54,383 nucleotides of DNA from Gammaproteobacteria bacterium (GTDB lineage Bacteria > Pseudomonadota > Gammaproteobacteria > GRL18): the NCBI GenBank assembly GCA_015488755.1, contig WFNB01000019.1:1-54383 (forward strand), in the 5' to 3' direction. Shown one piece after another: positions 1-54,383 of the stretch (position 1 is the first letter of the stretch; the number at the start of each line of letters is the position of its first letter). The notes under the pieces were generated by a model. It had not been told where the DNA came from. It made no database searches and saw only the letters and a list, made by a program, of their open reading frames with translations. The translations under genes and the position numbers were made by a program.

Positions 1-10
1 AAGTAAATAT

Positions 11-29
11 CCACGTTCTTAGAACGTGG
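11..29. repeat. Subterminal hairpin, right end of the IS200-type element
   Basis: ccacgttcttagaacgtgg is a near-perfect palindrome with almost no loop. It mirrors the hairpin at 635-653. In the IS200/IS605 family such imperfect palindromes are the structures bound by TnpA at the element ends. In the transposase's orientation this is the downstream (right) end. Confidence 0.7.
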
Positions 30-61
30 TTTTAGTCTCACCCTATAAGGGTATTTAAAAA

Positions 62-82
62 CCAGCCTTCTGAGAAGGCTGG
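62..82 (-). terminator. Hairpin just downstream of tnpA
   Basis: A 9-bp perfect stem (ccagccttc / gaaggctgg) with a 3-base loop lies 26 bases after the transposase stop codon. Read on the minus strand it is followed after a few bases by a short T-rich stretch (at 53-59 the plus strand reads tttaaaa). It could be a transcription terminator or part of the recognition structure of the element end. I cannot separate the two. Confidence 0.45.
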
Positions 83-108
83 CCACTACGATTGCCGCCT
101 TCATTGAT

Positions 109-540
109 TTATTTCTTTAAGCCAAGCTCTAGCTGTTTCTCTCTTTTTTCCTGATATTTTACATACTTTCGTATAATTTCTGCATCAACACCAACTGTGT
201 CAACACAATAACCTTTAGCCCAAAAATGGTTCCCCCAATAAGGCTTTTCTTTTAGATAAGGAAATTGTTTAAACACCTGTAAAGCTGTCTTCCCTTTTAC
301 TGCACCCATTAACTTTGATATTGAAGTTTTTGGCGGAACTTTTATCAATAAATGAACATGTTCTGGCTGAAGATTTAACTCCACTAGTTCGCAACCCAAT
401 CGTTCAGCCTGTATTCGTATCGTTTTTCCTACCTCATAACCAACTTGATCTTTTAATACCCTATATCGATATTTTGTTACCCAAATAATATGGTACTGAC
501 AATGCCATATCACATGTGATAGTTTACTAAATCTGCTCAT
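109..540 (-). CDS. tnpA: IS200/IS605-type Y1 transposase TnpA
   Basis: A 143-residue single-domain HUH transposase that cuts and joins single-stranded ends of the element. The metal-binding HUH motif reads EHVHLLIKVPP near the middle. The probable catalytic tyrosine lies in the C-terminal helix IIRKYVKYQ. Length matches the family. The ATG at 540 is chosen because AGGAG lies just upstream on the minus strand and the protein then begins MSRFSKLSHVIWHCQYHI, as homologues do. An in-frame ATG at 591 would add 17 unrelated residues that lie inside the upstream leader hairpin. The gene looks intact, so the element may still be active. Confidence 0.92.
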   Translation of the reverse strand: MSRFSKLSHVIWHCQYHIIWVTKYRYRVLKDQVGYEVGKTIRIQAERLGCELVELNLQPEHVHLLIKVPPKTSISKLMGAVKGKTALQVFKQFPYLKEKPYWGNHFWAKGYCVDTVGVDAEIIRKYVKYQEKREKQLELGLKK

Positions 541-597
541 GTATTTTCTCCTAATTTGTGTGTTGTGGCGACAACATTTATTAGGATACATGAGCAG
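533..597 (-). promoter_or_regulatory. Leader stem-loop hiding the tnpA ribosome site
   Basis: In the transposase mRNA, bases 587-597 pair with 533-543 (ctgctcatgta, 11 bp) and 580-585 pair with 550-555 (cctaat). The two stems together cover the Shine-Dalgarno sequence (549-554) and the ATG at 540. A smaller hairpin, gttgt-ggcg-acaac at 562-575, caps the loop. IS200 is known to carry a stem-loop that occludes its translation start and so limits transposition. This leader has the geometry expected for that role. Confidence 0.75.
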
Positions 598-634
598 ACT
601 TAATTATTCGTCAGGCTTGAGCCTTCGAACCAAC

Positions 635-653
635 CCACGTCCTTAGGACGTGG
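635..653. repeat. Subterminal hairpin, left end of the IS200-type element
   Basis: ccacgtccttaggacgtgg is a perfect 19-nt palindrome next to the point where the interrupted cnoX frame resumes. It differs from the hairpin at 11-29 at only two positions. It is upstream of the transposase start and so forms the left end in element orientation. Confidence 0.7.
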
Positions 654-660
654 ATATTAT

Positions 661-1371
661 GAAGATTATAAAGGGGCTTTTATTGTTGCTAAAGTCAATG
701 CTGATGAACAGCAAGAATTAGTTGTAAGTGCGGGTGTGCGCAACCTACCAACAGTTAAGCTTTATATAGATGGTACTGTGGTTGACGAATTTATGGGGGC
801 TAAAACAGAAGCTGAATTACGCCAGTTTATTGATGCTCATATTGAAAGTGAAATGAATAATAAAATAAAAGAAGCTTTGCACTATTCACAATCGGGTGAC
901 TATCAGCAAGCAACCGATATGTTAAAAACATTAAATCAAGAAGATCCTAGTAATAGTGATGTCTATATCGCCATTGCCAAGGTCTATTTACAATCTGGTG
1001 ACTTAGACAATTGTGAAGCTGTATTAAAATCCTTACCCGCTAATATACAAGTCACAGATAAGGTCAAGCAGCTTCAAGATGAACTTCTCTTAACCAAAGC
1101 GACAATTGATGCTCCAGAGGTAATCGAATTACTTGCTCAACTCGAAAAAACACCCAATGATCAGACACTGCGCCTACAACTGGCTAATCAATATATCGTA
1201 GGTCATCAATACGAACAGGCATTAGAAGCACTTATGATTATTTTACAGCACGATATGAACTTTCAGGAAGGTGAAGCAAAAAATACCATGCTAAAAGTAT
1301 TTGAACTTCTAGGTTCTCAAGAGCCTCTCACTCGCAGTTACCGTACCAAATTAGCAACATTATTGTATTAA
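661..1371 (+). pseudogene. cnoX: CnoX/YbbN co-chaperone, 3' part left after IS insertion
   Basis: CnoX is a thioredoxin-fold plus TPR protein that protects and hands clients to GroEL/DnaK under oxidative stress. The frame is open from the IS junction and reads EDYKGAFIVAKVNADEQQ, then VRNLPTVKLYIDG, which is the second half of the thioredoxin fold including the cis-proline loop. About 150 residues of TPR-like helices follow. The first 50 or so residues, with the CxxC-like active site, are missing and must lie left of base 1. The remaining 237 codons compare with roughly 285 in intact homologues. A GTG at 736 could start a shorter product without the fold's N-terminus. It is probably non-functional, although an independently expressed TPR fragment cannot be excluded. 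Confidence 0.8.
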
Positions 1372-1376
1372 TATTA

Positions 1377-1400
1377 GTCGCTCAGCTTACAGTGAGCGAC
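1377..1400 (+). terminator. Probable terminator after cnoX
   Basis: An 8-bp perfect stem, gtcgctca / tgagcgac, with an 8-base loop starts 6 bases after the cnoX stop. It is followed by gtatttatttt. It also lies between two convergent genes (cnoX and dsbC). Confidence 0.6.
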
Positions 1401-1414
1401 GTATTTATTTTACA

Positions 1415-2188
1415 TTATTGCGACTTAATTGCTTTGGCTAAACGTTTAGGAGGTACATAACCCGGCATACTGGTTCCATCTTCTAAAAACATGGCTGGTG
1501 TCCCTTGCACACCTAATGCCTGACCCAAGTGAAATTGTTGTGCCACAGGATTATCACAGCTCTTATCAGGTAGATCCTTACCTTCTTTTGCTTCTGTTAA
1601 GGCCTTAGCTCGATCATCTGAACACCAGACATTAACCGCTTTTTGATACGAACGGCTATTTAAACCCGCTCTTGGATAAGACATATAGCGAATAGTGATA
1701 CCCTGCGCATTATAATCAGCCATTTCACGATGCAATTTAACACAATAAGGACAATCAATATCTGTAAAAACCGTAACCTTGGCTATTTCATTTTTAGCAG
1801 GATAGACAATCATCTGACTTTCATCCATCGACTTAAGTAACTTTCCTCTTGCCTCACCTCGTTTATTTTCTGTCAGATTTACTCGATTTTTGACATCAAT
1901 AATATCACCACGAAACATGAGTGATGCATCTTTGTTAAAGTAAAAAATAGTCGAACCAAAACTGACTTCATAAAGACCGGGAATAGCCGTTTCTTCAATA
2001 CTACTTGGCTTAGTTCCTGGCATTAGTTTATCCAATGCCGCATCTAATTCTGGTGTTGACTCGGCGATAGCACTGCTGGTATACAAAGTAGCACTTAAAG
2101 ACATTGCGATAGCGATGCCCGTAACTAATTTACCTAAGGTATTAGGGGACTTGCTCATTGTATTAGTAAACATAGTATCAAAACTCAT
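1415..2188 (-). CDS. dsbC: DsbC-type periplasmic disulfide isomerase
   Basis: A periplasmic protein-disulfide isomerase that reshuffles wrong disulfides and is kept reduced by DsbD. The order is a signal peptide (hydrophobic stretch about residues 20-42, ending SSAIA), an N-terminal dimerisation domain and a thioredoxin fold with the active site CPYC (Cys146, Cys149) and cis-proline loop GTPAMF. A second cysteine pair (WCSDD and KSCDN) matches the structural disulfide of the family. Length of 257 is slightly long because of the N-terminal region. The ATG at 2188 is preferred because ggaaaa precedes it, while the next ATG (residue 11) has no ribosome site. It lies 13 bases after yajQ and is probably co-transcribed with it. 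Confidence 0.93.
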   Translation of the reverse strand: MSFDTMFTNTMSKSPNTLGKLVTGIAIAMSLSATLYTSSAIAESTPELDAALDKLMPGTKPSSIEETAIPGLYEVSFGSTIFYFNKDASLMFRGDIIDVKNRVNLTENKRGEARGKLLKSMDESQMIVYPAKNEIAKVTVFTDIDCPYCVKLHREMADYNAQGITIRYMSYPRAGLNSRSYQKAVNVWCSDDRAKALTEAKEGKDLPDKSCDNPVAQQFHLGQALGVQGTPAMFLEDGTSMPGYVPPKRLAKAIKSQ

Positions 2189-2201
2189 TAAATTTTCCGT
2201 T

Positions 2202-2684
2202 TTAGTCTCTGAAGTTTGTAAATTGTAATGCTACAGCAAGATCCTGCTCTTTGAGCATTGCCATAACCGCTTGTAAATCGTCTCGCTTTTTTCCTGTAAC
2301 TCGAACCTGCTCACCCTGTATGGCCGCCTGAACTTTTAATTTTTTATCTTTTATTAACTTAACAATTTTTCTGGCACTGTCTTTATCAATGCCCTGACAA
2401 ATTGTTAACTTTTGCTCCATGAGTTTGCCATTACCTTTAATATCGCCCTGTTCCAGACTTTTAATATCTACTTTGCGGCGCACTAATTCAGTCAGCATAA
2501 TATCGAGCACTTGTTGTACTTGAAACTCACTTTCGCTGATCAAAGTCACTTCTTCCTTTGACTGCTTAACACTGGTTTGAGTTCCCTTAAAATCATATCT
2601 TTGTGTAATAGCACGATTAGCATTGTTCACTGCATTAGTGAGCTCATGCATATTAATTTCTGAAACAATATCAAATGAAGGCAT
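2202..2684 (-). CDS. yajQ: YajQ-family nucleotide-binding protein
   Basis: A 160-residue protein of the UPF0234/YajQ family, with the characteristic start MPSFDIVSEINMHELTNAVN. The family has two RNP-like ferredoxin folds and binds nucleotides. In Xanthomonas and Pseudomonas members bind cyclic di-GMP and act with transcription factors. The full length is present, including the conserved C-terminal end LAVALQFTNFRD. It is a soluble cytoplasmic protein with no signal peptide. It heads a two-gene transcription unit with dsbC. Whether this copy binds cyclic di-GMP cannot be told from sequence. Confidence 0.94.
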   Translation of the reverse strand: MPSFDIVSEINMHELTNAVNNANRAITQRYDFKGTQTSVKQSKEEVTLISESEFQVQQVLDIMLTELVRRKVDIKSLEQGDIKGNGKLMEQKLTICQGIDKDSARKIVKLIKDKKLKVQAAIQGEQVRVTGKKRDDLQAVMAMLKEQDLAVALQFTNFRD

Positions 2685-2811
2685 TTTTTTATCCTACAAT
2701 CCGTTTAAACCCAGTTAAATAGTATAATCTGCTTGATAGCAAACAGACAAACCATCTTAACTATCCATCCATAATTGTCAATTTTATCTTTTAATATTGA
2801 GCATAAATAAA

Positions 2812-3738
2812 TCACGCTCGTGGATGATGCTTAGCATGGATCTCTTTTAAACGTTCTTTGGCCACATGAGTATAAATCTGAGTGGTTGATAAATCACTAT
2901 GGCCTAATAACATTTGTACCACTCTGAGATCAGCACCATGGTTGAGTAAATGCGTTGCAAAGGCATGACGTAATACATGGGGCGATAAAACGGTATTGAT
3001 CCCCGAGCATTGCGCATGACGTTTAATAATATGCCAGAATGTCTGACGGGTCATACCACCCCCTCTGCGAGTCACAAAAAGCTTATCGGATTGTTTGTAA
3101 CCAAGTAACTCTGCCCGAGCATTTTTTAGATACAACGCCACCCAGCTTAATGCCTCTTCGCCCATAGGTACCAAGCGTTCCTTATCACCCTTGCCAACAA
3201 CCCGCACCACGCCTTGTTGCAAATTAGTTTCATAAAGGCTTAAAGAAACCAGCTCTGAAACCCGTAAACCCGTTGCATAGATCAGTTCTAGCATGGCTCT
3301 ATCTCTAAGCCCTAAGGGATCCTCAATATCCGGTGCTTCAAGCAAGGCTTCGACTTCATGCTCGGATAAGGTTTTAGGCAGAGGCAAACCCAGTTTTGGG
3401 GACTCTAATAAAGCACTAGGATCACAAGTGAGCTTATTTTCACGTACTAAAAATTGATAAAAGCGCCTTAGGGTTGACAACATTCGAGCAGTTGAACGAG
3501 CCTTAATCCCTTTATCCAAACGATATGCTAAATACATTTGTATATTGATTTTATCCAGATGAATCAGATCAGTAGCATGGCCACTAGCCGCCCATTTTGA
3601 CAGCATTTTTAAATCACTCTGGTAAGCATCTAATGTATGCTGGCTAAGGCCATATTCCGCCCATAGTGACTCTAAAAAATAGTCTATTAACTGCTCATCC
3701 TGCTGAAATTGCTCTTTATTAAAAGCGTGCTTGTTCAT
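2812..3738 (-). CDS. xerD: XerD site-specific tyrosine recombinase
   Basis: With XerC, it resolves chromosome dimers at dif. The N-terminal SAM-like domain covers about residues 15-105 and the catalytic domain about 120-300. The full active set is visible: Arg159 (GLRVSELV), Lys183 (VVGKGDKER), His254 and Arg257 (SPHVLRHAF), His280 (LLGHSD) and Tyr289 (IYTHV). Length of 308 is normal. XerD rather than XerC is inferred from the overall resemblance and from its place upstream of dsbC, as in many gammaproteobacteria. Its first 20 bases overlap the end of the ogt gene, so the two are translationally coupled. Confidence 0.93.
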   Translation of the reverse strand: MNKHAFNKEQFQQDEQLIDYFLESLWAEYGLSQHTLDAYQSDLKMLSKWAASGHATDLIHLDKINIQMYLAYRLDKGIKARSTARMLSTLRRFYQFLVRENKLTCDPSALLESPKLGLPLPKTLSEHEVEALLEAPDIEDPLGLRDRAMLELIYATGLRVSELVSLSLYETNLQQGVVRVVGKGDKERLVPMGEEALSWVALYLKNARAELLGYKQSDKLFVTRRGGGMTRQTFWHIIKRHAQCSGINTVLSPHVLRHAFATHLLNHGADLRVVQMLLGHSDLSTTQIYTHVAKERLKEIHAKHHPRA

Positions 3739-4300
3739 GAGCCAGCAGCCATTGTTTTATTTTTAGAAAAGGAATTTGACCTTTTTGGGTCTCTAAGGTA
3801 TCCCCTGCATACCCCCCGATACCCGCCTGTGAGACCACGCGATGACAAGGCACAAGTAATGGAAAAAAGTTCTGCCGACAGGCATTACCAACAGCTCTGG
3901 CACTGGTGTGTAATTCCTTAGCCAGTGTTCCATAGGTAACGACTTCCCCCACAGGAATTTGAGTCAAAGCATGCCATACTTTTTTTTGAAAACGACTTCC
4001 TAAACTTTGATCATATGTTAATGACCATTGAAAATCAGGCTGTCTGAAATAGCCTTGAAAATCATGCTTAATAAGCTGTACAAATGCTAATTCTTGGTTT
4101 GTAAAAGATAGGAGTCGCTCCGCTTCATGAGGTGCTTCCAAACAAGTATAGCGGATGTGATGGATGCTTTGATCTGAAAATTCAATATCAAGACTTAAGT
4201 AACTAAAAGGGTGGGAGTGAGTAGAGTTAAGAGAAACTGTCCCAGATAACTCAAAAATCGGTGGTAAAAAGTGAGCAAAAGGAAGCGATAAATGAGTCAT
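3719..4300 (-). CDS. ogt: O6-alkylguanine-DNA alkyltransferase (Ogt-like)
   Basis: A suicide repair enzyme that transfers O6-alkyl groups from guanine to its own cysteine. The acceptor is Cys152 in PCHRV, followed by the usual GIGGYAGD loop. The helix-turn-helix region (VTYGTLAKELHTSARAVGNA) that holds the flipped base precedes it. The N-terminal ribonuclease-H-like domain (about 25-95) is poorly conserved, as usual. Length of 193 fits Ogt rather than the two-domain Ada, and no zinc-binding Ada N-terminus is present. It overlaps xerD and lies downstream of the rplS terminator, so the pair probably has its own promoter. Confidence 0.9.
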   Translation of the reverse strand: MTHLSLPFAHFLPPIFELSGTVSLNSTHSHPFSYLSLDIEFSDQSIHHIRYTCLEAPHEAERLLSFTNQELAFVQLIKHDFQGYFRQPDFQWSLTYDQSLGSRFQKKVWHALTQIPVGEVVTYGTLAKELHTSARAVGNACRQNFFPLLVPCHRVVSQAGIGGYAGDTLETQKGQIPFLKIKQWLLAHEQARF

Positions 4301-4316
4301 AGTGGAATTTTAGCAT

Positions 4317-4350
4317 AAAAAAAGGATGCTTATACAATAAGCATCCTTTT
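4317..4350 (-). terminator. Rho-independent terminator of the rpsP-rplS operon
   Basis: A 13-bp stem (aaaaggatgctta / taagcatcctttt) with a 5-base loop lies between the rplS stop and the ogt start. On the minus strand it is followed by seven T residues (A tract at 4317-4323). This is the clearest intrinsic terminator in the window. Confidence 0.85.
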
Positions 4351-4381
4351 AAATTGCTAGCAAAAGCTAAATTTGACTATT

Positions 4382-4729
4382 TTAGCCTAGCTTCTCTTTA
4401 ATACGTGCAGACTTACCACGACGATCACGAAGATAATACAGTTTAGCACGACGTACATCACCACGACGCTTAACCTCAATACTATCAACCATTGGGCTGT
4501 ATGTCTGGAAGACACGCTCAACACCTTCGCCATAAGAAATCTTACGTACGGTAAAGGCAGAATCTAAACCACGATTACGAACCGCAATCACCACGCCTTC
4601 AAAAGCCTGAATACGCTCACGATCGCCTTCTTTTACTTTTACATTTACAACCACTGTGTCACCAGGGCCAAACTTAGGCACTTCACGCCCCATTTGTTCT
4701 GCGTTTAAAGCATCAATTATCTTACTCAT
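4382..4729 (-). CDS. rplS: 50S ribosomal protein L19
   Basis: A component of the large ribosomal subunit at the 30S-50S interface. The 115-residue protein contains the family signature around [17 protein letters not shown] and the basic end [13 protein letters not shown]. It has a normal length. It is the last gene of the conserved rpsP-rimM-trmD-rplS operon and is followed at once by a strong terminator. A 163-base gap separates it from trmD, longer than the other operon spacers, with no evident gene. Confidence 0.98.
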
Positions 4730-4892
4730 TTCCTTGCTCCAATTACCTTAGGCCCTGAACCCAGGCGTCTATTTTAAAATAAAAAACTCATTCGTGCCCA
4801 TCTACTTTATGCTGCTCTCTTTCATTCCCTTTTTTAAATAGAAGGACAATAGAAAGGAGAAGCTAAAAACGTAAATAATAGAGGGGCACTCA

Positions 4893-5708
4893 TTACAATT
4901 CACGTTTATTTGACTCTTTTTGCTCTTGAATAAAGTCTTGCAACAGTTCTTGCTCTTCTTTACTCAGCTGACGCTCTGTCAATAAATCAGGCCGTCTTTG
5001 CCAAGTGCGTCCTAAGGATTGCTTAAGACGCCATTGAGCAATTTTTTTATGATTACCACTTAATAATACATCGGGCACGGCGACATTTTCTCTATCTCCA
5101 TCCTTAATAGCAAGTACTTCTGGACGAGTATAATGAGGGTGATCCAATAAACCGGAATAAAATGAATCTTCAAGCGCAGATTCATTGTGCCCAAGTGCGT
5201 CTGGAATTAATCGAATTAAGCTATCAATTAATACCATGGCAGGCAATTCACCACCACTGAGAACATAATCGCCAATGGAACACTCATAATCAACATAGTG
5301 TTCAATCAGTCGCTCATCTATACCTTCATAACGACCGGCAATTAAAATCAATTGTTTACTTTCACTTAAGTCTTTGACAATATTCTGTGTCAATGGCTGA
5401 CCTTGTGGCGATAGGTAAACAACTTTAGTCTTTTTTTTGCTTACTGAAGCAGCTTCATGCTCACCAAGCGTTTGTTTAATAGAAAGTATCGCATCTCTAA
5501 GAGGCTGTACTTTCATTAACATTCCTGGACCACCGCCATACGGACGATCATCCACTGTTTTATGTTTATCTTGAGTAAACGCTCTGGGGTTGGTTATCAC
5601 CAGTTCGATTAGCTCATTACGTATTGCTCTGCCTGTAATACCATATTCTAAAGCACTGAACATTTCAGGAAAGAGGCTAATAACATCAATACGCTTTAAT
5701 GTGTGCAT
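4893..5708 (-). CDS. trmD: tRNA (guanine-37-N1)-methyltransferase TrmD
   Basis: Methylates G37 next to the anticodon using S-adenosylmethionine, preventing +1 frameshifts. It is a SPOUT-class enzyme with a trefoil knot, visible as [12 protein letters not shown] followed by [19 protein letters not shown]. The conserved N-terminal segment [15 protein letters not shown] is complete. Length of 271 is slightly longer than the E. coli protein because of a charged C-terminal tail ([17 protein letters not shown]). It lies 39 bases downstream of rimM in the ribosomal-protein operon. Confidence 0.97.
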
Positions 5709-5747
5709 TGATAGTAAACTACTGACTATATTGAATCGTTTGCATGT

Positions 5748-6323
5748 TTAGTCGCTCACATTCCAGTCGATTGACCAATCGACAAGTATACTGCCCGCAT
5801 CTAAATCAATATTTTTAATATAATGCTGCATCACAAAGGGGATAAGAAGTTCACTTTTGGCTTCTTTAACACTATTGTCATTTTTTTGCGGCTGAATAAC
5901 CAATACATCATTAGCCGCTGTTTCTATCAAACGAGTCACTAGCCCTAACTCAATTTCTTCTAGGTTGAAGACTTTTAGGCCGATTAGATCCGTCCAATAA
6001 TACTCATCTTTTGATGTCGCTTTAAATTCTGAGCGTTGCACTGCAAGTTCGGCACCTATTAAACGTGCCACACTTTCTCTGTCATCATAACCAATAAAAT
6101 GAGCAACAACACCTTTACCATGTGCTTTGCCAGCATCGAGCTTAATATCTTGCCAAGCATCATCAATATTGCCTAAGCGAGAATGTTCTTGTCCTAGCTT
6201 AATTTTTAATGCTTTATAACGGACAATATTTTCTCTAGGCTGGGTATAAGAATAGATTTTAACCCACCCTTTTACTCCATAATATCCGGATACTTTACCC
6301 AGAATATGTAATTTTTCAGACAT
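5748..6323 (-). CDS. rimM: Ribosome maturation factor RimM
   Basis: Binds S19 and assists assembly of the 30S head domain. The 191-residue protein has the N-terminal RimM domain (LHILGKVSGYYGVKGWVKIYS) and a C-terminal PRC-barrel (EYYWTDLIGLKVF...LIPFV). The ATG at 6323 is chosen over an upstream TTG at 6344 because homologues begin just before this motif. A lysine-rich insertion around QPQKNDNSVKEAKSE separates strands of the barrel. Second gene of the operon. Confidence 0.95.
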   Translation of the reverse strand: MSEKLHILGKVSGYYGVKGWVKIYSYTQPRENIVRYKALKIKLGQEHSRLGNIDDAWQDIKLDAGKAHGKGVVAHFIGYDDRESVARLIGAELAVQRSEFKATSKDEYYWTDLIGLKVFNLEEIELGLVTRLIETAANDVLVIQPQKNDNSVKEAKSELLIPFVMQHYIKNIDLDAGSILVDWSIDWNVSD

Positions 6324-6388
6324 GCTTTTCAGATATGCTAGCAATCAATCTAAATAGCTAATACCTTTGATACTAGCCAAAGATAGAT

Positions 6389-6640
6389 TTATGCAGCAGC
6401 CTTAGCAAACTCTTTAAGTAACGTATTCACACGAACCGATGTTTGTGCGCCATTACCAAGCCAATGATCAACACGATCCCTTTTCACTTCGAGGCGAACT
6501 TCTTTACCACGAGCCATAGGATTAAAAAACCCTACTTTTTCAATAAAACGACCATCACGAGCAGAACGGCTATCCGTTACTACAATCTGATAGAAAGGGC
6601 GCTTTTTAGAACCGCCACGAGCTAGACGTATCGTTACCAT
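6389..6640 (-). CDS. rpsP: 30S ribosomal protein S16
   Basis: An 83-residue small-subunit protein needed for 30S assembly. It starts [20 protein letters not shown], the standard S16 beginning, at an ATG preceded by GAGGA at a good distance on the minus strand. An upstream in-frame start at 6697 would add 19 non-homologous residues and is rejected. It is the first gene of the rpsP-rimM-trmD-rplS operon. The roughly 280 bases between it and ffh contain no gene and presumably hold the operon's promoter. Confidence 0.97.
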
Positions 6641-6920
6641 TAGTCTAAAATCCTCAATATATTCAATATGTTCCAGAACAACATGTACTCTGAGCAAGCA
6701 AACTCTGGGAACTTAAATTTAAGCCTTTGAAGAATGGGTGTTTAACCAATCGTTTAAGAAAAATATAAACACATTCTTACAAGCGGTACTTAAGCCAGCT
6801 CAGAAAAGACGGGCATTTTACTCTAAATCCTTAAACAGATAAAGAGATTTTTTATTTTTTTTACAGTCAGCTTTTTGCTCAACATCGAGTTCAGCATCGG
6901 AGCCGATACAGGCTATTCTA

Positions 6921-8297
6921 TTAAAAAGGCATCCTACCCATACCACCGCCCATTCCCGGTGGCATACGTCCTTTTAAATTACGCATCATATTTTTCATAC
7001 CACCCTTAGAAAATTTCTTCATCATTTTCTGCATTTGCTTAAATTGCTTTAATAGGCGGTTAAGATCTTGAATTTGTGTCCCTGAACCCGCAGTAATTCG
7101 CTTTTTACGAGACCCCTTAATTAGTTCAGGGCGTTGACGTTCCATGGGGGTCATAGAATTAATAATGGCTTCAATCTTAACCAACTCTTTATCATTAACC
7201 TGATCTTTGACTTGGTTGGGGATCTCATTCATGCCCGGCAATTTGTCCATTAGGCCAGCCATGCCACCCATTTTCTTCATTTGCAGGATCTGATCACGAA
7301 AATCTTCTAAATCAAAATTTTTGCCTTTTTTGATTTTTTTCGCTAACCGAACCGCTTTTTTCTGATCCACTTTTTGCTGGGCTTCTTCAACCAAGCTTAA
7401 AATATCACCCATACCCAAAATACGTGATGCTAAGCGATCAGGGTGAAATGCTTCCAAAGCATCGACTTTTTCACCCACTCCCATAAACTTAATCGGTTTA
7501 CCGGTAATTTGGCGAATAGAAAGCGCTGCACCACCACGAGCATCACCATCTGTTTTGGTTAGAATAACACCGGTTAGCTCCAGTGCATCATTAAATGCTT
7601 TAGCCGTATTAGCGGCATCTTGACCCGTCATACTATCGACCACAAACAAAGTCTCGACCGGGGTAATGGCATGATGCAAGGCCTTGATTTCAGCCATCAT
7701 CTCATCATCAATATGCAAACGGCCAGCGGTATCAACAATGACGACATCAATGTGTTTCTTACGTGCATAGTCAATAGCATTACGACCAATATCAACGGGC
7801 TTTTGCGAGCTATCACTGGGGAAGAATTCTACCTCAACTTCTTTAGCTAGTGTCGCCAATTGCTCAATCGCTGCTGGACGATAGATATCAGCACTGGCAA
7901 CCAATACCGATTTCTTTTCTTGCTTAAGCCGGCGTGATAGTTTGGCGACACTGGTGGTTTTACCTGAACCCTGCAAGCCAGCCATTAAAATAACCGCCGG
8001 TGGCTGAGCATTTAAGGCAAGAGAATTATTAGTTTCCCCCATCATGGTGATCAATTCATCATTGACGACTTTAATAAAAGCCTGTCCCGGAGAAATGCTT
8101 TCAATAACCTCTTTGCCGATCGCACGTTCTTTAACTTGGGCAATAAATTCTTTAACAACAGGCAGAGCAACATCCGCCTCAAGAAGAGCCATACGAACTT
8201 CACGTAGAGTATCTTTGATATTATCTTCGGATAAGCGTCCCTGACCACGAAGATTCTTGACCGTTTTGGCCAGACGTTCCGTTAAACCATCAAACAT
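6921..8297 (-). CDS. ffh: Signal recognition particle protein Ffh
   Basis: GTPase that binds 4.5S RNA and signal sequences of inner-membrane proteins and delivers ribosomes to FtsY. The N domain covers about residues 1-85. The G domain has the P-loop GLQGSGKTT, DTAGR and TKTDGDARGG. The methionine-rich M domain ends in a Gly/Met-rich tail (GRMPPGMGGGMGRMPF). Length of 458 is typical. It lies just upstream of rpsP on the same strand and divergent from ypjD, a common gammaproteobacterial arrangement. Confidence 0.98.
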   Translation of the reverse strand: MFDGLTERLAKTVKNLRGQGRLSEDNIKDTLREVRMALLEADVALPVVKEFIAQVKERAIGKEVIESISPGQAFIKVVNDELITMMGETNNSLALNAQPPAVILMAGLQGSGKTTSVAKLSRRLKQEKKSVLVASADIYRPAAIEQLATLAKEVEVEFFPSDSSQKPVDIGRNAIDYARKKHIDVVIVDTAGRLHIDDEMMAEIKALHHAITPVETLFVVDSMTGQDAANTAKAFNDALELTGVILTKTDGDARGGAALSIRQITGKPIKFMGVGEKVDALEAFHPDRLASRILGMGDILSLVEEAQQKVDQKKAVRLAKKIKKGKNFDLEDFRDQILQMKKMGGMAGLMDKLPGMNEIPNQVKDQVNDKELVKIEAIINSMTPMERQRPELIKGSRKKRITAGSGTQIQDLNRLLKQFKQMQKMMKKFSKGGMKNMMRNLKGRMPPGMGGGMGRMPF

Positions 8298-8533
8298 AAA
8301 TTTAATGCACCTTTAATCGCGATTTATATAACTACCTAATACCGTCTTAGGTAATTCCAGTAAAAGCCACCGATATAAAACCGTGTGAACCGCTCATTAT
8401 AGTAATAATTATTGACACGAGAAAGTATTTTTTTAGCCGATTCAATACTTGACGCATAAATAGCCTGATAAACGGGTTGCCTTAGCTCTGAAAGCCATCT
8501 ATTATATGGCAATTACTCATAGATGAATTAGAT

Positions 8534-9343
8534 ATGCTTATTTTAGGAATTATCACCGGATTTCTCTATCTGGCTTGTGCCATTTGGTTGATATCAAATC
8601 TGCTCAATAAAAAAATTATTCAGGATGCCCCTCATAAAAGCATCTTAGGGATTGCTTTTGTCGCCTTGTCTGTGCACGCCTTTATCAGTTATTCCAGTAT
8701 TGTAGCTCCAACTCCAAGTGGTCTTAATGTTTCTTTTGTCAATAGTTTTTCTTTAGTTGCGTGGCTAGTGGTATTACTCTATCTCATTGCCGAACTACGC
8801 AAGCCCGTTGAGTTATTAGGTATCTTTATTTTCCCTATTGCCTGCATTGCGGTTTTTTTACAGCTTATCTGGCATGATGGAATTACCTTAGTGGATCGCA
8901 GTTTTGAACTGCAAGAACATATCCTATTATCCTTGCTTGCCTATGGTTTACTGGCCATTGCTGCTGGACAAGCCATTTTATTACTTATCCAAACCCATTA
9001 TTTAAAGAATAAACAGCCCGGTGGCTTTATCCGCTCACTGCCACCTCTGCAAAGCATGGAAACCCTATTATTTCAAATAATTCAAGTCGGCTTTATTCTA
9101 CTGACATTAGCCCTATTAAGTGGCTTTATTTTTCTTGATAACATTTTTGCTCAGCATCTCGTTCACAAAACCCTACTTTCAATCATTGCTTGGTTGCTCT
9201 TTGCCATACTTCTATGGGGTCGGTGGCACTTTGGCTGGCGTGGCAAAAAAGCCATTCACTTCACCTTAGGAGGCTTTATTTTTCTAATGCTTGCCTATTT
9301 TGGCAGTAAAATTGTATTAGAAATTATTTTACACAAAATCTAA
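8534..9343 (+). CDS. ypjD: YpjD-like membrane protein (CcsA/ResC superfamily)
   Basis: A 269-residue integral membrane protein with about eight hydrophobic segments. It resembles the YpjD/CcsA 'cytochrome c assembly protein' family: conserved histidines occur near VSVHAFIS, WHDGI and ELQEHILLSLLAYGLLAIAA. The CcsA heme-handling WWD loop is not evident. The family label therefore does not prove a role in cytochrome c biogenesis. It sits divergent from ffh and 43 bases upstream of a corB-like gene, the arrangement in which YpjD is usually found. The 236-base divergent gap should carry both promoters. Confidence 0.85.
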   Translation: MLILGIITGFLYLACAIWLISNLLNKKIIQDAPHKSILGIAFVALSVHAFISYSSIVAPTPSGLNVSFVNSFSLVAWLVVLLYLIAELRKPVELLGIFIFPIACIAVFLQLIWHDGITLVDRSFELQEHILLSLLAYGLLAIAAGQAILLLIQTHYLKNKQPGGFIRSLPPLQSMETLLFQIIQVGFILLTLALLSGFIFLDNIFAQHLVHKTLLSIIAWLLFAILLWGRWHFGWRGKKAIHFTLGGFIFLMLAYFGSKIVLEIILHKI

Positions 9344-9386
9344 TGCCTATATTCTTCGATATAAGTTAATAGGCTCAGCTTCTATT

Positions 9387-10670
9387 ATGAATGATATTCC
9401 CATTAGTATCCTTTTTTCTGTACTCGGTGTACTAATACTATTATCTGGATTTTTTTCTGGCTCTGAAACCGCTCTGGTCAGTCTAAACCGATATCGATTA
9501 AAACATCTAGTACATTCTGGTAACAAAGGCGCAAAGCTTGCCAGCGACTTACTTGAACGTCCTGACCGTCTCTTTGGTCTTATTCTGATATTTAACAATT
9601 TTGTTAACATCTTTGCCTCGGCTATTGCCACCGTCATAGGCTTAAAACTCTTTGGTGAATCTGGTATTGCCATTGCTACTGGAATATTAACCTTTGTTAT
9701 TTTAATTTTTTCTGAGGTCACCCCTAAGACCTATGCGGCTCAATATCCAGAGCAACTTGCTTTTCCCGCCGCCTATATATTACGACTTCTCATGTGGTTG
9801 TTTTACCCCTTAGTTTATTTTATTAACACCATAACCAATGGTATTTTGCGTTTATTTGGGATTAATAAGGCCACTCAAAATGATTCATTAAGTCCAGAAG
9901 AGCTACGCACCATTGTTAATGAAACAGGCTCACTGATTCCTGCTAAGCATCAAAAAATGCTGCTTAATATCTTAGATTTAGAAGCTGTAAAGGTAGAAGA
10001 TATTATGATTTCCCGCAATGAAATTGTCGGTTTGGACATTAGTGAAAGTTGGGATGATATTATTGATCAGCTCACCCATAGCCTGCATACTCGCCTACCT
10101 GTTTATGAAAATGATATTGATCATATTTTTGGCATTATTCATTTAAGAAAAGCCTTAGCCATTGTCTCTAGCCAAAATGCCAGTAAAGATGAGCTAAAGA
10201 AAATCATTGCCCCATGCTATTTCATACCAGAGGCAACACCATTAAATAAACAACTGCTGAATTTTCAAAAAAACAAACGTCGTACCGCTTTGGTGGTTGA
10301 CGAATATGGTGATATTCAAGGTATTGTCACTCTGGAAGATATTTTAGAAGAAATTGTTGGCGAATTTACTACCGACCCTGCTGATACATTGATGAAGGAA
10401 GTCCACCATCAAGAAGATGGTACCATTCTGGTTGATGGCAGTGCCAATATCCGTGATTTAAACCGTATGATGAACTGGCATCTACCAACCAATAATGCCA
10501 AAACGATTAACGGTTTACTTTTAGAGTTTTTAGAATCCATCCCTGAGCCAGGAACCAGCGTGCTGATTGATAATTATGCCATTGAAATTAAACAAATTAT
10601 GGGTAATACCATCAAAACCGTTATTATTTTAGAAAATGCTGTCGATTTAAGTAGCAGGGACAGTTCATAA
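9387..10670 (+). CDS. corB: CorB-like CNNM (DUF21-CBS-CorC) transporter or efflux protein
   Basis: An inner-membrane protein of the CNNM/HlyC-CorC family, linked to magnesium and cobalt resistance. Residues 1-180 form the DUF21 membrane domain (GFFSGSETALVSLNRYR; FSEVTPKTYAAQYPEQLA). A pair of CBS domains follows at about 200-330, with the second ending VDEYGDIQGIVTLEDILEEIVGEF. A C-terminal CorC/HlyC domain ends the protein. Length of 427 matches YfjD/CorB. It follows ypjD closely and probably shares its transcript. The transported ion cannot be assigned by reading. Confidence 0.9.
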   Translation: MNDIPISILFSVLGVLILLSGFFSGSETALVSLNRYRLKHLVHSGNKGAKLASDLLERPDRLFGLILIFNNFVNIFASAIATVIGLKLFGESGIAIATGILTFVILIFSEVTPKTYAAQYPEQLAFPAAYILRLLMWLFYPLVYFINTITNGILRLFGINKATQNDSLSPEELRTIVNETGSLIPAKHQKMLLNILDLEAVKVEDIMISRNEIVGLDISESWDDIIDQLTHSLHTRLPVYENDIDHIFGIIHLRKALAIVSSQNASKDELKKIIAPCYFIPEATPLNKQLLNFQKNKRRTALVVDEYGDIQGIVTLEDILEEIVGEFTTDPADTLMKEVHHQEDGTILVDGSANIRDLNRMMNWHLPTNNAKTINGLLLEFLESIPEPGTSVLIDNYAIEIKQIMGNTIKTVIILENAVDLSSRDSS

Positions 10671-10698
10671 ACCATTTTATTAATGGGGATATTCCAAG

Positions 10699-11325
10699 GT
10701 GTCACAATTAACTATTTTATTTAAAGACCGGATATTAAGTGTCCATACTCTTGATCGATTCAGTGAGATGCTCGTTGGTAGTGACCAGCACTGCCATATT
10801 ATTATTGATAGTCTGGCCATCAACCCTCAACACGCCAAAATCATTTATAATAATCACTCTTATGCCATTAAGGCGCTCAGCGATCAATCTGATATTATTA
10901 TTAATGGCGTAAAAATCCACTCTTGTACTGATTTATCCGATGGCGATCAAATTGCTTTAGGTAAACATACCATGAGTTTTACCTTTGATGAGCGCAATAG
11001 CACCCCAATACCGAAAAAACCAGAAACCAATCCATTTGCTCACAGCACAGAGAGCACTACTGGCTGGATACAGTATTTGAATGGTGCCAATATGGGCAAA
11101 ACATTGCAAATAAAACAAGGCATGACCAACATTAGCGATACCACAGAAGAGCACATTGCCTTGCTCTCACATCGTAACGATGGCTTTTACATCTCCCACC
11201 TTAAAGGGAAAAATCCACCTCAGGTTAACGGTAAAACAATTGCTGATAAAAGTGTCACCTTAGCCAATGACAGTACTATTTTTTTAGGTGCTCAGGAGCT
11301 TTTATTTTATATGACTAAGAGCTGA
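10699..11325 (+). CDS. Protein with two FHA-like domains
   Basis: A soluble 208-residue protein. Residues 1-100 form an FHA domain, a phosphothreonine-reading fold, with MLVGSDQHCHIII, NPQHAKIIY and IIINGVKI in the places of the usual GR, SxxH and NG motifs. Residues 112-208 look like a second, more diverged FHA copy (PPQVNGKTIADKSVTLANDS). The canonical GR arginine is replaced in both copies, so phosphopeptide binding is uncertain. The start is GTG with GGGGAT 8 bases upstream. It lies 28 bases after corB and may be co-transcribed. No kinase gene is next to it. Confidence 0.75.
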   Translation: MSQLTILFKDRILSVHTLDRFSEMLVGSDQHCHIIIDSLAINPQHAKIIYNNHSYAIKALSDQSDIIINGVKIHSCTDLSDGDQIALGKHTMSFTFDERNSTPIPKKPETNPFAHSTESTTGWIQYLNGANMGKTLQIKQGMTNISDTTEEHIALLSHRNDGFYISHLKGKNPPQVNGKTIADKSVTLANDSTIFLGAQELLFYMTKS

Positions 11326-11568
11326 TTATTTTTTCTTGCAGGGTGTTGCTTTATGCTCTTGTGTGCAGGGCACAATGTTATCGTTATGCTCATAGTCTTC
11401 CTGTAACGTATAAGGCATCATCTTATCTGTTTTTAGTGAGGTACTTATTAATGTTTCAAGTTCATGCTTAATTTGTTCAAACGTCATGTGATTGGGGTGT
11501 GCATAAGCACTAGAAACCATAAAAAATGATACTAATATTGCCAATAGTACAGAAGTCATTACGTTCAT
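11326..11568 (-). CDS. Small secreted protein of unknown function
   Basis: An 80-residue protein with a clear signal peptide (hydrophobic core VLLAILVSFFMVSSAYA, cleavage expected before HPNH). The mature part is about 57 residues, polar, with histidines and two cysteines near the end (VPCTQEHKATPCKKK) that could form a disulfide. AGGA precedes the start at a suitable distance. Its stop codon abuts the stop codon of the convergent FHA gene with no base between. I do not recognise the family. The His/Cys content could suit metal binding, but this is only a guess. Confidence 0.6.
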   Translation of the reverse strand: MNVMTSVLLAILVSFFMVSSAYAHPNHMTFEQIKHELETLISTSLKTDKMMPYTLQEDYEHNDNIVPCTQEHKATPCKKK

Positions 11569-11702
11569 TAAAAATAATCCTATTATGTGTATTTATTGTT
11601 TTATCGAGCTTTATAATAGGGTAAATTATAATATAAAGAAACCAGTCTTACAGCACTTTTTAACCTAAATAAATCATTTGATGATCCGGAGCTTTCTGAG
11701 CA

Positions 11703-12551
11703 GTGCCCAATACAGCAGATAATAGCCACCATAAAACATGGCAAGCCTCTCTTGAACTTATTTTTAGTGCTAAAAATAACAAGACGATACTCAGCAAAAA
11801 CTTGCACAATGGCCCCTTACTGGTACAAAAACCCTTTTACCCTGAAACAAAAGAAATTTGTCATGTCTATTTATTACACCCCCCCGGTGGGGTTGTTTAT
11901 GGTGATCAATTAACAATTAATGCAAGCATAGAAACTTCTGCTCATGCCTTAATTACCACCCCAGCAGCAGGCAAATTTTATCGCTCAACAGGGGCATTTG
12001 CCTCTCTTACCCAAACCCTTAAGGTTAAAGAATCGGCATCATTAGAATGGTTGCCACAAGAAACCTTGTTGTTTAATGCCAGCAAGGTACAATTAAAAAC
12101 CTTGATACAGTTATCAGCTCATGCTCGTTTTATCGGTTGGGAAATGCTCTGCCTAGGTCGCAAAGCAAGTACCGAACCCTATATAGCAGGAGAATGCCAG
12201 CAACACTTTGAATTATGGCGAGAGAACAAACCATTATTTATCGAGCACTGTCAAATAAAGGGACAATCTTCTATGCTCAAAGAAAAGTGGGGCATGGATC
12301 ATTGGCCATTAAGCGCCACAATGATTGCGACCCATTGCCAAGAAAAACAGCTTAAAGAAGTACAAGATTTATTTACTACCATGACCATTAAGGGGCACTT
12401 TAGTGTTACCTTAAAAGAAGATGTCTTAATCTGCCGTTTTTTAGGTGAACAAGCGGAACATGCTCGTGCCTGCTTTATTGAGGTATGGAAATTAATCCGA
12501 CCCGCTATAATGAACTACACTGCCCATATTCCTCGGATATGGAATACTTAA
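11703..12551 (+). CDS. ureD: Urease accessory protein UreD
   Basis: A chaperone that binds apo-urease and, with UreF and UreG, forms the complex that loads nickel. The 282-residue protein shows the family core CHVYLLHPPGGVVYGDQL and TTPAAGKFYRST. The start is GTG with GGAG 11 bases upstream. An in-frame stop (TGA) lies 6 bases before it, so no earlier start is possible. It is the first gene of ureDABCEFG. A 111-base spacer before ureA is longer than the other spacers in the cluster and could carry a second promoter. Confidence 0.95.
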   Translation: MPNTADNSHHKTWQASLELIFSAKNNKTILSKNLHNGPLLVQKPFYPETKEICHVYLLHPPGGVVYGDQLTINASIETSAHALITTPAAGKFYRSTGAFASLTQTLKVKESASLEWLPQETLLFNASKVQLKTLIQLSAHARFIGWEMLCLGRKASTEPYIAGECQQHFELWRENKPLFIEHCQIKGQSSMLKEKWGMDHWPLSATMIATHCQEKQLKEVQDLFTTMTIKGHFSVTLKEDVLICRFLGEQAEHARACFIEVWKLIRPAIMNYTAHIPRIWNT

Positions 12552-12662
12552 GATAAGCACCCAGCAAGTATTTAGACTCTTTGGCTAAATATGCTAGAAC
12601 ACTCAGTCGTTAGGCAACTATTTAGGTTAAAATAAAGCCATTGAAACAATGTGGAGAATCAA

Positions 12663-12965
12663 ATGGAACTTACCCCAAGAGAAAAAGACAAATTACTACT
12701 CTTTACAGCCGCTCTGCTTGCAGAAAGGCGTAAAGCAAAAGGCTTAAAACTGAATTATCCCGAAGCCATTGCCTACATTTCTGCAGAAATTATGGAAGGT
12801 GCGCGCGAAGGTAAAAGTGTGGCCGAATTAATGTCCTATGGTACAACGCTTTTATCTATTGATGATGTTATGGATGGTATTGCCGATATGATCCCAGATG
12901 TACAGGTCGAAGCCACCTTTCCTGATGGTACTAAATTAGTAACCGTCCATAACCCTATTGTTTAA
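12663..12965 (+). CDS. ureA: Urease gamma subunit
   Basis: The smallest structural subunit of urease, 100 residues, beginning [23 protein letters not shown] and containing [17 protein letters not shown]. The ATG at 12663 is preceded by GTGGAG. A GTG 12 bases earlier is part of that ribosome site and is not used as the start. It is a separate gene rather than fused to ureB, the usual three-subunit bacterial arrangement. Confidence 0.98.
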
Positions 12966-13005
12966 CCTAAATAAATCTACGTAAACTGCTTACAGGAATA
13001 AGCCC

Positions 13006-13323
13006 ATGATACCAGGCGAATATTTTATTGATGAAGGTAATATTGAACTCAATGTTGGCATGAAAACCACCTCTATTAGCGTTGCCAATACGGGGGATCG
13101 TCCCATACAGGTCGGTTCTCATTATCACTTTTATGAAACCAATACCGCATTACAATTTCAGCGTGAAGATGCTAAAGGCTTTCGTTTAAACATTCCCGCA
13201 GGCACCGCGATTCGTTTTGAGCCGGGTCAGGAGCGAGAAGTTGAATTGGTTCAATACAGCGGCACAAAGACAATATATGGCTTTAATGGCTTAATTATGG
13301 GTCAATTAGGAGAACAGTCATGA
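13006..13323 (+). CDS. ureB: Urease beta subunit
   Basis: The middle structural subunit, 105 residues, starting [18 protein letters not shown] and containing the signature [11 protein letters not shown] and [17 protein letters not shown]. It has the full expected length. Its stop codon overlaps the ureC start in an ATGA arrangement, indicating coupled translation. An AGGA-type ribosome site lies upstream of the start. Confidence 0.98.
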
Positions 13324-15023
13324 GCAAACTATCCAAACAGGCCTATGCTGAAATGTATGGCCCCACTAAGGGTGATAGAGTACGTCTGGGTGATACCGAA
13401 CTCATATTAGAGGTTGAAGCCGATCATACCATTTATGGTGATGAGGTTAAATTTGGTGGTGGCAAAGTCATTCGTGATGGCATGGGACAGGGTCAGGGAT
13501 GCGCAACAGAAGTGGTTGATACGGTAATAACCAATGCCTTAATCATGGATCATTGGGGCATTGTTAAAGCTGATATTGGTATCAAAGAGGGGCGTATTGC
13601 TGCCATTGGTAAAGCAGGTAATCCCGATACTCAGCCTAATGTCAGTATTATTGTTGGCCCGGGCACCGAAGTCATTGCTGGAGAAGGGCAAATTGTGACC
13701 CCAGGGGGCATTGATTCTCACATTCACTTTATTTGCCCACAGCAAATTGAAGAAGCGTTAATGTCGGGCATAACCACCATGTTTGGTGGTGGTACAGGAC
13801 CTGCCACAGGAACCAATGCAACCACTTGTACACCGGGTATTTGGAATCTGCATCGCATGTTAGAAGCTGCCGATCAATTCCCTATGAACCTAGGCTTTAT
13901 GGGCAAGGGTAATGCCAGTCAAAAAGACCCTCTTAGAGAGCAAGTTGCTGCCGGTGCTATGGGCTTAAAATTACATGAAGACTGGGGCACTACCCCCGCT
14001 TCCATTGATACTTGCCTCAGTGTGGCAGATGAAATGGATGTCCAAGTTGCCATTCACACAGATACCCTAAATGAGTCTGGTTTTGTTGAAGACACCTTAG
14101 CTGCCTTTAAACACCGAGCCATTCATACTTACCATACCGAAGGGGCAGGTGGTGGTCATGCGCCTGATATTATTAAGCTCTGTGGTGAAGCCAATGTACT
14201 ACCATCAAGTACCAACCCGACTCGTCCATTTACCATCAATACTATTGATGAACACCTAGATATGCTGATGGTCTGCCATCATTTAGATGCCAGCATTGCC
14301 GAAGATGTTGCCTTTGCCGAGTCAAGAATACGCAGAGAAACCATTGCCGCTGAAGATATTCTTCATGATCTAGGTGCATTTAGTATGATAGCCTCTGATT
14401 CTCAGGCGATGGGAAGAGTGGGTGAAGTCATCACCAGAACATGGCAAACAGCCCATAAAATGAAAGTACAATTTGGTGCCCTAGAAGGCGACTCTGAACG
14501 TAATGATAATCAACGCATTAAACGTTATATTGCCAAATACACCATCAACCCAGCCATTACACATGGTATCTCTCATGAGGTCGGTAGTATTGAAGTCGGC
14601 AAACTAGCCGATATTGTCTTATGGAAACCCGCCTTTTTTGGTGCCAAACCCTCACTTATTATTAAGGGTGGTTTTATTGCCGCAGCCCCTATGGGTGATC
14701 CTAACGCATCCATTCCCACACCACAGCCTGTACATTATCGCCCCATGTTTGGTGCCTATGGTGCAGTACGAGAAAATACCAGCGTTACCTTTGTTTCTCA
14801 AGCAGCCATTGATAATAATATTGCCACCTCTATTGGCCTTAAAAAACGTTTAGTCGCGGTAAAAAATACTCGTTCTATTAGTAAGTCAGAGCTCTTACTT
14901 AATGATTATCAGCCTACTATTGAGGTCGATGCACAGACCTATGAAGTCCGTGCCGATGGCCGTTTATTAGTCTGTGAAGCCGCCACCGAGCTGCCTCTGG
15001 CACAGCGTTATTTCTTATTTTAA
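13320..15023 (+). CDS. ureC: Urease alpha (catalytic) subunit
   Basis: Hydrolyses urea to ammonia and carbamate with a two-nickel centre. The 567 residues include every metal ligand at the classical numbering: His134 and His136 (DSHIHF), the lysine to be carbamylated Lys217 (MGLKLHEDW), His246, His272 and Asp360 (IASDSQAMG). The active-site flap has Cys319 and His320 (MVCHHLD). There are no gaps or broken motifs, so the enzyme should be active once nickel is loaded. Confidence 0.99.
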
Positions 15024-15041
15024 ACAGGAAACGAATAACTT

Positions 15042-15503
15042 ATGCTAAAAATTACTAAAAAATTAGCTAAGCCACAACAGACTAATATAAAACTGCCCCT
15101 ACCCTTTGAGCTACGGCAAAAAAGTCGCTTAAAAGTGACCTTAAGTGATGGCCGTCAAGCAGGTTTATTTCTAGAACGTGGTGACGTTTTACGTGGTGGT
15201 GATTGCTTGCAGGCTGAAGATGAAAGTATTATTCAAGTTCAGGCCGATAATGAAACACTTTCTATGGTCAATACAGACGATACCTTGCTTCTGGCAAGAG
15301 CCTGTTACCATTTAGGCAACCGTCATGTACCTTTACAAATAAGCGCCCATTCATTATCTTACCTGCATGATCATGTCTTAGATGATATGCTCAAACAACT
15401 TGGTCTCATCGTCAGTTGCACACAAGCACCTTTTGAACCCGAAAGTGGTGCCTATGGTGGTCATAGCCACTCACATAATGGACATAGTCATTCTCATGAC
15501 TGA
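15042..15503 (+). CDS. ureE: Urease nickel metallochaperone UreE
   Basis: A dimeric nickel-binding protein that delivers Ni to the UreDFG complex. The 153 residues comprise an N-terminal peptide-binding domain (about 1-75), a metal-binding domain with ARACYHLGNRHVPLQI, and a histidine-rich tail (GGHSHSHNGHSHSHD) that can store additional nickel. The final codons overlap the start of ureF by 8 bases, so the two are probably translationally coupled. Confidence 0.96.
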   Translation: MLKITKKLAKPQQTNIKLPLPFELRQKSRLKVTLSDGRQAGLFLERGDVLRGGDCLQAEDESIIQVQADNETLSMVNTDDTLLLARACYHLGNRHVPLQISAHSLSYLHDHVLDDMLKQLGLIVSCTQAPFEPESGAYGGHSHSHNGHSHSHD

Positions 15504-16248
15504 TTTACAAACTAACTCACGCCTTAAATCGCACTTTAGCGCACCCATTCAAGAAGCTGACCCCAATGCCAGTATTCGCCTATGGCAATTAATTAGTCCA
15601 GCATTACCGATTGGTGCTTATGCCTATTCTCAAGGTTTAGAAAGCGCAATAGAAAAAAATTGGCTAAACAATGAAGCAGAAGTGCAAACTTGGATCTCAG
15701 GCATATTAAATGACTCACTCAGTCATCTAGACGCCCCAGTATTAGCTCGTTTGTATCAAGCATGGCAAGAAGAAGACAGTGAGACAGTCAATCAATGGAA
15801 CCAATTTTTGCTGGCCTGTCGTGAGTCCAGTGAGCTATACCATGAAGATCAACAAATGGGACGTGCTCTATGGCGTCTACTCAATGATCTTCTTGATAAT
15901 ACGGACAAGCATAGCAATACCTTACGAGAACTGGTTAAACAAATTGATCGCCCAGGTTATGTGACCATATTTGCCCTAGCAAGCAGTCTTTGGAACATTC
16001 CTATGGCTGATGCCATTCGTGGCTTTCTCTGGGCTTGGTGTGAAAATCAAGTCGCTGCAGCAATAAAACTGGTTCCCCTTGGGCAAACAGCTGGACAAAG
16101 AATACTCACTTCCTTAATTCAAGATATCAATCAGGGGGTCAGCAAAGCACAGCAACTTAACGACCATGAAATTGGTTCCATGGCACCGGGTTTTAGTATT
16201 GCCTGCGCCCAACATGAAGTACAATATTCACGATTATTTCGTTCATAA
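15496..16248 (+). CDS. ureF: Urease accessory protein UreF
   Basis: Part of the UreDFG activation complex; it channels nickel and controls UreG GTPase action. The start is the ATG at 15496 inside the end of ureE (ATGACTGA overlap). This gives 250 residues. An upstream in-frame start would lie within the ureE coding sequence. The family core SPALPIGAYAYSQGLESAIE and the C-terminal APGFSIACAQHEVQYSRLFRS are present. Helical and soluble. Confidence 0.95.
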   Translation: MTDLQTNSRLKSHFSAPIQEADPNASIRLWQLISPALPIGAYAYSQGLESAIEKNWLNNEAEVQTWISGILNDSLSHLDAPVLARLYQAWQEEDSETVNQWNQFLLACRESSELYHEDQQMGRALWRLLNDLLDNTDKHSNTLRELVKQIDRPGYVTIFALASSLWNIPMADAIRGFLWAWCENQVAAAIKLVPLGQTAGQRILTSLIQDINQGVSKAQQLNDHEIGSMAPGFSIACAQHEVQYSRLFRS

Positions 16249-16261
16249 AAAGGAAAATTAA

Positions 16262-16879
16262 ATGTCAGATCAAGCTTTAAGAGTCGGTGTCGGTGGTCCT
16301 GTTGGCTCCGGTAAAACCGCCTTATTATACGCATTATGTCAACACATGAAAGACCAGTTTAATATTGCTGTGGTCACCAATGATATTTATACCCGTGAAG
16401 ATGCCGATTTCTTAATCCGCAATGGTGCGTTAGAAAAAGAACGCATTATGGGCGTTGAAACCGGAGGCTGTCCACATACCGCCATTCGTGAAGATGCCTC
16501 AATGAACCTCACTGCGGTTAGTGACCTTAATGATCGTTTTAAAAACTTAGATGTGGTTTTTATTGAAAGCGGTGGTGATAATCTCAGTGCCACCTTTAGC
16601 CCAGAACTATCCGATCTCACCATATATGTCATTGATGTTGCGGCAGGTGATAAAATTCCTCGTAAAGGTGGCCCCGGCATTACCAAATCAGACTTATTAG
16701 TCATTAATAAAATTGATCTAGCACCTTATGTTGGCGCATCACTGGATGTTATGAAACGTGATGCCAAAAAAATGCGTTCCGAACGGCCATTTATCTTTGC
16801 AAATATGAAAGATAAAACAGGGCTAAAGGCTGTTATAGAATTTATTATTGAACAAGGCATGCTATCAGGCTCAATTTAA
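16262..16879 (+). CDS. ureG: Urease accessory GTPase UreG
   Basis: A SIMIBI-class GTPase that couples GTP hydrolysis to nickel insertion into urease. The 205 residues include the P-loop [12 protein letters not shown], the nickel-binding CPH motif ([15 protein letters not shown]), [16 protein letters not shown] and the base-recognition motif [10 protein letters not shown]. It has the full length and is the last gene of the urease operon. AGGA lies just upstream of the start. Confidence 0.98.
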
Positions 16880-16913
16880 ACCCAACATAACTTGACTATA
16901 ATTCTATTGGAGT

Positions 16914-16929
16914 CGGGGCTTTAGCCCCG
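16914..16929 (+). terminator. GC-rich hairpin after the urease operon
   Basis: A 6-bp G/C stem (cggggc / gccccg) with a ttta loop lies 34 bases after ureG. No T tract follows on the plus strand (taaaataag), so intrinsic termination is only possible, not certain. Confidence 0.4.
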
Positions 16930-17026
16930 TAAAATAAGTAGGGCTGAAGTCTGGAAAAAGAGTTCAAACTTGCCACCTTACAGCCCAAATTTAAACTCGC
17001 TAGAGTGACTTTGGAATATGACAAAT

Positions 17027-17051
17027 GCAGATTAACAGTAATTCTATCTGC
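17027..17051. terminator. Possible terminator between ureG and hupE-type genes
   Basis: The inverted repeat gcagat / atctgc with a 13-base loop is followed on the plus strand by tttt. It lies 18 bases from the stop of the convergent HupE-type gene. The stem is short, so the call is weak. Confidence 0.35.
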
Positions 17052-17069
17052 TTTTCTGGTGTGGATCAG

Positions 17070-18227
17070 CTAATAAATTTGAGTCACATCCAAGCGATCA
17101 ATAAACCAGTAAAAGGCAATGATAGCAATCACTATTGAAGCCGGATTAATGACCAACGTTCGATACCAGAGGCGTCGGCCAAACCATAAACCTATCAAGA
17201 GATAAGCAGTTAATAAAATACTTAGTTGACCCAATTCAACGCCGACATTAAAACTGATCAGTGCTGTTGCAAAAGCATATTCCGGCATACCAAAATCAGC
17301 CAGCATACTCGCAAACCCCAGGCCGTGCAGCAAACCAAAGGCAAAAACAAGTACCAAACGGCTTTTTTGTAAACCTTTGGCAAACACATTTTCAACGCCG
17401 ACATAAACAATGGATAAGGCTATTAGCGGCTGAACAATCTGTGCGGGTAAATTAAACAGACCATTCATGGCTAATCCCAAGGTAATTGTATGAGCAATGG
17501 TAAACATGGTCACTTGCCACAACAAGGGGCGAATAGCACTGGAAAACAGGAATAAACCCAATATAAAAAGAATATGATCCATGCCTTTTGGGAGGATATG
17601 TTTAAAGCCCAGCTCAATATAGTTAATAACTGTTTTATAGAATGGTTTGTGTGCCACAATTTCAGTCATTGAAAAAGGCGTACTATACTTATCATCACGT
17701 ATCCACTGCCATTGTGACCAGTGAAACTGCTGTTTTTTTAAGTTGACCTGTTTTAGTCTTACGGCATTATCACCAAATGCCATAGGGTAATAACTTTGTA
17801 TTGATTCGGCAGTTAAATCCACCTTGCCCACCAAATCAATCACACTGATCCGTGGCACTTTTGGATAACCTCGTTCTGGAATCTTAATATGTTTAATGGC
17901 TAGCGACAGTTTATGGTGATGATTATCCCTAATAGCAATCTTACCCAGGAATATTTTTTGAAATTTTTGGAACTCACCTGCTAATTGCTTAGGATCCATG
18001 TGTCTTAATTTATCATATTCATCCGCATTTGGAGCCTCTTGGGTGTTTTTGTAACGACCATTAATACCGGTTAGCAACGCTTCTATACTGGCACGTATAT
18101 TAACATCAACCTGACCTTGCTCATTAACGGTAATTTCAATTAATGCTGGCTTGACCAAGTCTGCATAACTGCTGATAGAAACGAGTAATAAGATAAAAAG
18201 TAACAGCGATTTTTTTAGAACGGACAT
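17070..18227 (-). CDS. Large HupE/UreJ-type membrane protein
   Basis: A 385-residue protein with a signal peptide (LLLFILLLVSISSYA), a periplasmic domain of about 170 residues and a C-terminal membrane domain of about seven segments. The membrane part resembles the HupE_UreJ_2 family: GFKHILPKGMDHILFILGLFLF and FAFGLLHGLGFASML are the equivalents of the His/Asp motifs that bind nickel in HupE and UreJ. In the urease context a role in nickel or cobalt uptake is the natural guess. Members of this larger type also occur away from urease genes, so the substrate is not established. It is the last of three same-strand genes of similar type. Confidence 0.75.
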   Translation of the reverse strand: MSVLKKSLLLFILLLVSISSYADLVKPALIEITVNEQGQVDVNIRASIEALLTGINGRYKNTQEAPNADEYDKLRHMDPKQLAGEFQKFQKIFLGKIAIRDNHHHKLSLAIKHIKIPERGYPKVPRISVIDLVGKVDLTAESIQSYYPMAFGDNAVRLKQVNLKKQQFHWSQWQWIRDDKYSTPFSMTEIVAHKPFYKTVINYIELGFKHILPKGMDHILFILGLFLFSSAIRPLLWQVTMFTIAHTITLGLAMNGLFNLPAQIVQPLIALSIVYVGVENVFAKGLQKSRLVLVFAFGLLHGLGFASMLADFGMPEYAFATALISFNVGVELGQLSILLTAYLLIGLWFGRRLWYRTLVINPASIVIAIIAFYWFIDRLDVTQIY

Positions 18228-18278
18228 AGTAAACCGTTTGGTCTTAGAGTCGCGAAAATAACAACTTTTCCGAAAATC

Positions 18279-18872
18279 TTAATGAGAAAAACTAAGTGCC
18301 AGTACCATCATGGCGCTGGCGCTTAACCATGAGGCAATGACTCGTACAGCAATGATTTGCCAGTGTTTATTACTTAAGGTTTCTGATAAAGCCATTGAAT
18401 ATAACATTAAAAAATAAATACCTAGGCCACTACCAAATAAAGACACAATGGTTTCCTTGTTGCCTAAATCTTCTTGAGAAGAATCCAGTCCAACAAGAAC
18501 GCCAACAATGATAGCCAATAAAATAGACATAATTGGAGGCATTGTAAAACCGCTAATCAGTAGTAAGCCAATAAGGGTAGCAACAACTAATAGTAAAATA
18601 AAAACATCAGGAGCAATAAAAAAAAAGGTATAAATTAATCCCACAATGGTTGCCATTAGAAATATCAGCACAGATAGTTTATTTTCGGCCGGTTTGTGCT
18701 GACCGAAAAATAACCCCAATGCGACAATAACGATGATTTGAGCCGGTACCAACAAGGGATGAAGCATACCATTTAAAAAGTAACCAATACCTTTAATTGG
18801 GCTATGAGCCAATGCAAGTTGTGGCAAAAACATTGAGTAAAGAAAGCAGTTTATGCGTAATAATAAGGTCAT
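18279..18872 (-). CDS. Diverged HupE/UreJ-like membrane protein
   Basis: A 197-residue protein with about seven hydrophobic segments and a signal-like start ending LALAHSPIKG. The segment GMLHPLLVPAQIIVIVALGLFF parallels the HupE/UreJ motif GFxHPxxGLDHxxAMLAVGLWG. The Asp-His pair of the first motif is replaced by Val-Pro-Ala-Gln, so only the first histidine is kept. It lies between two better-conserved relatives on the same strand. It may be a paralogue with a changed or lost metal site. Function is unknown. Confidence 0.6.
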   Translation of the reverse strand: MTLLLRINCFLYSMFLPQLALAHSPIKGIGYFLNGMLHPLLVPAQIIVIVALGLFFGQHKPAENKLSVLIFLMATIVGLIYTFFFIAPDVFILLLVVATLIGLLLISGFTMPPIMSILLAIIVGVLVGLDSSQEDLGNKETIVSLFGSGLGIYFLMLYSMALSETLSNKHWQIIAVRVIASWLSASAMMVLALSFSH

Positions 18873-18946
18873 AAAAATATCATGTTAATTAGTCACTAAA
18901 AGAAGCGGCTTTTTCTACTCAAGCGACTGGCTCTTGGATAATACGA

Positions 18947-19555
18947 TTATACAGAAATAAGATGAGTTAAAAAACCCAGCCCAATCATACTGATAAGCGC
19001 ACCGCCAGCCCTCACAATCATCTCACCAAAAGATAAGTGTTTAAGTTCACCAATAGCAATCCCTACAAGATGTAGTAATCCAGTCGCAATAACAAAACCA
19101 ATACTGTAAATCAATGGATTAGCCGCATTAGGTAATTCCACACCATGAGCATAACCATGGAAAATAGCAAAAAAACCAACCGTTAGGCCTGCAACCCACA
19201 AGGGGGGGCGCAATGCAAATAAGACCACCAAACCCAAGACGATATCTGACAAGGCAATCCCCGTTTCAATAAAAGGAATAGGTACTCCTGCCACCCCTAG
19301 GGCACCACCAAAAGCCATAACTAATGGAAAGGTAATCGGCAATATCCAGAGCGCTGGCTTACCCAAAAAAGCACCCCATAAACCCACAGCCAGCATTGCA
19401 ACAACATGGTCAAGTCCTGATATGGGATGCATAAAGCCACTGACAAAACCACCTTGTAAACTTGCGGTATCAGAATGTGCAAAAGCCGTCGCACAAGATA
19501 ACAACCATAACAAGATAGAGATTATTATACTTAAGGTGACGTTATGATCTTTCAT
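18947..19555 (-). CDS. hupE: HupE/UreJ family nickel permease
   Basis: A 202-residue membrane protein with a cleavable-looking start (LLWLLSCATAFAHSD). The family motif GFMHPISGLDHVVAMLAVGLW is complete, and a second motif, FAIFHGYAHGVELP, adds further histidines. HupE/UreJ proteins import nickel for hydrogenase or urease. The ATG at 19555 is chosen because GGGAGA lies about 10 bases before it; the GTG at 19573 precedes that site. It is the first of three consecutive HupE-type genes lying between the urease operon and its probable regulators, so nickel supply for urease is the likely job. Confidence 0.85.
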   Translation of the reverse strand: MKDHNVTLSIIISILLWLLSCATAFAHSDTASLQGGFVSGFMHPISGLDHVVAMLAVGLWGAFLGKPALWILPITFPLVMAFGGALGVAGVPIPFIETGIALSDIVLGLVVLFALRPPLWVAGLTVGFFAIFHGYAHGVELPNAANPLIYSIGFVIATGLLHLVGIAIGELKHLSFGEMIVRAGGALISMIGLGFLTHLISV

Positions 19556-19619
19556 GTCTGAGCTATCTCCCACAACTTTTTAGTAACGCATTAAAAACAA
19601 AGAACACAGTGTAGCACAC

Positions 19620-20558
19620 TCAGTTAGTTATATTAGGCGAACCTATGTGGCCACCTAATATCATTTGAATAGCAATTGAGGCGGCTGTGGTCCGATTGTT
19701 TGCCCCTATTTTAGGATACATCTGTTCCAGATGTTTGTTCACTGTTCGGGGACTCATAGCCAATATTTCAGCAATTTCCCTATTGGTTTTGCCATGCGCA
19801 ACCCAAAGCAATACCTCGGCTTCTCGATAGGTAATTTTCAGGCTGTCCTCTAATGAAGAAGGATCGATGGACACATTTGGCGACTGAATTTTTAATAAAT
19901 ATTCATCTTCTTCGGATTGTTTAAAATAATGCACTGTTAACATTAGCTCATGATGATTTTGTGTGGGTAGCACGAGATCATGGCCCTCTTTACCACTGGA
20001 AAGCCAACTGCTTAAACACTCATGTACATGACTTGTCGTGGTGTTTTCCTGTTGTGAATATTGATTTAATAAAATTTGTGCTTCCGGTGTTGCCCAAATT
20101 ATCCGACCGGATTGATTAATACAAAATACATGTTGGCGCATGGCATCTAAGGTTTTCTGAGCTTCTAATAGCATACGAGTATTATTACTATGTTGACGAA
20201 TACGAACCATCAATTCCTCAGGACGAATGGGTTTTACAATATAGTCATTACCTCCGGCATCAAAGGCCTTAACAATATGCTCAACATCACTTAAACCGGT
20301 CATAAAAATAATGGGGGTTAAGGGTAATTTTTTTCGTACTTCACGGGCACACTCAAAACCATCCATAACGGGCATAATCGCATCTAGGAGTACCACATCG
20401 GGGGTAACATGCTCGATAACATTAAGTGCCTGCTGACCATTTAAGGCAATTAAAACGGCAATGCCGGCATCATCTAATGCCATATTAATCATTCCCAAAG
20501 ACTCGGGAGAATCATCAACAACCAGTACAGTCAGTTTGTCTTTAAATGCTTGCATCAT
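19620..20558 (-). CDS. LuxR/NarL-type response regulator
   Basis: A 312-residue protein with an N-terminal receiver domain (VLVVDDSPES; phospho-acceptor Asp59 in VVLLDAIMPVMDG; KPIRPEEL). A middle region of about 110 residues looks PAS-like (QHVFCINQSGRIIWATPEAQILLN). A C-terminal LuxR helix-turn-helix ends the protein (HGKTNREIAEILAMSPRTVNKHL). Only 5 bases separate it from the upstream kinase gene, so the two form an operon and a signalling pair. The extra PAS-like segment means a second input is possible. Likely targets are the divergent urt genes and perhaps the urease genes. This is an inference from position only. Confidence 0.9.
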   Translation of the reverse strand: MMQAFKDKLTVLVVDDSPESLGMINMALDDAGIAVLIALNGQQALNVIEHVTPDVVLLDAIMPVMDGFECAREVRKKLPLTPIIFMTGLSDVEHIVKAFDAGGNDYIVKPIRPEELMVRIRQHSNNTRMLLEAQKTLDAMRQHVFCINQSGRIIWATPEAQILLNQYSQQENTTTSHVHECLSSWLSSGKEGHDLVLPTQNHHELMLTVHYFKQSEEDEYLLKIQSPNVSIDPSSLEDSLKITYREAEVLLWVAHGKTNREIAEILAMSPRTVNKHLEQMYPKIGANNRTTAASIAIQMILGGHIGSPNITN

Positions 20559-20563
20559 GATAC

Positions 20564-23500
20564 CTAATTTAAAAAATCAACAATGCCACTTAAATTGCAT
20601 TGCTCTGATAGCGTTTTTAATTGCTTTAACCATGCATCCCAAGCATGGCTATCGGTTTGTTTTTTACCTATTTCATCGTTCTCTAGCTGTGCAATGCAAT
20701 CGAGCACTCCTTTTAGATAACCAACTTGTGCGTATTGTTTTAATGAAACTAACAAGGCCTGTTCAGAGTCATTGAGCATTATCGTATTTACATTAACATT
20801 TTTGGCAACACGATTCACTGAATGAGCATTACCAGACAAATGATTTTTCTCTTGAGCCTTATTATGCTCATTGTTGATCACCCACTGCAAGCTAAGACTG
20901 CTTTGTAATTGTGACAATAGTTTTTCAAACGGCACTGGTTTATTAATATAAGCATCTATTTTAGACTCATTATACTGCCGCTGTTCTTTCGTATAGGGAT
21001 CAGCTGAAACAACAATAATAGGCTCATTATAATTTTGTTGACGTAATTGAGAAATTAATTGCCAACCACTCATTCCCGGCATGGATATATCCAGAAGAAA
21101 AATATCAACCGACTCTTTATTAGCTAACATTTCTAATGCCTGCTCAGCTGATTCTGCCAAATGAACAGTAAAACCTAAAGGGCTTAATAAATCACTCATC
21201 AAAGCTCTGTGATTGACCTCATCATCCACGACCATAAGGTGTTTTCTGGCCCCCTTATAACCTGAAATAGTCATTACTTGATCGTTACTATGTTGTTGTT
21301 CTTCTGCTTTTGACAATGAAACGCTGGGTAAAAATAATCTTAGGCTAAATTCTGTGCCCTCACCAAGATGACTTTTTAAAGCAATATTACCCCCCATCAT
21401 TTCCACCATTAAACGGCTAATAGCCAAACCTAACCCCGTACCAGAAACCACTTGTTTTTGTGTATTATGAACTCGCTCAAAAGGCTCAAAAATACGCTGT
21501 TGATCCGTAACATCAATACCAATACCCGTATCTTTAACAACAAAACAAGCCACTTGATTACGATAGTTAATAACTAATTCAACTTTCCCTTGATTAGTAA
21601 ATTTTATCGCATTAGAAAGTAGATTCAGTAAAATTTGCCGTAGCCGTTTTTCATCCACAGCAACATAACGGGGAAGACTGGTTTGAATATCCACTAGAAA
21701 TTCAATATTTTTCGCTTCTGCCTGTGTCTGAAACATATCATTAAGTTGTTGAATAAGGGCATTCAAATCAACCTTATCCCGATGTAAGTCCAACTTACGT
21801 GCTTCAATTTTAGAGATTTCTAACAAGCCTTCAATCACATCGGATAAATGTTCACTACTGCGCTTAATAACTGTCGCAATTTTTTTATTCTTAGTGTCAC
21901 TCTCTGAGTTTTTTTCCATTAATTGTGCATAGCCAAAAATGGTATTTAGGGGGGTGCGTAATTCATGACTCACACCAGATAAATAGCGTGACTTAGCTCG
22001 ATTAGCAATATTAGCCGTATCACGAGCACTAGCAAGTTGAATGGCCGTTGCTTTATGAGCCTCAATTTCTTGAGTTAATAATTCTGTTTGCTGCTGGGTT
22101 TCTTTAAGTGCAAAATGAGCACTTTTTTGTGCCAGTACATAAAGCCAGATTAAAATACCGGTAACAATTAAGAGTAAAAAATAAATTTGCCACATGGTAT
22201 CACCAATAAAAAGCAAATCGGCATTACTTTTATCTTTTTGGGCATAAAAAACCACCACAAATAAACTAGCAATAATACTGGATGTCATCAAAAAAATACC
22301 CAGAAACTGCCCAACACTGGAATGGAAAGAACGATAAATAAACGCTGGAAAAAAGCGTTTAAGAAGTGTTAAAAGCTGCTCAGATAGATGAGCATCCATA
22401 CGGCATTGATCACCACAACGAGCATCAAGAGCACAGCATAGAGAACAAATAGACTGCTCATAACTTGGGCAATGCAACAGGTCTTCTGAATCAAAGGTAT
22501 TTTCACAAATATGGCAATGGTGCGTTGTGCTCTCTCCCTGAGTATTATCTTTTACAGCCGTATTGCTACGGCATAAATAAAACTTTCCTTTGGTAAACCA
22601 AGCAATGAAAGGCACGGTGATAAAAGGGATAAATAAAGCTAAAAAGGCCGCCAAAGCCTGAGCTAAAACACCAAATAGCCCTAGATTTGCACAAATACCA
22701 ATACTGGATGCCAAAATCATAGAAAAGACACCAACCGGATTTATGTCATAAAGATAGCCTCGTCGAAATTCAATATGAGGTGGACTTAAGCCTAAGGGCT
22801 TATTGATGACTAAATCAGCAACCACACTGCCAATCCACGCAACGACTAAACAGGCATAGGTGATTAAAATCGTTTCAAATGCCTGATACAAGCCTAGCTC
22901 CATAAGCATCAGAGCAATGGCCACATTAAAAAACAGCCAGACCACTCGTCCAGGGTGACTATGTGTCAAACGGGAGAAAAAGTTCCCCCAAGCAATCGAA
23001 CCAGCATAGGCATTGGTGACATTTATTTTTAATTGTGAGATAACCACAAAAAGCCCTGTTAACCATAAAACCGTGTTGGAATTATCACTGATATAAGAAA
23101 ATGCCATGGCATACATATGGGCGGGGTCACTTGCCAAGTCAGGCAAAAGGCCATGATGTAGAGCTAAAACAGCCAAAAATGAGCCGATAAATAATTTTAA
23201 AACACCAAAAACAACCCAGCCTGGCCCTGCACCAATAACCGCCAACCACCACTGTTTTTTATTCTCTGGAGTTTTCTCTGGTAAAAAACGCAAGAAATCT
23301 GCTTGCTCACCATTTTGCGCAATCAATGGAAAGATCACCGCCGTAGCGGCACCAAATAAGAGCAGATCAAAGCCTTCTTGCTGAGTCTGAGACCCCGTAA
23401 AATTTAACCACTGTTCAAAGGCACTGCTTTCATGAATGGCAATAAAAACAAGGGGAAGTATTTGCAGTAGCAACCAGATCGGTTGTGTCCATGCTTGAAA

Positions 23501-24016
23501 AAGTGAAATTCGGCTGATCCCATGAGTAACCAGAGGGATGACCAATAAAGCGCTAATAATATAGGCAATGGATAAGGGAATAGCCGTTATCATATTAATC
23601 GCCATCGACATAATGGCCGCTTCTAAGGCAAAAAATATAAAGGTAAAAGAAGCATATATCAGTGATGATAAAGTAGAGCCTATATAACCAAAACCTGCGC
23701 CACGAGTTAATAAATCAATATCCACCCCATATTTAGCCGCATAATAGGATAGAGGTAAGCCCGATAAGAAAATAATACTCCCTACAACCAGAATGGCCCA
23801 CATGGCATTACTAAAGCCATAGTCCAAAGTAATCGCCCCACCAATTGCCTCAAGGGCTAGGAAGGAAACCACACCCAAAGCCGTATTAGCAACCCAAGTA
23901 GCAGACCAACGACGTGATTTTTTTGCCGTATAGCGAAGCGCATAGTCTTCCAATGTTTCATTCGCTACCCATTGATTATATCGACGTCGATTAGAGAAGA
24001 CTTTTTTATTTATCAT
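20564..24016 (-). CDS. NCS1 transporter fused to a hybrid histidine kinase
   Basis: A 1150-residue membrane sensor. Residues 1 to about 480 form a complete NCS1 (purine/cytosine/allantoin permease) domain with about twelve segments (start RYNQWVANETLEDYALRY). A Cys/His-rich stretch at about 480-545 (HCHICENTF, CSLCCALDARCGDQC) could bind zinc. Two more membrane segments and a coiled coil lead to the kinase: phospho-acceptor His684 (GVSHELRTPLN), then a HATPase (GTGLGLAISRLMVEMMGG) and a receiver with Asp976 (FLLDISMPGMSG). The last 100 residues show no histidine-phosphotransfer motif. It lies upstream of a LuxR-type regulator and divergent from urtA. The transporter part may act as the sensor for a nitrogen compound, with urea or a purine breakdown product being the obvious candidates. 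Confidence 0.92.
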   Translation of the reverse strand: MINKKVFSNRRRYNQWVANETLEDYALRYTAKKSRRWSATWVANTALGVVSFLALEAIGGAITLDYGFSNAMWAILVVGSIIFLSGLPLSYYAAKYGVDIDLLTRGAGFGYIGSTLSSLIYASFTFIFFALEAAIMSMAINMITAIPLSIAYIISALLVIPLVTHGISRISLFQAWTQPIWLLLQILPLVFIAIHESSAFEQWLNFTGSQTQQEGFDLLLFGAATAVIFPLIAQNGEQADFLRFLPEKTPENKKQWWLAVIGAGPGWVVFGVLKLFIGSFLAVLALHHGLLPDLASDPAHMYAMAFSYISDNSNTVLWLTGLFVVISQLKINVTNAYAGSIAWGNFFSRLTHSHPGRVVWLFFNVAIALMLMELGLYQAFETILITYACLVVAWIGSVVADLVINKPLGLSPPHIEFRRGYLYDINPVGVFSMILASSIGICANLGLFGVLAQALAAFLALFIPFITVPFIAWFTKGKFYLCRSNTAVKDNTQGESTTHHCHICENTFDSEDLLHCPSYEQSICSLCCALDARCGDQCRMDAHLSEQLLTLLKRFFPAFIYRSFHSSVGQFLGIFLMTSSIIASLFVVVFYAQKDKSNADLLFIGDTMWQIYFLLLIVTGILIWLYVLAQKSAHFALKETQQQTELLTQEIEAHKATAIQLASARDTANIANRAKSRYLSGVSHELRTPLNTIFGYAQLMEKNSESDTKNKKIATVIKRSSEHLSDVIEGLLEISKIEARKLDLHRDKVDLNALIQQLNDMFQTQAEAKNIEFLVDIQTSLPRYVAVDEKRLRQILLNLLSNAIKFTNQGKVELVINYRNQVACFVVKDTGIGIDVTDQQRIFEPFERVHNTQKQVVSGTGLGLAISRLMVEMMGGNIALKSHLGEGTEFSLRLFLPSVSLSKAEEQQHSNDQVMTISGYKGARKHLMVVDDEVNHRALMSDLLSPLGFTVHLAESAEQALEMLANKESVDIFLLDISMPGMSGWQLISQLRQQNYNEPIIVVSADPYTKEQRQYNESKIDAYINKPVPFEKLLSQLQSSLSLQWVINNEHNKAQEKNHLSGNAHSVNRVAKNVNVNTIMLNDSEQALLVSLKQYAQVGYLKGVLDCIAQLENDEIGKKQTDSHAWDAWLKQLKTLSEQCNLSGIVDFLN

Positions 24017-24100
24017 ATTAACTTACTAAAAAATTTCATTACCTCTATTGTCTCCTAAAAATTTTCTAAAAGACATATCGACATTTATATCAAATAGCCT

Positions 24101-24118
24101 ATACGTCATTTAACGTAT
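24101..24118. promoter_or_regulatory. Inverted repeat upstream of urtA, possible regulator site
   Basis: atacgt-cattta-acgtat is a perfect 6-6-6 inverted repeat. It lies 138 bases before the urtA start and 84 bases before the divergent kinase gene. Its size and symmetry suit a dimeric LuxR-type regulator, and such a regulator is encoded next door. No second copy was seen upstream of ureD or the hupE genes. Binding is inferred, not shown. Confidence 0.35.
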
Positions 24119-24238
24119 CTCTATGCGCCAGTTGTCGAATTTTGTTATTTCCTTAGATGCTTTAAAGTAATACTAAGTTACAAAAGAATGATTTACTCAC
24201 CTTTTACTCTACTTTTAGTCAACTATAGGAATTATGAC

Positions 24239-25525
24239 ATGGTAATACAATCTTTGAAAAAAATAGCCGTTGCCGCTGCTATTACAGCAGCCACACTCAC
24301 GACCAGTATGGTATGGGCAGCCGATACCATTAAAGTCGGTGTTTTGCATTCACTATCCGGCACAATGGCCATTAGTGAAACCACCTTAAAAGATACTGTT
24401 TTAATGATGATTGAAGAGCAAAATAAAAAAGGCGGCTTACTTGGTAAAAAACTCGAAGCCGTTGTGGTTGACCCTGCTTCTAACTGGCCTCTATTTGCTG
24501 AAAAAACTCGTGAGTTGATTGAAAAAGAAAAAGTCGATGTGATTTTTGGTTGCTGGACATCCGTGTCTCGAAAATCTGTGCTACCCGTTATTGAAGAGTT
24601 AAATGGCTTATTATTTTATCCAGTTCAATACGAAGGTGAAGAATCATCCAAAAACGTCTTTTATACCGGTGCAGCGCCAAATCAACAAGCCATTCCTGCC
24701 GTTGATTATTTAATGAATGACTTAGAGGTTAAACGTTGGGTATTAGCAGGTACCGACTATGTTTACCCTCGTACAACCAATAAAATTCTGGAAGCCTATT
24801 TATTAGCCAAGGGCGTTAAGAAAGAAGATATTATGATCAACTATACCCCTTTTGGTCATTCTGATTGGCAGAGCATTGTTTCTGAGATTAAGAAATTTGG
24901 CTCACAAGGTAAAAAGACTGCTGTGGTATCCACCATTAATGGTGATGCCAATGTCCCTTTCTATAAAGAATTAGGTAATCAAAATATTTCTTCTGAAGAT
25001 ATTCCTGTGGTTGCCTTTTCAGTAGGTGAAGAAGAACTCTCTGGTATTGATACCAAGCCTCTGGTCGGTCATCTGGCTGCTTGGAACTATTTTATGAGTG
25101 TTGAGACCCCTGAGAATGAAGCCTTTATTAAAAAATGGCATAGCTTTATTAAAAGTGATAAGCGTGTTACCAATGACCCAATGGAAGCCACTTATATTGG
25201 TTTTACGATGTGGGCAAAAGCGGTTGAAAAAGCAAAATCGGTAAAAACAGATGCTGTAGAACAAGCCATGATTGGTATGACAGTACCTAATCTAACCGGT
25301 GGTATGGCAATAATGAATAAAAATCATCACCTATCTAAGCCGGTTTTAATTGGTGAAATACAAGATGATGGTCAGATTGAAACTGTATGGTCTACTGACG
25401 GTACAGTAGCCGGTGATGCATGGTCTGACTTCTTACCCGGTAGCAAAGACTTAATCTCTGATTGGACAGCGCCTATCAAATGCGGTAACTACAATACCAA
25501 AACTAAGAAGTGTCTGGCTAAATAA
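24239..25525 (+). CDS. urtA: Urea ABC transporter substrate-binding protein UrtA
   Basis: The periplasmic urea receptor of the high-affinity Urt system. The 428 residues start with a signal peptide (AVAAAITAATLTTSMVWA, cleavage before ADTIKVG). The mature domain shows the UrtA-type sequences GVLHSLSGTMAISETTLKD, FGCWTSVSRKSVLPV and LFYPVQYEGEESSKNV. The ATG at 24239 has AGGA 8 bases upstream; the earlier in-frame ATG at 24188 would spoil the signal peptide. The ending CGNYNTKTKKC has two cysteines. It is separated from urtB by a strong hairpin, so it may be expressed at a higher level. Confidence 0.96.
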   Translation: MVIQSLKKIAVAAAITAATLTTSMVWAADTIKVGVLHSLSGTMAISETTLKDTVLMMIEEQNKKGGLLGKKLEAVVVDPASNWPLFAEKTRELIEKEKVDVIFGCWTSVSRKSVLPVIEELNGLLFYPVQYEGEESSKNVFYTGAAPNQQAIPAVDYLMNDLEVKRWVLAGTDYVYPRTTNKILEAYLLAKGVKKEDIMINYTPFGHSDWQSIVSEIKKFGSQGKKTAVVSTINGDANVPFYKELGNQNISSEDIPVVAFSVGEEELSGIDTKPLVGHLAAWNYFMSVETPENEAFIKKWHSFIKSDKRVTNDPMEATYIGFTMWAKAVEKAKSVKTDAVEQAMIGMTVPNLTGGMAIMNKNHHLSKPVLIGEIQDDGQIETVWSTDGTVAGDAWSDFLPGSKDLISDWTAPIKCGNYNTKTKKCLAK

Positions 25526-25538
25526 GCCTATTGTTCGC

Positions 25539-25570
25539 CACCCAAACGACAGAGAAAAGTCGTTTGGGTG
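25539..25570 (+). terminator. Strong hairpin between urtA and urtB
   Basis: A 12-bp perfect stem (cacccaaacgac / gtcgtttgggtg) with an 8-base loop begins 13 bases after the urtA stop. There is no T tract after it. In binding-protein-dependent transporters such intergenic hairpins often stabilise the upstream message or attenuate transcription, so that more binding protein than permease is made. Either role is plausible here. Confidence 0.6.
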
Positions 25571-25633
25571 TCAGTACAAGTCTATTAAAACAAATACTAT
25601 CCCTTCTTCTTCTCTCATATATTAGAGCCTAAT

Positions 25634-27364
25634 ATGAAATCCATACAGAAAAAAAACATCTTGCATTGCTATGTGAAAAACCATATTCGCTACCTTATGA
25701 GTTGCCTATTATTATTCACCCTAATGCTATCTCATAGCACTTATGCAAGCTCTATTAGTAAAACAAATATTACTGATAACGGATCTAAGCAACAAGTATC
25801 GACCAAGCAAACCCAATTAGAAAAAATTATTCCACAATTACGTGTGAAAAATTTTAAGAAAAAAATAGCCTCCATCAAACAGTTGGCTGAGATTGATGAT
25901 CCTCAAACAATTGTCATACTAGAGGCATTATTAAACTCAAAACTCTATTATCAAAAATCAGATAAAAAAGTAGTTATTATTAATAAAAAAAATAACCAAT
26001 ATGAAACCTTTTCCACACTAAATAATAATGCTATTGCCATCGTCCAAAAAAAGACTCTGAAGAAAATAACAACCAATAATAAATTACGCAAAACCATTCG
26101 TGCGCTATTGGCAAAAAAGAAGATACTTAATAGTAATTTAGATGTACGCCAAAACGCTCTAAAAGAAATATTAACCGCTAACGATGCCAGCCTATTACCC
26201 GTACTTGAGCAAGCTCAAAGACAAGAAACAGATAAGTCACAGCAAGACTTGCTTAAGCTGGCTATTGCACTTATCGAGGTGCACTCCAACAATAGTGAGA
26301 CCCGTCAGTCCGCAGTCAAACGATTAGGCAATAGCCTCTACCCTGTTGCCAAAGGCAAACTGACAAAAATTCTTGAAACAGACGAACATGGACAATACAT
26401 TGAACAAGATAAGGCCGTTATTGCTTTAGCAGAAAAAGCAATGCAACGGATCAGTTCTAAGCTGTCTTTATTTGGCAATCTTGAAACCTTATTTTTTGGC
26501 CTAAGTCTAGGCTCTGTTCTATTATTAGCAGCTATTGGATTATCCATTACCTTTGGTGTTATGGGGGTTATCAATATGGCGCATGGTGAATTGATTATGC
26601 TAGGCGCTTATACAACCTACTTAGTACAGCAACTGATGCCTAATGATATTGGTCTATCTCTGATAGTTGCAATTCCTGCTGCCTTTATTGTTTCTGGACT
26701 CTTTGGCGTTGCTATTGAACGAGGGGTTATTCGCCATTTATACGGCCGTCCCTTAGAAACTCTATTAGCAACATTTGGTATTAGTTTGCTCTTACAACAA
26801 ATGGTACGCACACTTATTTCTGCACAGAATGTCCCTGTTATTACCCCTTCATGGTTAAGTGGTTCACTGGTTTTAAATCCAGCCTTTGCCCTGACCTATA
26901 ATCGCATTTATATCTTTTTCTTTGCCTTATTTGTCTTTGCCATGCTGATGCTCATTTTAAAGAAAACCTCATTAGGCTTACAGGTTAGAGCTGTGGCACA
27001 AAACCGTGGCATGGCAACCGCTATGGGAATTAAAACCCAATGGGTTGACTCATTAACCTTTGGTTTAGGTTCTGGGGTAGCTGGAGTGGCTGGAGTGGCA
27101 TTAAGTCAACTAACCAATGTCGGGCCAAATCTTGGTCAGGCTTATATTATTGATTCCTTTATGGTGGTTGTCTTTGGTGGTGTGGAGAATTTATGGGGTA
27201 CGTTAGTAGCAGCGATGACCTTAGGCATTACTAATAAATTTTTAGAACCTTGGGCGGGTGCTGTTATGGCAAAAATTATCGTTTTAATCTCTCTGATTAT
27301 TTTTATTCAAAAGCGACCTAATGGACTCTTTCCACAAAAAGGCCGTGCCTCAGGAGGCCATTAA
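25634..27364 (+). CDS. urtB: Urea ABC transporter permease UrtB
   Basis: One of two membrane subunits of the LIV-type urea transporter. The 576 residues begin with a signal-like segment (LMSCLLLFTLMLSHSTYA). About 240 residues of extracytoplasmic, helix-rich, HEAT-like sequence follow, an extension typical of UrtB. The permease domain starts near residue 280 (ETLFFGLSLGSVLLLAAIGLSITFGVMGVINMAHGELIMLGAY). The membrane part ends with the conserved QKRPNGLFPQKGR. It is followed after 1 base by urtC. Confidence 0.95.
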   Translation: MKSIQKKNILHCYVKNHIRYLMSCLLLFTLMLSHSTYASSISKTNITDNGSKQQVSTKQTQLEKIIPQLRVKNFKKKIASIKQLAEIDDPQTIVILEALLNSKLYYQKSDKKVVIINKKNNQYETFSTLNNNAIAIVQKKTLKKITTNNKLRKTIRALLAKKKILNSNLDVRQNALKEILTANDASLLPVLEQAQRQETDKSQQDLLKLAIALIEVHSNNSETRQSAVKRLGNSLYPVAKGKLTKILETDEHGQYIEQDKAVIALAEKAMQRISSKLSLFGNLETLFFGLSLGSVLLLAAIGLSITFGVMGVINMAHGELIMLGAYTTYLVQQLMPNDIGLSLIVAIPAAFIVSGLFGVAIERGVIRHLYGRPLETLLATFGISLLLQQMVRTLISAQNVPVITPSWLSGSLVLNPAFALTYNRIYIFFFALFVFAMLMLILKKTSLGLQVRAVAQNRGMATAMGIKTQWVDSLTFGLGSGVAGVAGVALSQLTNVGPNLGQAYIIDSFMVVVFGGVENLWGTLVAAMTLGITNKFLEPWAGAVMAKIIVLISLIIFIQKRPNGLFPQKGRASGGH

Positions 27365-27365
27365 T

Positions 27366-28511
27366 ATGTTATTGAATTATTTATTTCCTCATTTTATGCA
27401 TGAGGATACCGGTGGTAAGTGGCTGATCAGCCTCTTAATAGCAATCACATTACTGGTTGTTATGTTTAATTTTTTTATCCCAGAATCTTCAGCCCTACAT
27501 ATTCCAACCTATATGGTCACTTTATTAGGTAAGTATTTATGTCTGGCTCTATTAGCCATTGCCTTGGATCTCGTCTGGGGCTATTGCGGTATTCTTAGCT
27601 TAGGACATGGCGCTTTTTTTGCCTTAGGTGGCTATGCTATGGGCATGTATCTGATGCGCCAGATCGGTGATCGAGGGGTTTATGGTAATGCTGAACTGCC
27701 TGATTTTATGGTTTTTTTAAACTGGCATGAATTGCCTTGGTACTGGCAAGGCTTTGAGTATTTTAGCTTTACTGCCTTAATGATCATCCTTGTTCCTGGA
27801 TTATTAGCCTATGTCTTTGGCTGGATGACCTTTCGCTCACGAGTAACCGGTGTTTATTTGTCTATTATGACCCAAGCACTGACCTATGCATTATTACTGG
27901 CTTTTTTTAGAAATGAAATGGGCTTAGGTGGCAATAACGGCTTAACGGATTTTAAGGATATTTTAGGCTTTAGCCTACAGGCAGATGGTACTCGCATTAT
28001 ACTCTTTACCTTATCCGCATTAGCCTTAATTTCAGGTTATATTGCATCCCGTTTTATTGTGCAATCAAAATTAGGAAAAACAGTGGTTGCTATTCGGGAT
28101 GCTGAATTACGTACCCGTTTTATTGGTTATAAAGTTGAAGATTATAAGTTATGGATTTTTGTCTTTTCTGCCATGCTTGCGGGTATTGCTGGAGCACTTT
28201 ATGTACCTCAAGTCGGTATTATCAACCCCGGTGAATTCTCACCACTGAACTCAATCGAACTGGCAATATGGGTGGCTATTGGTGGCCGTGGCACATTGTT
28301 TGGCGCTGTTATTGGTGCTTTGCTAGTTAATTATGCAAAAACCTATTTTACTGGCGCATTACCTGAATTCTGGTTATTTGCTTTAGGTACTTTATTTATC
28401 GTCTCTACTTTATATTTACCACAAGGTATCGTTGGCTTATTTAGCCAGTTCACAAATAAACAGCAAAAGCAATCAGCAAAACATGGAGCACTTCAGGAGG
28501 AAACCACATGA
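27366..28511 (+). CDS. urtC: Urea ABC transporter permease UrtC
   Basis: The second membrane subunit, 381 residues with about ten hydrophobic segments. The LivM-type motif DLVWGYCGILSLGHGAFFAL and GQ-loop region VAIRDAELRTRFIGYKVEDYK are present. The ATG at 27366 is chosen because AGGAGG lies 8 bases upstream, within the end of urtB; the earlier in-frame start at 27321 would overlap urtB by 44 bases. The stop overlaps urtD (ATGA). Confidence 0.95.
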   Translation: MLLNYLFPHFMHEDTGGKWLISLLIAITLLVVMFNFFIPESSALHIPTYMVTLLGKYLCLALLAIALDLVWGYCGILSLGHGAFFALGGYAMGMYLMRQIGDRGVYGNAELPDFMVFLNWHELPWYWQGFEYFSFTALMIILVPGLLAYVFGWMTFRSRVTGVYLSIMTQALTYALLLAFFRNEMGLGGNNGLTDFKDILGFSLQADGTRIILFTLSALALISGYIASRFIVQSKLGKTVVAIRDAELRTRFIGYKVEDYKLWIFVFSAMLAGIAGALYVPQVGIINPGEFSPLNSIELAIWVAIGGRGTLFGAVIGALLVNYAKTYFTGALPEFWLFALGTLFIVSTLYLPQGIVGLFSQFTNKQQKQSAKHGALQEETT

Positions 28512-29383
28512 GTGCACTTTCTCAAGTTCGTTATAAAGTCCGTGATGCTCTGCGCCGAGATCGGACATTCAATCACACCATTATAGAATCTGATGCTTAT
28601 TTACAAGGCACACACTCCGTTCATCCTAACGAACTTGATGTTAGCCATGGCCCTGTCCTCTATCTTGAGGATATCAGTGTCAGCTTTGATGGTTTTCAAG
28701 CATTAAATAACTTATCACTGTATATTGATGATGGTGAATTACGCTGTATTATTGGTCCTAATGGGGCGGGAAAGACCACCATGATGGATGTTATTACGGG
28801 TAAAACTCATCCTGATAGTGGACAGGTATTTTTTGGTCAGACAATGGATCTCAGCCAAATGGCTGAGCATGATATTGCCACCGCCGGTATTGGTCGAAAA
28901 TTTCAAAAGCCAACTATTTTTCCTGAACATTCCGTTTGGGAAAACTTAGAGTTGGCAATGAAAACAGACAAGGGAGTCTGGCATAGTTTATTTACCGTAC
29001 TCAGTGCCGAACAAAAAGATCGAATAGAAGAGGTCATAGAGATTATTGGCTTGCAAGCACTCTATTTTTCCAAAGCTGACTTGTTGTCACATGGCCAAAA
29101 ACAGTGGTTGGAAATTGGCATGTTACTGATGCAAGATCCAAGAGTATTATTAGTTGATGAACCTGTGGCTGGTATGACTCACCAGGAAATGGATCGCACC
29201 GCTGAATTACTAACGTCATTGGCAGGTAAACATTCTGTTGTTGTGGTCGAGCATGATATGGACTTTGTGCGTTCGATTGCTAATCAAGTAACCGTACTCC
29301 ATGAAGGCAGTGTACTGGCAGAAGGTACCATGGAAGAAGTGCAAAATAATCAAAAAGTCATCGAGGTTTATCTAGGCGAATGA
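28508..29383 (+). CDS. urtD: Urea ABC transporter ATP-binding protein UrtD
   Basis: The LivG-type ATPase subunit, 291 residues. Walker A is GPNGAGKTTMMDVITG. The signature LSHGQKQWLEIGMLL has the form usual in UrtD. Walker B is VLLVDEPVAGMTHQE and the switch histidine is in VVVEHDMDFV. An N-terminal extension of about 45 residues precedes the ATPase fold and also occurs in other UrtD proteins. Start and stop overlap urtC and urtE by ATGA, so the three are coupled. Confidence 0.96.
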   Translation: MSALSQVRYKVRDALRRDRTFNHTIIESDAYLQGTHSVHPNELDVSHGPVLYLEDISVSFDGFQALNNLSLYIDDGELRCIIGPNGAGKTTMMDVITGKTHPDSGQVFFGQTMDLSQMAEHDIATAGIGRKFQKPTIFPEHSVWENLELAMKTDKGVWHSLFTVLSAEQKDRIEEVIEIIGLQALYFSKADLLSHGQKQWLEIGMLLMQDPRVLLVDEPVAGMTHQEMDRTAELLTSLAGKHSVVVVEHDMDFVRSIANQVTVLHEGSVLAEGTMEEVQNNQKVIEVYLGE

Positions 29384-30081
29384 GCATATTACAAACAAAA
29401 TCACTCAATCAATTCTATGGTGAAAGTCATATTCTATGGGATCTGGATATTGATATTAAACAAGGCAGTTGTGTTTGCCTAATGGGTAGAAATGGTGTGG
29501 GCAAGACAACCTTACTTAAGTCCATTATGGGCTTACTACCCACACGCAGTGGTGAAATTATTTTTGCAGGGCAGCCATTGCATAATAAAAATGCCTCTGC
29601 CAGAGCACAGGCAGGCATTGGCTATGTACCACAAGGACGGGAGATTTTTTCACAATTAACGGTACTGGAAAATCTACAAACTGGACTTATTGCCCGAAAA
29701 GATAAGAGCAAAGAATTACCCGAAAAAATATTTGAGCTTTTCCCCGTATTAAAACAAATGCTTAAACGTCGTGGTGGTGATCTCTCTGGTGGTCAACAAC
29801 AGCAATTAGCCATTGGTCGAGCACTGGCGTTAGAGCCTAAAATTTTACTTCTGGATGAACCAACCGAAGGTATTCAGCCTAATGTGGTACAAGAGATTGG
29901 TGACATTATTATTAAGCTCAATGAAGAAGCCAATATTACCGTTGTTATTGTGGAGCAAAAACTTCCCTTTGCACGACGTGTAGGTAAGGAGTTTATTATT
30001 ATGGAACGAGGCAAGAAAATGGCTGAGGGTGCTATTGATACATTGAATGATGAGTTAATTAAAAAATATTTAACTGTTTAG
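29380..30081 (+). CDS. urtE: Urea ABC transporter ATP-binding protein UrtE
   Basis: The LivF-type ATPase subunit, 233 residues. Walker A is GRNGVGKTTLLKSIMG, the signature is LSGGQQQQLAIGRALAL and Walker B is ILLLDEPTEGIQPNV. The switch histidine of the H-loop is replaced by glutamine (VVIVEQKL), which is common in LivF-like proteins. It is the last gene of urtABCDE and is followed by an inverted repeat shared with the convergent operon. Confidence 0.96.
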   Translation: MSILQTKSLNQFYGESHILWDLDIDIKQGSCVCLMGRNGVGKTTLLKSIMGLLPTRSGEIIFAGQPLHNKNASARAQAGIGYVPQGREIFSQLTVLENLQTGLIARKDKSKELPEKIFELFPVLKQMLKRRGGDLSGGQQQQLAIGRALALEPKILLLDEPTEGIQPNVVQEIGDIIIKLNEEANITVVIVEQKLPFARRVGKEFIIMERGKKMAEGAIDTLNDELIKKYLTV

Positions 30082-30105
30082 GCAATATAAACTTTGAACC
30101 TAAAT

Positions 30106-30133
30106 AGCACTCTAAAAACACATTTAGAGTGCT
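30106..30133. terminator. Hairpin between urtE and the convergent GTPase-module operon
   Basis: An 11-bp perfect stem (agcactctaaa / tttagagtgct) with a 6-base loop lies 24 bases after urtE and 44 bases after the convergent gene's stop. No clear T tract follows on either strand, so it may serve both operons as a weak terminator or an mRNA 3' end. Confidence 0.55.
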
Positions 30134-30177
30134 ATTATCCAGAGCTCATATTTTTATAAGAAAACATCAAAAAGGGA

Positions 30178-30927
30178 TCAAGAAGGGCTTAACGTATCAA
30201 TTAAATCAATTAAAAATTCTGCTTCATCCTGCTCCATTATTTCCCATTTTTCAATTTCCATTGAGTTAAGAAGAGCCATCCCCTTCGTATCATCAGCCAT
30301 CATAATCAAGCACTTCTGCAAGAGTGATTTTTTATCCTGTAAATTAGGACCAAGTAATAAGGCATGGTGCAAGACATCAATTTTACTCGTAATTAATGGT
30401 TTTACCTGCTTTTTTACCAGAGAACTAAACTCATTATAGGCATCTGCTAATAAAAAACCAATATCAGCTTCCCCTGCAACCACTTTTTTAGCAACCGTAA
30501 TATAATTACTGCAAATTATTGCTTCAATATCACAAGAGTTAATATCTGCTGGTTCCAACATAATAGTACCCATGGTATTGACATCAGGCACATCTGTCAT
30601 GGCAACCCTTAAACTAGGTTTAAGAGATTCAATTGTATCAATAGGATTATCTGCATGAGTGATCACAACCGTTTCATCATGCACACCGACAGGCTTAACT
30701 AAGGCCTCAAATGATTTCTCTCTGATAAGTTTGGCAATATCACAAGGATTTGCATAAATTAAATCAATTGAATCTTTATCAATGCATTGCGCTAATTCTG
30801 AAAAATCATTCACTAAATTAAGATGAATGGCAATATCAGACTGTTTTTGTAGCCATGTGTTAAAGATATACCATCCTGAAATCAGATCAGGTTTAAAGTC
30901 AGGGCTAATAGTCATCGTATAAGACAT
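30178..30927 (-). CDS. PhnD-like substrate-binding protein without signal peptide
   Basis: A 249-residue periplasmic-binding-protein fold of the PhnD/phosphonate type: IDLIYANPCDIAKLI and GEADIGFLLADAYNEF match the two lobes of that family. There is no signal peptide or lipobox, and the protein begins MSYTMTISPDFKPDLISGW. It is therefore probably cytoplasmic. No permease or ATPase for phosphonate lies nearby. It lies 9 bases after the PAS gene, as the last gene of a seven-gene operon with a Ras-like GTPase. A ligand-sensing role within that module is more likely than transport. The ligand is unknown. Confidence 0.75.
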   Translation of the reverse strand: MSYTMTISPDFKPDLISGWYIFNTWLQKQSDIAIHLNLVNDFSELAQCIDKDSIDLIYANPCDIAKLIREKSFEALVKPVGVHDETVVITHADNPIDTIESLKPSLRVAMTDVPDVNTMGTIMLEPADINSCDIEAIICSNYITVAKKVVAGEADIGFLLADAYNEFSSLVKKQVKPLITSKIDVLHHALLLGPNLQDKKSLLQKCLIMMADDTKGMALLNSMEIEKWEIMEQDEAEFLIDLIDTLSPS

Positions 30928-30936
30928 ATTTTTTTC

Positions 30937-31413
30937 CTAAAAAAGAGTCGGATAACGTTCAATACATTCAGCTATTTTTTTTGCTGAAGGCTTTCTTCTT
31001 ACCGAGGTATAACTAATAATTTTATTATTACGAATATTAGGGATCACCGTAGCATAAACCCAATAAAAACCACCATCTTTACGAAGATTCTTAACATAGC
31101 CATACCATTTTTCTTTTTTCTGCACGGTTTCCCATAAATCAGAAAAAGCTTCATGCGGCATAAATGGATGCCTTAGTATATATTGCGGTTGACCAATGAG
31201 CTCTTCTTCTGTAAAACCTGACATCGTTACAAATGATTTATTAACATGAGTAATAATACCGTTTAAGTCTGTACGTGACACTATAAGAGAGCCTTCTGGA
31301 AACTCTGTTTCAATCTCTGTATATAATATGTTACGTTGCTTAGCATCAAAAAAAGTAAGCTGAATTTCCTCATAATTGTCACTGGCTAAATCTTCAATTT
31401 TCATATCCTGCAT
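30937..31413 (-). CDS. Aer-like PAS domain protein
   Basis: A 158-residue stand-alone PAS protein. The sequence TDLNGIITHVNKSFVTMSGF, then RHPFMPHEAFSDLWETV (Arg81, His82, Trp94), then the W103-to-W118 stretch with KNLRKDGG follows the FAD-binding PAS of the aerotaxis receptor Aer. No transmembrane, HAMP, kinase, GGDEF or methyl-accepting part is present, so output must be by protein contact. The Asp that follows the RHP in Aer is Phe here. It is most likely a redox or oxygen sensor for the neighbouring GTPase system. Flavin binding is inferred from resemblance only. Confidence 0.82.
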   Translation of the reverse strand: MQDMKIEDLASDNYEEIQLTFFDAKQRNILYTEIETEFPEGSLIVSRTDLNGIITHVNKSFVTMSGFTEEELIGQPQYILRHPFMPHEAFSDLWETVQKKEKWYGYVKNLRKDGGFYWVYATVIPNIRNNKIISYTSVRRKPSAKKIAECIERYPTLF

Positions 31414-31441
31414 AATATCAGCCTTGTTATTTCAGTTTAAG

Positions 31442-31804
31442 CTATAGTAATTTAGTAATACTATCAGCAGCACGTTTTACATCTAAAAAGATCAAACCTA
31501 ATTTTGCTTTAGGTTTTGCTAACACAGTAACAACCGCTTCTTCTCCGGCATGACTCATTAAGACAAACCCCTCTTGTCCTTTAATTAGCACTTGCTCCAA
31601 TTCTCCTCTAGCAAGTTCTTGTGATGTGCGGTCACCCAGAGAGAGCATGGCAGCACTCATTGCCCCCACTCTATCTTCATCAAGACTTTGCGGTAACACT
31701 GCTGCAATCATTAAGCCATCTGTAGAAATAACAGCAGAGGCTTCAATATCCGCTGACGTGCCATTTAACTCATTTAAAATTGAAGACAACATATCTTCTC
31801 TCAT
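31442..31804 (-). CDS. Roadblock/LC7 domain protein
   Basis: A 120-residue protein of the roadblock/LC7 (MglB-like) fold: SSILNELNGTSADIEASAVIS, DGLMIAAVLPQ, and the AAMLSLGDRTSQEL helix followed by VLIKGQEGFVLMSHAG. In Myxococcus and other bacteria such proteins are partners or activators of Ras-like GTPases. The ATG at 31804 is chosen because GGGGGAG lies a few bases upstream; an earlier ATG would add 30 residues without homology. It lies in the same operon as a GTPase gene, which strongly suggests the two interact. Confidence 0.87.
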   Translation of the reverse strand: MREDMLSSILNELNGTSADIEASAVISTDGLMIAAVLPQSLDEDRVGAMSAAMLSLGDRTSQELARGELEQVLIKGQEGFVLMSHAGEEAVVTVLAKPKAKLGLIFLDVKRAADSITKLL

Positions 31805-31880
31805 GATACTCCCCCTTAAGCCTATAAGCTCTTTTATAAAATAATCACAATTATAATTTTTATAATCTATATTTTGACAT

Positions 31881-32513
31881 TTAGTTATCACCAAAATAAC
31901 GTTTGTATAATATCCAGACTAACGATACAAATGATTCCTGATCCAATCTTGGTACCCCCGATATAATTAAAATAAAAACGGCACCACCAATATAAATAGG
32001 CCAAAATCCTAATTGGCTATAACCGGCGGCATCGACTAAGGCAAAGGCATTGGATTTAATATTCAGGTTACCTCTAATAATCCCTCGATGCCTAGAATAC
32101 ATGGATAATAAATCACCACTTAATGCTGATAGTTCTTCTGAGGCTTCATGAGAAAAACCGTAACCTGAAAGATAAAAGCCTTGGCCATCGGCTAATAATG
32201 CCTTACCCTCACTGGATAATTTTTTTAATACTTTAGGAAGCACCTCTTCTATCATTCCCTTAGGTATAGATTGTGCTTTTTCAAAGACTTGTAGCCATTG
32301 TAATTCCTGAATATGAAATAATATCTCTTCTGCTTTTGAATCACTATCGACAATAAATCGCTCAATTAAATCATTATCAAAATAGGGACTTTCAGTTGAT
32401 AAAAACAGTTGCTGTAAAAAATATTTAACTGGCTCTGAATCACTCGATGCTACACAATAAAAGGCACCTGCCGGTGAAGGTAAGACATATTTATTAATTA
32501 ATTGAAGTTTCAT
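31881..32513 (-). CDS. Unrecognised protein coupled to the GTPase, possibly longin/roadblock-like
   Basis: A 210-residue soluble protein not confidently recognised. The first 90 residues contain VLPSPAGAFYCVASSD and look like an N-terminal winged-helix-type region. The second half (about 95-205) has an alternating pattern (ALLADGQGFYLSGYGFSHEASEELSAL...YIGGAVFILIISG) that resembles a roadblock-like fold: DGQGFYLSGYG parallels the 'D-G-L-x-I-A' strand of such domains. Its ATG overlaps the GTPase stop (ATGA), so the two are made together. A role as GTPase partner is an inference from this coupling. Confidence 0.65.
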   Translation of the reverse strand: MKLQLINKYVLPSPAGAFYCVASSDSEPVKYFLQQLFLSTESPYFDNDLIERFIVDSDSKAEEILFHIQELQWLQVFEKAQSIPKGMIEEVLPKVLKKLSSEGKALLADGQGFYLSGYGFSHEASEELSALSGDLLSMYSRHRGIIRGNLNIKSNAFALVDAAGYSQLGFWPIYIGGAVFILIISGVPRLDQESFVSLVWILYKRYFGDN

Positions 32514-33052
32514 GCATGACACTCCAAACCAGGATCAATAGTAAAAAGAAGTGCTTGAACCAAATACGACATATCATTAAAATTACGAGCATCTACTTCA
32601 AATATTGCTCCCTGAACATCAAGCTCTTTTAGTTTCTCATAATATTTTTCTGTCGAAGCCAAGGGCATAATATCTGTTTGAGTAATACCAATTGCAATAG
32701 CGGTTTTATCAATATAGTCTTTAAATGAGTTAATAAAAAAAGACATATCTTGCATTGGATTTTTCCGTGTATTATCCAGTAGCAATATTAAACCTAAACC
32801 ATTTGTCGTTAATACTTCCCACATGAAATCAAAACGTTCCTGCCCTGGAGTACCGTATAGATGTATTTTTTCTTGACCATCTAAGGTCATTGTCCCATAA
32901 TCCAGAGCAACCGTTGTTTTAGATTTTTTTGCTTGAGTCATATCCGATGCACTTTGATTCGTACATACCGGTGCTTCATCACTTAAGGTTACCACCGCAG
33001 TGGTTTTACCTGAACCAACAGGGCCTGCAAAAATAATTTTAAAATCATTCAT
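32510..33052 (-). CDS. Small Ras-like GTPase (COG2229/MglA-related type)
   Basis: A 180-residue single-domain GTPase. G1 is GPVGSGKT (10-17). G3 is represented by YGTPGQERF (66-74), where the usual Asp is Tyr-Gly. The guanine-specificity motif G4 is TQTD (124-127) rather than NKxD. No membrane-anchor cysteine motif typical of eukaryotic Ras is present (the protein ends GLECHA, with one cysteine near the end). This type is distinct from UreG or Era. It occurs with roadblock proteins in several bacterial phyla. It sits in the centre of the operon, coupled to the downstream gene. Confidence 0.85.
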   Translation of the reverse strand: MNDFKIIFAGPVGSGKTTAVVTLSDEAPVCTNQSASDMTQAKKSKTTVALDYGTMTLDGQEKIHLYGTPGQERFDFMWEVLTTNGLGLILLLDNTRKNPMQDMSFFINSFKDYIDKTAIAIGITQTDIMPLASTEKYYEKLKELDVQGAIFEVDARNFNDMSYLVQALLFTIDPGLECHA

Positions 33053-33069
33053 TGTTCTTTATTATCTCT

Positions 33070-34359
33070 TTATGCGATATTATCAATTTTTGAATGGTTT
33101 GAGAGGTGAACCAATTTATTAAAAATTTTAGCTAAAATTGATTTATTCTTACTTGCTTTTGGCTTGTCATCCATAAAGAAGTAATCCACATTTCGTTGTG
33201 CTATATCTGATAAACCAATCGCTTTACTGGCACTATAAAATGCAAAAACATAACGCTGTTCAATCGCTAATGTTTGCGAAACCATTAATAATGAAGAGGG
33301 TTGGTTATATAAAAAAGCAGCTATGCGAACAGCATGGGGAATAGATGCCAAACGAGTGAGATTTGGCCAATACTGCAAGTAAACCGGTTTTGTTAAATCT
33401 GTACCCATAGGGATCCGTCCTCTTGAAGTCCATAAAGTAATTAACCAGATAAACCCTTCCATAGTCCAACTTTGTCTTTGCGTTGCCTTTTTGATCTTGT
33501 TACTTTTATTCTCTTGTGTGATCTTATGTAATTCATTTCTAAGCACGTTATTTTTTGTTTTAAATTGGTAATTATTTTTGTGTAACATAAGACATAAAGG
33601 TCGGATCTTAGCAGGCCCCACAGTGCTATAGATTTTTTGTTCCTCATAATCAAAATAGAAAACCGTATTAAGAACACTTAATTCAATGATTTGCTGTTTT
33701 TGTTTTGATAATTTGCATGCCTCTTTAATAATTGCTTGCAGTGTTGCTTCTGGTTTATAAGAAACCATCAATACTTGAGAGGGATCACCCCCATTAATAT
33801 CTTTATTATCACCCACAAAACACTCTTCATTTTCAACTTCAAGTAATTTACCTGCATTTATCACTGATGTTTTTTTAAATTTCTTTTCTTTTTTTAATGC
33901 TAACACTGGCTTGGTGTTTATGGATTTATTGGCTACCACTCGTAAAACAGGCGGTTTCTTATCTGACAAATCGTATTGGGAATCATTTGATTTATAGCAT
34001 AATTGCTTATGTTCTTTTTTATTTGATCGCTTAAGAATAAGATCACATAAGTATTCTAAGGTATTTTGTAGTACATCTCTCTTAACAGGTTTTCTAATAA
34101 AGAAATCTCTTTCTCGCAAACATTGGTGTTCGGATAAAGAAAGCAATAAGATATAAACATCTGGGTTATTATAGACAAGAGCATGATATTTTTCTTCAAA
34201 ACCATAGGCATCTTTATCTAGCAAGCAAAGTTGTGCTTTATTGCAATCATTAAGTAATACATAATCAATTTCTTTAATATTTTTAAAAAAAATCTCATAA
34301 GCTGAAATCGAACGAGCATCAATGCCAACAAAGGCCGTATGAATTGATAGAGTAGTCAC
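33070..34359 (-). CDS. Pseudo-receiver protein with conserved C-terminal domain
   Basis: A 429-residue soluble protein. Residues 1-110 look like a degenerate response-regulator receiver: LLDKDAYG holds a possible acceptor Asp and FIRKPVKRD the conserved Lys-Pro, but the acidic pair of the first strand is reduced to VGIDA. A basic, low-complexity linker follows at about 110-180. Residues about 320-415 (LTKPVYLQYWPNLTRLASIP, then LYNQPSSLLMVSQTL and QRYVFAFYSASKAIGLS) form a compact helical domain that may be winged-helix. It lies 17 bases upstream of the GTPase gene. By position it is comparable to the receiver protein RomR that works with MglA, but no homology is claimed. Confidence 0.65.
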   Translation of the reverse strand: MTTLSIHTAFVGIDARSISAYEIFFKNIKEIDYVLLNDCNKAQLCLLDKDAYGFEEKYHALVYNNPDVYILLLSLSEHQCLRERDFFIRKPVKRDVLQNTLEYLCDLILKRSNKKEHKQLCYKSNDSQYDLSDKKPPVLRVVANKSINTKPVLALKKEKKFKKTSVINAGKLLEVENEECFVGDNKDINGGDPSQVLMVSYKPEATLQAIIKEACKLSKQKQQIIELSVLNTVFYFDYEEQKIYSTVGPAKIRPLCLMLHKNNYQFKTKNNVLRNELHKITQENKSNKIKKATQRQSWTMEGFIWLITLWTSRGRIPMGTDLTKPVYLQYWPNLTRLASIPHAVRIAAFLYNQPSSLLMVSQTLAIEQRYVFAFYSASKAIGLSDIAQRNVDYFFMDDKPKASKNKSILAKIFNKLVHLSNHSKIDNIA

Positions 34360-34376
34360 TGTTGCTAATCCTATTA

Positions 34377-35063
34377 TTAGATATCTGAAAAATAATGTTT
34401 TGCTTCATCCCAATAACGAGATGTTAGTAATGTATTTGAAAATTTACTGTATGCCTTATTAAAGTTATCCCTATAATTAAGGGCTTTATATAAACTAATA
34501 AGTTTTATCGTTAATTGTTCATTTTCTTGATCATTTATTAAATGCATCGTCATATACTCTAAGGCCGTATCAAATTGACTGTTTTCAATATAAGAGTCTG
34601 CAGTAGCCATAACATCTTCAGTTTTAATTATTTCAGATTTAGAAGATTCATATAACTTAAGTTTTATCGGTTTTTTTGTCTTAAAATAACAATGATTTGG
34701 TAAGCGATATAACTCAGCAGCTAAAGAATCATTATTAATATAAGCAACTAATACTTTAATTTGTTGTTTGCTTAATTTAGACTTACTTAATTGTAATAAA
34801 CGTGTCCGCAACGCCATACCTAAGCTACCCAAAATAATAAATAAATCACATAGTGCAGCATATAATTCATGAGAGTATTTTGTTTTTAAAAAAAATTGAA
34901 CCCGTTGTAAATGACGAGATAAATCTTTGGGATCCTTCCTTAGGCTATACTCAAAATAATTCATTGCCTGAGATAATTCCAAAGCATTATTCTCAGCATT
35001 AATATGTTTAAGACCATAATAAAATGCTGGTTCTATTAATGGAATATTGTTATTTTTATTCAT
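34377..35063 (-). CDS. TPR-like helical protein, first gene of the GTPase module
   Basis: A 228-residue, strongly helical, lysine-rich soluble protein without signal peptide. Two regions resemble TPR repeats: LSQAMNYFEYSLRKDPKDLS near the N-terminus and DSYIENSQFDTALEYMTMHL near the C-terminus. The centre (LSKSKLSKQQIKVLVAYINN) is unlike known domains. It is the promoter-proximal gene of a seven-gene operon, 17 bases ahead of the pseudo-receiver gene. A scaffold role is plausible. I do not recognise the family. Confidence 0.65.
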   Translation of the reverse strand: MNKNNNIPLIEPAFYYGLKHINAENNALELSQAMNYFEYSLRKDPKDLSRHLQRVQFFLKTKYSHELYAALCDLFIILGSLGMALRTRLLQLSKSKLSKQQIKVLVAYINNDSLAAELYRLPNHCYFKTKKPIKLKLYESSKSEIIKTEDVMATADSYIENSQFDTALEYMTMHLINDQENEQLTIKLISLYKALNYRDNFNKAYSKFSNTLLTSRYWDEAKHYFSDI

Positions 35064-35277
35064 TATATTTTACACAGACTAAAAGCAATAGAACTAGAAG
35101 TTATATGGTTATTTTGCTTTATTAAGTATTATAGGTATCGTATATAAACAATGAATTGTATGTAAGCTTATTCGTATAAAATGATTTTTTGTGAACAATA
35201 TCTCAAAAATAAATAGCTTAGAAAAAACAACTAACGTCATTTTTGGTATGAAATACAGGCTGAAACTAAAAAATATT

Positions 35278-35429
35278 CATAGGTAGGTACTTAAGCATGT
35301 CTGAGGCAGGATAACTCTGTATTTACTACACAAGACGCCGTAAATCCATCCCTGGAGGCTTTATTGCCACATCCATGTGGCAAAAACTTCCTCCGTAAAC
35401 ACAGAGTTATCCTTAAGTACCTACGTATG
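35278..35429 (+). repeat. MITE-like element, copy A
   Basis: A 152-bp element in the 525-base gene-free stretch 35064-35588. Its ends are inverted: cataggtaggtacttaag on the left against cttaagtacctacgtatg on the right. The inverted match continues through ggataactctgt(a/g)tttac after a 13-base bulge in the left arm. The centre is a 9-bp hairpin (ttgccacat / atgtggcaa, 35364-35383). Flanks are near-direct repeats: aaaaaatatt (35268-35277) and aaaagatatt (35430-35439). It codes for nothing. The rest of the gap is AT-rich and must carry the GTPase-module promoter. The G-rich run at 35461-35467 is unexplained. Confidence 0.8.
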
Positions 35430-35588
35430 AAAAGATATTACTAAATATAAAAGGAGGAATGGGGGGGATAGGGAAAAATAAGGTATTAAGTAAAAAGTAA
35501 AACAATGCTGTTAGGATATGCTAAGCATTATTCTTAACAAAGAACATAACGTTAATAATAATGCTTGCTTGAAATTTAACCCTACATA

Positions 35589-36353
35589 TTAGGGCAGTTT
35601 ATAATGATCCTGAGTGAATAAATCAACACCACATTCTAAATTTTCAATCCAAGTTAAAAATTCTTCAATCGCATTACCCACTAAGGCACGGCCATGCTGA
35701 GGAGCAATCATTTGCACATCAAGTTGTCTGATCATATTAACCCAAAAGCGACAGACTTTATTACTATTCATATAGCGACGATGAAAGCCTTCCATACAAG
35801 AAGTTATTTCGTTTAATGACTGTACAGGGACATCAAGCAAACTCTGATCTTTACAAAGATTCGCACCCATATCACCTGAGAATAAAATTTTACTCTTTGG
35901 ATCGTAGAAATTAAAATTTCCTTCTGCGTGCAAAAAATGAGCTGGTAAGGCCATTAATTTTATACTACCAAGATCCAAGTGCATGCCTTTATCTGGGATA
36001 GAAATACCACGTTCAGTCATTGTACCAGGGCGAGTGAAATGTGGTACAAAGCGTGCCCATAATTCCGGTACAACCACCTTACAATTAGTACCTACAAGCC
36101 ATTTACTTAATGAAGCAACAATATCAGGATCTTGATGCGAAGCAACCACATAATCAAGATTTTTAACATTCAGATACTTACCCACACCCATAAATAAACC
36201 AGAATAGGTTAACTCTCCTCCTGGATCAATAAGAGCTGCATGATCATGATCATAGACTAAGACTTGATTTGCTTGAACGGCTTCTTGCCCTCTAACTAAA
36301 TCACGAAAAATAATACACTTATGATCACCATCATTATACAGCTCTACCGACAT
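35589..36353 (-). CDS. Metallo-beta-lactamase-fold di-iron protein (ODP/FprA-like)
   Basis: A 254-residue cytoplasmic protein with the metallo-beta-lactamase fold of flavodiiron proteins but no flavodoxin domain. Candidate ligands are His73, Asp75 and Asp77 (SHQDPDIV, replacing the flavodiiron HxExDH), His139 or His142 (PAHFLHAEGNF), Asp161 (LFSGDMG) and His220 (APQHGRA). The pattern suits the oxygen-binding di-iron group, members of which bind O2 as sensors in spirochaete chemotaxis. It lies on the same strand upstream of the GTPase/PAS operon, separated by the MITE. An oxygen-related role with that operon is an inference. It could instead be an O2 or NO reductase lacking its flavin domain. 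Confidence 0.8.
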   Translation of the reverse strand: MSVELYNDGDHKCIIFRDLVRGQEAVQANQVLVYDHDHAALIDPGGELTYSGLFMGVGKYLNVKNLDYVVASHQDPDIVASLSKWLVGTNCKVVVPELWARFVPHFTRPGTMTERGISIPDKGMHLDLGSIKLMALPAHFLHAEGNFNFYDPKSKILFSGDMGANLCKDQSLLDVPVQSLNEITSCMEGFHRRYMNSNKVCRFWVNMIRQLDVQMIAPQHGRALVGNAIEEFLTWIENLECGVDLFTQDHYKLP

Positions 36354-36434
36354 TGTCTACATCCTAGATAAGTTTAAATCATAGAAAAGGGGGCTAATAT
36401 AGACAGATTTAGCAAAAATTGCAAATCTTTGATG

Positions 36435-37823
36435 TTAATCAAGGCAGGCTAATGCATCCAATGCTTCAACTAATGTTTCAACACGATAGACTATAAAACC
36501 TTTGGGGGGATTTTTAGGTGCATTTGCTTTTGGGCAAATACAATGCCGAAAGCCTTGTTGAGCTGCTTGACGAATGCGTTCTAAGCCGCTGGGTACTGCC
36601 CGTATCTCGCCAGACAAACCCACTTCGCCAAAGGCCAACCAATCTTGAGGGATAATCCGATTTTGAAAAGAAGACACCATAGATAAAATGAGAGGTAAAT
36701 CAGTGCTTGGATCAGACACCTTTAAACCGCCAACAAGATTGACATAAAGCTCCTGATCAAAAATAGCAATATTACCATGACGCATTAGAATCGCCACTAG
36801 CATATTTAAACGATTTTGATCCAAACCAACTGCCAAGCGTCTTGGATTACCTTGACTGCCATCGACAACTAATGATTGTAACTCAACTAACATCGAGCGT
36901 GAGCCTTCCCATAGGGCGGCAACCATTGATCCGGAATGAGGCTTTCGGGTACGATTTAAAAAGATTGCAGAGGGATCAGTAACCGCTTTTAAATAGCCAT
37001 TATCCGGCATCATGGCCAAAATACCCAATTCATTAATGGAACCAAAGCGGTTTTTTTGTGCTCTTAGTTCACGAAACCGAGTACCTTCCATGACAATTAG
37101 GTGCATCATGACATCAGCAATATGTTCAACCACTCTTGGCCCAGCAACACCACCATCTTTAGTGGTATGACAAATAACAATCATTGCGACACCATTTTGT
37201 TTGGCATATTGTGTTAGTGCATGGGCGCATTCTCGCAATTGTGTTACCCCTCCGGGGGCACCCTGTGCATCGGGATGATACATGGATTGCAATGAGTCAA
37301 TAACTACTAATTTGACTCTTAGCTCACTGATCATAGTCAGTACCGCTAAGACATCAATTTCAGCAGCAATATCTAAATATTCTGTGGCTAACTTAAGACG
37401 GGTCGCACGCATGGCTATTTGGGACAGCGACTCTTCGCCACTAAAATAAATCGCTTTTGTATTATGGCTTAATTCACAAAGTGTTTGTAAGGTCAGTGTT
37501 GATTTTCCTGCACCGGGAGTACCGGCTAATAAAATAACACTACCGGGTACAATTCCCCCACCTAAGACACGATCAAACTCACTGTTTTTAGTGCTTAGTC
37601 TAGGTAGCTCTTCAAGTGTCACATGGCTGAGTTTTTGTACGGCTTCTTTAGCTCCGGCATAGCCCTTAAGACTCACCTGCCCGTTTTGATTTTTTACGCC
37701 TTTGGGTTCTTTAAATTCTTTTAGGCTGTTCCAAGCACCACAGCCCTCACATTGCCCCTGCCATTTAGAAAAGGTATTACCACAGTCATTACAAAGAAAA
37801 ACCGCTTTAGGTGATTTTGCCAT
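36435..37823 (-). CDS. radA: DNA repair protein RadA
   Basis: A RecA-related ATPase that drives branch migration in recombinational repair. The 462 residues start with a four-cysteine zinc finger (Cys11, 14, 25, 28). The ATPase core has Walker A GTPGAGKST, the RadA-specific KNRFG motif and LVVIDSLQS as Walker B. A Lon-protease-like C-terminal domain follows (LAFGEVGLSGEIRAVPSGLERI). It has the full length. It is transcribed on its own or with pepN upstream; the 111-base spacer does not decide. Confidence 0.97.
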   Translation of the reverse strand: MAKSPKAVFLCNDCGNTFSKWQGQCEGCGAWNSLKEFKEPKGVKNQNGQVSLKGYAGAKEAVQKLSHVTLEELPRLSTKNSEFDRVLGGGIVPGSVILLAGTPGAGKSTLTLQTLCELSHNTKAIYFSGEESLSQIAMRATRLKLATEYLDIAAEIDVLAVLTMISELRVKLVVIDSLQSMYHPDAQGAPGGVTQLRECAHALTQYAKQNGVAMIVICHTTKDGGVAGPRVVEHIADVMMHLIVMEGTRFRELRAQKNRFGSINELGILAMMPDNGYLKAVTDPSAIFLNRTRKPHSGSMVAALWEGSRSMLVELQSLVVDGSQGNPRRLAVGLDQNRLNMLVAILMRHGNIAIFDQELYVNLVGGLKVSDPSTDLPLILSMVSSFQNRIIPQDWLAFGEVGLSGEIRAVPSGLERIRQAAQQGFRHCICPKANAPKNPPKGFIVYRVETLVEALDALACLD

Positions 37824-37934
37824 TTACTTAAGTCCTCAGCCAAAAAATAAATCCGCACATTAGCAACGATACCTTAGCAGGGCTATTAGCTCTGTATTAA
37901 TACCAATATTAGAAACAAGCCTCATAATCAACCT

Positions 37935-40616
37935 TTATACTAGACTCTTAGTGACAATTTCAAAGACATCAGGCGATAGTTTTTCTTTGGCTGCACGCTC
38001 TAATTCAGCTTTCATTAAGGCTTGTCGAGTGTCATCATAACGTTGCCAACGACTGAATTGTTTTACTAGCCTAGCTGCTATCTGAGGGTTAAAGGTATCC
38101 AGTTCAAGGATTTGTGTCATAACAAACTGATAGCCTGAGCCACTTATATCATGAAAGGCATTTAAGTTATTCGCAAACGTACCAATTAAGGAACGCACCT
38201 TATTTGGATTTTTCATATCAAAACAAGTATGAGTCATGAGCTGTTTAACATGACTCAAAACATCTCCATGCTGTGCTATGGCTTGGGCGATAAACCACTT
38301 ATCCATCACTAAGGCATCGTTAGACCAGCGTTGTTCAAACTGTGTCAGTGCTGCTTGTGTTTTTGCTGAGGGAATATGAGCTAATTGTGTTAAGCCAGCA
38401 ATGGAATCAGTCATATTAGTCGCCGCTGTAAAATGCTCAAAGCCTAATTGCACCGCCGCATCATCATCCGTAGCCATTAAATAGCTTAAAGCAAGATTAC
38501 GCAAACTGCGTTTACCTGCCTGTTCTGCATTAAATTCATAATCACTTGTAGAGCTTAATTGGGCATAGGTCTCAAGCCACAAAGCATGTAAGCGCTGTGC
38601 TATAATTAATTTCAGTGCTTCTCTGCTTTGGATAACAGCATCTACCTGTGCCACAGCTAATTGCTCTAATAGGTAGGATTGTGATGGTAGTAGCAAGGCC
38701 TGAGCTTTTAAGGCATTATCTAAGTCCGTGTCTGTTAATAATTGCTCACAAGCATAAATAAATTTATCCAGTATCGTATTATCAAAACGATTAAAACCCT
38801 GTTCAGAGGAGTTTTTATTAATTGCATCCAGTATCAATTGGCTTGCTAATTGCTGACCCGCTTCCCAACGATTAAATGGGTCACTATCATAGGCCATTAA
38901 AAAAGCTCGCTCATCGGCGATATCAGTTAAAGAACGAGATTGCGGATAGTCTAAAATAACAGGAGCAGAAAAGTCTCTTAATAAGGATAAAACTGGCGCT
39001 TCACTGATATTATTGTATTCAAAGCGCTGTTGTGTTTTTGTTAAAATAATCAGTTCCTCTAAGATTTCTTCTCCTTGAGGATTAATTAAACCCATTTTAA
39101 TAGGAATATAAAAAGGAGCTTTTTGTTTTTTGTCTGGGCTATTCAATGTTTCATACGGGGTCACATCACACGATTGTTGCAACTCAATAATAAATTTTTT
39201 CTCTTCTGGTAGATAGTTGGTATTAACCATCACTTTAGGGGTGCCCGCTTGATTATACCAACTATCAAATTGTGTTAAGTCCACACCACTGGCATCACTC
39301 ATTGCAGAGATAAAATCTTCTGTGGTGACTGCTTGACCATCATGACGCTCAAAATACAGATCCATACCTTTACGAAAATTTTCTTCACCCAATACGGTAT
39401 TGATCATACGGATCACTTCAGCACCTTTATTATAGACCGTTACCGTATAAAAATTATTAATTTCCATATACTGTGCTGGGCGAATAGGGTGTGCCATTGG
39501 GCTGGCATCTTCAGCAAATTGGTGAGCACGTAAGATCCTCACATCATCAATACGTTTAACCGCTCGTGATTGCATATCAGAGCTAAACTCCTGATCACGA
39601 AAGACAGTTAAACCCTCTTTGAGACTCAATTGAAACCAATCACGGCAGGTGACTCGATTGCCCGTCCAATTATGAAAATATTCATGACCAATAACGCCTT
39701 CAATACCTTCATAATCCGTATCTGTCGCACTTTGTGGATCGGCCAAAACATACTTGGCATTGAATACATTCAAGCCTTTATTTTCCATTGCCCCCATATT
39801 AAAGTCTTCTACAGCAACAATCATATAAATATCTAAGTCATACTCTAGGCCAAAGACTTCTTCATCCCACATCATGGCATTTTTTAAGGAGTTCATGGCA
39901 TGCTCACATTTATGAGCATTTTGTTTTTCAACAAATAGTTGTAAGGCAATTGTTTTACCCGATAAACTAAGATAGCTGTCTTCAATTTTTTGTAAATTGC
40001 CGGCCACTAGAGCAAATAGATAACAAGGTTTTTTAAATGGATCATGCCAAATAGCATAGTGGCGTCCTTCTGGTAGCTCACCCTGTTCAACTAAATTACC
40101 ATTAGACAGTAGCACGGGGTATTTTTCCTTGTCGGCAACAATAGCTGTGGTAAACGTAGACATTACATCCGGCTGATCTAAATAATAGGTAATACGGCGA
40201 AAGCCTTCAGCTTCACATTGTGTGCAAAAATTACCACTGGATTGGTATAAACCCTCAAGTGCTTTATTTTCTTCTGGCTTAATCCAACTTTCAATTTCCA
40301 AGACAAAAGAAAACGGCACATTAGGAATAATTAACTGCTCTTCAGTACATTGATAATCCCCTTCTGACAGGGACTGACCATTTAATAGAATTGCTTGCAG
40401 ATGCAAACCCTGACCATCCAAATAGAGCGTTTCATCTTGACACTCTGATTGCTCATTACGCAGTATTTCCAAACGACTTTTTACTAATGTAACTGTTTCT
40501 TTTTGCCCCCCATCAATAACTAATGTGGTTTCAAGTTCAAAACTTAATTCCGTTCGATTAATAACATAGGTTGGTTTTTGATAGTCTTTTAAATAAATGG
40601 TTTTTTTATCAGTCAT
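37935..40616 (-). CDS. pepN: Aminopeptidase N
   Basis: An M1-family zinc aminopeptidase of 893 residues that trims N-terminal residues from peptides in the cytoplasm. The exopeptidase motif GAMEN (275-279) and the zinc site HEYFH (311-315) with Glu334 (KEGLT) are intact. The C-terminal alpha-helical domains are complete. The ATG at 40616 is chosen because homologues begin near DYQKPTYVI; an upstream in-frame start at 40754 would run 131 bases into the end of the glycosyltransferase gene. There are only 7 bases between the two genes, so they may be co-transcribed. Confidence 0.95.
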   Translation of the reverse strand: MTDKKTIYLKDYQKPTYVINRTELSFELETTLVIDGGQKETVTLVKSRLEILRNEQSECQDETLYLDGQGLHLQAILLNGQSLSEGDYQCTEEQLIIPNVPFSFVLEIESWIKPEENKALEGLYQSSGNFCTQCEAEGFRRITYYLDQPDVMSTFTTAIVADKEKYPVLLSNGNLVEQGELPEGRHYAIWHDPFKKPCYLFALVAGNLQKIEDSYLSLSGKTIALQLFVEKQNAHKCEHAMNSLKNAMMWDEEVFGLEYDLDIYMIVAVEDFNMGAMENKGLNVFNAKYVLADPQSATDTDYEGIEGVIGHEYFHNWTGNRVTCRDWFQLSLKEGLTVFRDQEFSSDMQSRAVKRIDDVRILRAHQFAEDASPMAHPIRPAQYMEINNFYTVTVYNKGAEVIRMINTVLGEENFRKGMDLYFERHDGQAVTTEDFISAMSDASGVDLTQFDSWYNQAGTPKVMVNTNYLPEEKKFIIELQQSCDVTPYETLNSPDKKQKAPFYIPIKMGLINPQGEEILEELIILTKTQQRFEYNNISEAPVLSLLRDFSAPVILDYPQSRSLTDIADERAFLMAYDSDPFNRWEAGQQLASQLILDAINKNSSEQGFNRFDNTILDKFIYACEQLLTDTDLDNALKAQALLLPSQSYLLEQLAVAQVDAVIQSREALKLIIAQRLHALWLETYAQLSSTSDYEFNAEQAGKRSLRNLALSYLMATDDDAAVQLGFEHFTAATNMTDSIAGLTQLAHIPSAKTQAALTQFEQRWSNDALVMDKWFIAQAIAQHGDVLSHVKQLMTHTCFDMKNPNKVRSLIGTFANNLNAFHDISGSGYQFVMTQILELDTFNPQIAARLVKQFSRWQRYDDTRQALMKAELERAAKEKLSPDVFEIVTKSLV

Positions 40617-40623
40617 TTTTTCT

Positions 40624-42090
40624 TCACTCTTTGAGATTGCCAGTGTCTTTCTTTCTAATTTGATAGACTTGAAACACAGGTTTGACATTGTCCTGTTTAG
40701 GCCAACGAAAAATAAGTTTAGGACTTTGTATTGGGGTTTGTAATTTAACCTCATCTAAGGACATAGATCCTAAGGCCAAAAAAATAGGTGTTGATGATTG
40801 TTGCAATAAGCGTTCAATTTCTTCCTTTGTGCTCCATTGATGATAACTTTTTAAATACATATGTAAAGTTTGTGGTGTTTTAAAATAATACAAGTTATCT
40901 GGATTAAACCCTTGTTGTAAAAAGCGTTCTGCTGCCATTTTAGTATCCACCACTAATTGACGACTCAGCTGTGAACGTGACCCCTCTTTATGATAAGTTA
41001 ATTTGTATCCCCCCCCCATAAGCAAAATAATCACCATAGGTAGAAATGCCATTAAGAAGCGCTTCTGACTAAAACGTACCATCAATAATGACAGTTCACG
41101 AGCAATCAAAATAGCGGCTGGTGGCCATAATGGGATAAGATGATCGACTCTTTGATGTTTTACCAAGGAAAAAATTAATAAACCCACCAATAACCAACTA
41201 GTTAAAAAACGCTCTAAATTACGCTCTAATGTATCCTCAGCAGGATTAACAAACACTCGTTTAAGAGCAACAATTAAAAACAGGCTAAATGGCAAAAATC
41301 GAGCAAGTATATATCCTGTAGGTATCAGTAATTTTAAAGCTCCCTTATCACCATTATGTGGCACAATAGCATGTTTTATCAGTTCACTAATAAACATTTT
41401 GTCAATCAAGGCTTGGCCTTCAATATACCATGCAGATAGAAACCAACTGAGTGTGATAAATAAAAAAACTGAAAACGCACATGTGAATTGGCAATGAGAA
41501 TGGCTGGTTGTACGTCCAGTTGCTTGCTGACGTATTAGGCCAAATAACCCAACAGCAGAAAGTATAAGCCCTAATGGCCCTTTTGTTAGAGTAGATAATG
41601 CCCCAGCAAGCCAAAAACGCAACCAACTCCCCCCTGTATTCCATGCATGAAAAGCTGAAAATGCACCAAAAGCAATAAGCAGTGTAAATAAAGGATCCGT
41701 TCTCACCAAAGCAACTTGCTTAAAAAAAGGAGGTGCGAGTAAAAGAGTAAGAGCTGCAAGACCAGCCGTTACGGTAGAAAAATACTGTTTTGTAAATTCA
41801 AAAATCAATAAGGCTAATAATAAAATAGAAAAGAAAGAGACTAAACTAATAGCGAAGCGATCTACACCAAACAAAAGAACAAAAGGATACATTAGCCATG
41901 TATGCAAAGGAGGCTTGGACATGACAACCCCTTTAAAATCATGTTGCACAAGAAAGTTTTTATCTCCCCAAAGCAAATCACTGATATATCCCAGGTTCAA
42001 GGTCTGTGCATAGTTTTCAAGATCTGAAGGTGTCATCATGCGAATAAGAAACAATAAACTAACTAGCAAAAAGATCGTGATTCGCCACAT
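40624..42090 (-). CDS. ArnT-like glycosyltransferase (PMT/GT-C family)
   Basis: An inner-membrane enzyme of about ten to twelve segments that transfers sugars from a polyprenyl-phosphate donor. The 488 residues show the family features: first loop with SDLENYAQ, KPPLHTWLMYPFVLLFG, and VRTDPLFTLLIAFGAFSAF. The ATG at 42090 is chosen because AGGA lies 5-6 bases upstream (minus strand) and it removes an overlap with the preceding gene. A tract of nine G residues on the minus strand (41018-41026) encodes Gly-Gly-Gly with no frame break. The donor is probably made by the GT2 enzyme two genes upstream. Whether lipid A or another acceptor is modified is unknown. Confidence 0.85.
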   Translation of the reverse strand: MWRITIFLLVSLLFLIRMMTPSDLENYAQTLNLGYISDLLWGDKNFLVQHDFKGVVMSKPPLHTWLMYPFVLLFGVDRFAISLVSFFSILLLALLIFEFTKQYFSTVTAGLAALTLLLAPPFFKQVALVRTDPLFTLLIAFGAFSAFHAWNTGGSWLRFWLAGALSTLTKGPLGLILSAVGLFGLIRQQATGRTTSHSHCQFTCAFSVFLFITLSWFLSAWYIEGQALIDKMFISELIKHAIVPHNGDKGALKLLIPTGYILARFLPFSLFLIVALKRVFVNPAEDTLERNLERFLTSWLLVGLLIFSLVKHQRVDHLIPLWPPAAILIARELSLLMVRFSQKRFLMAFLPMVIILLMGGGYKLTYHKEGSRSQLSRQLVVDTKMAAERFLQQGFNPDNLYYFKTPQTLHMYLKSYHQWSTKEEIERLLQQSSTPIFLALGSMSLDEVKLQTPIQSPKLIFRWPKQDNVKPVFQVYQIRKKDTGNLKE

Positions 42091-42112
42091 TGTTTCCTGA
42101 GTTAAGGGTATT

Positions 42113-42841
42113 TTATTCCACATCTTTTTTTTCTATTTTTTCTTTTGAATATTTAAAGAACAAGACAACACTTAGGACTATAATAACAACACCATATTGT
42201 ACACTTGTAAGCCATGAATCACTTTGCGCCACACCATGACCAATAATAACGGCAACCCCCCCCTGTGGTAAGAAGCCTATTAAAGAGCCTAGGATAAAGG
42301 CATAATTAGGGGCTTTACTTAACGCTAAACAAAAGTTCATGACGATATTACTCACCGGCAATAAGCGCACAAAAGCAATGGATAAAATAGTTGGTTTAGC
42401 ATTGACGATAAGAGCAAAGAAACGACGCTCGCCCCAACGTGAAATAACCCATTCTCTCGCACCGACCCACCGTGTCATTTGAAACACACAAAATGAACCA
42501 ATAATGCTGCTACATAAAGCAAGCAATAAACCTTGAGTGATACCAAAAACAAAACCGGAGATGCCATAAAAAATTAATCGAGGCACACCCAACATGGTTA
42601 ATAATGCCGAAGCAATAATAAAAACAAACTCAGCTTCATACCAATTGTTTTTGGCAAAATCAGTCAAGAGAGTTTTATCTTGCAAAATATCTTTTAAATG
42701 GGTGACATTAATAAGAATCAACATTAAGGTGGCAATAACAATTAATATCAATAATTTTTTAGAGGCACTTTGTGCTAGTTCTGAGGTTTCTATGTTATCA
42801 ACAAGGTTACTTTTGTCATTGTTCTCTTCAATCTGTTTCAC
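42113..42841 (-). CDS. TVP38/TMEM64 (VTT-domain) membrane protein
   Basis: A 242-residue membrane protein with about six segments. The VTT/DedA-like core includes the signature GVPRLIFYGISGFVFGITQGLLL and FVRLLPVSNIVMNFCLALS. Members of the family act in lipid or polyprenyl-lipid movement. The start is taken as GTG at 42841, which follows GGAG (minus strand) and overlaps the upstream GT2 gene by 14 bases. It lies between two polyprenyl-sugar glycosyltransferase genes, so a role in moving lipid-linked sugars is an attractive inference. Confidence 0.8.
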   Translation of the reverse strand: MKQIEENNDKSNLVDNIETSELAQSASKKLLILIVIATLMLILINVTHLKDILQDKTLLTDFAKNNWYEAEFVFIIASALLTMLGVPRLIFYGISGFVFGITQGLLLALCSSIIGSFCVFQMTRWVGAREWVISRWGERRFFALIVNAKPTILSIAFVRLLPVSNIVMNFCLALSKAPNYAFILGSLIGFLPQGGVAVIIGHGVAQSDSWLTSVQYGVVIIVLSVVLFFKYSKEKIEKKDVE

Positions 42842-43598
42842 AAGTACGCTCCGAAATAACTGCTCTGGAAAGATACCAACGGATACCAAAACAGTCTTTA
42901 ATACCACGCCAAAGACGATTATTTACACCATATTTTGATTCACCTGTTGCCCTTTCACGATGATTCACAGGTACTTCCACAACGGTAAAATTCTGACTTC
43001 TAAGCAATGTTGGCAGAAAGCGATGCATCCCATTAAAGACAGGGATTTCCCGTAAGGCTGACCGCTTAACCACACGGATACCACAACCACTATCACTGAC
43101 CTTATCACCAGTAATTAAATTACGATAGCCATTGGCTACTTTAGAAGAAACAAGACGCAACCAATTATCTTTTCTTTTATTGCGTACCCCAGTGACACAA
43201 TCAACCTCTAATTCAATCGCCTTATTAAGCATCCTGATTAAATCATGGGGATCATTTTGACCATCCCCATCCAATGTTGCCACCCATTCACCACGGGAGA
43301 CTTGAAAACCACTGGCGATGGCTGAACTTTGCCCACAGTTAATATGATGGAATACAGAACGAATATTTGGATAATCTAAATTACGTATATTATGAGCAGT
43401 TTGATCACTGCTGGCATCATCAACCCAGATTAATTCAAAGGAACCAGCCATATCATCCAAAGCTTGATAAACTTCTTTTGAAAGCAAAAGAATATTATCT
43501 TCTTCATTATAGGCAGGGATCACAACGGATAGTTTTATTGTTGCTAATTGATCTGTTTGTGAAACAATTTGCTCTGGTTTTGTCGTATGACTATTCAT
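42828..43598 (-). CDS. GT2 family polyprenyl-phosphate glycosyltransferase
   Basis: A 256-residue cytoplasmic-face enzyme of the dolichol-phosphate mannose synthase type. It has the GT-A fold start LSVVIPAYNEEDNI, the metal site ATLDGDGQNDP, and RVVKRSALREIPVFNGMHRFLPTLL. There are no C-terminal membrane segments, so it is shorter than ArnC. It probably loads a sugar on undecaprenyl phosphate for the ArnT-like transferase encoded downstream. The sugar cannot be assigned. Confidence 0.88.
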   Translation of the reverse strand: MNSHTTKPEQIVSQTDQLATIKLSVVIPAYNEEDNILLLSKEVYQALDDMAGSFELIWVDDASSDQTAHNIRNLDYPNIRSVFHHINCGQSSAIASGFQVSRGEWVATLDGDGQNDPHDLIRMLNKAIELEVDCVTGVRNKRKDNWLRLVSSKVANGYRNLITGDKVSDSGCGIRVVKRSALREIPVFNGMHRFLPTLLRSQNFTVVEVPVNHRERATGESKYGVNNRLWRGIKDCFGIRWYLSRAVISERTCETD

Positions 43599-43642
43599 TT
43601 TTTATCCATTTCTGACAAAGTTAACATTAGCAATAGAGCCAT

Positions 43643-44815
43643 CTATTTTATCTTATAATTAAAACAAACTCTTGAGCTTATCTGACATAATAATTCATAG
43701 GCAATGGTACCTGATTTTTGTGATATTTTTTCAATTGGCAAACCCTGCCCCCATAAAACAACCTCATCACCAATTGCAGGAGAAATGCCTTGTTCAAGAA
43801 GAGGGCTTAAATCAACACTGATCATATCCATTGACACCCTACCCACTAGAGGAACTTCTATATTATGAATAAGCACGGGTGTGCCTGTCGGTGCATGTCG
43901 AGGATAACCATCCCCATAACCAATAGCAACAACACCGACACTCATATCATCTGGGCAACACCATGTACCACCGTAACCTATACAGTCCCCTTGCTTAAGC
44001 CTTTTAATGGCAATAAGTTGTGATGATAAGGTCATAACAGGCAATAAGTGCTCATCTAAACCTGTCCTTACTTTATTATCTTGAGTTATAGTACCTTCAA
44101 AAGGAGAGATACCGTAAAGCATAATTCCCGGTCGAACAGAGTCAAAATGACTCTTGGGTATTGCTAAAATAGCTGCTGAGTTGGCCATACTTTTGTTAAT
44201 TTTTTCTGCTTGTCCCGTTTTGGATAAGTAAGTATTTAATTGCCTAAAGGTATCCATTTGCTTTTGATTCTTTAACTTTTCGGGTTCATCCGCACAGGCA
44301 AAGTGCGACATAATACCCTGTGGATAATCAGGACTATTTTGCTGTGATAAGGACTCCATTAGAGCAGAAAAATCTGTTTCCTGAAAACCCAATCGGTGCA
44401 TGCCAGTATCTAGCTTAAGCCAATAAGGTAAGGTCGCTTTTGTCTGTTGCCAAAATAAGCTTAAGCACTGAAATTGTTCAGAACAATGCAAGACAGGAGT
44501 AATGTGCTTATCTTGACAAATAAGCAACTCAGCAAAGCAGGTAACACCCCCAAGTAAGAGTATATGTGCTTCAATACCCTGTTCTCGTAACAATACCGCT
44601 TCATGTAAACGAGCCACAGCAAGATAATCACTTTTATCCGCCAATGCCTTTGCTATAGCTAATAGACCATGTCCATAAGCATTGGCTTTAATCACACTAA
44701 TAATTTGACTCTGCGGTGCCTGTATTGCGACTTGCTGAAAATTATGTTCCAAGGCGTTCAAATCAATACAAGCTTTGGCCAGTGGTAATGTTTTTGCCGA
44801 GTCATCCGTTTTCAT
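43643..44815 (-). CDS. alr: Alanine racemase
   Basis: A PLP enzyme that makes D-alanine for peptidoglycan. The 390 residues contain the PLP lysine (Lys43 in VIKANAYGHGLL) and the catalytic tyrosine in the GYGGTW segment of the beta-strand domain. MSHFACADEPEK and VGRVSMDMISVDLS match family blocks. The C-terminus is complete. It follows dnaB by 15 bases, the arrangement found in E. coli relatives. Confidence 0.96.
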   Translation of the reverse strand: MKTDDSAKTLPLAKACIDLNALEHNFQQVAIQAPQSQIISVIKANAYGHGLLAIAKALADKSDYLAVARLHEAVLLREQGIEAHILLLGGVTCFAELLICQDKHITPVLHCSEQFQCLSLFWQQTKATLPYWLKLDTGMHRLGFQETDFSALMESLSQQNSPDYPQGIMSHFACADEPEKLKNQKQMDTFRQLNTYLSKTGQAEKINKSMANSAAILAIPKSHFDSVRPGIMLYGISPFEGTITQDNKVRTGLDEHLLPVMTLSSQLIAIKRLKQGDCIGYGGTWCCPDDMSVGVVAIGYGDGYPRHAPTGTPVLIHNIEVPLVGRVSMDMISVDLSPLLEQGISPAIGDEVVLWGQGLPIEKISQKSGTIAYELLCQISSRVCFNYKIK

Positions 44816-44830
44816 AATCAGTCTTTGTCA

Positions 44831-46186
44831 TCAATCTTCATAATCAATGGAAGCATGATTTTCAAAACGAGTATATTGCCCCAGAAAGGTCAATCGAGCG
44901 ACTCCAAGAGGGCCATTTCTATGCTTACCAATAATAATTTCTGCTGTGCCTTTATCTGGGCTGTCTTCATTGTAGACTTCATCACGATAAATAAAGACAA
45001 TTAAATCCGCATCCTGCTCAATAGCGCCTGATTCACGTAAATCAGACATAACGGGGCGTTTATTAGGCCGTTGCTCCAAGCCACGATTAAGCTGAGAAAG
45101 GGCGATAACCGGCACATTCATTTCTTTAGCCAGAGCTTTTAAGCCCCGTGAAATTTCTGAAATTTCATTGACCCGATTTTCTGCCCCCCCTTTGACCTGC
45201 ATGAGTTGCAAATAATCCACCACAATCAGGCCAATATCATGCTTACGTTTTAAGCGCCGAACTCTGGCGCGCATTTCTGTAGGCGATAGGGCAGGAGTAT
45301 CATCAATAAAAATCTGTGCCTCATTTAAAATAGACACGGCTGAGGTTAAACGAGGCCAGTCTTCTTCATCCAGTTGGCCTGAACGGACTTTGGTTTGGTT
45401 GATCCGCCCCAGTGAGGACATCATACGCAAGGTTAATGATTCCGCAGGCATTTCCATACTGAATACCGCCACTCCTACCCCTGCGCTAATCGCCGCATTC
45501 TCAGCCAAATTCATAGCAAAGGTTGTTTTTCCCATTGAGGGACGACCGGCAACAATGATCAAATCTGCCGGTTGTAAACCTGAGGTCATACCATCAAAAT
45601 CGGTAAAACCAGAGGGGATCCCCGTAAAAGTTCCCCCACTTTGGTATAGCTCATCAATACGATCCACGGTGCGCTTTAGCAGATCCGTCATATTCTTAAA
45701 ATCACCGCCAGCATTCGCTCCTTTATCTGCAATTTCAAAAACAGTTTTCTCTGCCGCCTCAAGAATATCATCACTCTTACGCCCTTCTGGATTAAAAGCA
45801 CTATCAGCAATCTCATTGCCAATGGTTATCAGCTTTCTTAATACGGAGCGTTCTCGCACAATATCGGAATAAGCCCGAATATTTGAGGCGCTGGGAGTGT
45901 TATTCACCAGACTCCCTAAATAGGCCAAACCTCCAGCATCATCAATAAGGTTATAGGATTCCAAACGCTCTGATAAAGTCACCACATCACAGGGTTTACC
46001 TTCTTCAATTTGATCACGAATGGCTTTAAAAATAAGGCGATGATCACGCCGATAAAAGTCCTCTTCATTAACGATACTGACAATATGGTCCCATGAATCA
46101 TTATTGATCAACAAGCCACCTAGAATGGATTGCTCAGCATCAATAGAATGAGGGGGGAGCTTCAGTGTATCGGTTATTTGATCCAT
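44831..46186 (-). CDS. dnaB: Replicative DNA helicase DnaB
   Basis: A hexameric 5'-3' helicase at the replication fork. The 451 residues show the N-terminal primase-interacting domain (PPHSIDAEQSILGGLLI), the RecA-like core with Walker A GRPSMGKTTFAM, VVDYLQLMQ as Walker B, and SQLNRGLEQRPNKRP. There is no intein. Start at 46186 matches homologues. The 257-base region to the divergent phosphatase gene should hold both promoters and has no gene. Confidence 0.98.
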   Translation of the reverse strand: MDQITDTLKLPPHSIDAEQSILGGLLINNDSWDHIVSIVNEEDFYRRDHRLIFKAIRDQIEEGKPCDVVTLSERLESYNLIDDAGGLAYLGSLVNNTPSASNIRAYSDIVRERSVLRKLITIGNEIADSAFNPEGRKSDDILEAAEKTVFEIADKGANAGGDFKNMTDLLKRTVDRIDELYQSGGTFTGIPSGFTDFDGMTSGLQPADLIIVAGRPSMGKTTFAMNLAENAAISAGVGVAVFSMEMPAESLTLRMMSSLGRINQTKVRSGQLDEEDWPRLTSAVSILNEAQIFIDDTPALSPTEMRARVRRLKRKHDIGLIVVDYLQLMQVKGGAENRVNEISEISRGLKALAKEMNVPVIALSQLNRGLEQRPNKRPVMSDLRESGAIEQDADLIVFIYRDEVYNEDSPDKGTAEIIIGKHRNGPLGVARLTFLGQYTRFENHASIDYED

Positions 46187-46443
46187 AATTGACTCAGTGC
46201 TTGGCTTAATTGTTGGCTAGAATAATATTTTTTCAAAACAGAGGCGTTCATTGTGTCGGATACTTTAACCTAAATAAAATATTGTGCAACAAAGCAAGCC
46301 TGCAAGTTTGCTATTTTGTGCTAAAATAGTTTCCATGCATACCTTATACCGATTATATTTTATAGCGATGTCCCCCTATTATTTATATGGCGATAAATCC
46401 CTATCTAGTATTTATCCATCTTTCTATTAGTTGATATAACTCA

Positions 46444-47178
46444 TTGAATATACAATATTTATTTACTAATAACAAAGGGCGTGATTTTGTCTGTGGCGAT
46501 ATTCACGGTTGCTTTGACTTGCTTGAAGAAAAACTGGCAGAGGTAGACTTTGACCCATTCTCTGATCGCCTTTTTAGCGTCGGTGATACTATTGATCGGG
46601 GAGCCGATTCAGAGCAAGCCCTGCATTATTTTGAAAAAAAATGGTTTTATTGTGTGCGTGGCAATCACGAGCAAATGTTTTTGGATTGGATCACCGAAGA
46701 AAGCCCAGTATTTCGTAATGATGCCTTCCGCTTCCATATACACAATGGTGGACTTTGGGTGGCTGATTTCCTAGGCATTCATATCCAAAAACTCGCGGAT
46801 GATATGCAGCAGGAAGGACATATTACCCAAAAATACCCTGCTTTAAGACTATGGGCTGATGCCATAAAAAAACTACCCTATGCGATTGAGATAAAATCTA
46901 AAGACCAACGTATAGGCATTATCCATGCTGAAATTCCCGATACTGTAAGATGGACATCGTTAGAATCTGAACTGCATAAAACCAATATTCTCTACAGTAT
47001 TCTTTTTTCTCGAAAATTTATTCAGAACCAAAAACTGAAAAATTACCAGATCCAAGGGGTGGATGCAATCTACTGCGGGCATACGGTTCTAAAAAAGCCA
47101 ATAACCAAGGGTAATGTCCATTATATTGATACTGGTGCTTATGCCAGAAAAACACTCACGCTTATTGAACTCACATAA
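46444..47178 (+). CDS. PPP-family serine/threonine phosphatase
   Basis: A 244-residue metallophosphoesterase of the PPP type, as in bacteriophage-lambda-like and PrpA/B phosphatases. The three signature motifs are GDIHGCFDLLEE, GDTIDRGADSEQAL and RGNHEQM. Later metal ligands are seen in IHAEIP and CGHTVLKKP. The start is TTG; an in-frame TGA 12 bases earlier rules out any earlier start and homology begins at once. Ribosome site is poor. It may hydrolyse phosphoproteins or Ap4A-like nucleotides; sequence does not decide. Confidence 0.85.
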   Translation: MNIQYLFTNNKGRDFVCGDIHGCFDLLEEKLAEVDFDPFSDRLFSVGDTIDRGADSEQALHYFEKKWFYCVRGNHEQMFLDWITEESPVFRNDAFRFHIHNGGLWVADFLGIHIQKLADDMQQEGHITQKYPALRLWADAIKKLPYAIEIKSKDQRIGIIHAEIPDTVRWTSLESELHKTNILYSILFSRKFIQNQKLKNYQIQGVDAIYCGHTVLKKPITKGNVHYIDTGAYARKTLTLIELT

Positions 47179-47202
47179 CGTAATAAACCAAAGAAGACAT
47201 CG

Positions 47203-47697
47203 ATGAAATTAGTTATTGGACTGTTTATTATCAGCATTATCATTCTACTTTTACCCAGATTTTTACCCAGTAATCAGCCCAACAAAGAAAATAAAGCATT
47301 AGGACTTATTAATGGACACTTAAGCCCCTGCCCTAATAAACCCAATTGTATCAATAGTGAGCTAATCACAAAAAACCAAACGGCCAAAGACGGTAGCAAT
47401 CAATCCGCTTTCGTTTTACACTTCACAGAAAAAAACCAAGTACAAATACTACCATTAGCAAAAATTATTTTGCTTAATATGGGGGCAACATTTATTAAAG
47501 AAGAAACAAATTACCTTGCTGTGACATTTCGTTCTAAAATTTTTAAATTTGTCGATGACTTTGAGCTACATCAGAACAATTACACACAACAACTTTATGT
47601 TCGCAGTGCATCACGCCTTGGTTATAGTGATTTTGGTGTTAACCAACAACGAGTCGAATTTTTTTTAGAACAACTAAAAAAACAATTAGCATACTAA
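47203..47697 (+). CDS. DUF1499 family protein
   Basis: A 164-residue protein with one N-terminal membrane anchor (LVIGLFIISIIILLLPRF) and a DUF1499 domain: LSPCPNKPNCINSE at the front and FVDDFELHQ, LYVRSASRLGYSDFGVNQQRVEFF at the back. The domain probably faces the periplasm. Function of the family is unknown. It lies 24 bases after the phosphatase gene. Confidence 0.85.
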   Translation: MKLVIGLFIISIIILLLPRFLPSNQPNKENKALGLINGHLSPCPNKPNCINSELITKNQTAKDGSNQSAFVLHFTEKNQVQILPLAKIILLNMGATFIKEETNYLAVTFRSKIFKFVDDFELHQNNYTQQLYVRSASRLGYSDFGVNQQRVEFFLEQLKKQLAY

Positions 47698-47729
47698 CTT
47701 TAACAATAACTTGAGAGTACAAAACTAAT

Positions 47730-48323
47730 ATGAATGAACAAAGCATAAAAGCCACCATTGAAACCGTGATTAATTTAATGGCAGCTTCTGCTATCACCGC
47801 TCCTAAGGCCGGAGGCAAGGACTGCTTAGAAATTGTTGCCGTAACAGAAGCAGAAGACCTACAAAAAATTGCTAATGAAATGCGTTCTTATGCCCATAAT
47901 AGCTCTAAAGAAAACTATTGGCATCGTGATGCAGCCAATGCAGAATGTGCCCAAGGTTTATTACTCATCGGTCTGGCAGGTCCTGTAACCGCTGGTTATG
48001 ACTGTGGTGGTTGTGGCTATAGCACTTGTAAGGAATTTGAAGATTCACGAGAACTCAAAGACTTTACTATGGGCTATACCGGCCCCCATTGTATTATGCG
48101 TATGATGGATATTGGTGTTGCCTTATCATCTGCAGCAAAACAAGCCAGCTTATTAAATATTGATAATCGAGTGCAACAACGAGTTGGCGCAGCTGCCCGT
48201 GCTCTGGGTTATATTAATTGTGAAGTTGCTATGGGTATTCCTATCAGTATCCACGGTAAAAGTATTTTTTATGATCGAAAAACACCGTCTAAAAAAACAC
48301 TCTCAGAGAGCAAAAAGGTCTGA
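47730..48323 (+). CDS. DUF2148 ferredoxin-domain protein
   Basis: A 197-residue soluble protein of the DUF2148 family. The cysteine cluster GYDCGGCGYSTCKEF, with further cysteines at AECAQG and PHCIMRM, suggests an iron-sulfur or other metal site. Families of this type occur mainly in anaerobes and methanogens and have no proven function. It is separated from the DUF1499 gene by 32 bases and may be in the same transcript. Confidence 0.85.
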   Translation: MNEQSIKATIETVINLMAASAITAPKAGGKDCLEIVAVTEAEDLQKIANEMRSYAHNSSKENYWHRDAANAECAQGLLLIGLAGPVTAGYDCGGCGYSTCKEFEDSRELKDFTMGYTGPHCIMRMMDIGVALSSAAKQASLLNIDNRVQQRVGAAARALGYINCEVAMGIPISIHGKSIFYDRKTPSKKTLSESKKV

Positions 48324-48450
48324 TCTTAACTAAATAATTTTTATATGAACAAACAAGAAATATTACCAAATAATGACTGTTTCTTAGTCAAACTATGTAT
48401 TAAAAATAAGCATGATAAAAAATAGACTGATACAATGGGTGAATAATATA

Positions 48451-48577
48451 ATGACATTAGAAAGAGCAAGGGAATTAATTGACATTCAAGTGACCATGGG
48501 CGGTGGCTAAAAAGAAAAAAGATCGCTTTCAAAATATTAATGATTTACACTCTGCATTAAAATCAATCTCACTATAA
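48451..48577 (+). pseudogene. Possible remnant of a small gene
   Basis: Within the 310-base gap between the DUF2148 and DnaJ-related genes, an ATG opens a 19-codon frame (MTLERARELIDIQVTMGGG) that stops at once. A second frame runs from about 48508 to a stop at 48577 (KKKDRFQNINDLHSALKSIS). Both pieces look protein-like, as if a frameshift or deletion had broken one short gene. The rest of the gap is AT-rich with nothing else visible. The call is weak. Confidence 0.25.
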
Positions 48578-48633
48578 AGTTGCATAATAGTTACCAATAT
48601 GGATACAAACTATTTTGTATAGCTGAAGTTTAT

Positions 48634-49239
48634 ATGATTAACAATCCATTAAAACGACCCATTTTAAACATTCTAAAAGAAGCTCATACGCCACTTAAAG
48701 AATACGATCTACATTGCACATTAGGTCATGCAAGCTTTAATAAATATTTGGGGAATTGTAGCGCTAATTTAGTCTTATTTCGTAAGCATTTTTTAGTCAT
48801 GAATGCCTTATATTCATTGCATGATGAGCTATTAGAACAAGGCTGGTATTTACAGATTTCTGCACTTGAAATTAAGCTATTAGCAAGCAATCATTTACCA
48901 CAACCATCCGATAAAGCAGATACAACTCTTAGCACAGAGAATGGTTTTCAAAAACTCAGTCACTATTATCAAGACTGGCGTAATTTTGAGCAAACCAGTG
49001 AACAGGATGTCAGTGCTTTGCTCGACTCCTTTTGGAAAAACTATCTTTCTCATGATGAACAAGACAAGTCACTAATCTGCCTTGGTTTTGAGCCTGAAGA
49101 TACGATTCATTGGCCTGCCATACATAAACGATACCAACAGCTTTGTCAGCAACATCATCCTGACAAGGGGGGTAATGGTGTTTATTTTATAGAAATACGC
49201 CAAGCCTATGATAACTTAAAAAGCCTTTACAAAACCTAA
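48634..49239 (+). CDS. DnaJ-related protein
   Basis: A 201-residue protein with an N-terminal DnaJ-related domain (NPLKRPILNILKEAHTPLKEYDLH, then LFRKHFLVMNALYSLHDEL) and a C-terminal J domain (HKRYQQLCQQHHPDKGGNG, with the HPD motif). A J domain stimulates a Hsp70 partner; in this family it lies at the C-terminus. The ATG at 48634 is preferred because homologues begin near NPLKRPI. There is no zinc finger. It is followed by a MITE copy. Confidence 0.85.
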   Translation: MINNPLKRPILNILKEAHTPLKEYDLHCTLGHASFNKYLGNCSANLVLFRKHFLVMNALYSLHDELLEQGWYLQISALEIKLLASNHLPQPSDKADTTLSTENGFQKLSHYYQDWRNFEQTSEQDVSALLDSFWKNYLSHDEQDKSLICLGFEPEDTIHWPAIHKRYQQLCQQHHPDKGGNGVYFIEIRQAYDNLKSLYKT

Positions 49240-49247
49240 TAAACTAC

Positions 49248-49399
49248 CATACGGAGCTACTTAAGGATAACTCTGTGTTTACGAAGGAAGTTTTTGCCAC
49301 ATGGATGTGGCAATAAAGCCTCTAGGGATGGATTTACGGCGTCTTGCGTAGTAAATACAGAGTTATCCTGCCTCAGACATGCTTAAGTACCTACCTATG
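49248..49399 (-). repeat. MITE-like element, copy B
   Basis: The same 152-bp element as 35278-35429 in the opposite orientation, with only a handful of mismatches by eye. It keeps the central hairpin (ttgccacatggatgtggcaa, 49304-49323) and both arms. It is flanked by near-perfect direct repeats: aataaactac (49238-49247) and aataaactat (49400-49409). It lies between the DnaJ-related stop and recQ and ends 27 bases before the recQ start. It may therefore supply or disturb recQ expression signals. Confidence 0.82.
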
Positions 49400-49426
49400 A
49401 ATAAACTATACTGAGCTTTGGATAAT

Positions 49427-51391
49427 ATGAACACCAGTGATAAGAACACTATCAATGATCTATTAGATAAAAAATTTGGCTTTCATTCTTTACGTGAAGG
49501 CCAAGATCAAGTCATTAATGCTATTTTACAGGGACATTCTGTTGCAGCAATCTTTCCTACGGGGTCTGGTAAGTCGCTTTGTTATCAATTGCCTGCTTTG
49601 CTTCTCCCCCACCTTACTTTAGTTATCTCACCATTGCTTGCCCTAATGAAAGATCAGATTGATTTTTTAAAACAACACACTATCCCAGCCGCCAGTATTG
49701 ATTCCAGTCAAACACAAGAAGAGACAAACCAAGTATTAGAGGACATCAGAAGTGGTCAGCTTAAGATATTAATGATTTCTGTTGAGCGCTTAAAAAATGA
49801 ACGTTTTAGAGCATTTATTAAACGCATTCCAATATCATTAATGGTGATTGATGAGGCTCATTGTATTTCCCAATGGGGCCATAACTTTCGCCCTGATTAC
49901 ATCAAATTAGCAAACTACCAAAAAGAGTTTTCAATCCCACAGGCTCTGTTATTAACCGCCACTGCAACCGATCGTGTTATTAACGATATGTCTCAAGAGT
50001 TTCATATTGTCCAAAGCAATATTATTAATACCGGGTTTTATAGAAGTAATTTGCATATTCATGTACATCCCTGCGCTGAGCATGACAAAGTAGAATACCT
50101 CACACAGTATGTGAAAAAGCATCCTAATGAAGCAATAATTATTTATGTTACCTTACAACAAACAGCAGAGCATGTCGCCACCTGTCTTAGTAACGAGGGT
50201 CTATCCGCTGAAGCCTATCATGCAGGGATTAATAATGATGTTCGCAAAGAAATTCAAGAACGCTTTATGCAGTCCAAAAGCCATTGCATTGTTGCCACTA
50301 TCGCCTTTGGTATGGGCATTGATAAAAATAATATTCGCCATGTTATTCATTATAATTTACCCCAATCAATTGAAAGTTATGCCCAAGAAATTGGCCGTGC
50401 AGGACGAGATGGTAAAGACTCATTTTGTGTTTTATTAGGTAATCAAAATGGTCTTCATATTCTAGAAAATTTTATCTATGGGGATACACCCGAACAATCA
50501 AGCATTCTGTATGTGCTTGATGAAATTAAAGCAATTGCTCCTAATCCATCATGGGAGCTTATTATCAACACCTTATCAAGGCAAAGTAATATTCGCCAAC
50601 TACCCTTAAAAACCTTATTGGTTTATTTAGAAATTGAGCATATCATAAAAACTCAATACAGTTACTACGCTGAATATAAATTCAAATTACTCATCTCAGA
50701 AAATGAGCTAGTGACAAAATTTAAAAATGAACGGCAGAATTTTGTGCGTGCCATTTTACAATACAGCCAACGCGCACGAATTTGGATCACATTGGATATA
50801 GAAACATTACAAGCACATTATCCCTGTGAACGACAGCGAGTAATAAACGCACTGGACTATTTTCAAGAGAAGGGTTGGATTCTATTAGAAAACAAGCAAA
50901 TGACGGAGGTTTATCAGATCATTAATGGTCATTTTGATAGCCATGAGTTAAGTCAAACACTCTATCAGAATTTCAAACAAAAAGAACACGCACAGATCCA
51001 ACGTCTAAAAGAAATGCTTGATGTTTTTCAATCAAAAATTTGCTTATCTCAGCAGCTATCTGAACATTTTTCTGATCATAAAATTAAAGATACCTGTGGT
51101 CATTGCTCTGTTTGTCTAAATGAATACAAAGCATGGCCTGCCCCCATATCGTTACCTGAAATTTCACCTCAAACATTAAAGAAAATAATTGCCGAGCTTA
51201 ATCGAGAAATTATGGCTCACTTTCAAAGCAAAGCAAGCATTGAATTAATCTGTCGTTATCTCTGTGGCATTAACAGCCCTTGGCTTACGACAATCAGAGC
51301 AAAAAAACTAGGACATTTTGGTGCCTATGAGCACTATAGCTACGAAGAAATTCGCATGCTTGTCGAACAAATAGTTAACTCAATAACCTGA
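49427..51391 (+). CDS. recQ: RecQ-family DNA helicase
   Basis: A 3'-5' helicase of 654 residues. Walker A is FPTGSGKSLCYQLPAL, Walker B is VIDEAHCISQWGHNFRPDY, motif VI is QEIGRAGRDGKDSFC. The zinc-binding region ends CGHCSVC. The C-terminal 70 residues (KIIAELNREIMAHFQSKASI...) differ from the HRDC domain of E. coli RecQ, which suggests a side branch of the family. ATG at 49427 is chosen over a TTG at 49418. The ribosome site is weak and lies next to the MITE end. Confidence 0.9.
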   Translation: MNTSDKNTINDLLDKKFGFHSLREGQDQVINAILQGHSVAAIFPTGSGKSLCYQLPALLLPHLTLVISPLLALMKDQIDFLKQHTIPAASIDSSQTQEETNQVLEDIRSGQLKILMISVERLKNERFRAFIKRIPISLMVIDEAHCISQWGHNFRPDYIKLANYQKEFSIPQALLLTATATDRVINDMSQEFHIVQSNIINTGFYRSNLHIHVHPCAEHDKVEYLTQYVKKHPNEAIIIYVTLQQTAEHVATCLSNEGLSAEAYHAGINNDVRKEIQERFMQSKSHCIVATIAFGMGIDKNNIRHVIHYNLPQSIESYAQEIGRAGRDGKDSFCVLLGNQNGLHILENFIYGDTPEQSSILYVLDEIKAIAPNPSWELIINTLSRQSNIRQLPLKTLLVYLEIEHIIKTQYSYYAEYKFKLLISENELVTKFKNERQNFVRAILQYSQRARIWITLDIETLQAHYPCERQRVINALDYFQEKGWILLENKQMTEVYQIINGHFDSHELSQTLYQNFKQKEHAQIQRLKEMLDVFQSKICLSQQLSEHFSDHKIKDTCGHCSVCLNEYKAWPAPISLPEISPQTLKKIIAELNREIMAHFQSKASIELICRYLCGINSPWLTTIRAKKLGHFGAYEHYSYEEIRMLVEQIVNSIT

Positions 51392-51443
51392 GTTCTGGAT
51401 AACTGAATTAGTAACGTATTGATCAAATTAATGACTACTGTTG

Positions 51444-54078
51444 TCAATGGTTAACTAAGCGTGAAAACAAATTAATATTTTTCATTTGTTCTGGACTATT
51501 AGCCCTAGTTGTTAATAAATTAGGATGTCCAACCACAATAGCCATAACCTTTGCTCGACTAATGGCCACATTAATACGGCGGATATCAAAAATAAAATCA
51601 ATCCCCCTTGGCGATTCATTGGCATCACTGGTACACATAGAAAGAAACACAATGGGGGCTTCCTGTCCTTGGAATTTATCGACCGATCCGATTCTTGCCT
51701 TTTCACCCAACGCTTTTTGCAGATAATTAACCTGTTGGTTATACGGTGCCACAATCAAAATATCATTAATCTCAATAGGTCTTTCATTACCCTTCTTATC
51801 GGTATAAATTTTACCCATTAATTGCTGAAATAATGTTTTAATTATAGAGACTTCTTCCATACTGGACTGGGTATTCCCATCATGAGAAACGGGAACAAAA
51901 ATAATGCCAGAGTCTTTGTTTAAATAACTTGGTTGGTCTGCTTTAGTATTCTGATCCAAAATACGGATCGATTGCTTATCATTAGCAGGATCAATGTGTA
52001 ATTTCCCTTCATAAATTGCCGAATTAATAAGCGCATTAATACTGGAATGCATACGGTAGGTGGTATTTAAAAAGATCCCCATAGAGCCTGAAATGGTGGC
52101 TTGATCGTGTAGCAGATAATCCAGTATGGATAAACCACTTTCCTTAGGGTGCGTTCCTTGTATGGGCTGGCTTAATTGCATTTGATCACCTATTAAAACC
52201 AAGTTTTACAACAGCGACTCATGGCAATAAGATGAGCGATACTCACTTGACCCGCTTCATCAACAAACAAATAATCAAATTGATCGACCAGATCATCTCT
52301 GGAGAAACCCCATGCTGTCGTTCCTATCACACAGCCTGATCCCACTTTATTAGCCAATTCATTATTAGAGAGGATCGGTATATTAAAATCAAAAAGTTCG
52401 TCGCCTGTAGAACGGGTACAAACCAAATTAGCCTGAGTGCCTGTTTCTTTTAAATAATGAGCCGTTGCAAGCAATAAATTATTAATGGCTTTGTGGCTAT
52501 TACTGGTAATCGCAATTTTTTTACCTAATGAAACCAGTTTTTCAATAATGCGTGCAGCGGTATGTGTTTTTCCAGTGCCGGGTGGTCCCTGAATGGGCAA
52601 ATAACTGCAATCAAGATTAACCACTGCATTGATAATGTCATTCAGTTGATTTTTAGATCGTTTAATAATAGGTTCTTGAATAATAGAGTCATTTCCAGTG
52701 CGTATACGCTCAAGTCCAATAATATTAGGGGGGATTCGATTTAAAAAATCATAGATCGCACCGGTTGCTGGCAGACCATCATTCATTTGTTCATAGTTTG
52801 TTTCATAAAGAGCCACGACTTGATCAATCGATTCAGGAATAGGCTTGGGTCTAATATAGGTATCAGGAATGAGGCTAATTTTATTCGCTGGTTCAAAGGA
52901 TGTTTTTAAAACAATCAGCCCTTTTTTAAAGTCACACTCATCAATCAGCATATTGACTTTGATAGTATCACCACCAAGAAGATACCAATAATTTGCTTTA
53001 ATTCCTTTAAACTCCTGATCAACATCAAATTGATATTGGTAACAAGTATTTCTTGCTCTAGCTGAATCCTTATAAGCCGGTTTATCTGTACGAATACAGC
53101 ACGCTAAACACTCTTGATCATCTAATAATTCATCATGAACCATAACCAGTCGATCAAATAATCGCCAAAAAAAAGGCTTAGCTTCACGACGATGAAATTC
53201 CAAGACCCAAGCTAAATTTTCTGTTAAATCCGCTTGTTTGGGATGAGTTTTTCGTTCTTGCTCACTGCGTAGTAATAATCGATCTCGAAGTTGAGTTCTT
53301 TCAGTGACTTTCTCTGATGCAACCCCCGACTATTAATTTGAATACTTGCCTGTTTTTTTAAACGCACAAAGGTTTCATGCTGAATACGAGGGATAGCAGT
53401 TAAAGTACATTGCATTAAATCCATACAAGTTCGTATCCCTTTTCTTTCTAGCTTTTTTATCTGAGGACGAGTGATATTGGCAATCAGTGATAGGTGATCA
53501 CGTTCTTCTAATAAACGATGAGCATATTCAGACCATTGCCCATATTCACAAGAATCAGCTGGATCTTCCATCTTATTCAAATCAAATTCTTGATGAAATT
53601 TCAGAAATTGAGATTGAATATTTTGATAATAAAAATAATAATAATCAGTTCTTAAACGGACTGATTTGCCATTACCTAAAACAACCACGATATCATTAGG
53701 TCGAATGCCTTGAACCTGTTCTAACAATTGAGCATAACAGCAAAGCTGGATAATAAAATAAGGTTTTACATGCGTGGCTAACTTGGCATCCCAGACTTCA
53801 TAGGAGTAATCACCCAATCGGCTAGGAACAGGTACTTTTTTTAAATAATCCGCATGGCCTTTAAACTGACAATCTTTAAATGGATATAAGTTATCTTTTT
53901 TAGATTCTAATGTTGCCTGATAAATAATATCATAACCCTGTTGCATCGCATCCAGCGTTGCCAAAACCTGATCAGAATCATCTTGTTCGCCGATATCAAT
54001 AATAGTCAGATTTTTATCTTTGAGTGTATGCAAATACTGGGTTTCATGTTCATAGCCTTTGCTGGCTAATAAAGACAT
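51444..54078 (-). pseudogene. TM0106-type RecB-like nuclease/helicase, broken by two frameshifts
   Basis: Three consecutive frames join into one protein of about 878 residues. The N-terminal part has a PD-(D/E)xK nuclease pattern (FKGHADYL, YEVWDAKLA, FIIQLCCYAQLLE). The rest is a superfamily-1 helicase: GPPGTGKTHTAARII, LFVDEAGQVS, LIGDQMQLSQP, RIGSVDKFQGQEAP, INVAISRAK. Break 1 is in the five-base C run at 53323-53327: one more base restores INSRGVASEKVTERTQ...LEFHRREAK. Break 2 is in the four-base T run at 52204-52207: one more base restores CKNLVLIGDQ. It is either a true pseudogene or two sequencing errors. Intact members take part in DNA processing; the exact function is unknown. Confidence 0.8.
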
Positions 54079-54085
54079 ATTTTAA

Positions 54086-54382
54086 TTATTCAATCACATC
54101 ATTTGGTAGACATATTATTTCACTTTCCAGAATTTTAATTTCTTTTAAAAGCATTTTAGATATATCAACCAATCTTGGCAATAAGTTGTTATTCATTATA
54201 TCGAGTTGCTCTTGTTTGAACTTTTTCTTTGAACTAAATAATTTAGCTAAAGCACTTCTATCATCTTTTCCGTATAATTTTTTAAATATTTCCATATATA
54301 CAAGATGTAATTTTTGATGTGGCTCTTCAATTTCCTTATATCCTTGTACATTAGATAATTCTTGTCCCTCTCCATAGTACCA
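54086..54382 (-). CDS. 3' end of an unidentified gene (runs off the window)
   Basis: The frame is open from the window edge to a stop at 54086 (98 codons visible). It encodes WYYGEGQELSNVQGYKEIEE near the visible beginning, then a helical, lysine-rich end (LFSSKKKFKQEQ, LLPRLVDISKMLLKEIKILE). The downstream broken nuclease-helicase gene begins 7 bases after its stop, so the two are probably in one transcript. I do not recognise the family. An ATG at 54295 could start a 69-residue protein instead, but the open frame upstream makes a longer gene more likely. Confidence 0.5.
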   Translation of the reverse strand, partial: WYYGEGQELSNVQGYKEIEEPHQKLHLVYMEIFKKLYGKDDRSALAKLFSSKKKFKQEQLDIMNNNLLPRLVDISKMLLKEIKILESEIICLPNDVIE

Positions 54383-54383
54383 T

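Follow-up and report, generated by a model that had tools for sequence, protein, structure and literature searches.

A conserved seven-gene cluster in Gammaproteobacteria joins an MglA Group 3-type GTPase module to predicted PAS and PhnD-fold sensors

A cluster of seven genes on contig WFNB01000019.1 of a Gammaproteobacteria bacterium (the window below is the whole stretch analysed, 54,383 nucleotides) forms a conserved unit beyond chance, whose gene order recurs across many families. Judged by motifs and neighbour genes, its GTPase, a receiver-like protein (pREC) and two roadblock proteins (RB1 and RB2) can be assigned to MglA Group 3 as described by Wuichet & Søgaard-Andersen (2014, PMC4316618); many Gammaproteobacteria add to this system genes for a PAS protein and a PhnD-fold protein. 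We propose, at a probability of roughly 45%, that the products make up a sensor-equipped Group 3 switch, gated by redox or O2 and by a ligand, that acts on type IV pili. All seven open reading frames were confirmed on the minus strand, from 35063 to 30178, in the encoded order TPR-pREC-GTPase-RB2-RB1-PAS-PhnD and with inter-gene gaps of -4 to 76 bp:

34377..35063, minus strand: TPR-type protein, 228 aa, cytosolic (from TPR matches of relatives)
33070..34359, minus strand: pREC, degenerate receiver, linker and C-terminal domain (from predicted fold and family alignment)
32510..33052, minus strand: MglA Group 3 Ras-like GTPase, 180 aa (by the motif criteria of PMC4316618)
31881..32513, minus strand: RB2, MglB-1 type (roadblock domain by fold of the AF2 model)
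31442..31804, minus strand: RB1, MglB-2 type, roadblock/LC7, 120 aa (Pfam Robl_LC7)
30937..31413, minus strand: stand-alone Aer-type PAS-FAD protein, 158 aa (Aer PAS-FAD match)
30178..30927, minus strand: PhnD/PF12974-fold binding protein without signal peptide, 249 aa (PF12974 match)

The gaps measure 17 bp (both TPR-pREC and pREC-GTPase), 76 bp (RB2-RB1), 28 bp (RB1-PAS) and 9 bp (PAS-PhnD), and the GTPase stop overlaps the RB2 start in an ATGA if RB2 begins at 32513, a start supported by relatives. The seven same-strand genes, spacers of at most 76 bases and single ATGA overlap described in an earlier note on this DNA are confirmed by these frames. For RB1, homologues place the start at 31804 (MREDMLSSILN), and the mechanically called TTG start at 31894 is wrong. 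A promoter and terminator scan gave matches no more numerous than in shuffles, so that it is the spacing and the conservation of the genes that speak for an operon. An upstream gene for an ODP O2-binding protein (35589-36353) was considered as an eighth member and rejected, as no ODP match lies near the clusters of relatives. The next operon, on the opposite strand, carries Urt-type urea ABC genes.

The GTPase carries GxxxxGK, a Thr-Thr pair in G2, GTPGQ, a G4 without the canonical Lys (TQTD) and DAR in G5 (residues 154-156). When 12 sequences were aligned, T46, T47 and G67-Q71 were invariant, with Thr replacing Arg in G2, and DAR was present in 11 of the 12 rows, the other having DGR. GTPGQ with a G2 Thr, and a Lys-less G4 with DAR, are the Group 3 motifs of PMC4316618; the TVPGQ and intrinsic G2 arginine of Group 1 are absent. 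The neighbours also agree with the description given there, of one or two coupled MglB homologues and a protein with a receiver-like N-terminus and a winged-helix-like C-terminus; pREC would be the latter, its C-terminus being called from secondary structure only.

RB1, 93-97% identical within its family, matches Pfam Robl_LC7 (1.9e-14) and keeps a conserved D29-G30 pair, thus combining the roadblock fold and Asp-Gly of MglB. RB2, which the earlier note had listed as a coupled protein of roadblock type, has no Pfam match and receives no family name from Pfam or NCBIfam. Its AF2 model (pLDDT 92.9) has a winged-helix-like N-terminal part and, at residues 88-210, a roadblock domain that superposes on 3kye (Z 10.9, rmsd 3.1, 107 aligned) and on MglB 6h5b (Z 9.4). 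RB2 is, as judged from this predicted structure, a second roadblock protein, its consensus having D112 and G115 and no adjacent Asp-Gly pair. The pairing of a Ras-like GTPase with roadblock partners is upheld by motifs, Pfam and fold.

Structure comparison of the pREC model assigned a receiver fold to residues 3-119 (Z up to 13.2, rmsd 2.2, 110 aligned). Asp48, Ser74 and Lys90 are nearly invariant among relatives; the two acidic residues that should follow strand 1 vary, leaving the phosphorylatable pocket (Asp-Asp, Asp, Ser/Thr, Lys) incomplete, and helix 4 is missing from the model. On these two grounds the receiver is degenerate, as had been suggested, though by sequence it is not clearly dead. 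A disordered linker leads to a C-terminal helical domain with a conserved WPNLTRL..P motif. pREC, which also has no Pfam or NCBIfam name, corresponds to what PMC4316618 lists for Group 3 as a "conserved protein of unknown function", and its authors proposed a role in gene regulation. This layout of receiver, linker and helical/winged-helix-like part, as in that paper, and the N-terminal part of RB2 speak for the same switch having gene expression as its output, with pREC (and RB2) binding DNA under control of the GTPase. However, none of 32 pREC members gave a DNA-binding family match, and at one locus (L087) a histidine-kinase-like protein carries the C-terminal domain of pREC as a fusion, which would suit a role in protein docking no less than one in DNA binding. 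We regard this output as rather unlikely.

For the first gene, the earlier TPR label is weak in the window protein itself and gains support from relatives, 9 of 24 of which match TPR_19. The betaproteobacterial equivalent is longer and has an N-terminal TM segment. Family members show weak similarity to the FimV_Cterm, PilW and LapB TPR models; FimV_Cterm matches were found in 2 of 24 relatives and were too weak (best 0.0062) to establish a FimV identity.

The PAS protein has a Pfam PAS match and aligns by sequence with the Aer PAS-FAD structure 8dik (E=1.9e-43), making it a predicted flavin binder of the Aer type; it consists of the PAS domain only, without the HAMP and MCP signalling domains of Aer. 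Its neighbour has the PF12974 fold of phosphonate-binding proteins (3e-30), a start conserved in 14 loci and no obvious signal peptide, TM stretch or hydrophobic N-terminus in its sequence. Both proteins had been recognised as such in the earlier note. No Phn transporter genes (PhnC/PhnE) were found among the neighbours examined, and in an alignment the STSS loop of PtxB, which we take to be oxyanion-binding, is replaced by DPDV. A search for two-family HMM matches within one ORF revealed no fusions among PAS, PhnD and roadblock genes of the kind that would attest an interaction. For a binding protein of the transporter type to stay in the cytosol and serve in signalling would be unusual in itself; AioX and ArrX provide a precedent for PhnD-family proteins as signalling input (PMC5908839).

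The earlier note had staked its reading mainly on whether these genes recur together in other genomes, and on this count it held. Among the 79 best database loci, 44 or more have the exact seven-gene order, including methanotrophs, Thiothrix, Thiodiazotropha and others, and genomes sampled across the class show it in about 10 families besides that of the window. Linkage to the GTPase is not universal: in 17 of the 79 best loci the other genes are present without it, as in Oceanospirillaceae-type clusters; Amphritea and Neptuniibacter are examples of laboratory species without the GTPase. Two genomes with such loci have no MglA-family match at all, and in such cases the sensors may have another target.

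Among 36 sampled two-MglB clusters, PAS and PhnD were both present in 14 and both absent from 20; PhnD stood alone in two, both damaged loci, and PAS in none. The two thus appear, from gene content, to be a nearly inseparable appended pair. Mapped on the GTPase tree, the distribution of the pair requires no fewer than 7 changes along well-supported branches; the true minimum may be nearer 5, as two of the "none" rows, L025 and L027, are truncated at a contig edge or damaged. Ten clusters contain a protoglobin gene (PF11563, 3.9e-23), in most cases between RB2 and RB1, and 4 of 5 sampled protoglobin clusters are without PAS-PhnD. The pair could be an independent two-gene sensor with nothing but the operon in common with the mgl genes: it is unlinked at four loci (L139, L141, L193 and L196) and also occurs in clusters without the GTPase. 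The genomes with unlinked pairs keep a GTPase match. We find an independent sensor improbable, given that 14 of the 16 genomes with a PhnD-like gene (E<1e-70; 352 genomes searched) are GTPase-positive (Fisher p=2e-9), that the pair nearly always lies directly after RB1, and that protoglobin is present in parallel in the same operons. Decay of the cluster in the window lineage, with little function left, is hardly tenable: broken copies exist in two genomes of the same family (G017 and G013) and several same-genus genomes lack the GTPase, but the seven window frames are intact, RB1 is 93-98% identical to its relatives and PAS mostly 75-81%.

With regard to output, three related clusters from three families (L034, L104 and L109) each have, in divergent orientation next to them, a chemosensory REC-REC-CheW-MCP-CheA operon with the gene order of pilGHIJ-chpA. 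All the Pil-Chp-like neighbours observed belong to clusters without PAS-PhnD, and these operons gave no match to any pilus-specific domain model. PilT is present in 67 of 67 GTPase-positive genomes and in 302 of 352 overall (p=1e-5, a naive count, as related genomes are not independent and PilT-less genomes are mostly small); since PilT is nearly universal, we treated this co-occurrence as weak evidence and not as proof of a pilus output. Mutation of the Snodgrassella orphan mglB alters spreading of the type IV pilus kind and colonisation (PMC11112851). The sensors could instead feed flagellar aerotaxis or chemotaxis, which Aer PAS domains normally serve, and FliF is present in the window genome. 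GTPase-positive genomes are not richer in FliF, however (41/67 versus 152/285 other genomes, p=0.28), one genome with the seven-gene cluster (G090, its PhnD frame in two pieces) has no FliF match, and MCP and CheA domains are absent from the cluster, so that we rejected a flagellar output as very improbable. The earlier note had left polarity, motility, gliding and gene control side by side; we infer that pili are likelier than gliding or flagella.

In the proposed pilus-directed switch, RB1, with its Asp-Gly pair, would act as GAP for the GTPase, and RB2 may modulate RB1 as MglC does in Myxococcus. PAS would report redox or O2 through its predicted flavin and PhnD a small cytosolic ligand, the two together altering the action of RB1 and RB2 on the GTPase. 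pREC and the TPR protein would form the read-out, the latter perhaps resembling SgmX, an MglA-GTP effector (PMC7519303), or a FimV-like hub. The output would be type IV pilus activity or polarity, so that twitching or attachment to surfaces would depend on energy or oxygen. A more specific version, in which roadblock regulators gated by a flavin sensor (or a haem globin in sister operons) and by a cytosolic ligand binder derived from a transporter steer pilus polarity in methanotrophs and sulfur oxidisers, is less probable. If true, internal conditions would steer surface movement, linking respiration or metabolite state to pilus polarity. In the searched literature, signal input to MglA-type GTPases outside Myxococcus is largely open, and Group 3 function has gained only the Snodgrassella hints since 2014. 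The extended operon offers concrete candidate inputs (a flavin PAS, a protoglobin and a PhnD-fold binder), and species that carry it can be cultured, Methylotuvimicrobium buryatense and Methylomonas sp. LW13 among them, so that the question can be put to experiment.

The closest known system is MglA Group 3 of Neisseria, Xanthomonas, Stenotrophomonas and Snodgrassella, which shares the GTPase motifs, the receiver/winged-helix partner, the gene order and, with one or two MglB homologues, the roadblock complement; a Neisseria locus has the same TPR-pREC-GTPase-RB2-RB1 order. The earlier claim of an undescribed module therefore fails for the core. It stands for the PAS/PhnD extension, which was found in no text searched and is new within that literature: the main text of PMC4316618 names no PAS, PhnD, protoglobin or TPR partner, all of which occur in the window cluster or its relatives, and its supplement could list PAS/PhnD neighbours. 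The Myxococcus xanthus MglA/MglB/RomR/SgmX system (Group 1) contains the same kinds of parts (GTPase, roadblock, receiver and TPR), and kinship with MglA/MglB holds. The motifs, however, set the GTPase apart from Myxococcus MglA, GTPGQ without a G2 Arg finger making different catalysis likely; the likeness of pREC to RomR and of the TPR protein to SgmX is, on the sequence evidence, one of kinds of parts, and the window cluster differs in gathering its genes in one operon with extra sensors. The actinobacterial conservons (CvnA-D, Group 2) also feed an MglB/MglA pair from an operon sensor and share GTPGQ and DAR, but the histidine kinase CvnA and CvnC are absent among the seven genes, whose sensors are PAS and PhnD. 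Aer shares the PAS-FAD domain, which here stands alone in a GTPase operon. AioX, ArrX and PtxB share the PF12974 fold, used as signalling input by the first two, whereas the window protein is cytosolic, has no transporter or kinase partner in its operon and does not conserve the PtxB-like loop. Finally, HGbRL of Methylacidiphilum (PMC4476040) likewise brings haem binding and a roadblock domain together, in that case as a fusion with another globin type, whereas the window's relatives encode their protoglobin separately, in most cases in the gap between RB2 and RB1.

Seven genes follow one another on the minus strand from 35063 to 30178, on one contig of a host genome of 3.5 Mb that is 100% complete and in which the GTPase and RB1 are each single-copy. 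In gene order, they encode:

minus strand, first: TPR-type protein
minus strand, second: pREC, a degenerate receiver-domain protein that also has a winged-helix-like part
minus strand, third: Ras-like GTPase
minus strand, fourth: RB2, a roadblock protein (start 32513)
minus strand, fifth: RB1, a second roadblock protein (start 31804)
minus strand, sixth: stand-alone PAS protein
minus strand, seventh: PhnD-fold protein

The starts of RB1 and RB2 were corrected from homologues, and on these rest the spacers (17, 17, an ATGA overlap between GTPase and RB2, 76, 28 and 9 bp); reading the window thus confirmed the earlier note's tight same-strand arrangement, with spacers of at most 76 bp and one overlap. 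A 146-bp MITE-like inverted-repeat element (35280-35425 and 49252-49397) is repeated across the genome in at least 40 near-identical copies, one of them just upstream of the TPR gene. An ODP-family gene (O2-binding di-iron type, 35589-36353) adjoins the cluster, an adjacency not seen in relatives. An Rfam 5' ureB sRNA match within the urease gene region (13469-13755, minus strand) likely reflects conserved urease coding sequence.

The GTPase shows, by sequence alignment, a P-loop and GTPGQ, with Thr-Thr in G2, no Lys in G4 and DAR in G5; this is the motif set given as criteria for MglA Group 3 in PMC4316618, and the GTPase is assigned to that group. The same paper describes Group 3 (Wuichet and Søgaard-Andersen, 2014) in beta- and gamma-proteobacteria, as MglA with one or two MglBs and a conserved protein whose two ends resemble a receiver and a winged helix. 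The core of the cluster is thus the already known Group 3 system; the module had been called undescribed, which fails for this core, whereas the added sensors appeared in none of the texts searched.

The earlier note's receiver, roadblock, PAS and binding-protein assignments were upheld. Residues 3-119 of pREC adopt a receiver fold (predicted structure versus 3crn: Z 13.2, rmsd 2.2, 110 aligned); helix 4 is missing and the acidic pair is not conserved, but Asp48, Ser74 and Lys90 are retained in nearly all relatives. RB1 matches Robl_LC7 and has a conserved Asp-Gly pair. RB2, for which the family-model search gave no match, is recognized as the second roadblock-type partner by its AlphaFold2 model (pLDDT 92.9), in which a winged-helix-like N-terminal part precedes a roadblock domain at residues 88-210 (versus 3kye: Z 10.9, rmsd 3.1, 107 aligned; versus M. 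xanthus MglB 6h5b: Z 9.4, rmsd 3.2, 110 aligned). The PAS protein is of the Aer PAS-FAD type (sequence match to 8dik, 1.9e-43), and the PhnD-fold protein matches PF12974 at 3e-30, its closest PDB matches being PtxB and ArrX. Fourteen aligned relatives of the PhnD-fold protein begin at or near one conserved residue, and no signal peptide is obvious.

The gene-neighbourhood search indicated that this cluster is a widespread new variant of the Group 3 system with added sensors. The GTPase profile matched in 67 of 352 genomes of the class, and the full seven-gene order was found in about ten families beyond the window's own (60 further neighbourhoods read), in agreement with the expected co-occurrence. 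Scanning a database with the PhnD profile brought up 393 relatives; among the best 79 loci, at least 44 carry exactly these genes in order, in Methylomonas, Methylobacter, Methylotuvimicrobium, Thiothrix, Thiodiazotropha and others. Of 36 two-MglB clusters that were sampled and had enough downstream sequence, 14 hold both PAS and PhnD and 20 hold neither; PhnD stands alone in two, both damaged loci, and PAS without PhnD in none. PhnD-like genes (E<1e-70) are present in 16 of the 352 genomes, 14 of them GTPase-positive (Fisher p=2e-9, the genomes not being independent), and where the PAS-PhnD pair is unlinked from the cluster the genome still has a GTPase match. The GTPase tree indicates several gains or losses of the pair. 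Together these data show the parts, their gene order and their co-inheritance.

Among relatives, two GTPase genes flank a single pREC gene at three loci (L033, L084, L106). Two copies of the cluster from the window's own family, L035 (G013) and L028 (G017), are broken, by an insertion that brings transposase-like ORFs into the GTPase gene and by in-frame stops. On an Agarilytica plasmid, a gene for a BLUF flavin photoreceptor lies immediately 5' of an MglA-like GTPase gene and a roadblock gene (L021, 4267-5943).

The other six genes also occur with the GTPase missing (TPR-pREC-RB2-RB1-PAS-PhnD), in Amphritea, Neptuniibacter, Marinobacterium, Motiliproteus and relatives:

L183, L176, L203, L162 and about 13 similar loci: GTPase-less clusters, Oceanospirillaceae type

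At L183 only about 36 bp occupy the expected GTPase site. Most genomes with such a cluster have other MglA-family GTPases elsewhere, in longer frames; two gave no MglA-family match at E<=1e-8. The phospho-Asp position of pREC is Asn in three of the four examples examined.

A protoglobin gene (PF11563) lies in the cluster at ten loci, mostly between RB2 and RB1:

L102, 8056-8649 (PF11563 match, 3.9e-23): protoglobin inside or beside Group 3 roadblock genes
L082, L086, L092, L073, L137, L158, L161, L188 and L156: likewise

Four of five sampled protoglobin clusters have no PAS-PhnD pair. The occurrence of a predicted flavin sensor in some operons and a haem sensor in others of the same type argues for an oxygen- or redox-related input. 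We infer the wiring, in which PAS and PhnD would act on the roadblock proteins. A globin-roadblock fusion is known in Methylacidiphilum (PMC4476040), and AioX/ArrX illustrate that a PhnD fold can act as signal input (PMC5908839).

As to output, three clusters of Group 3-like type, each in a different family, are divergent from a REC-REC-CheW-MCP-CheA operon in the pilGHIJ-chpA order. Pilus-specific models gave no match in these neighbour operons, which are therefore called Pil-Chp-like from order and layout. PilT is present in every GTPase-positive genome, FliF showed no association with the GTPase, and in Myxococcus the cytosolic TPR protein SgmX carries MglA-GTP action to pili (PMC7519303). 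Taken together, these points favour type IV pili as the inferred output over the main rival, in which the cluster would serve gene regulation.

At L087 (7865-10462) the C-terminal domain of pREC appears, by eye, fused to a REC/GAF/histidine-kinase-like protein, resembling a conservon arrangement. At L019 (4891-7180), which comes from N. gonorrhoeae records entered as plasmids, each of the frames for pREC, GTPase and RB2 is split; in a relative, L078, all three are intact. Mutation of an orphan Group 3 MglB in Snodgrassella altered pilus-type spreading in soft agar and gut colonisation (PMC11112851), and at a Neisseria locus the five genes TPR-pREC-GTPase-RB2-RB1 stand in the order that they have in the window cluster.
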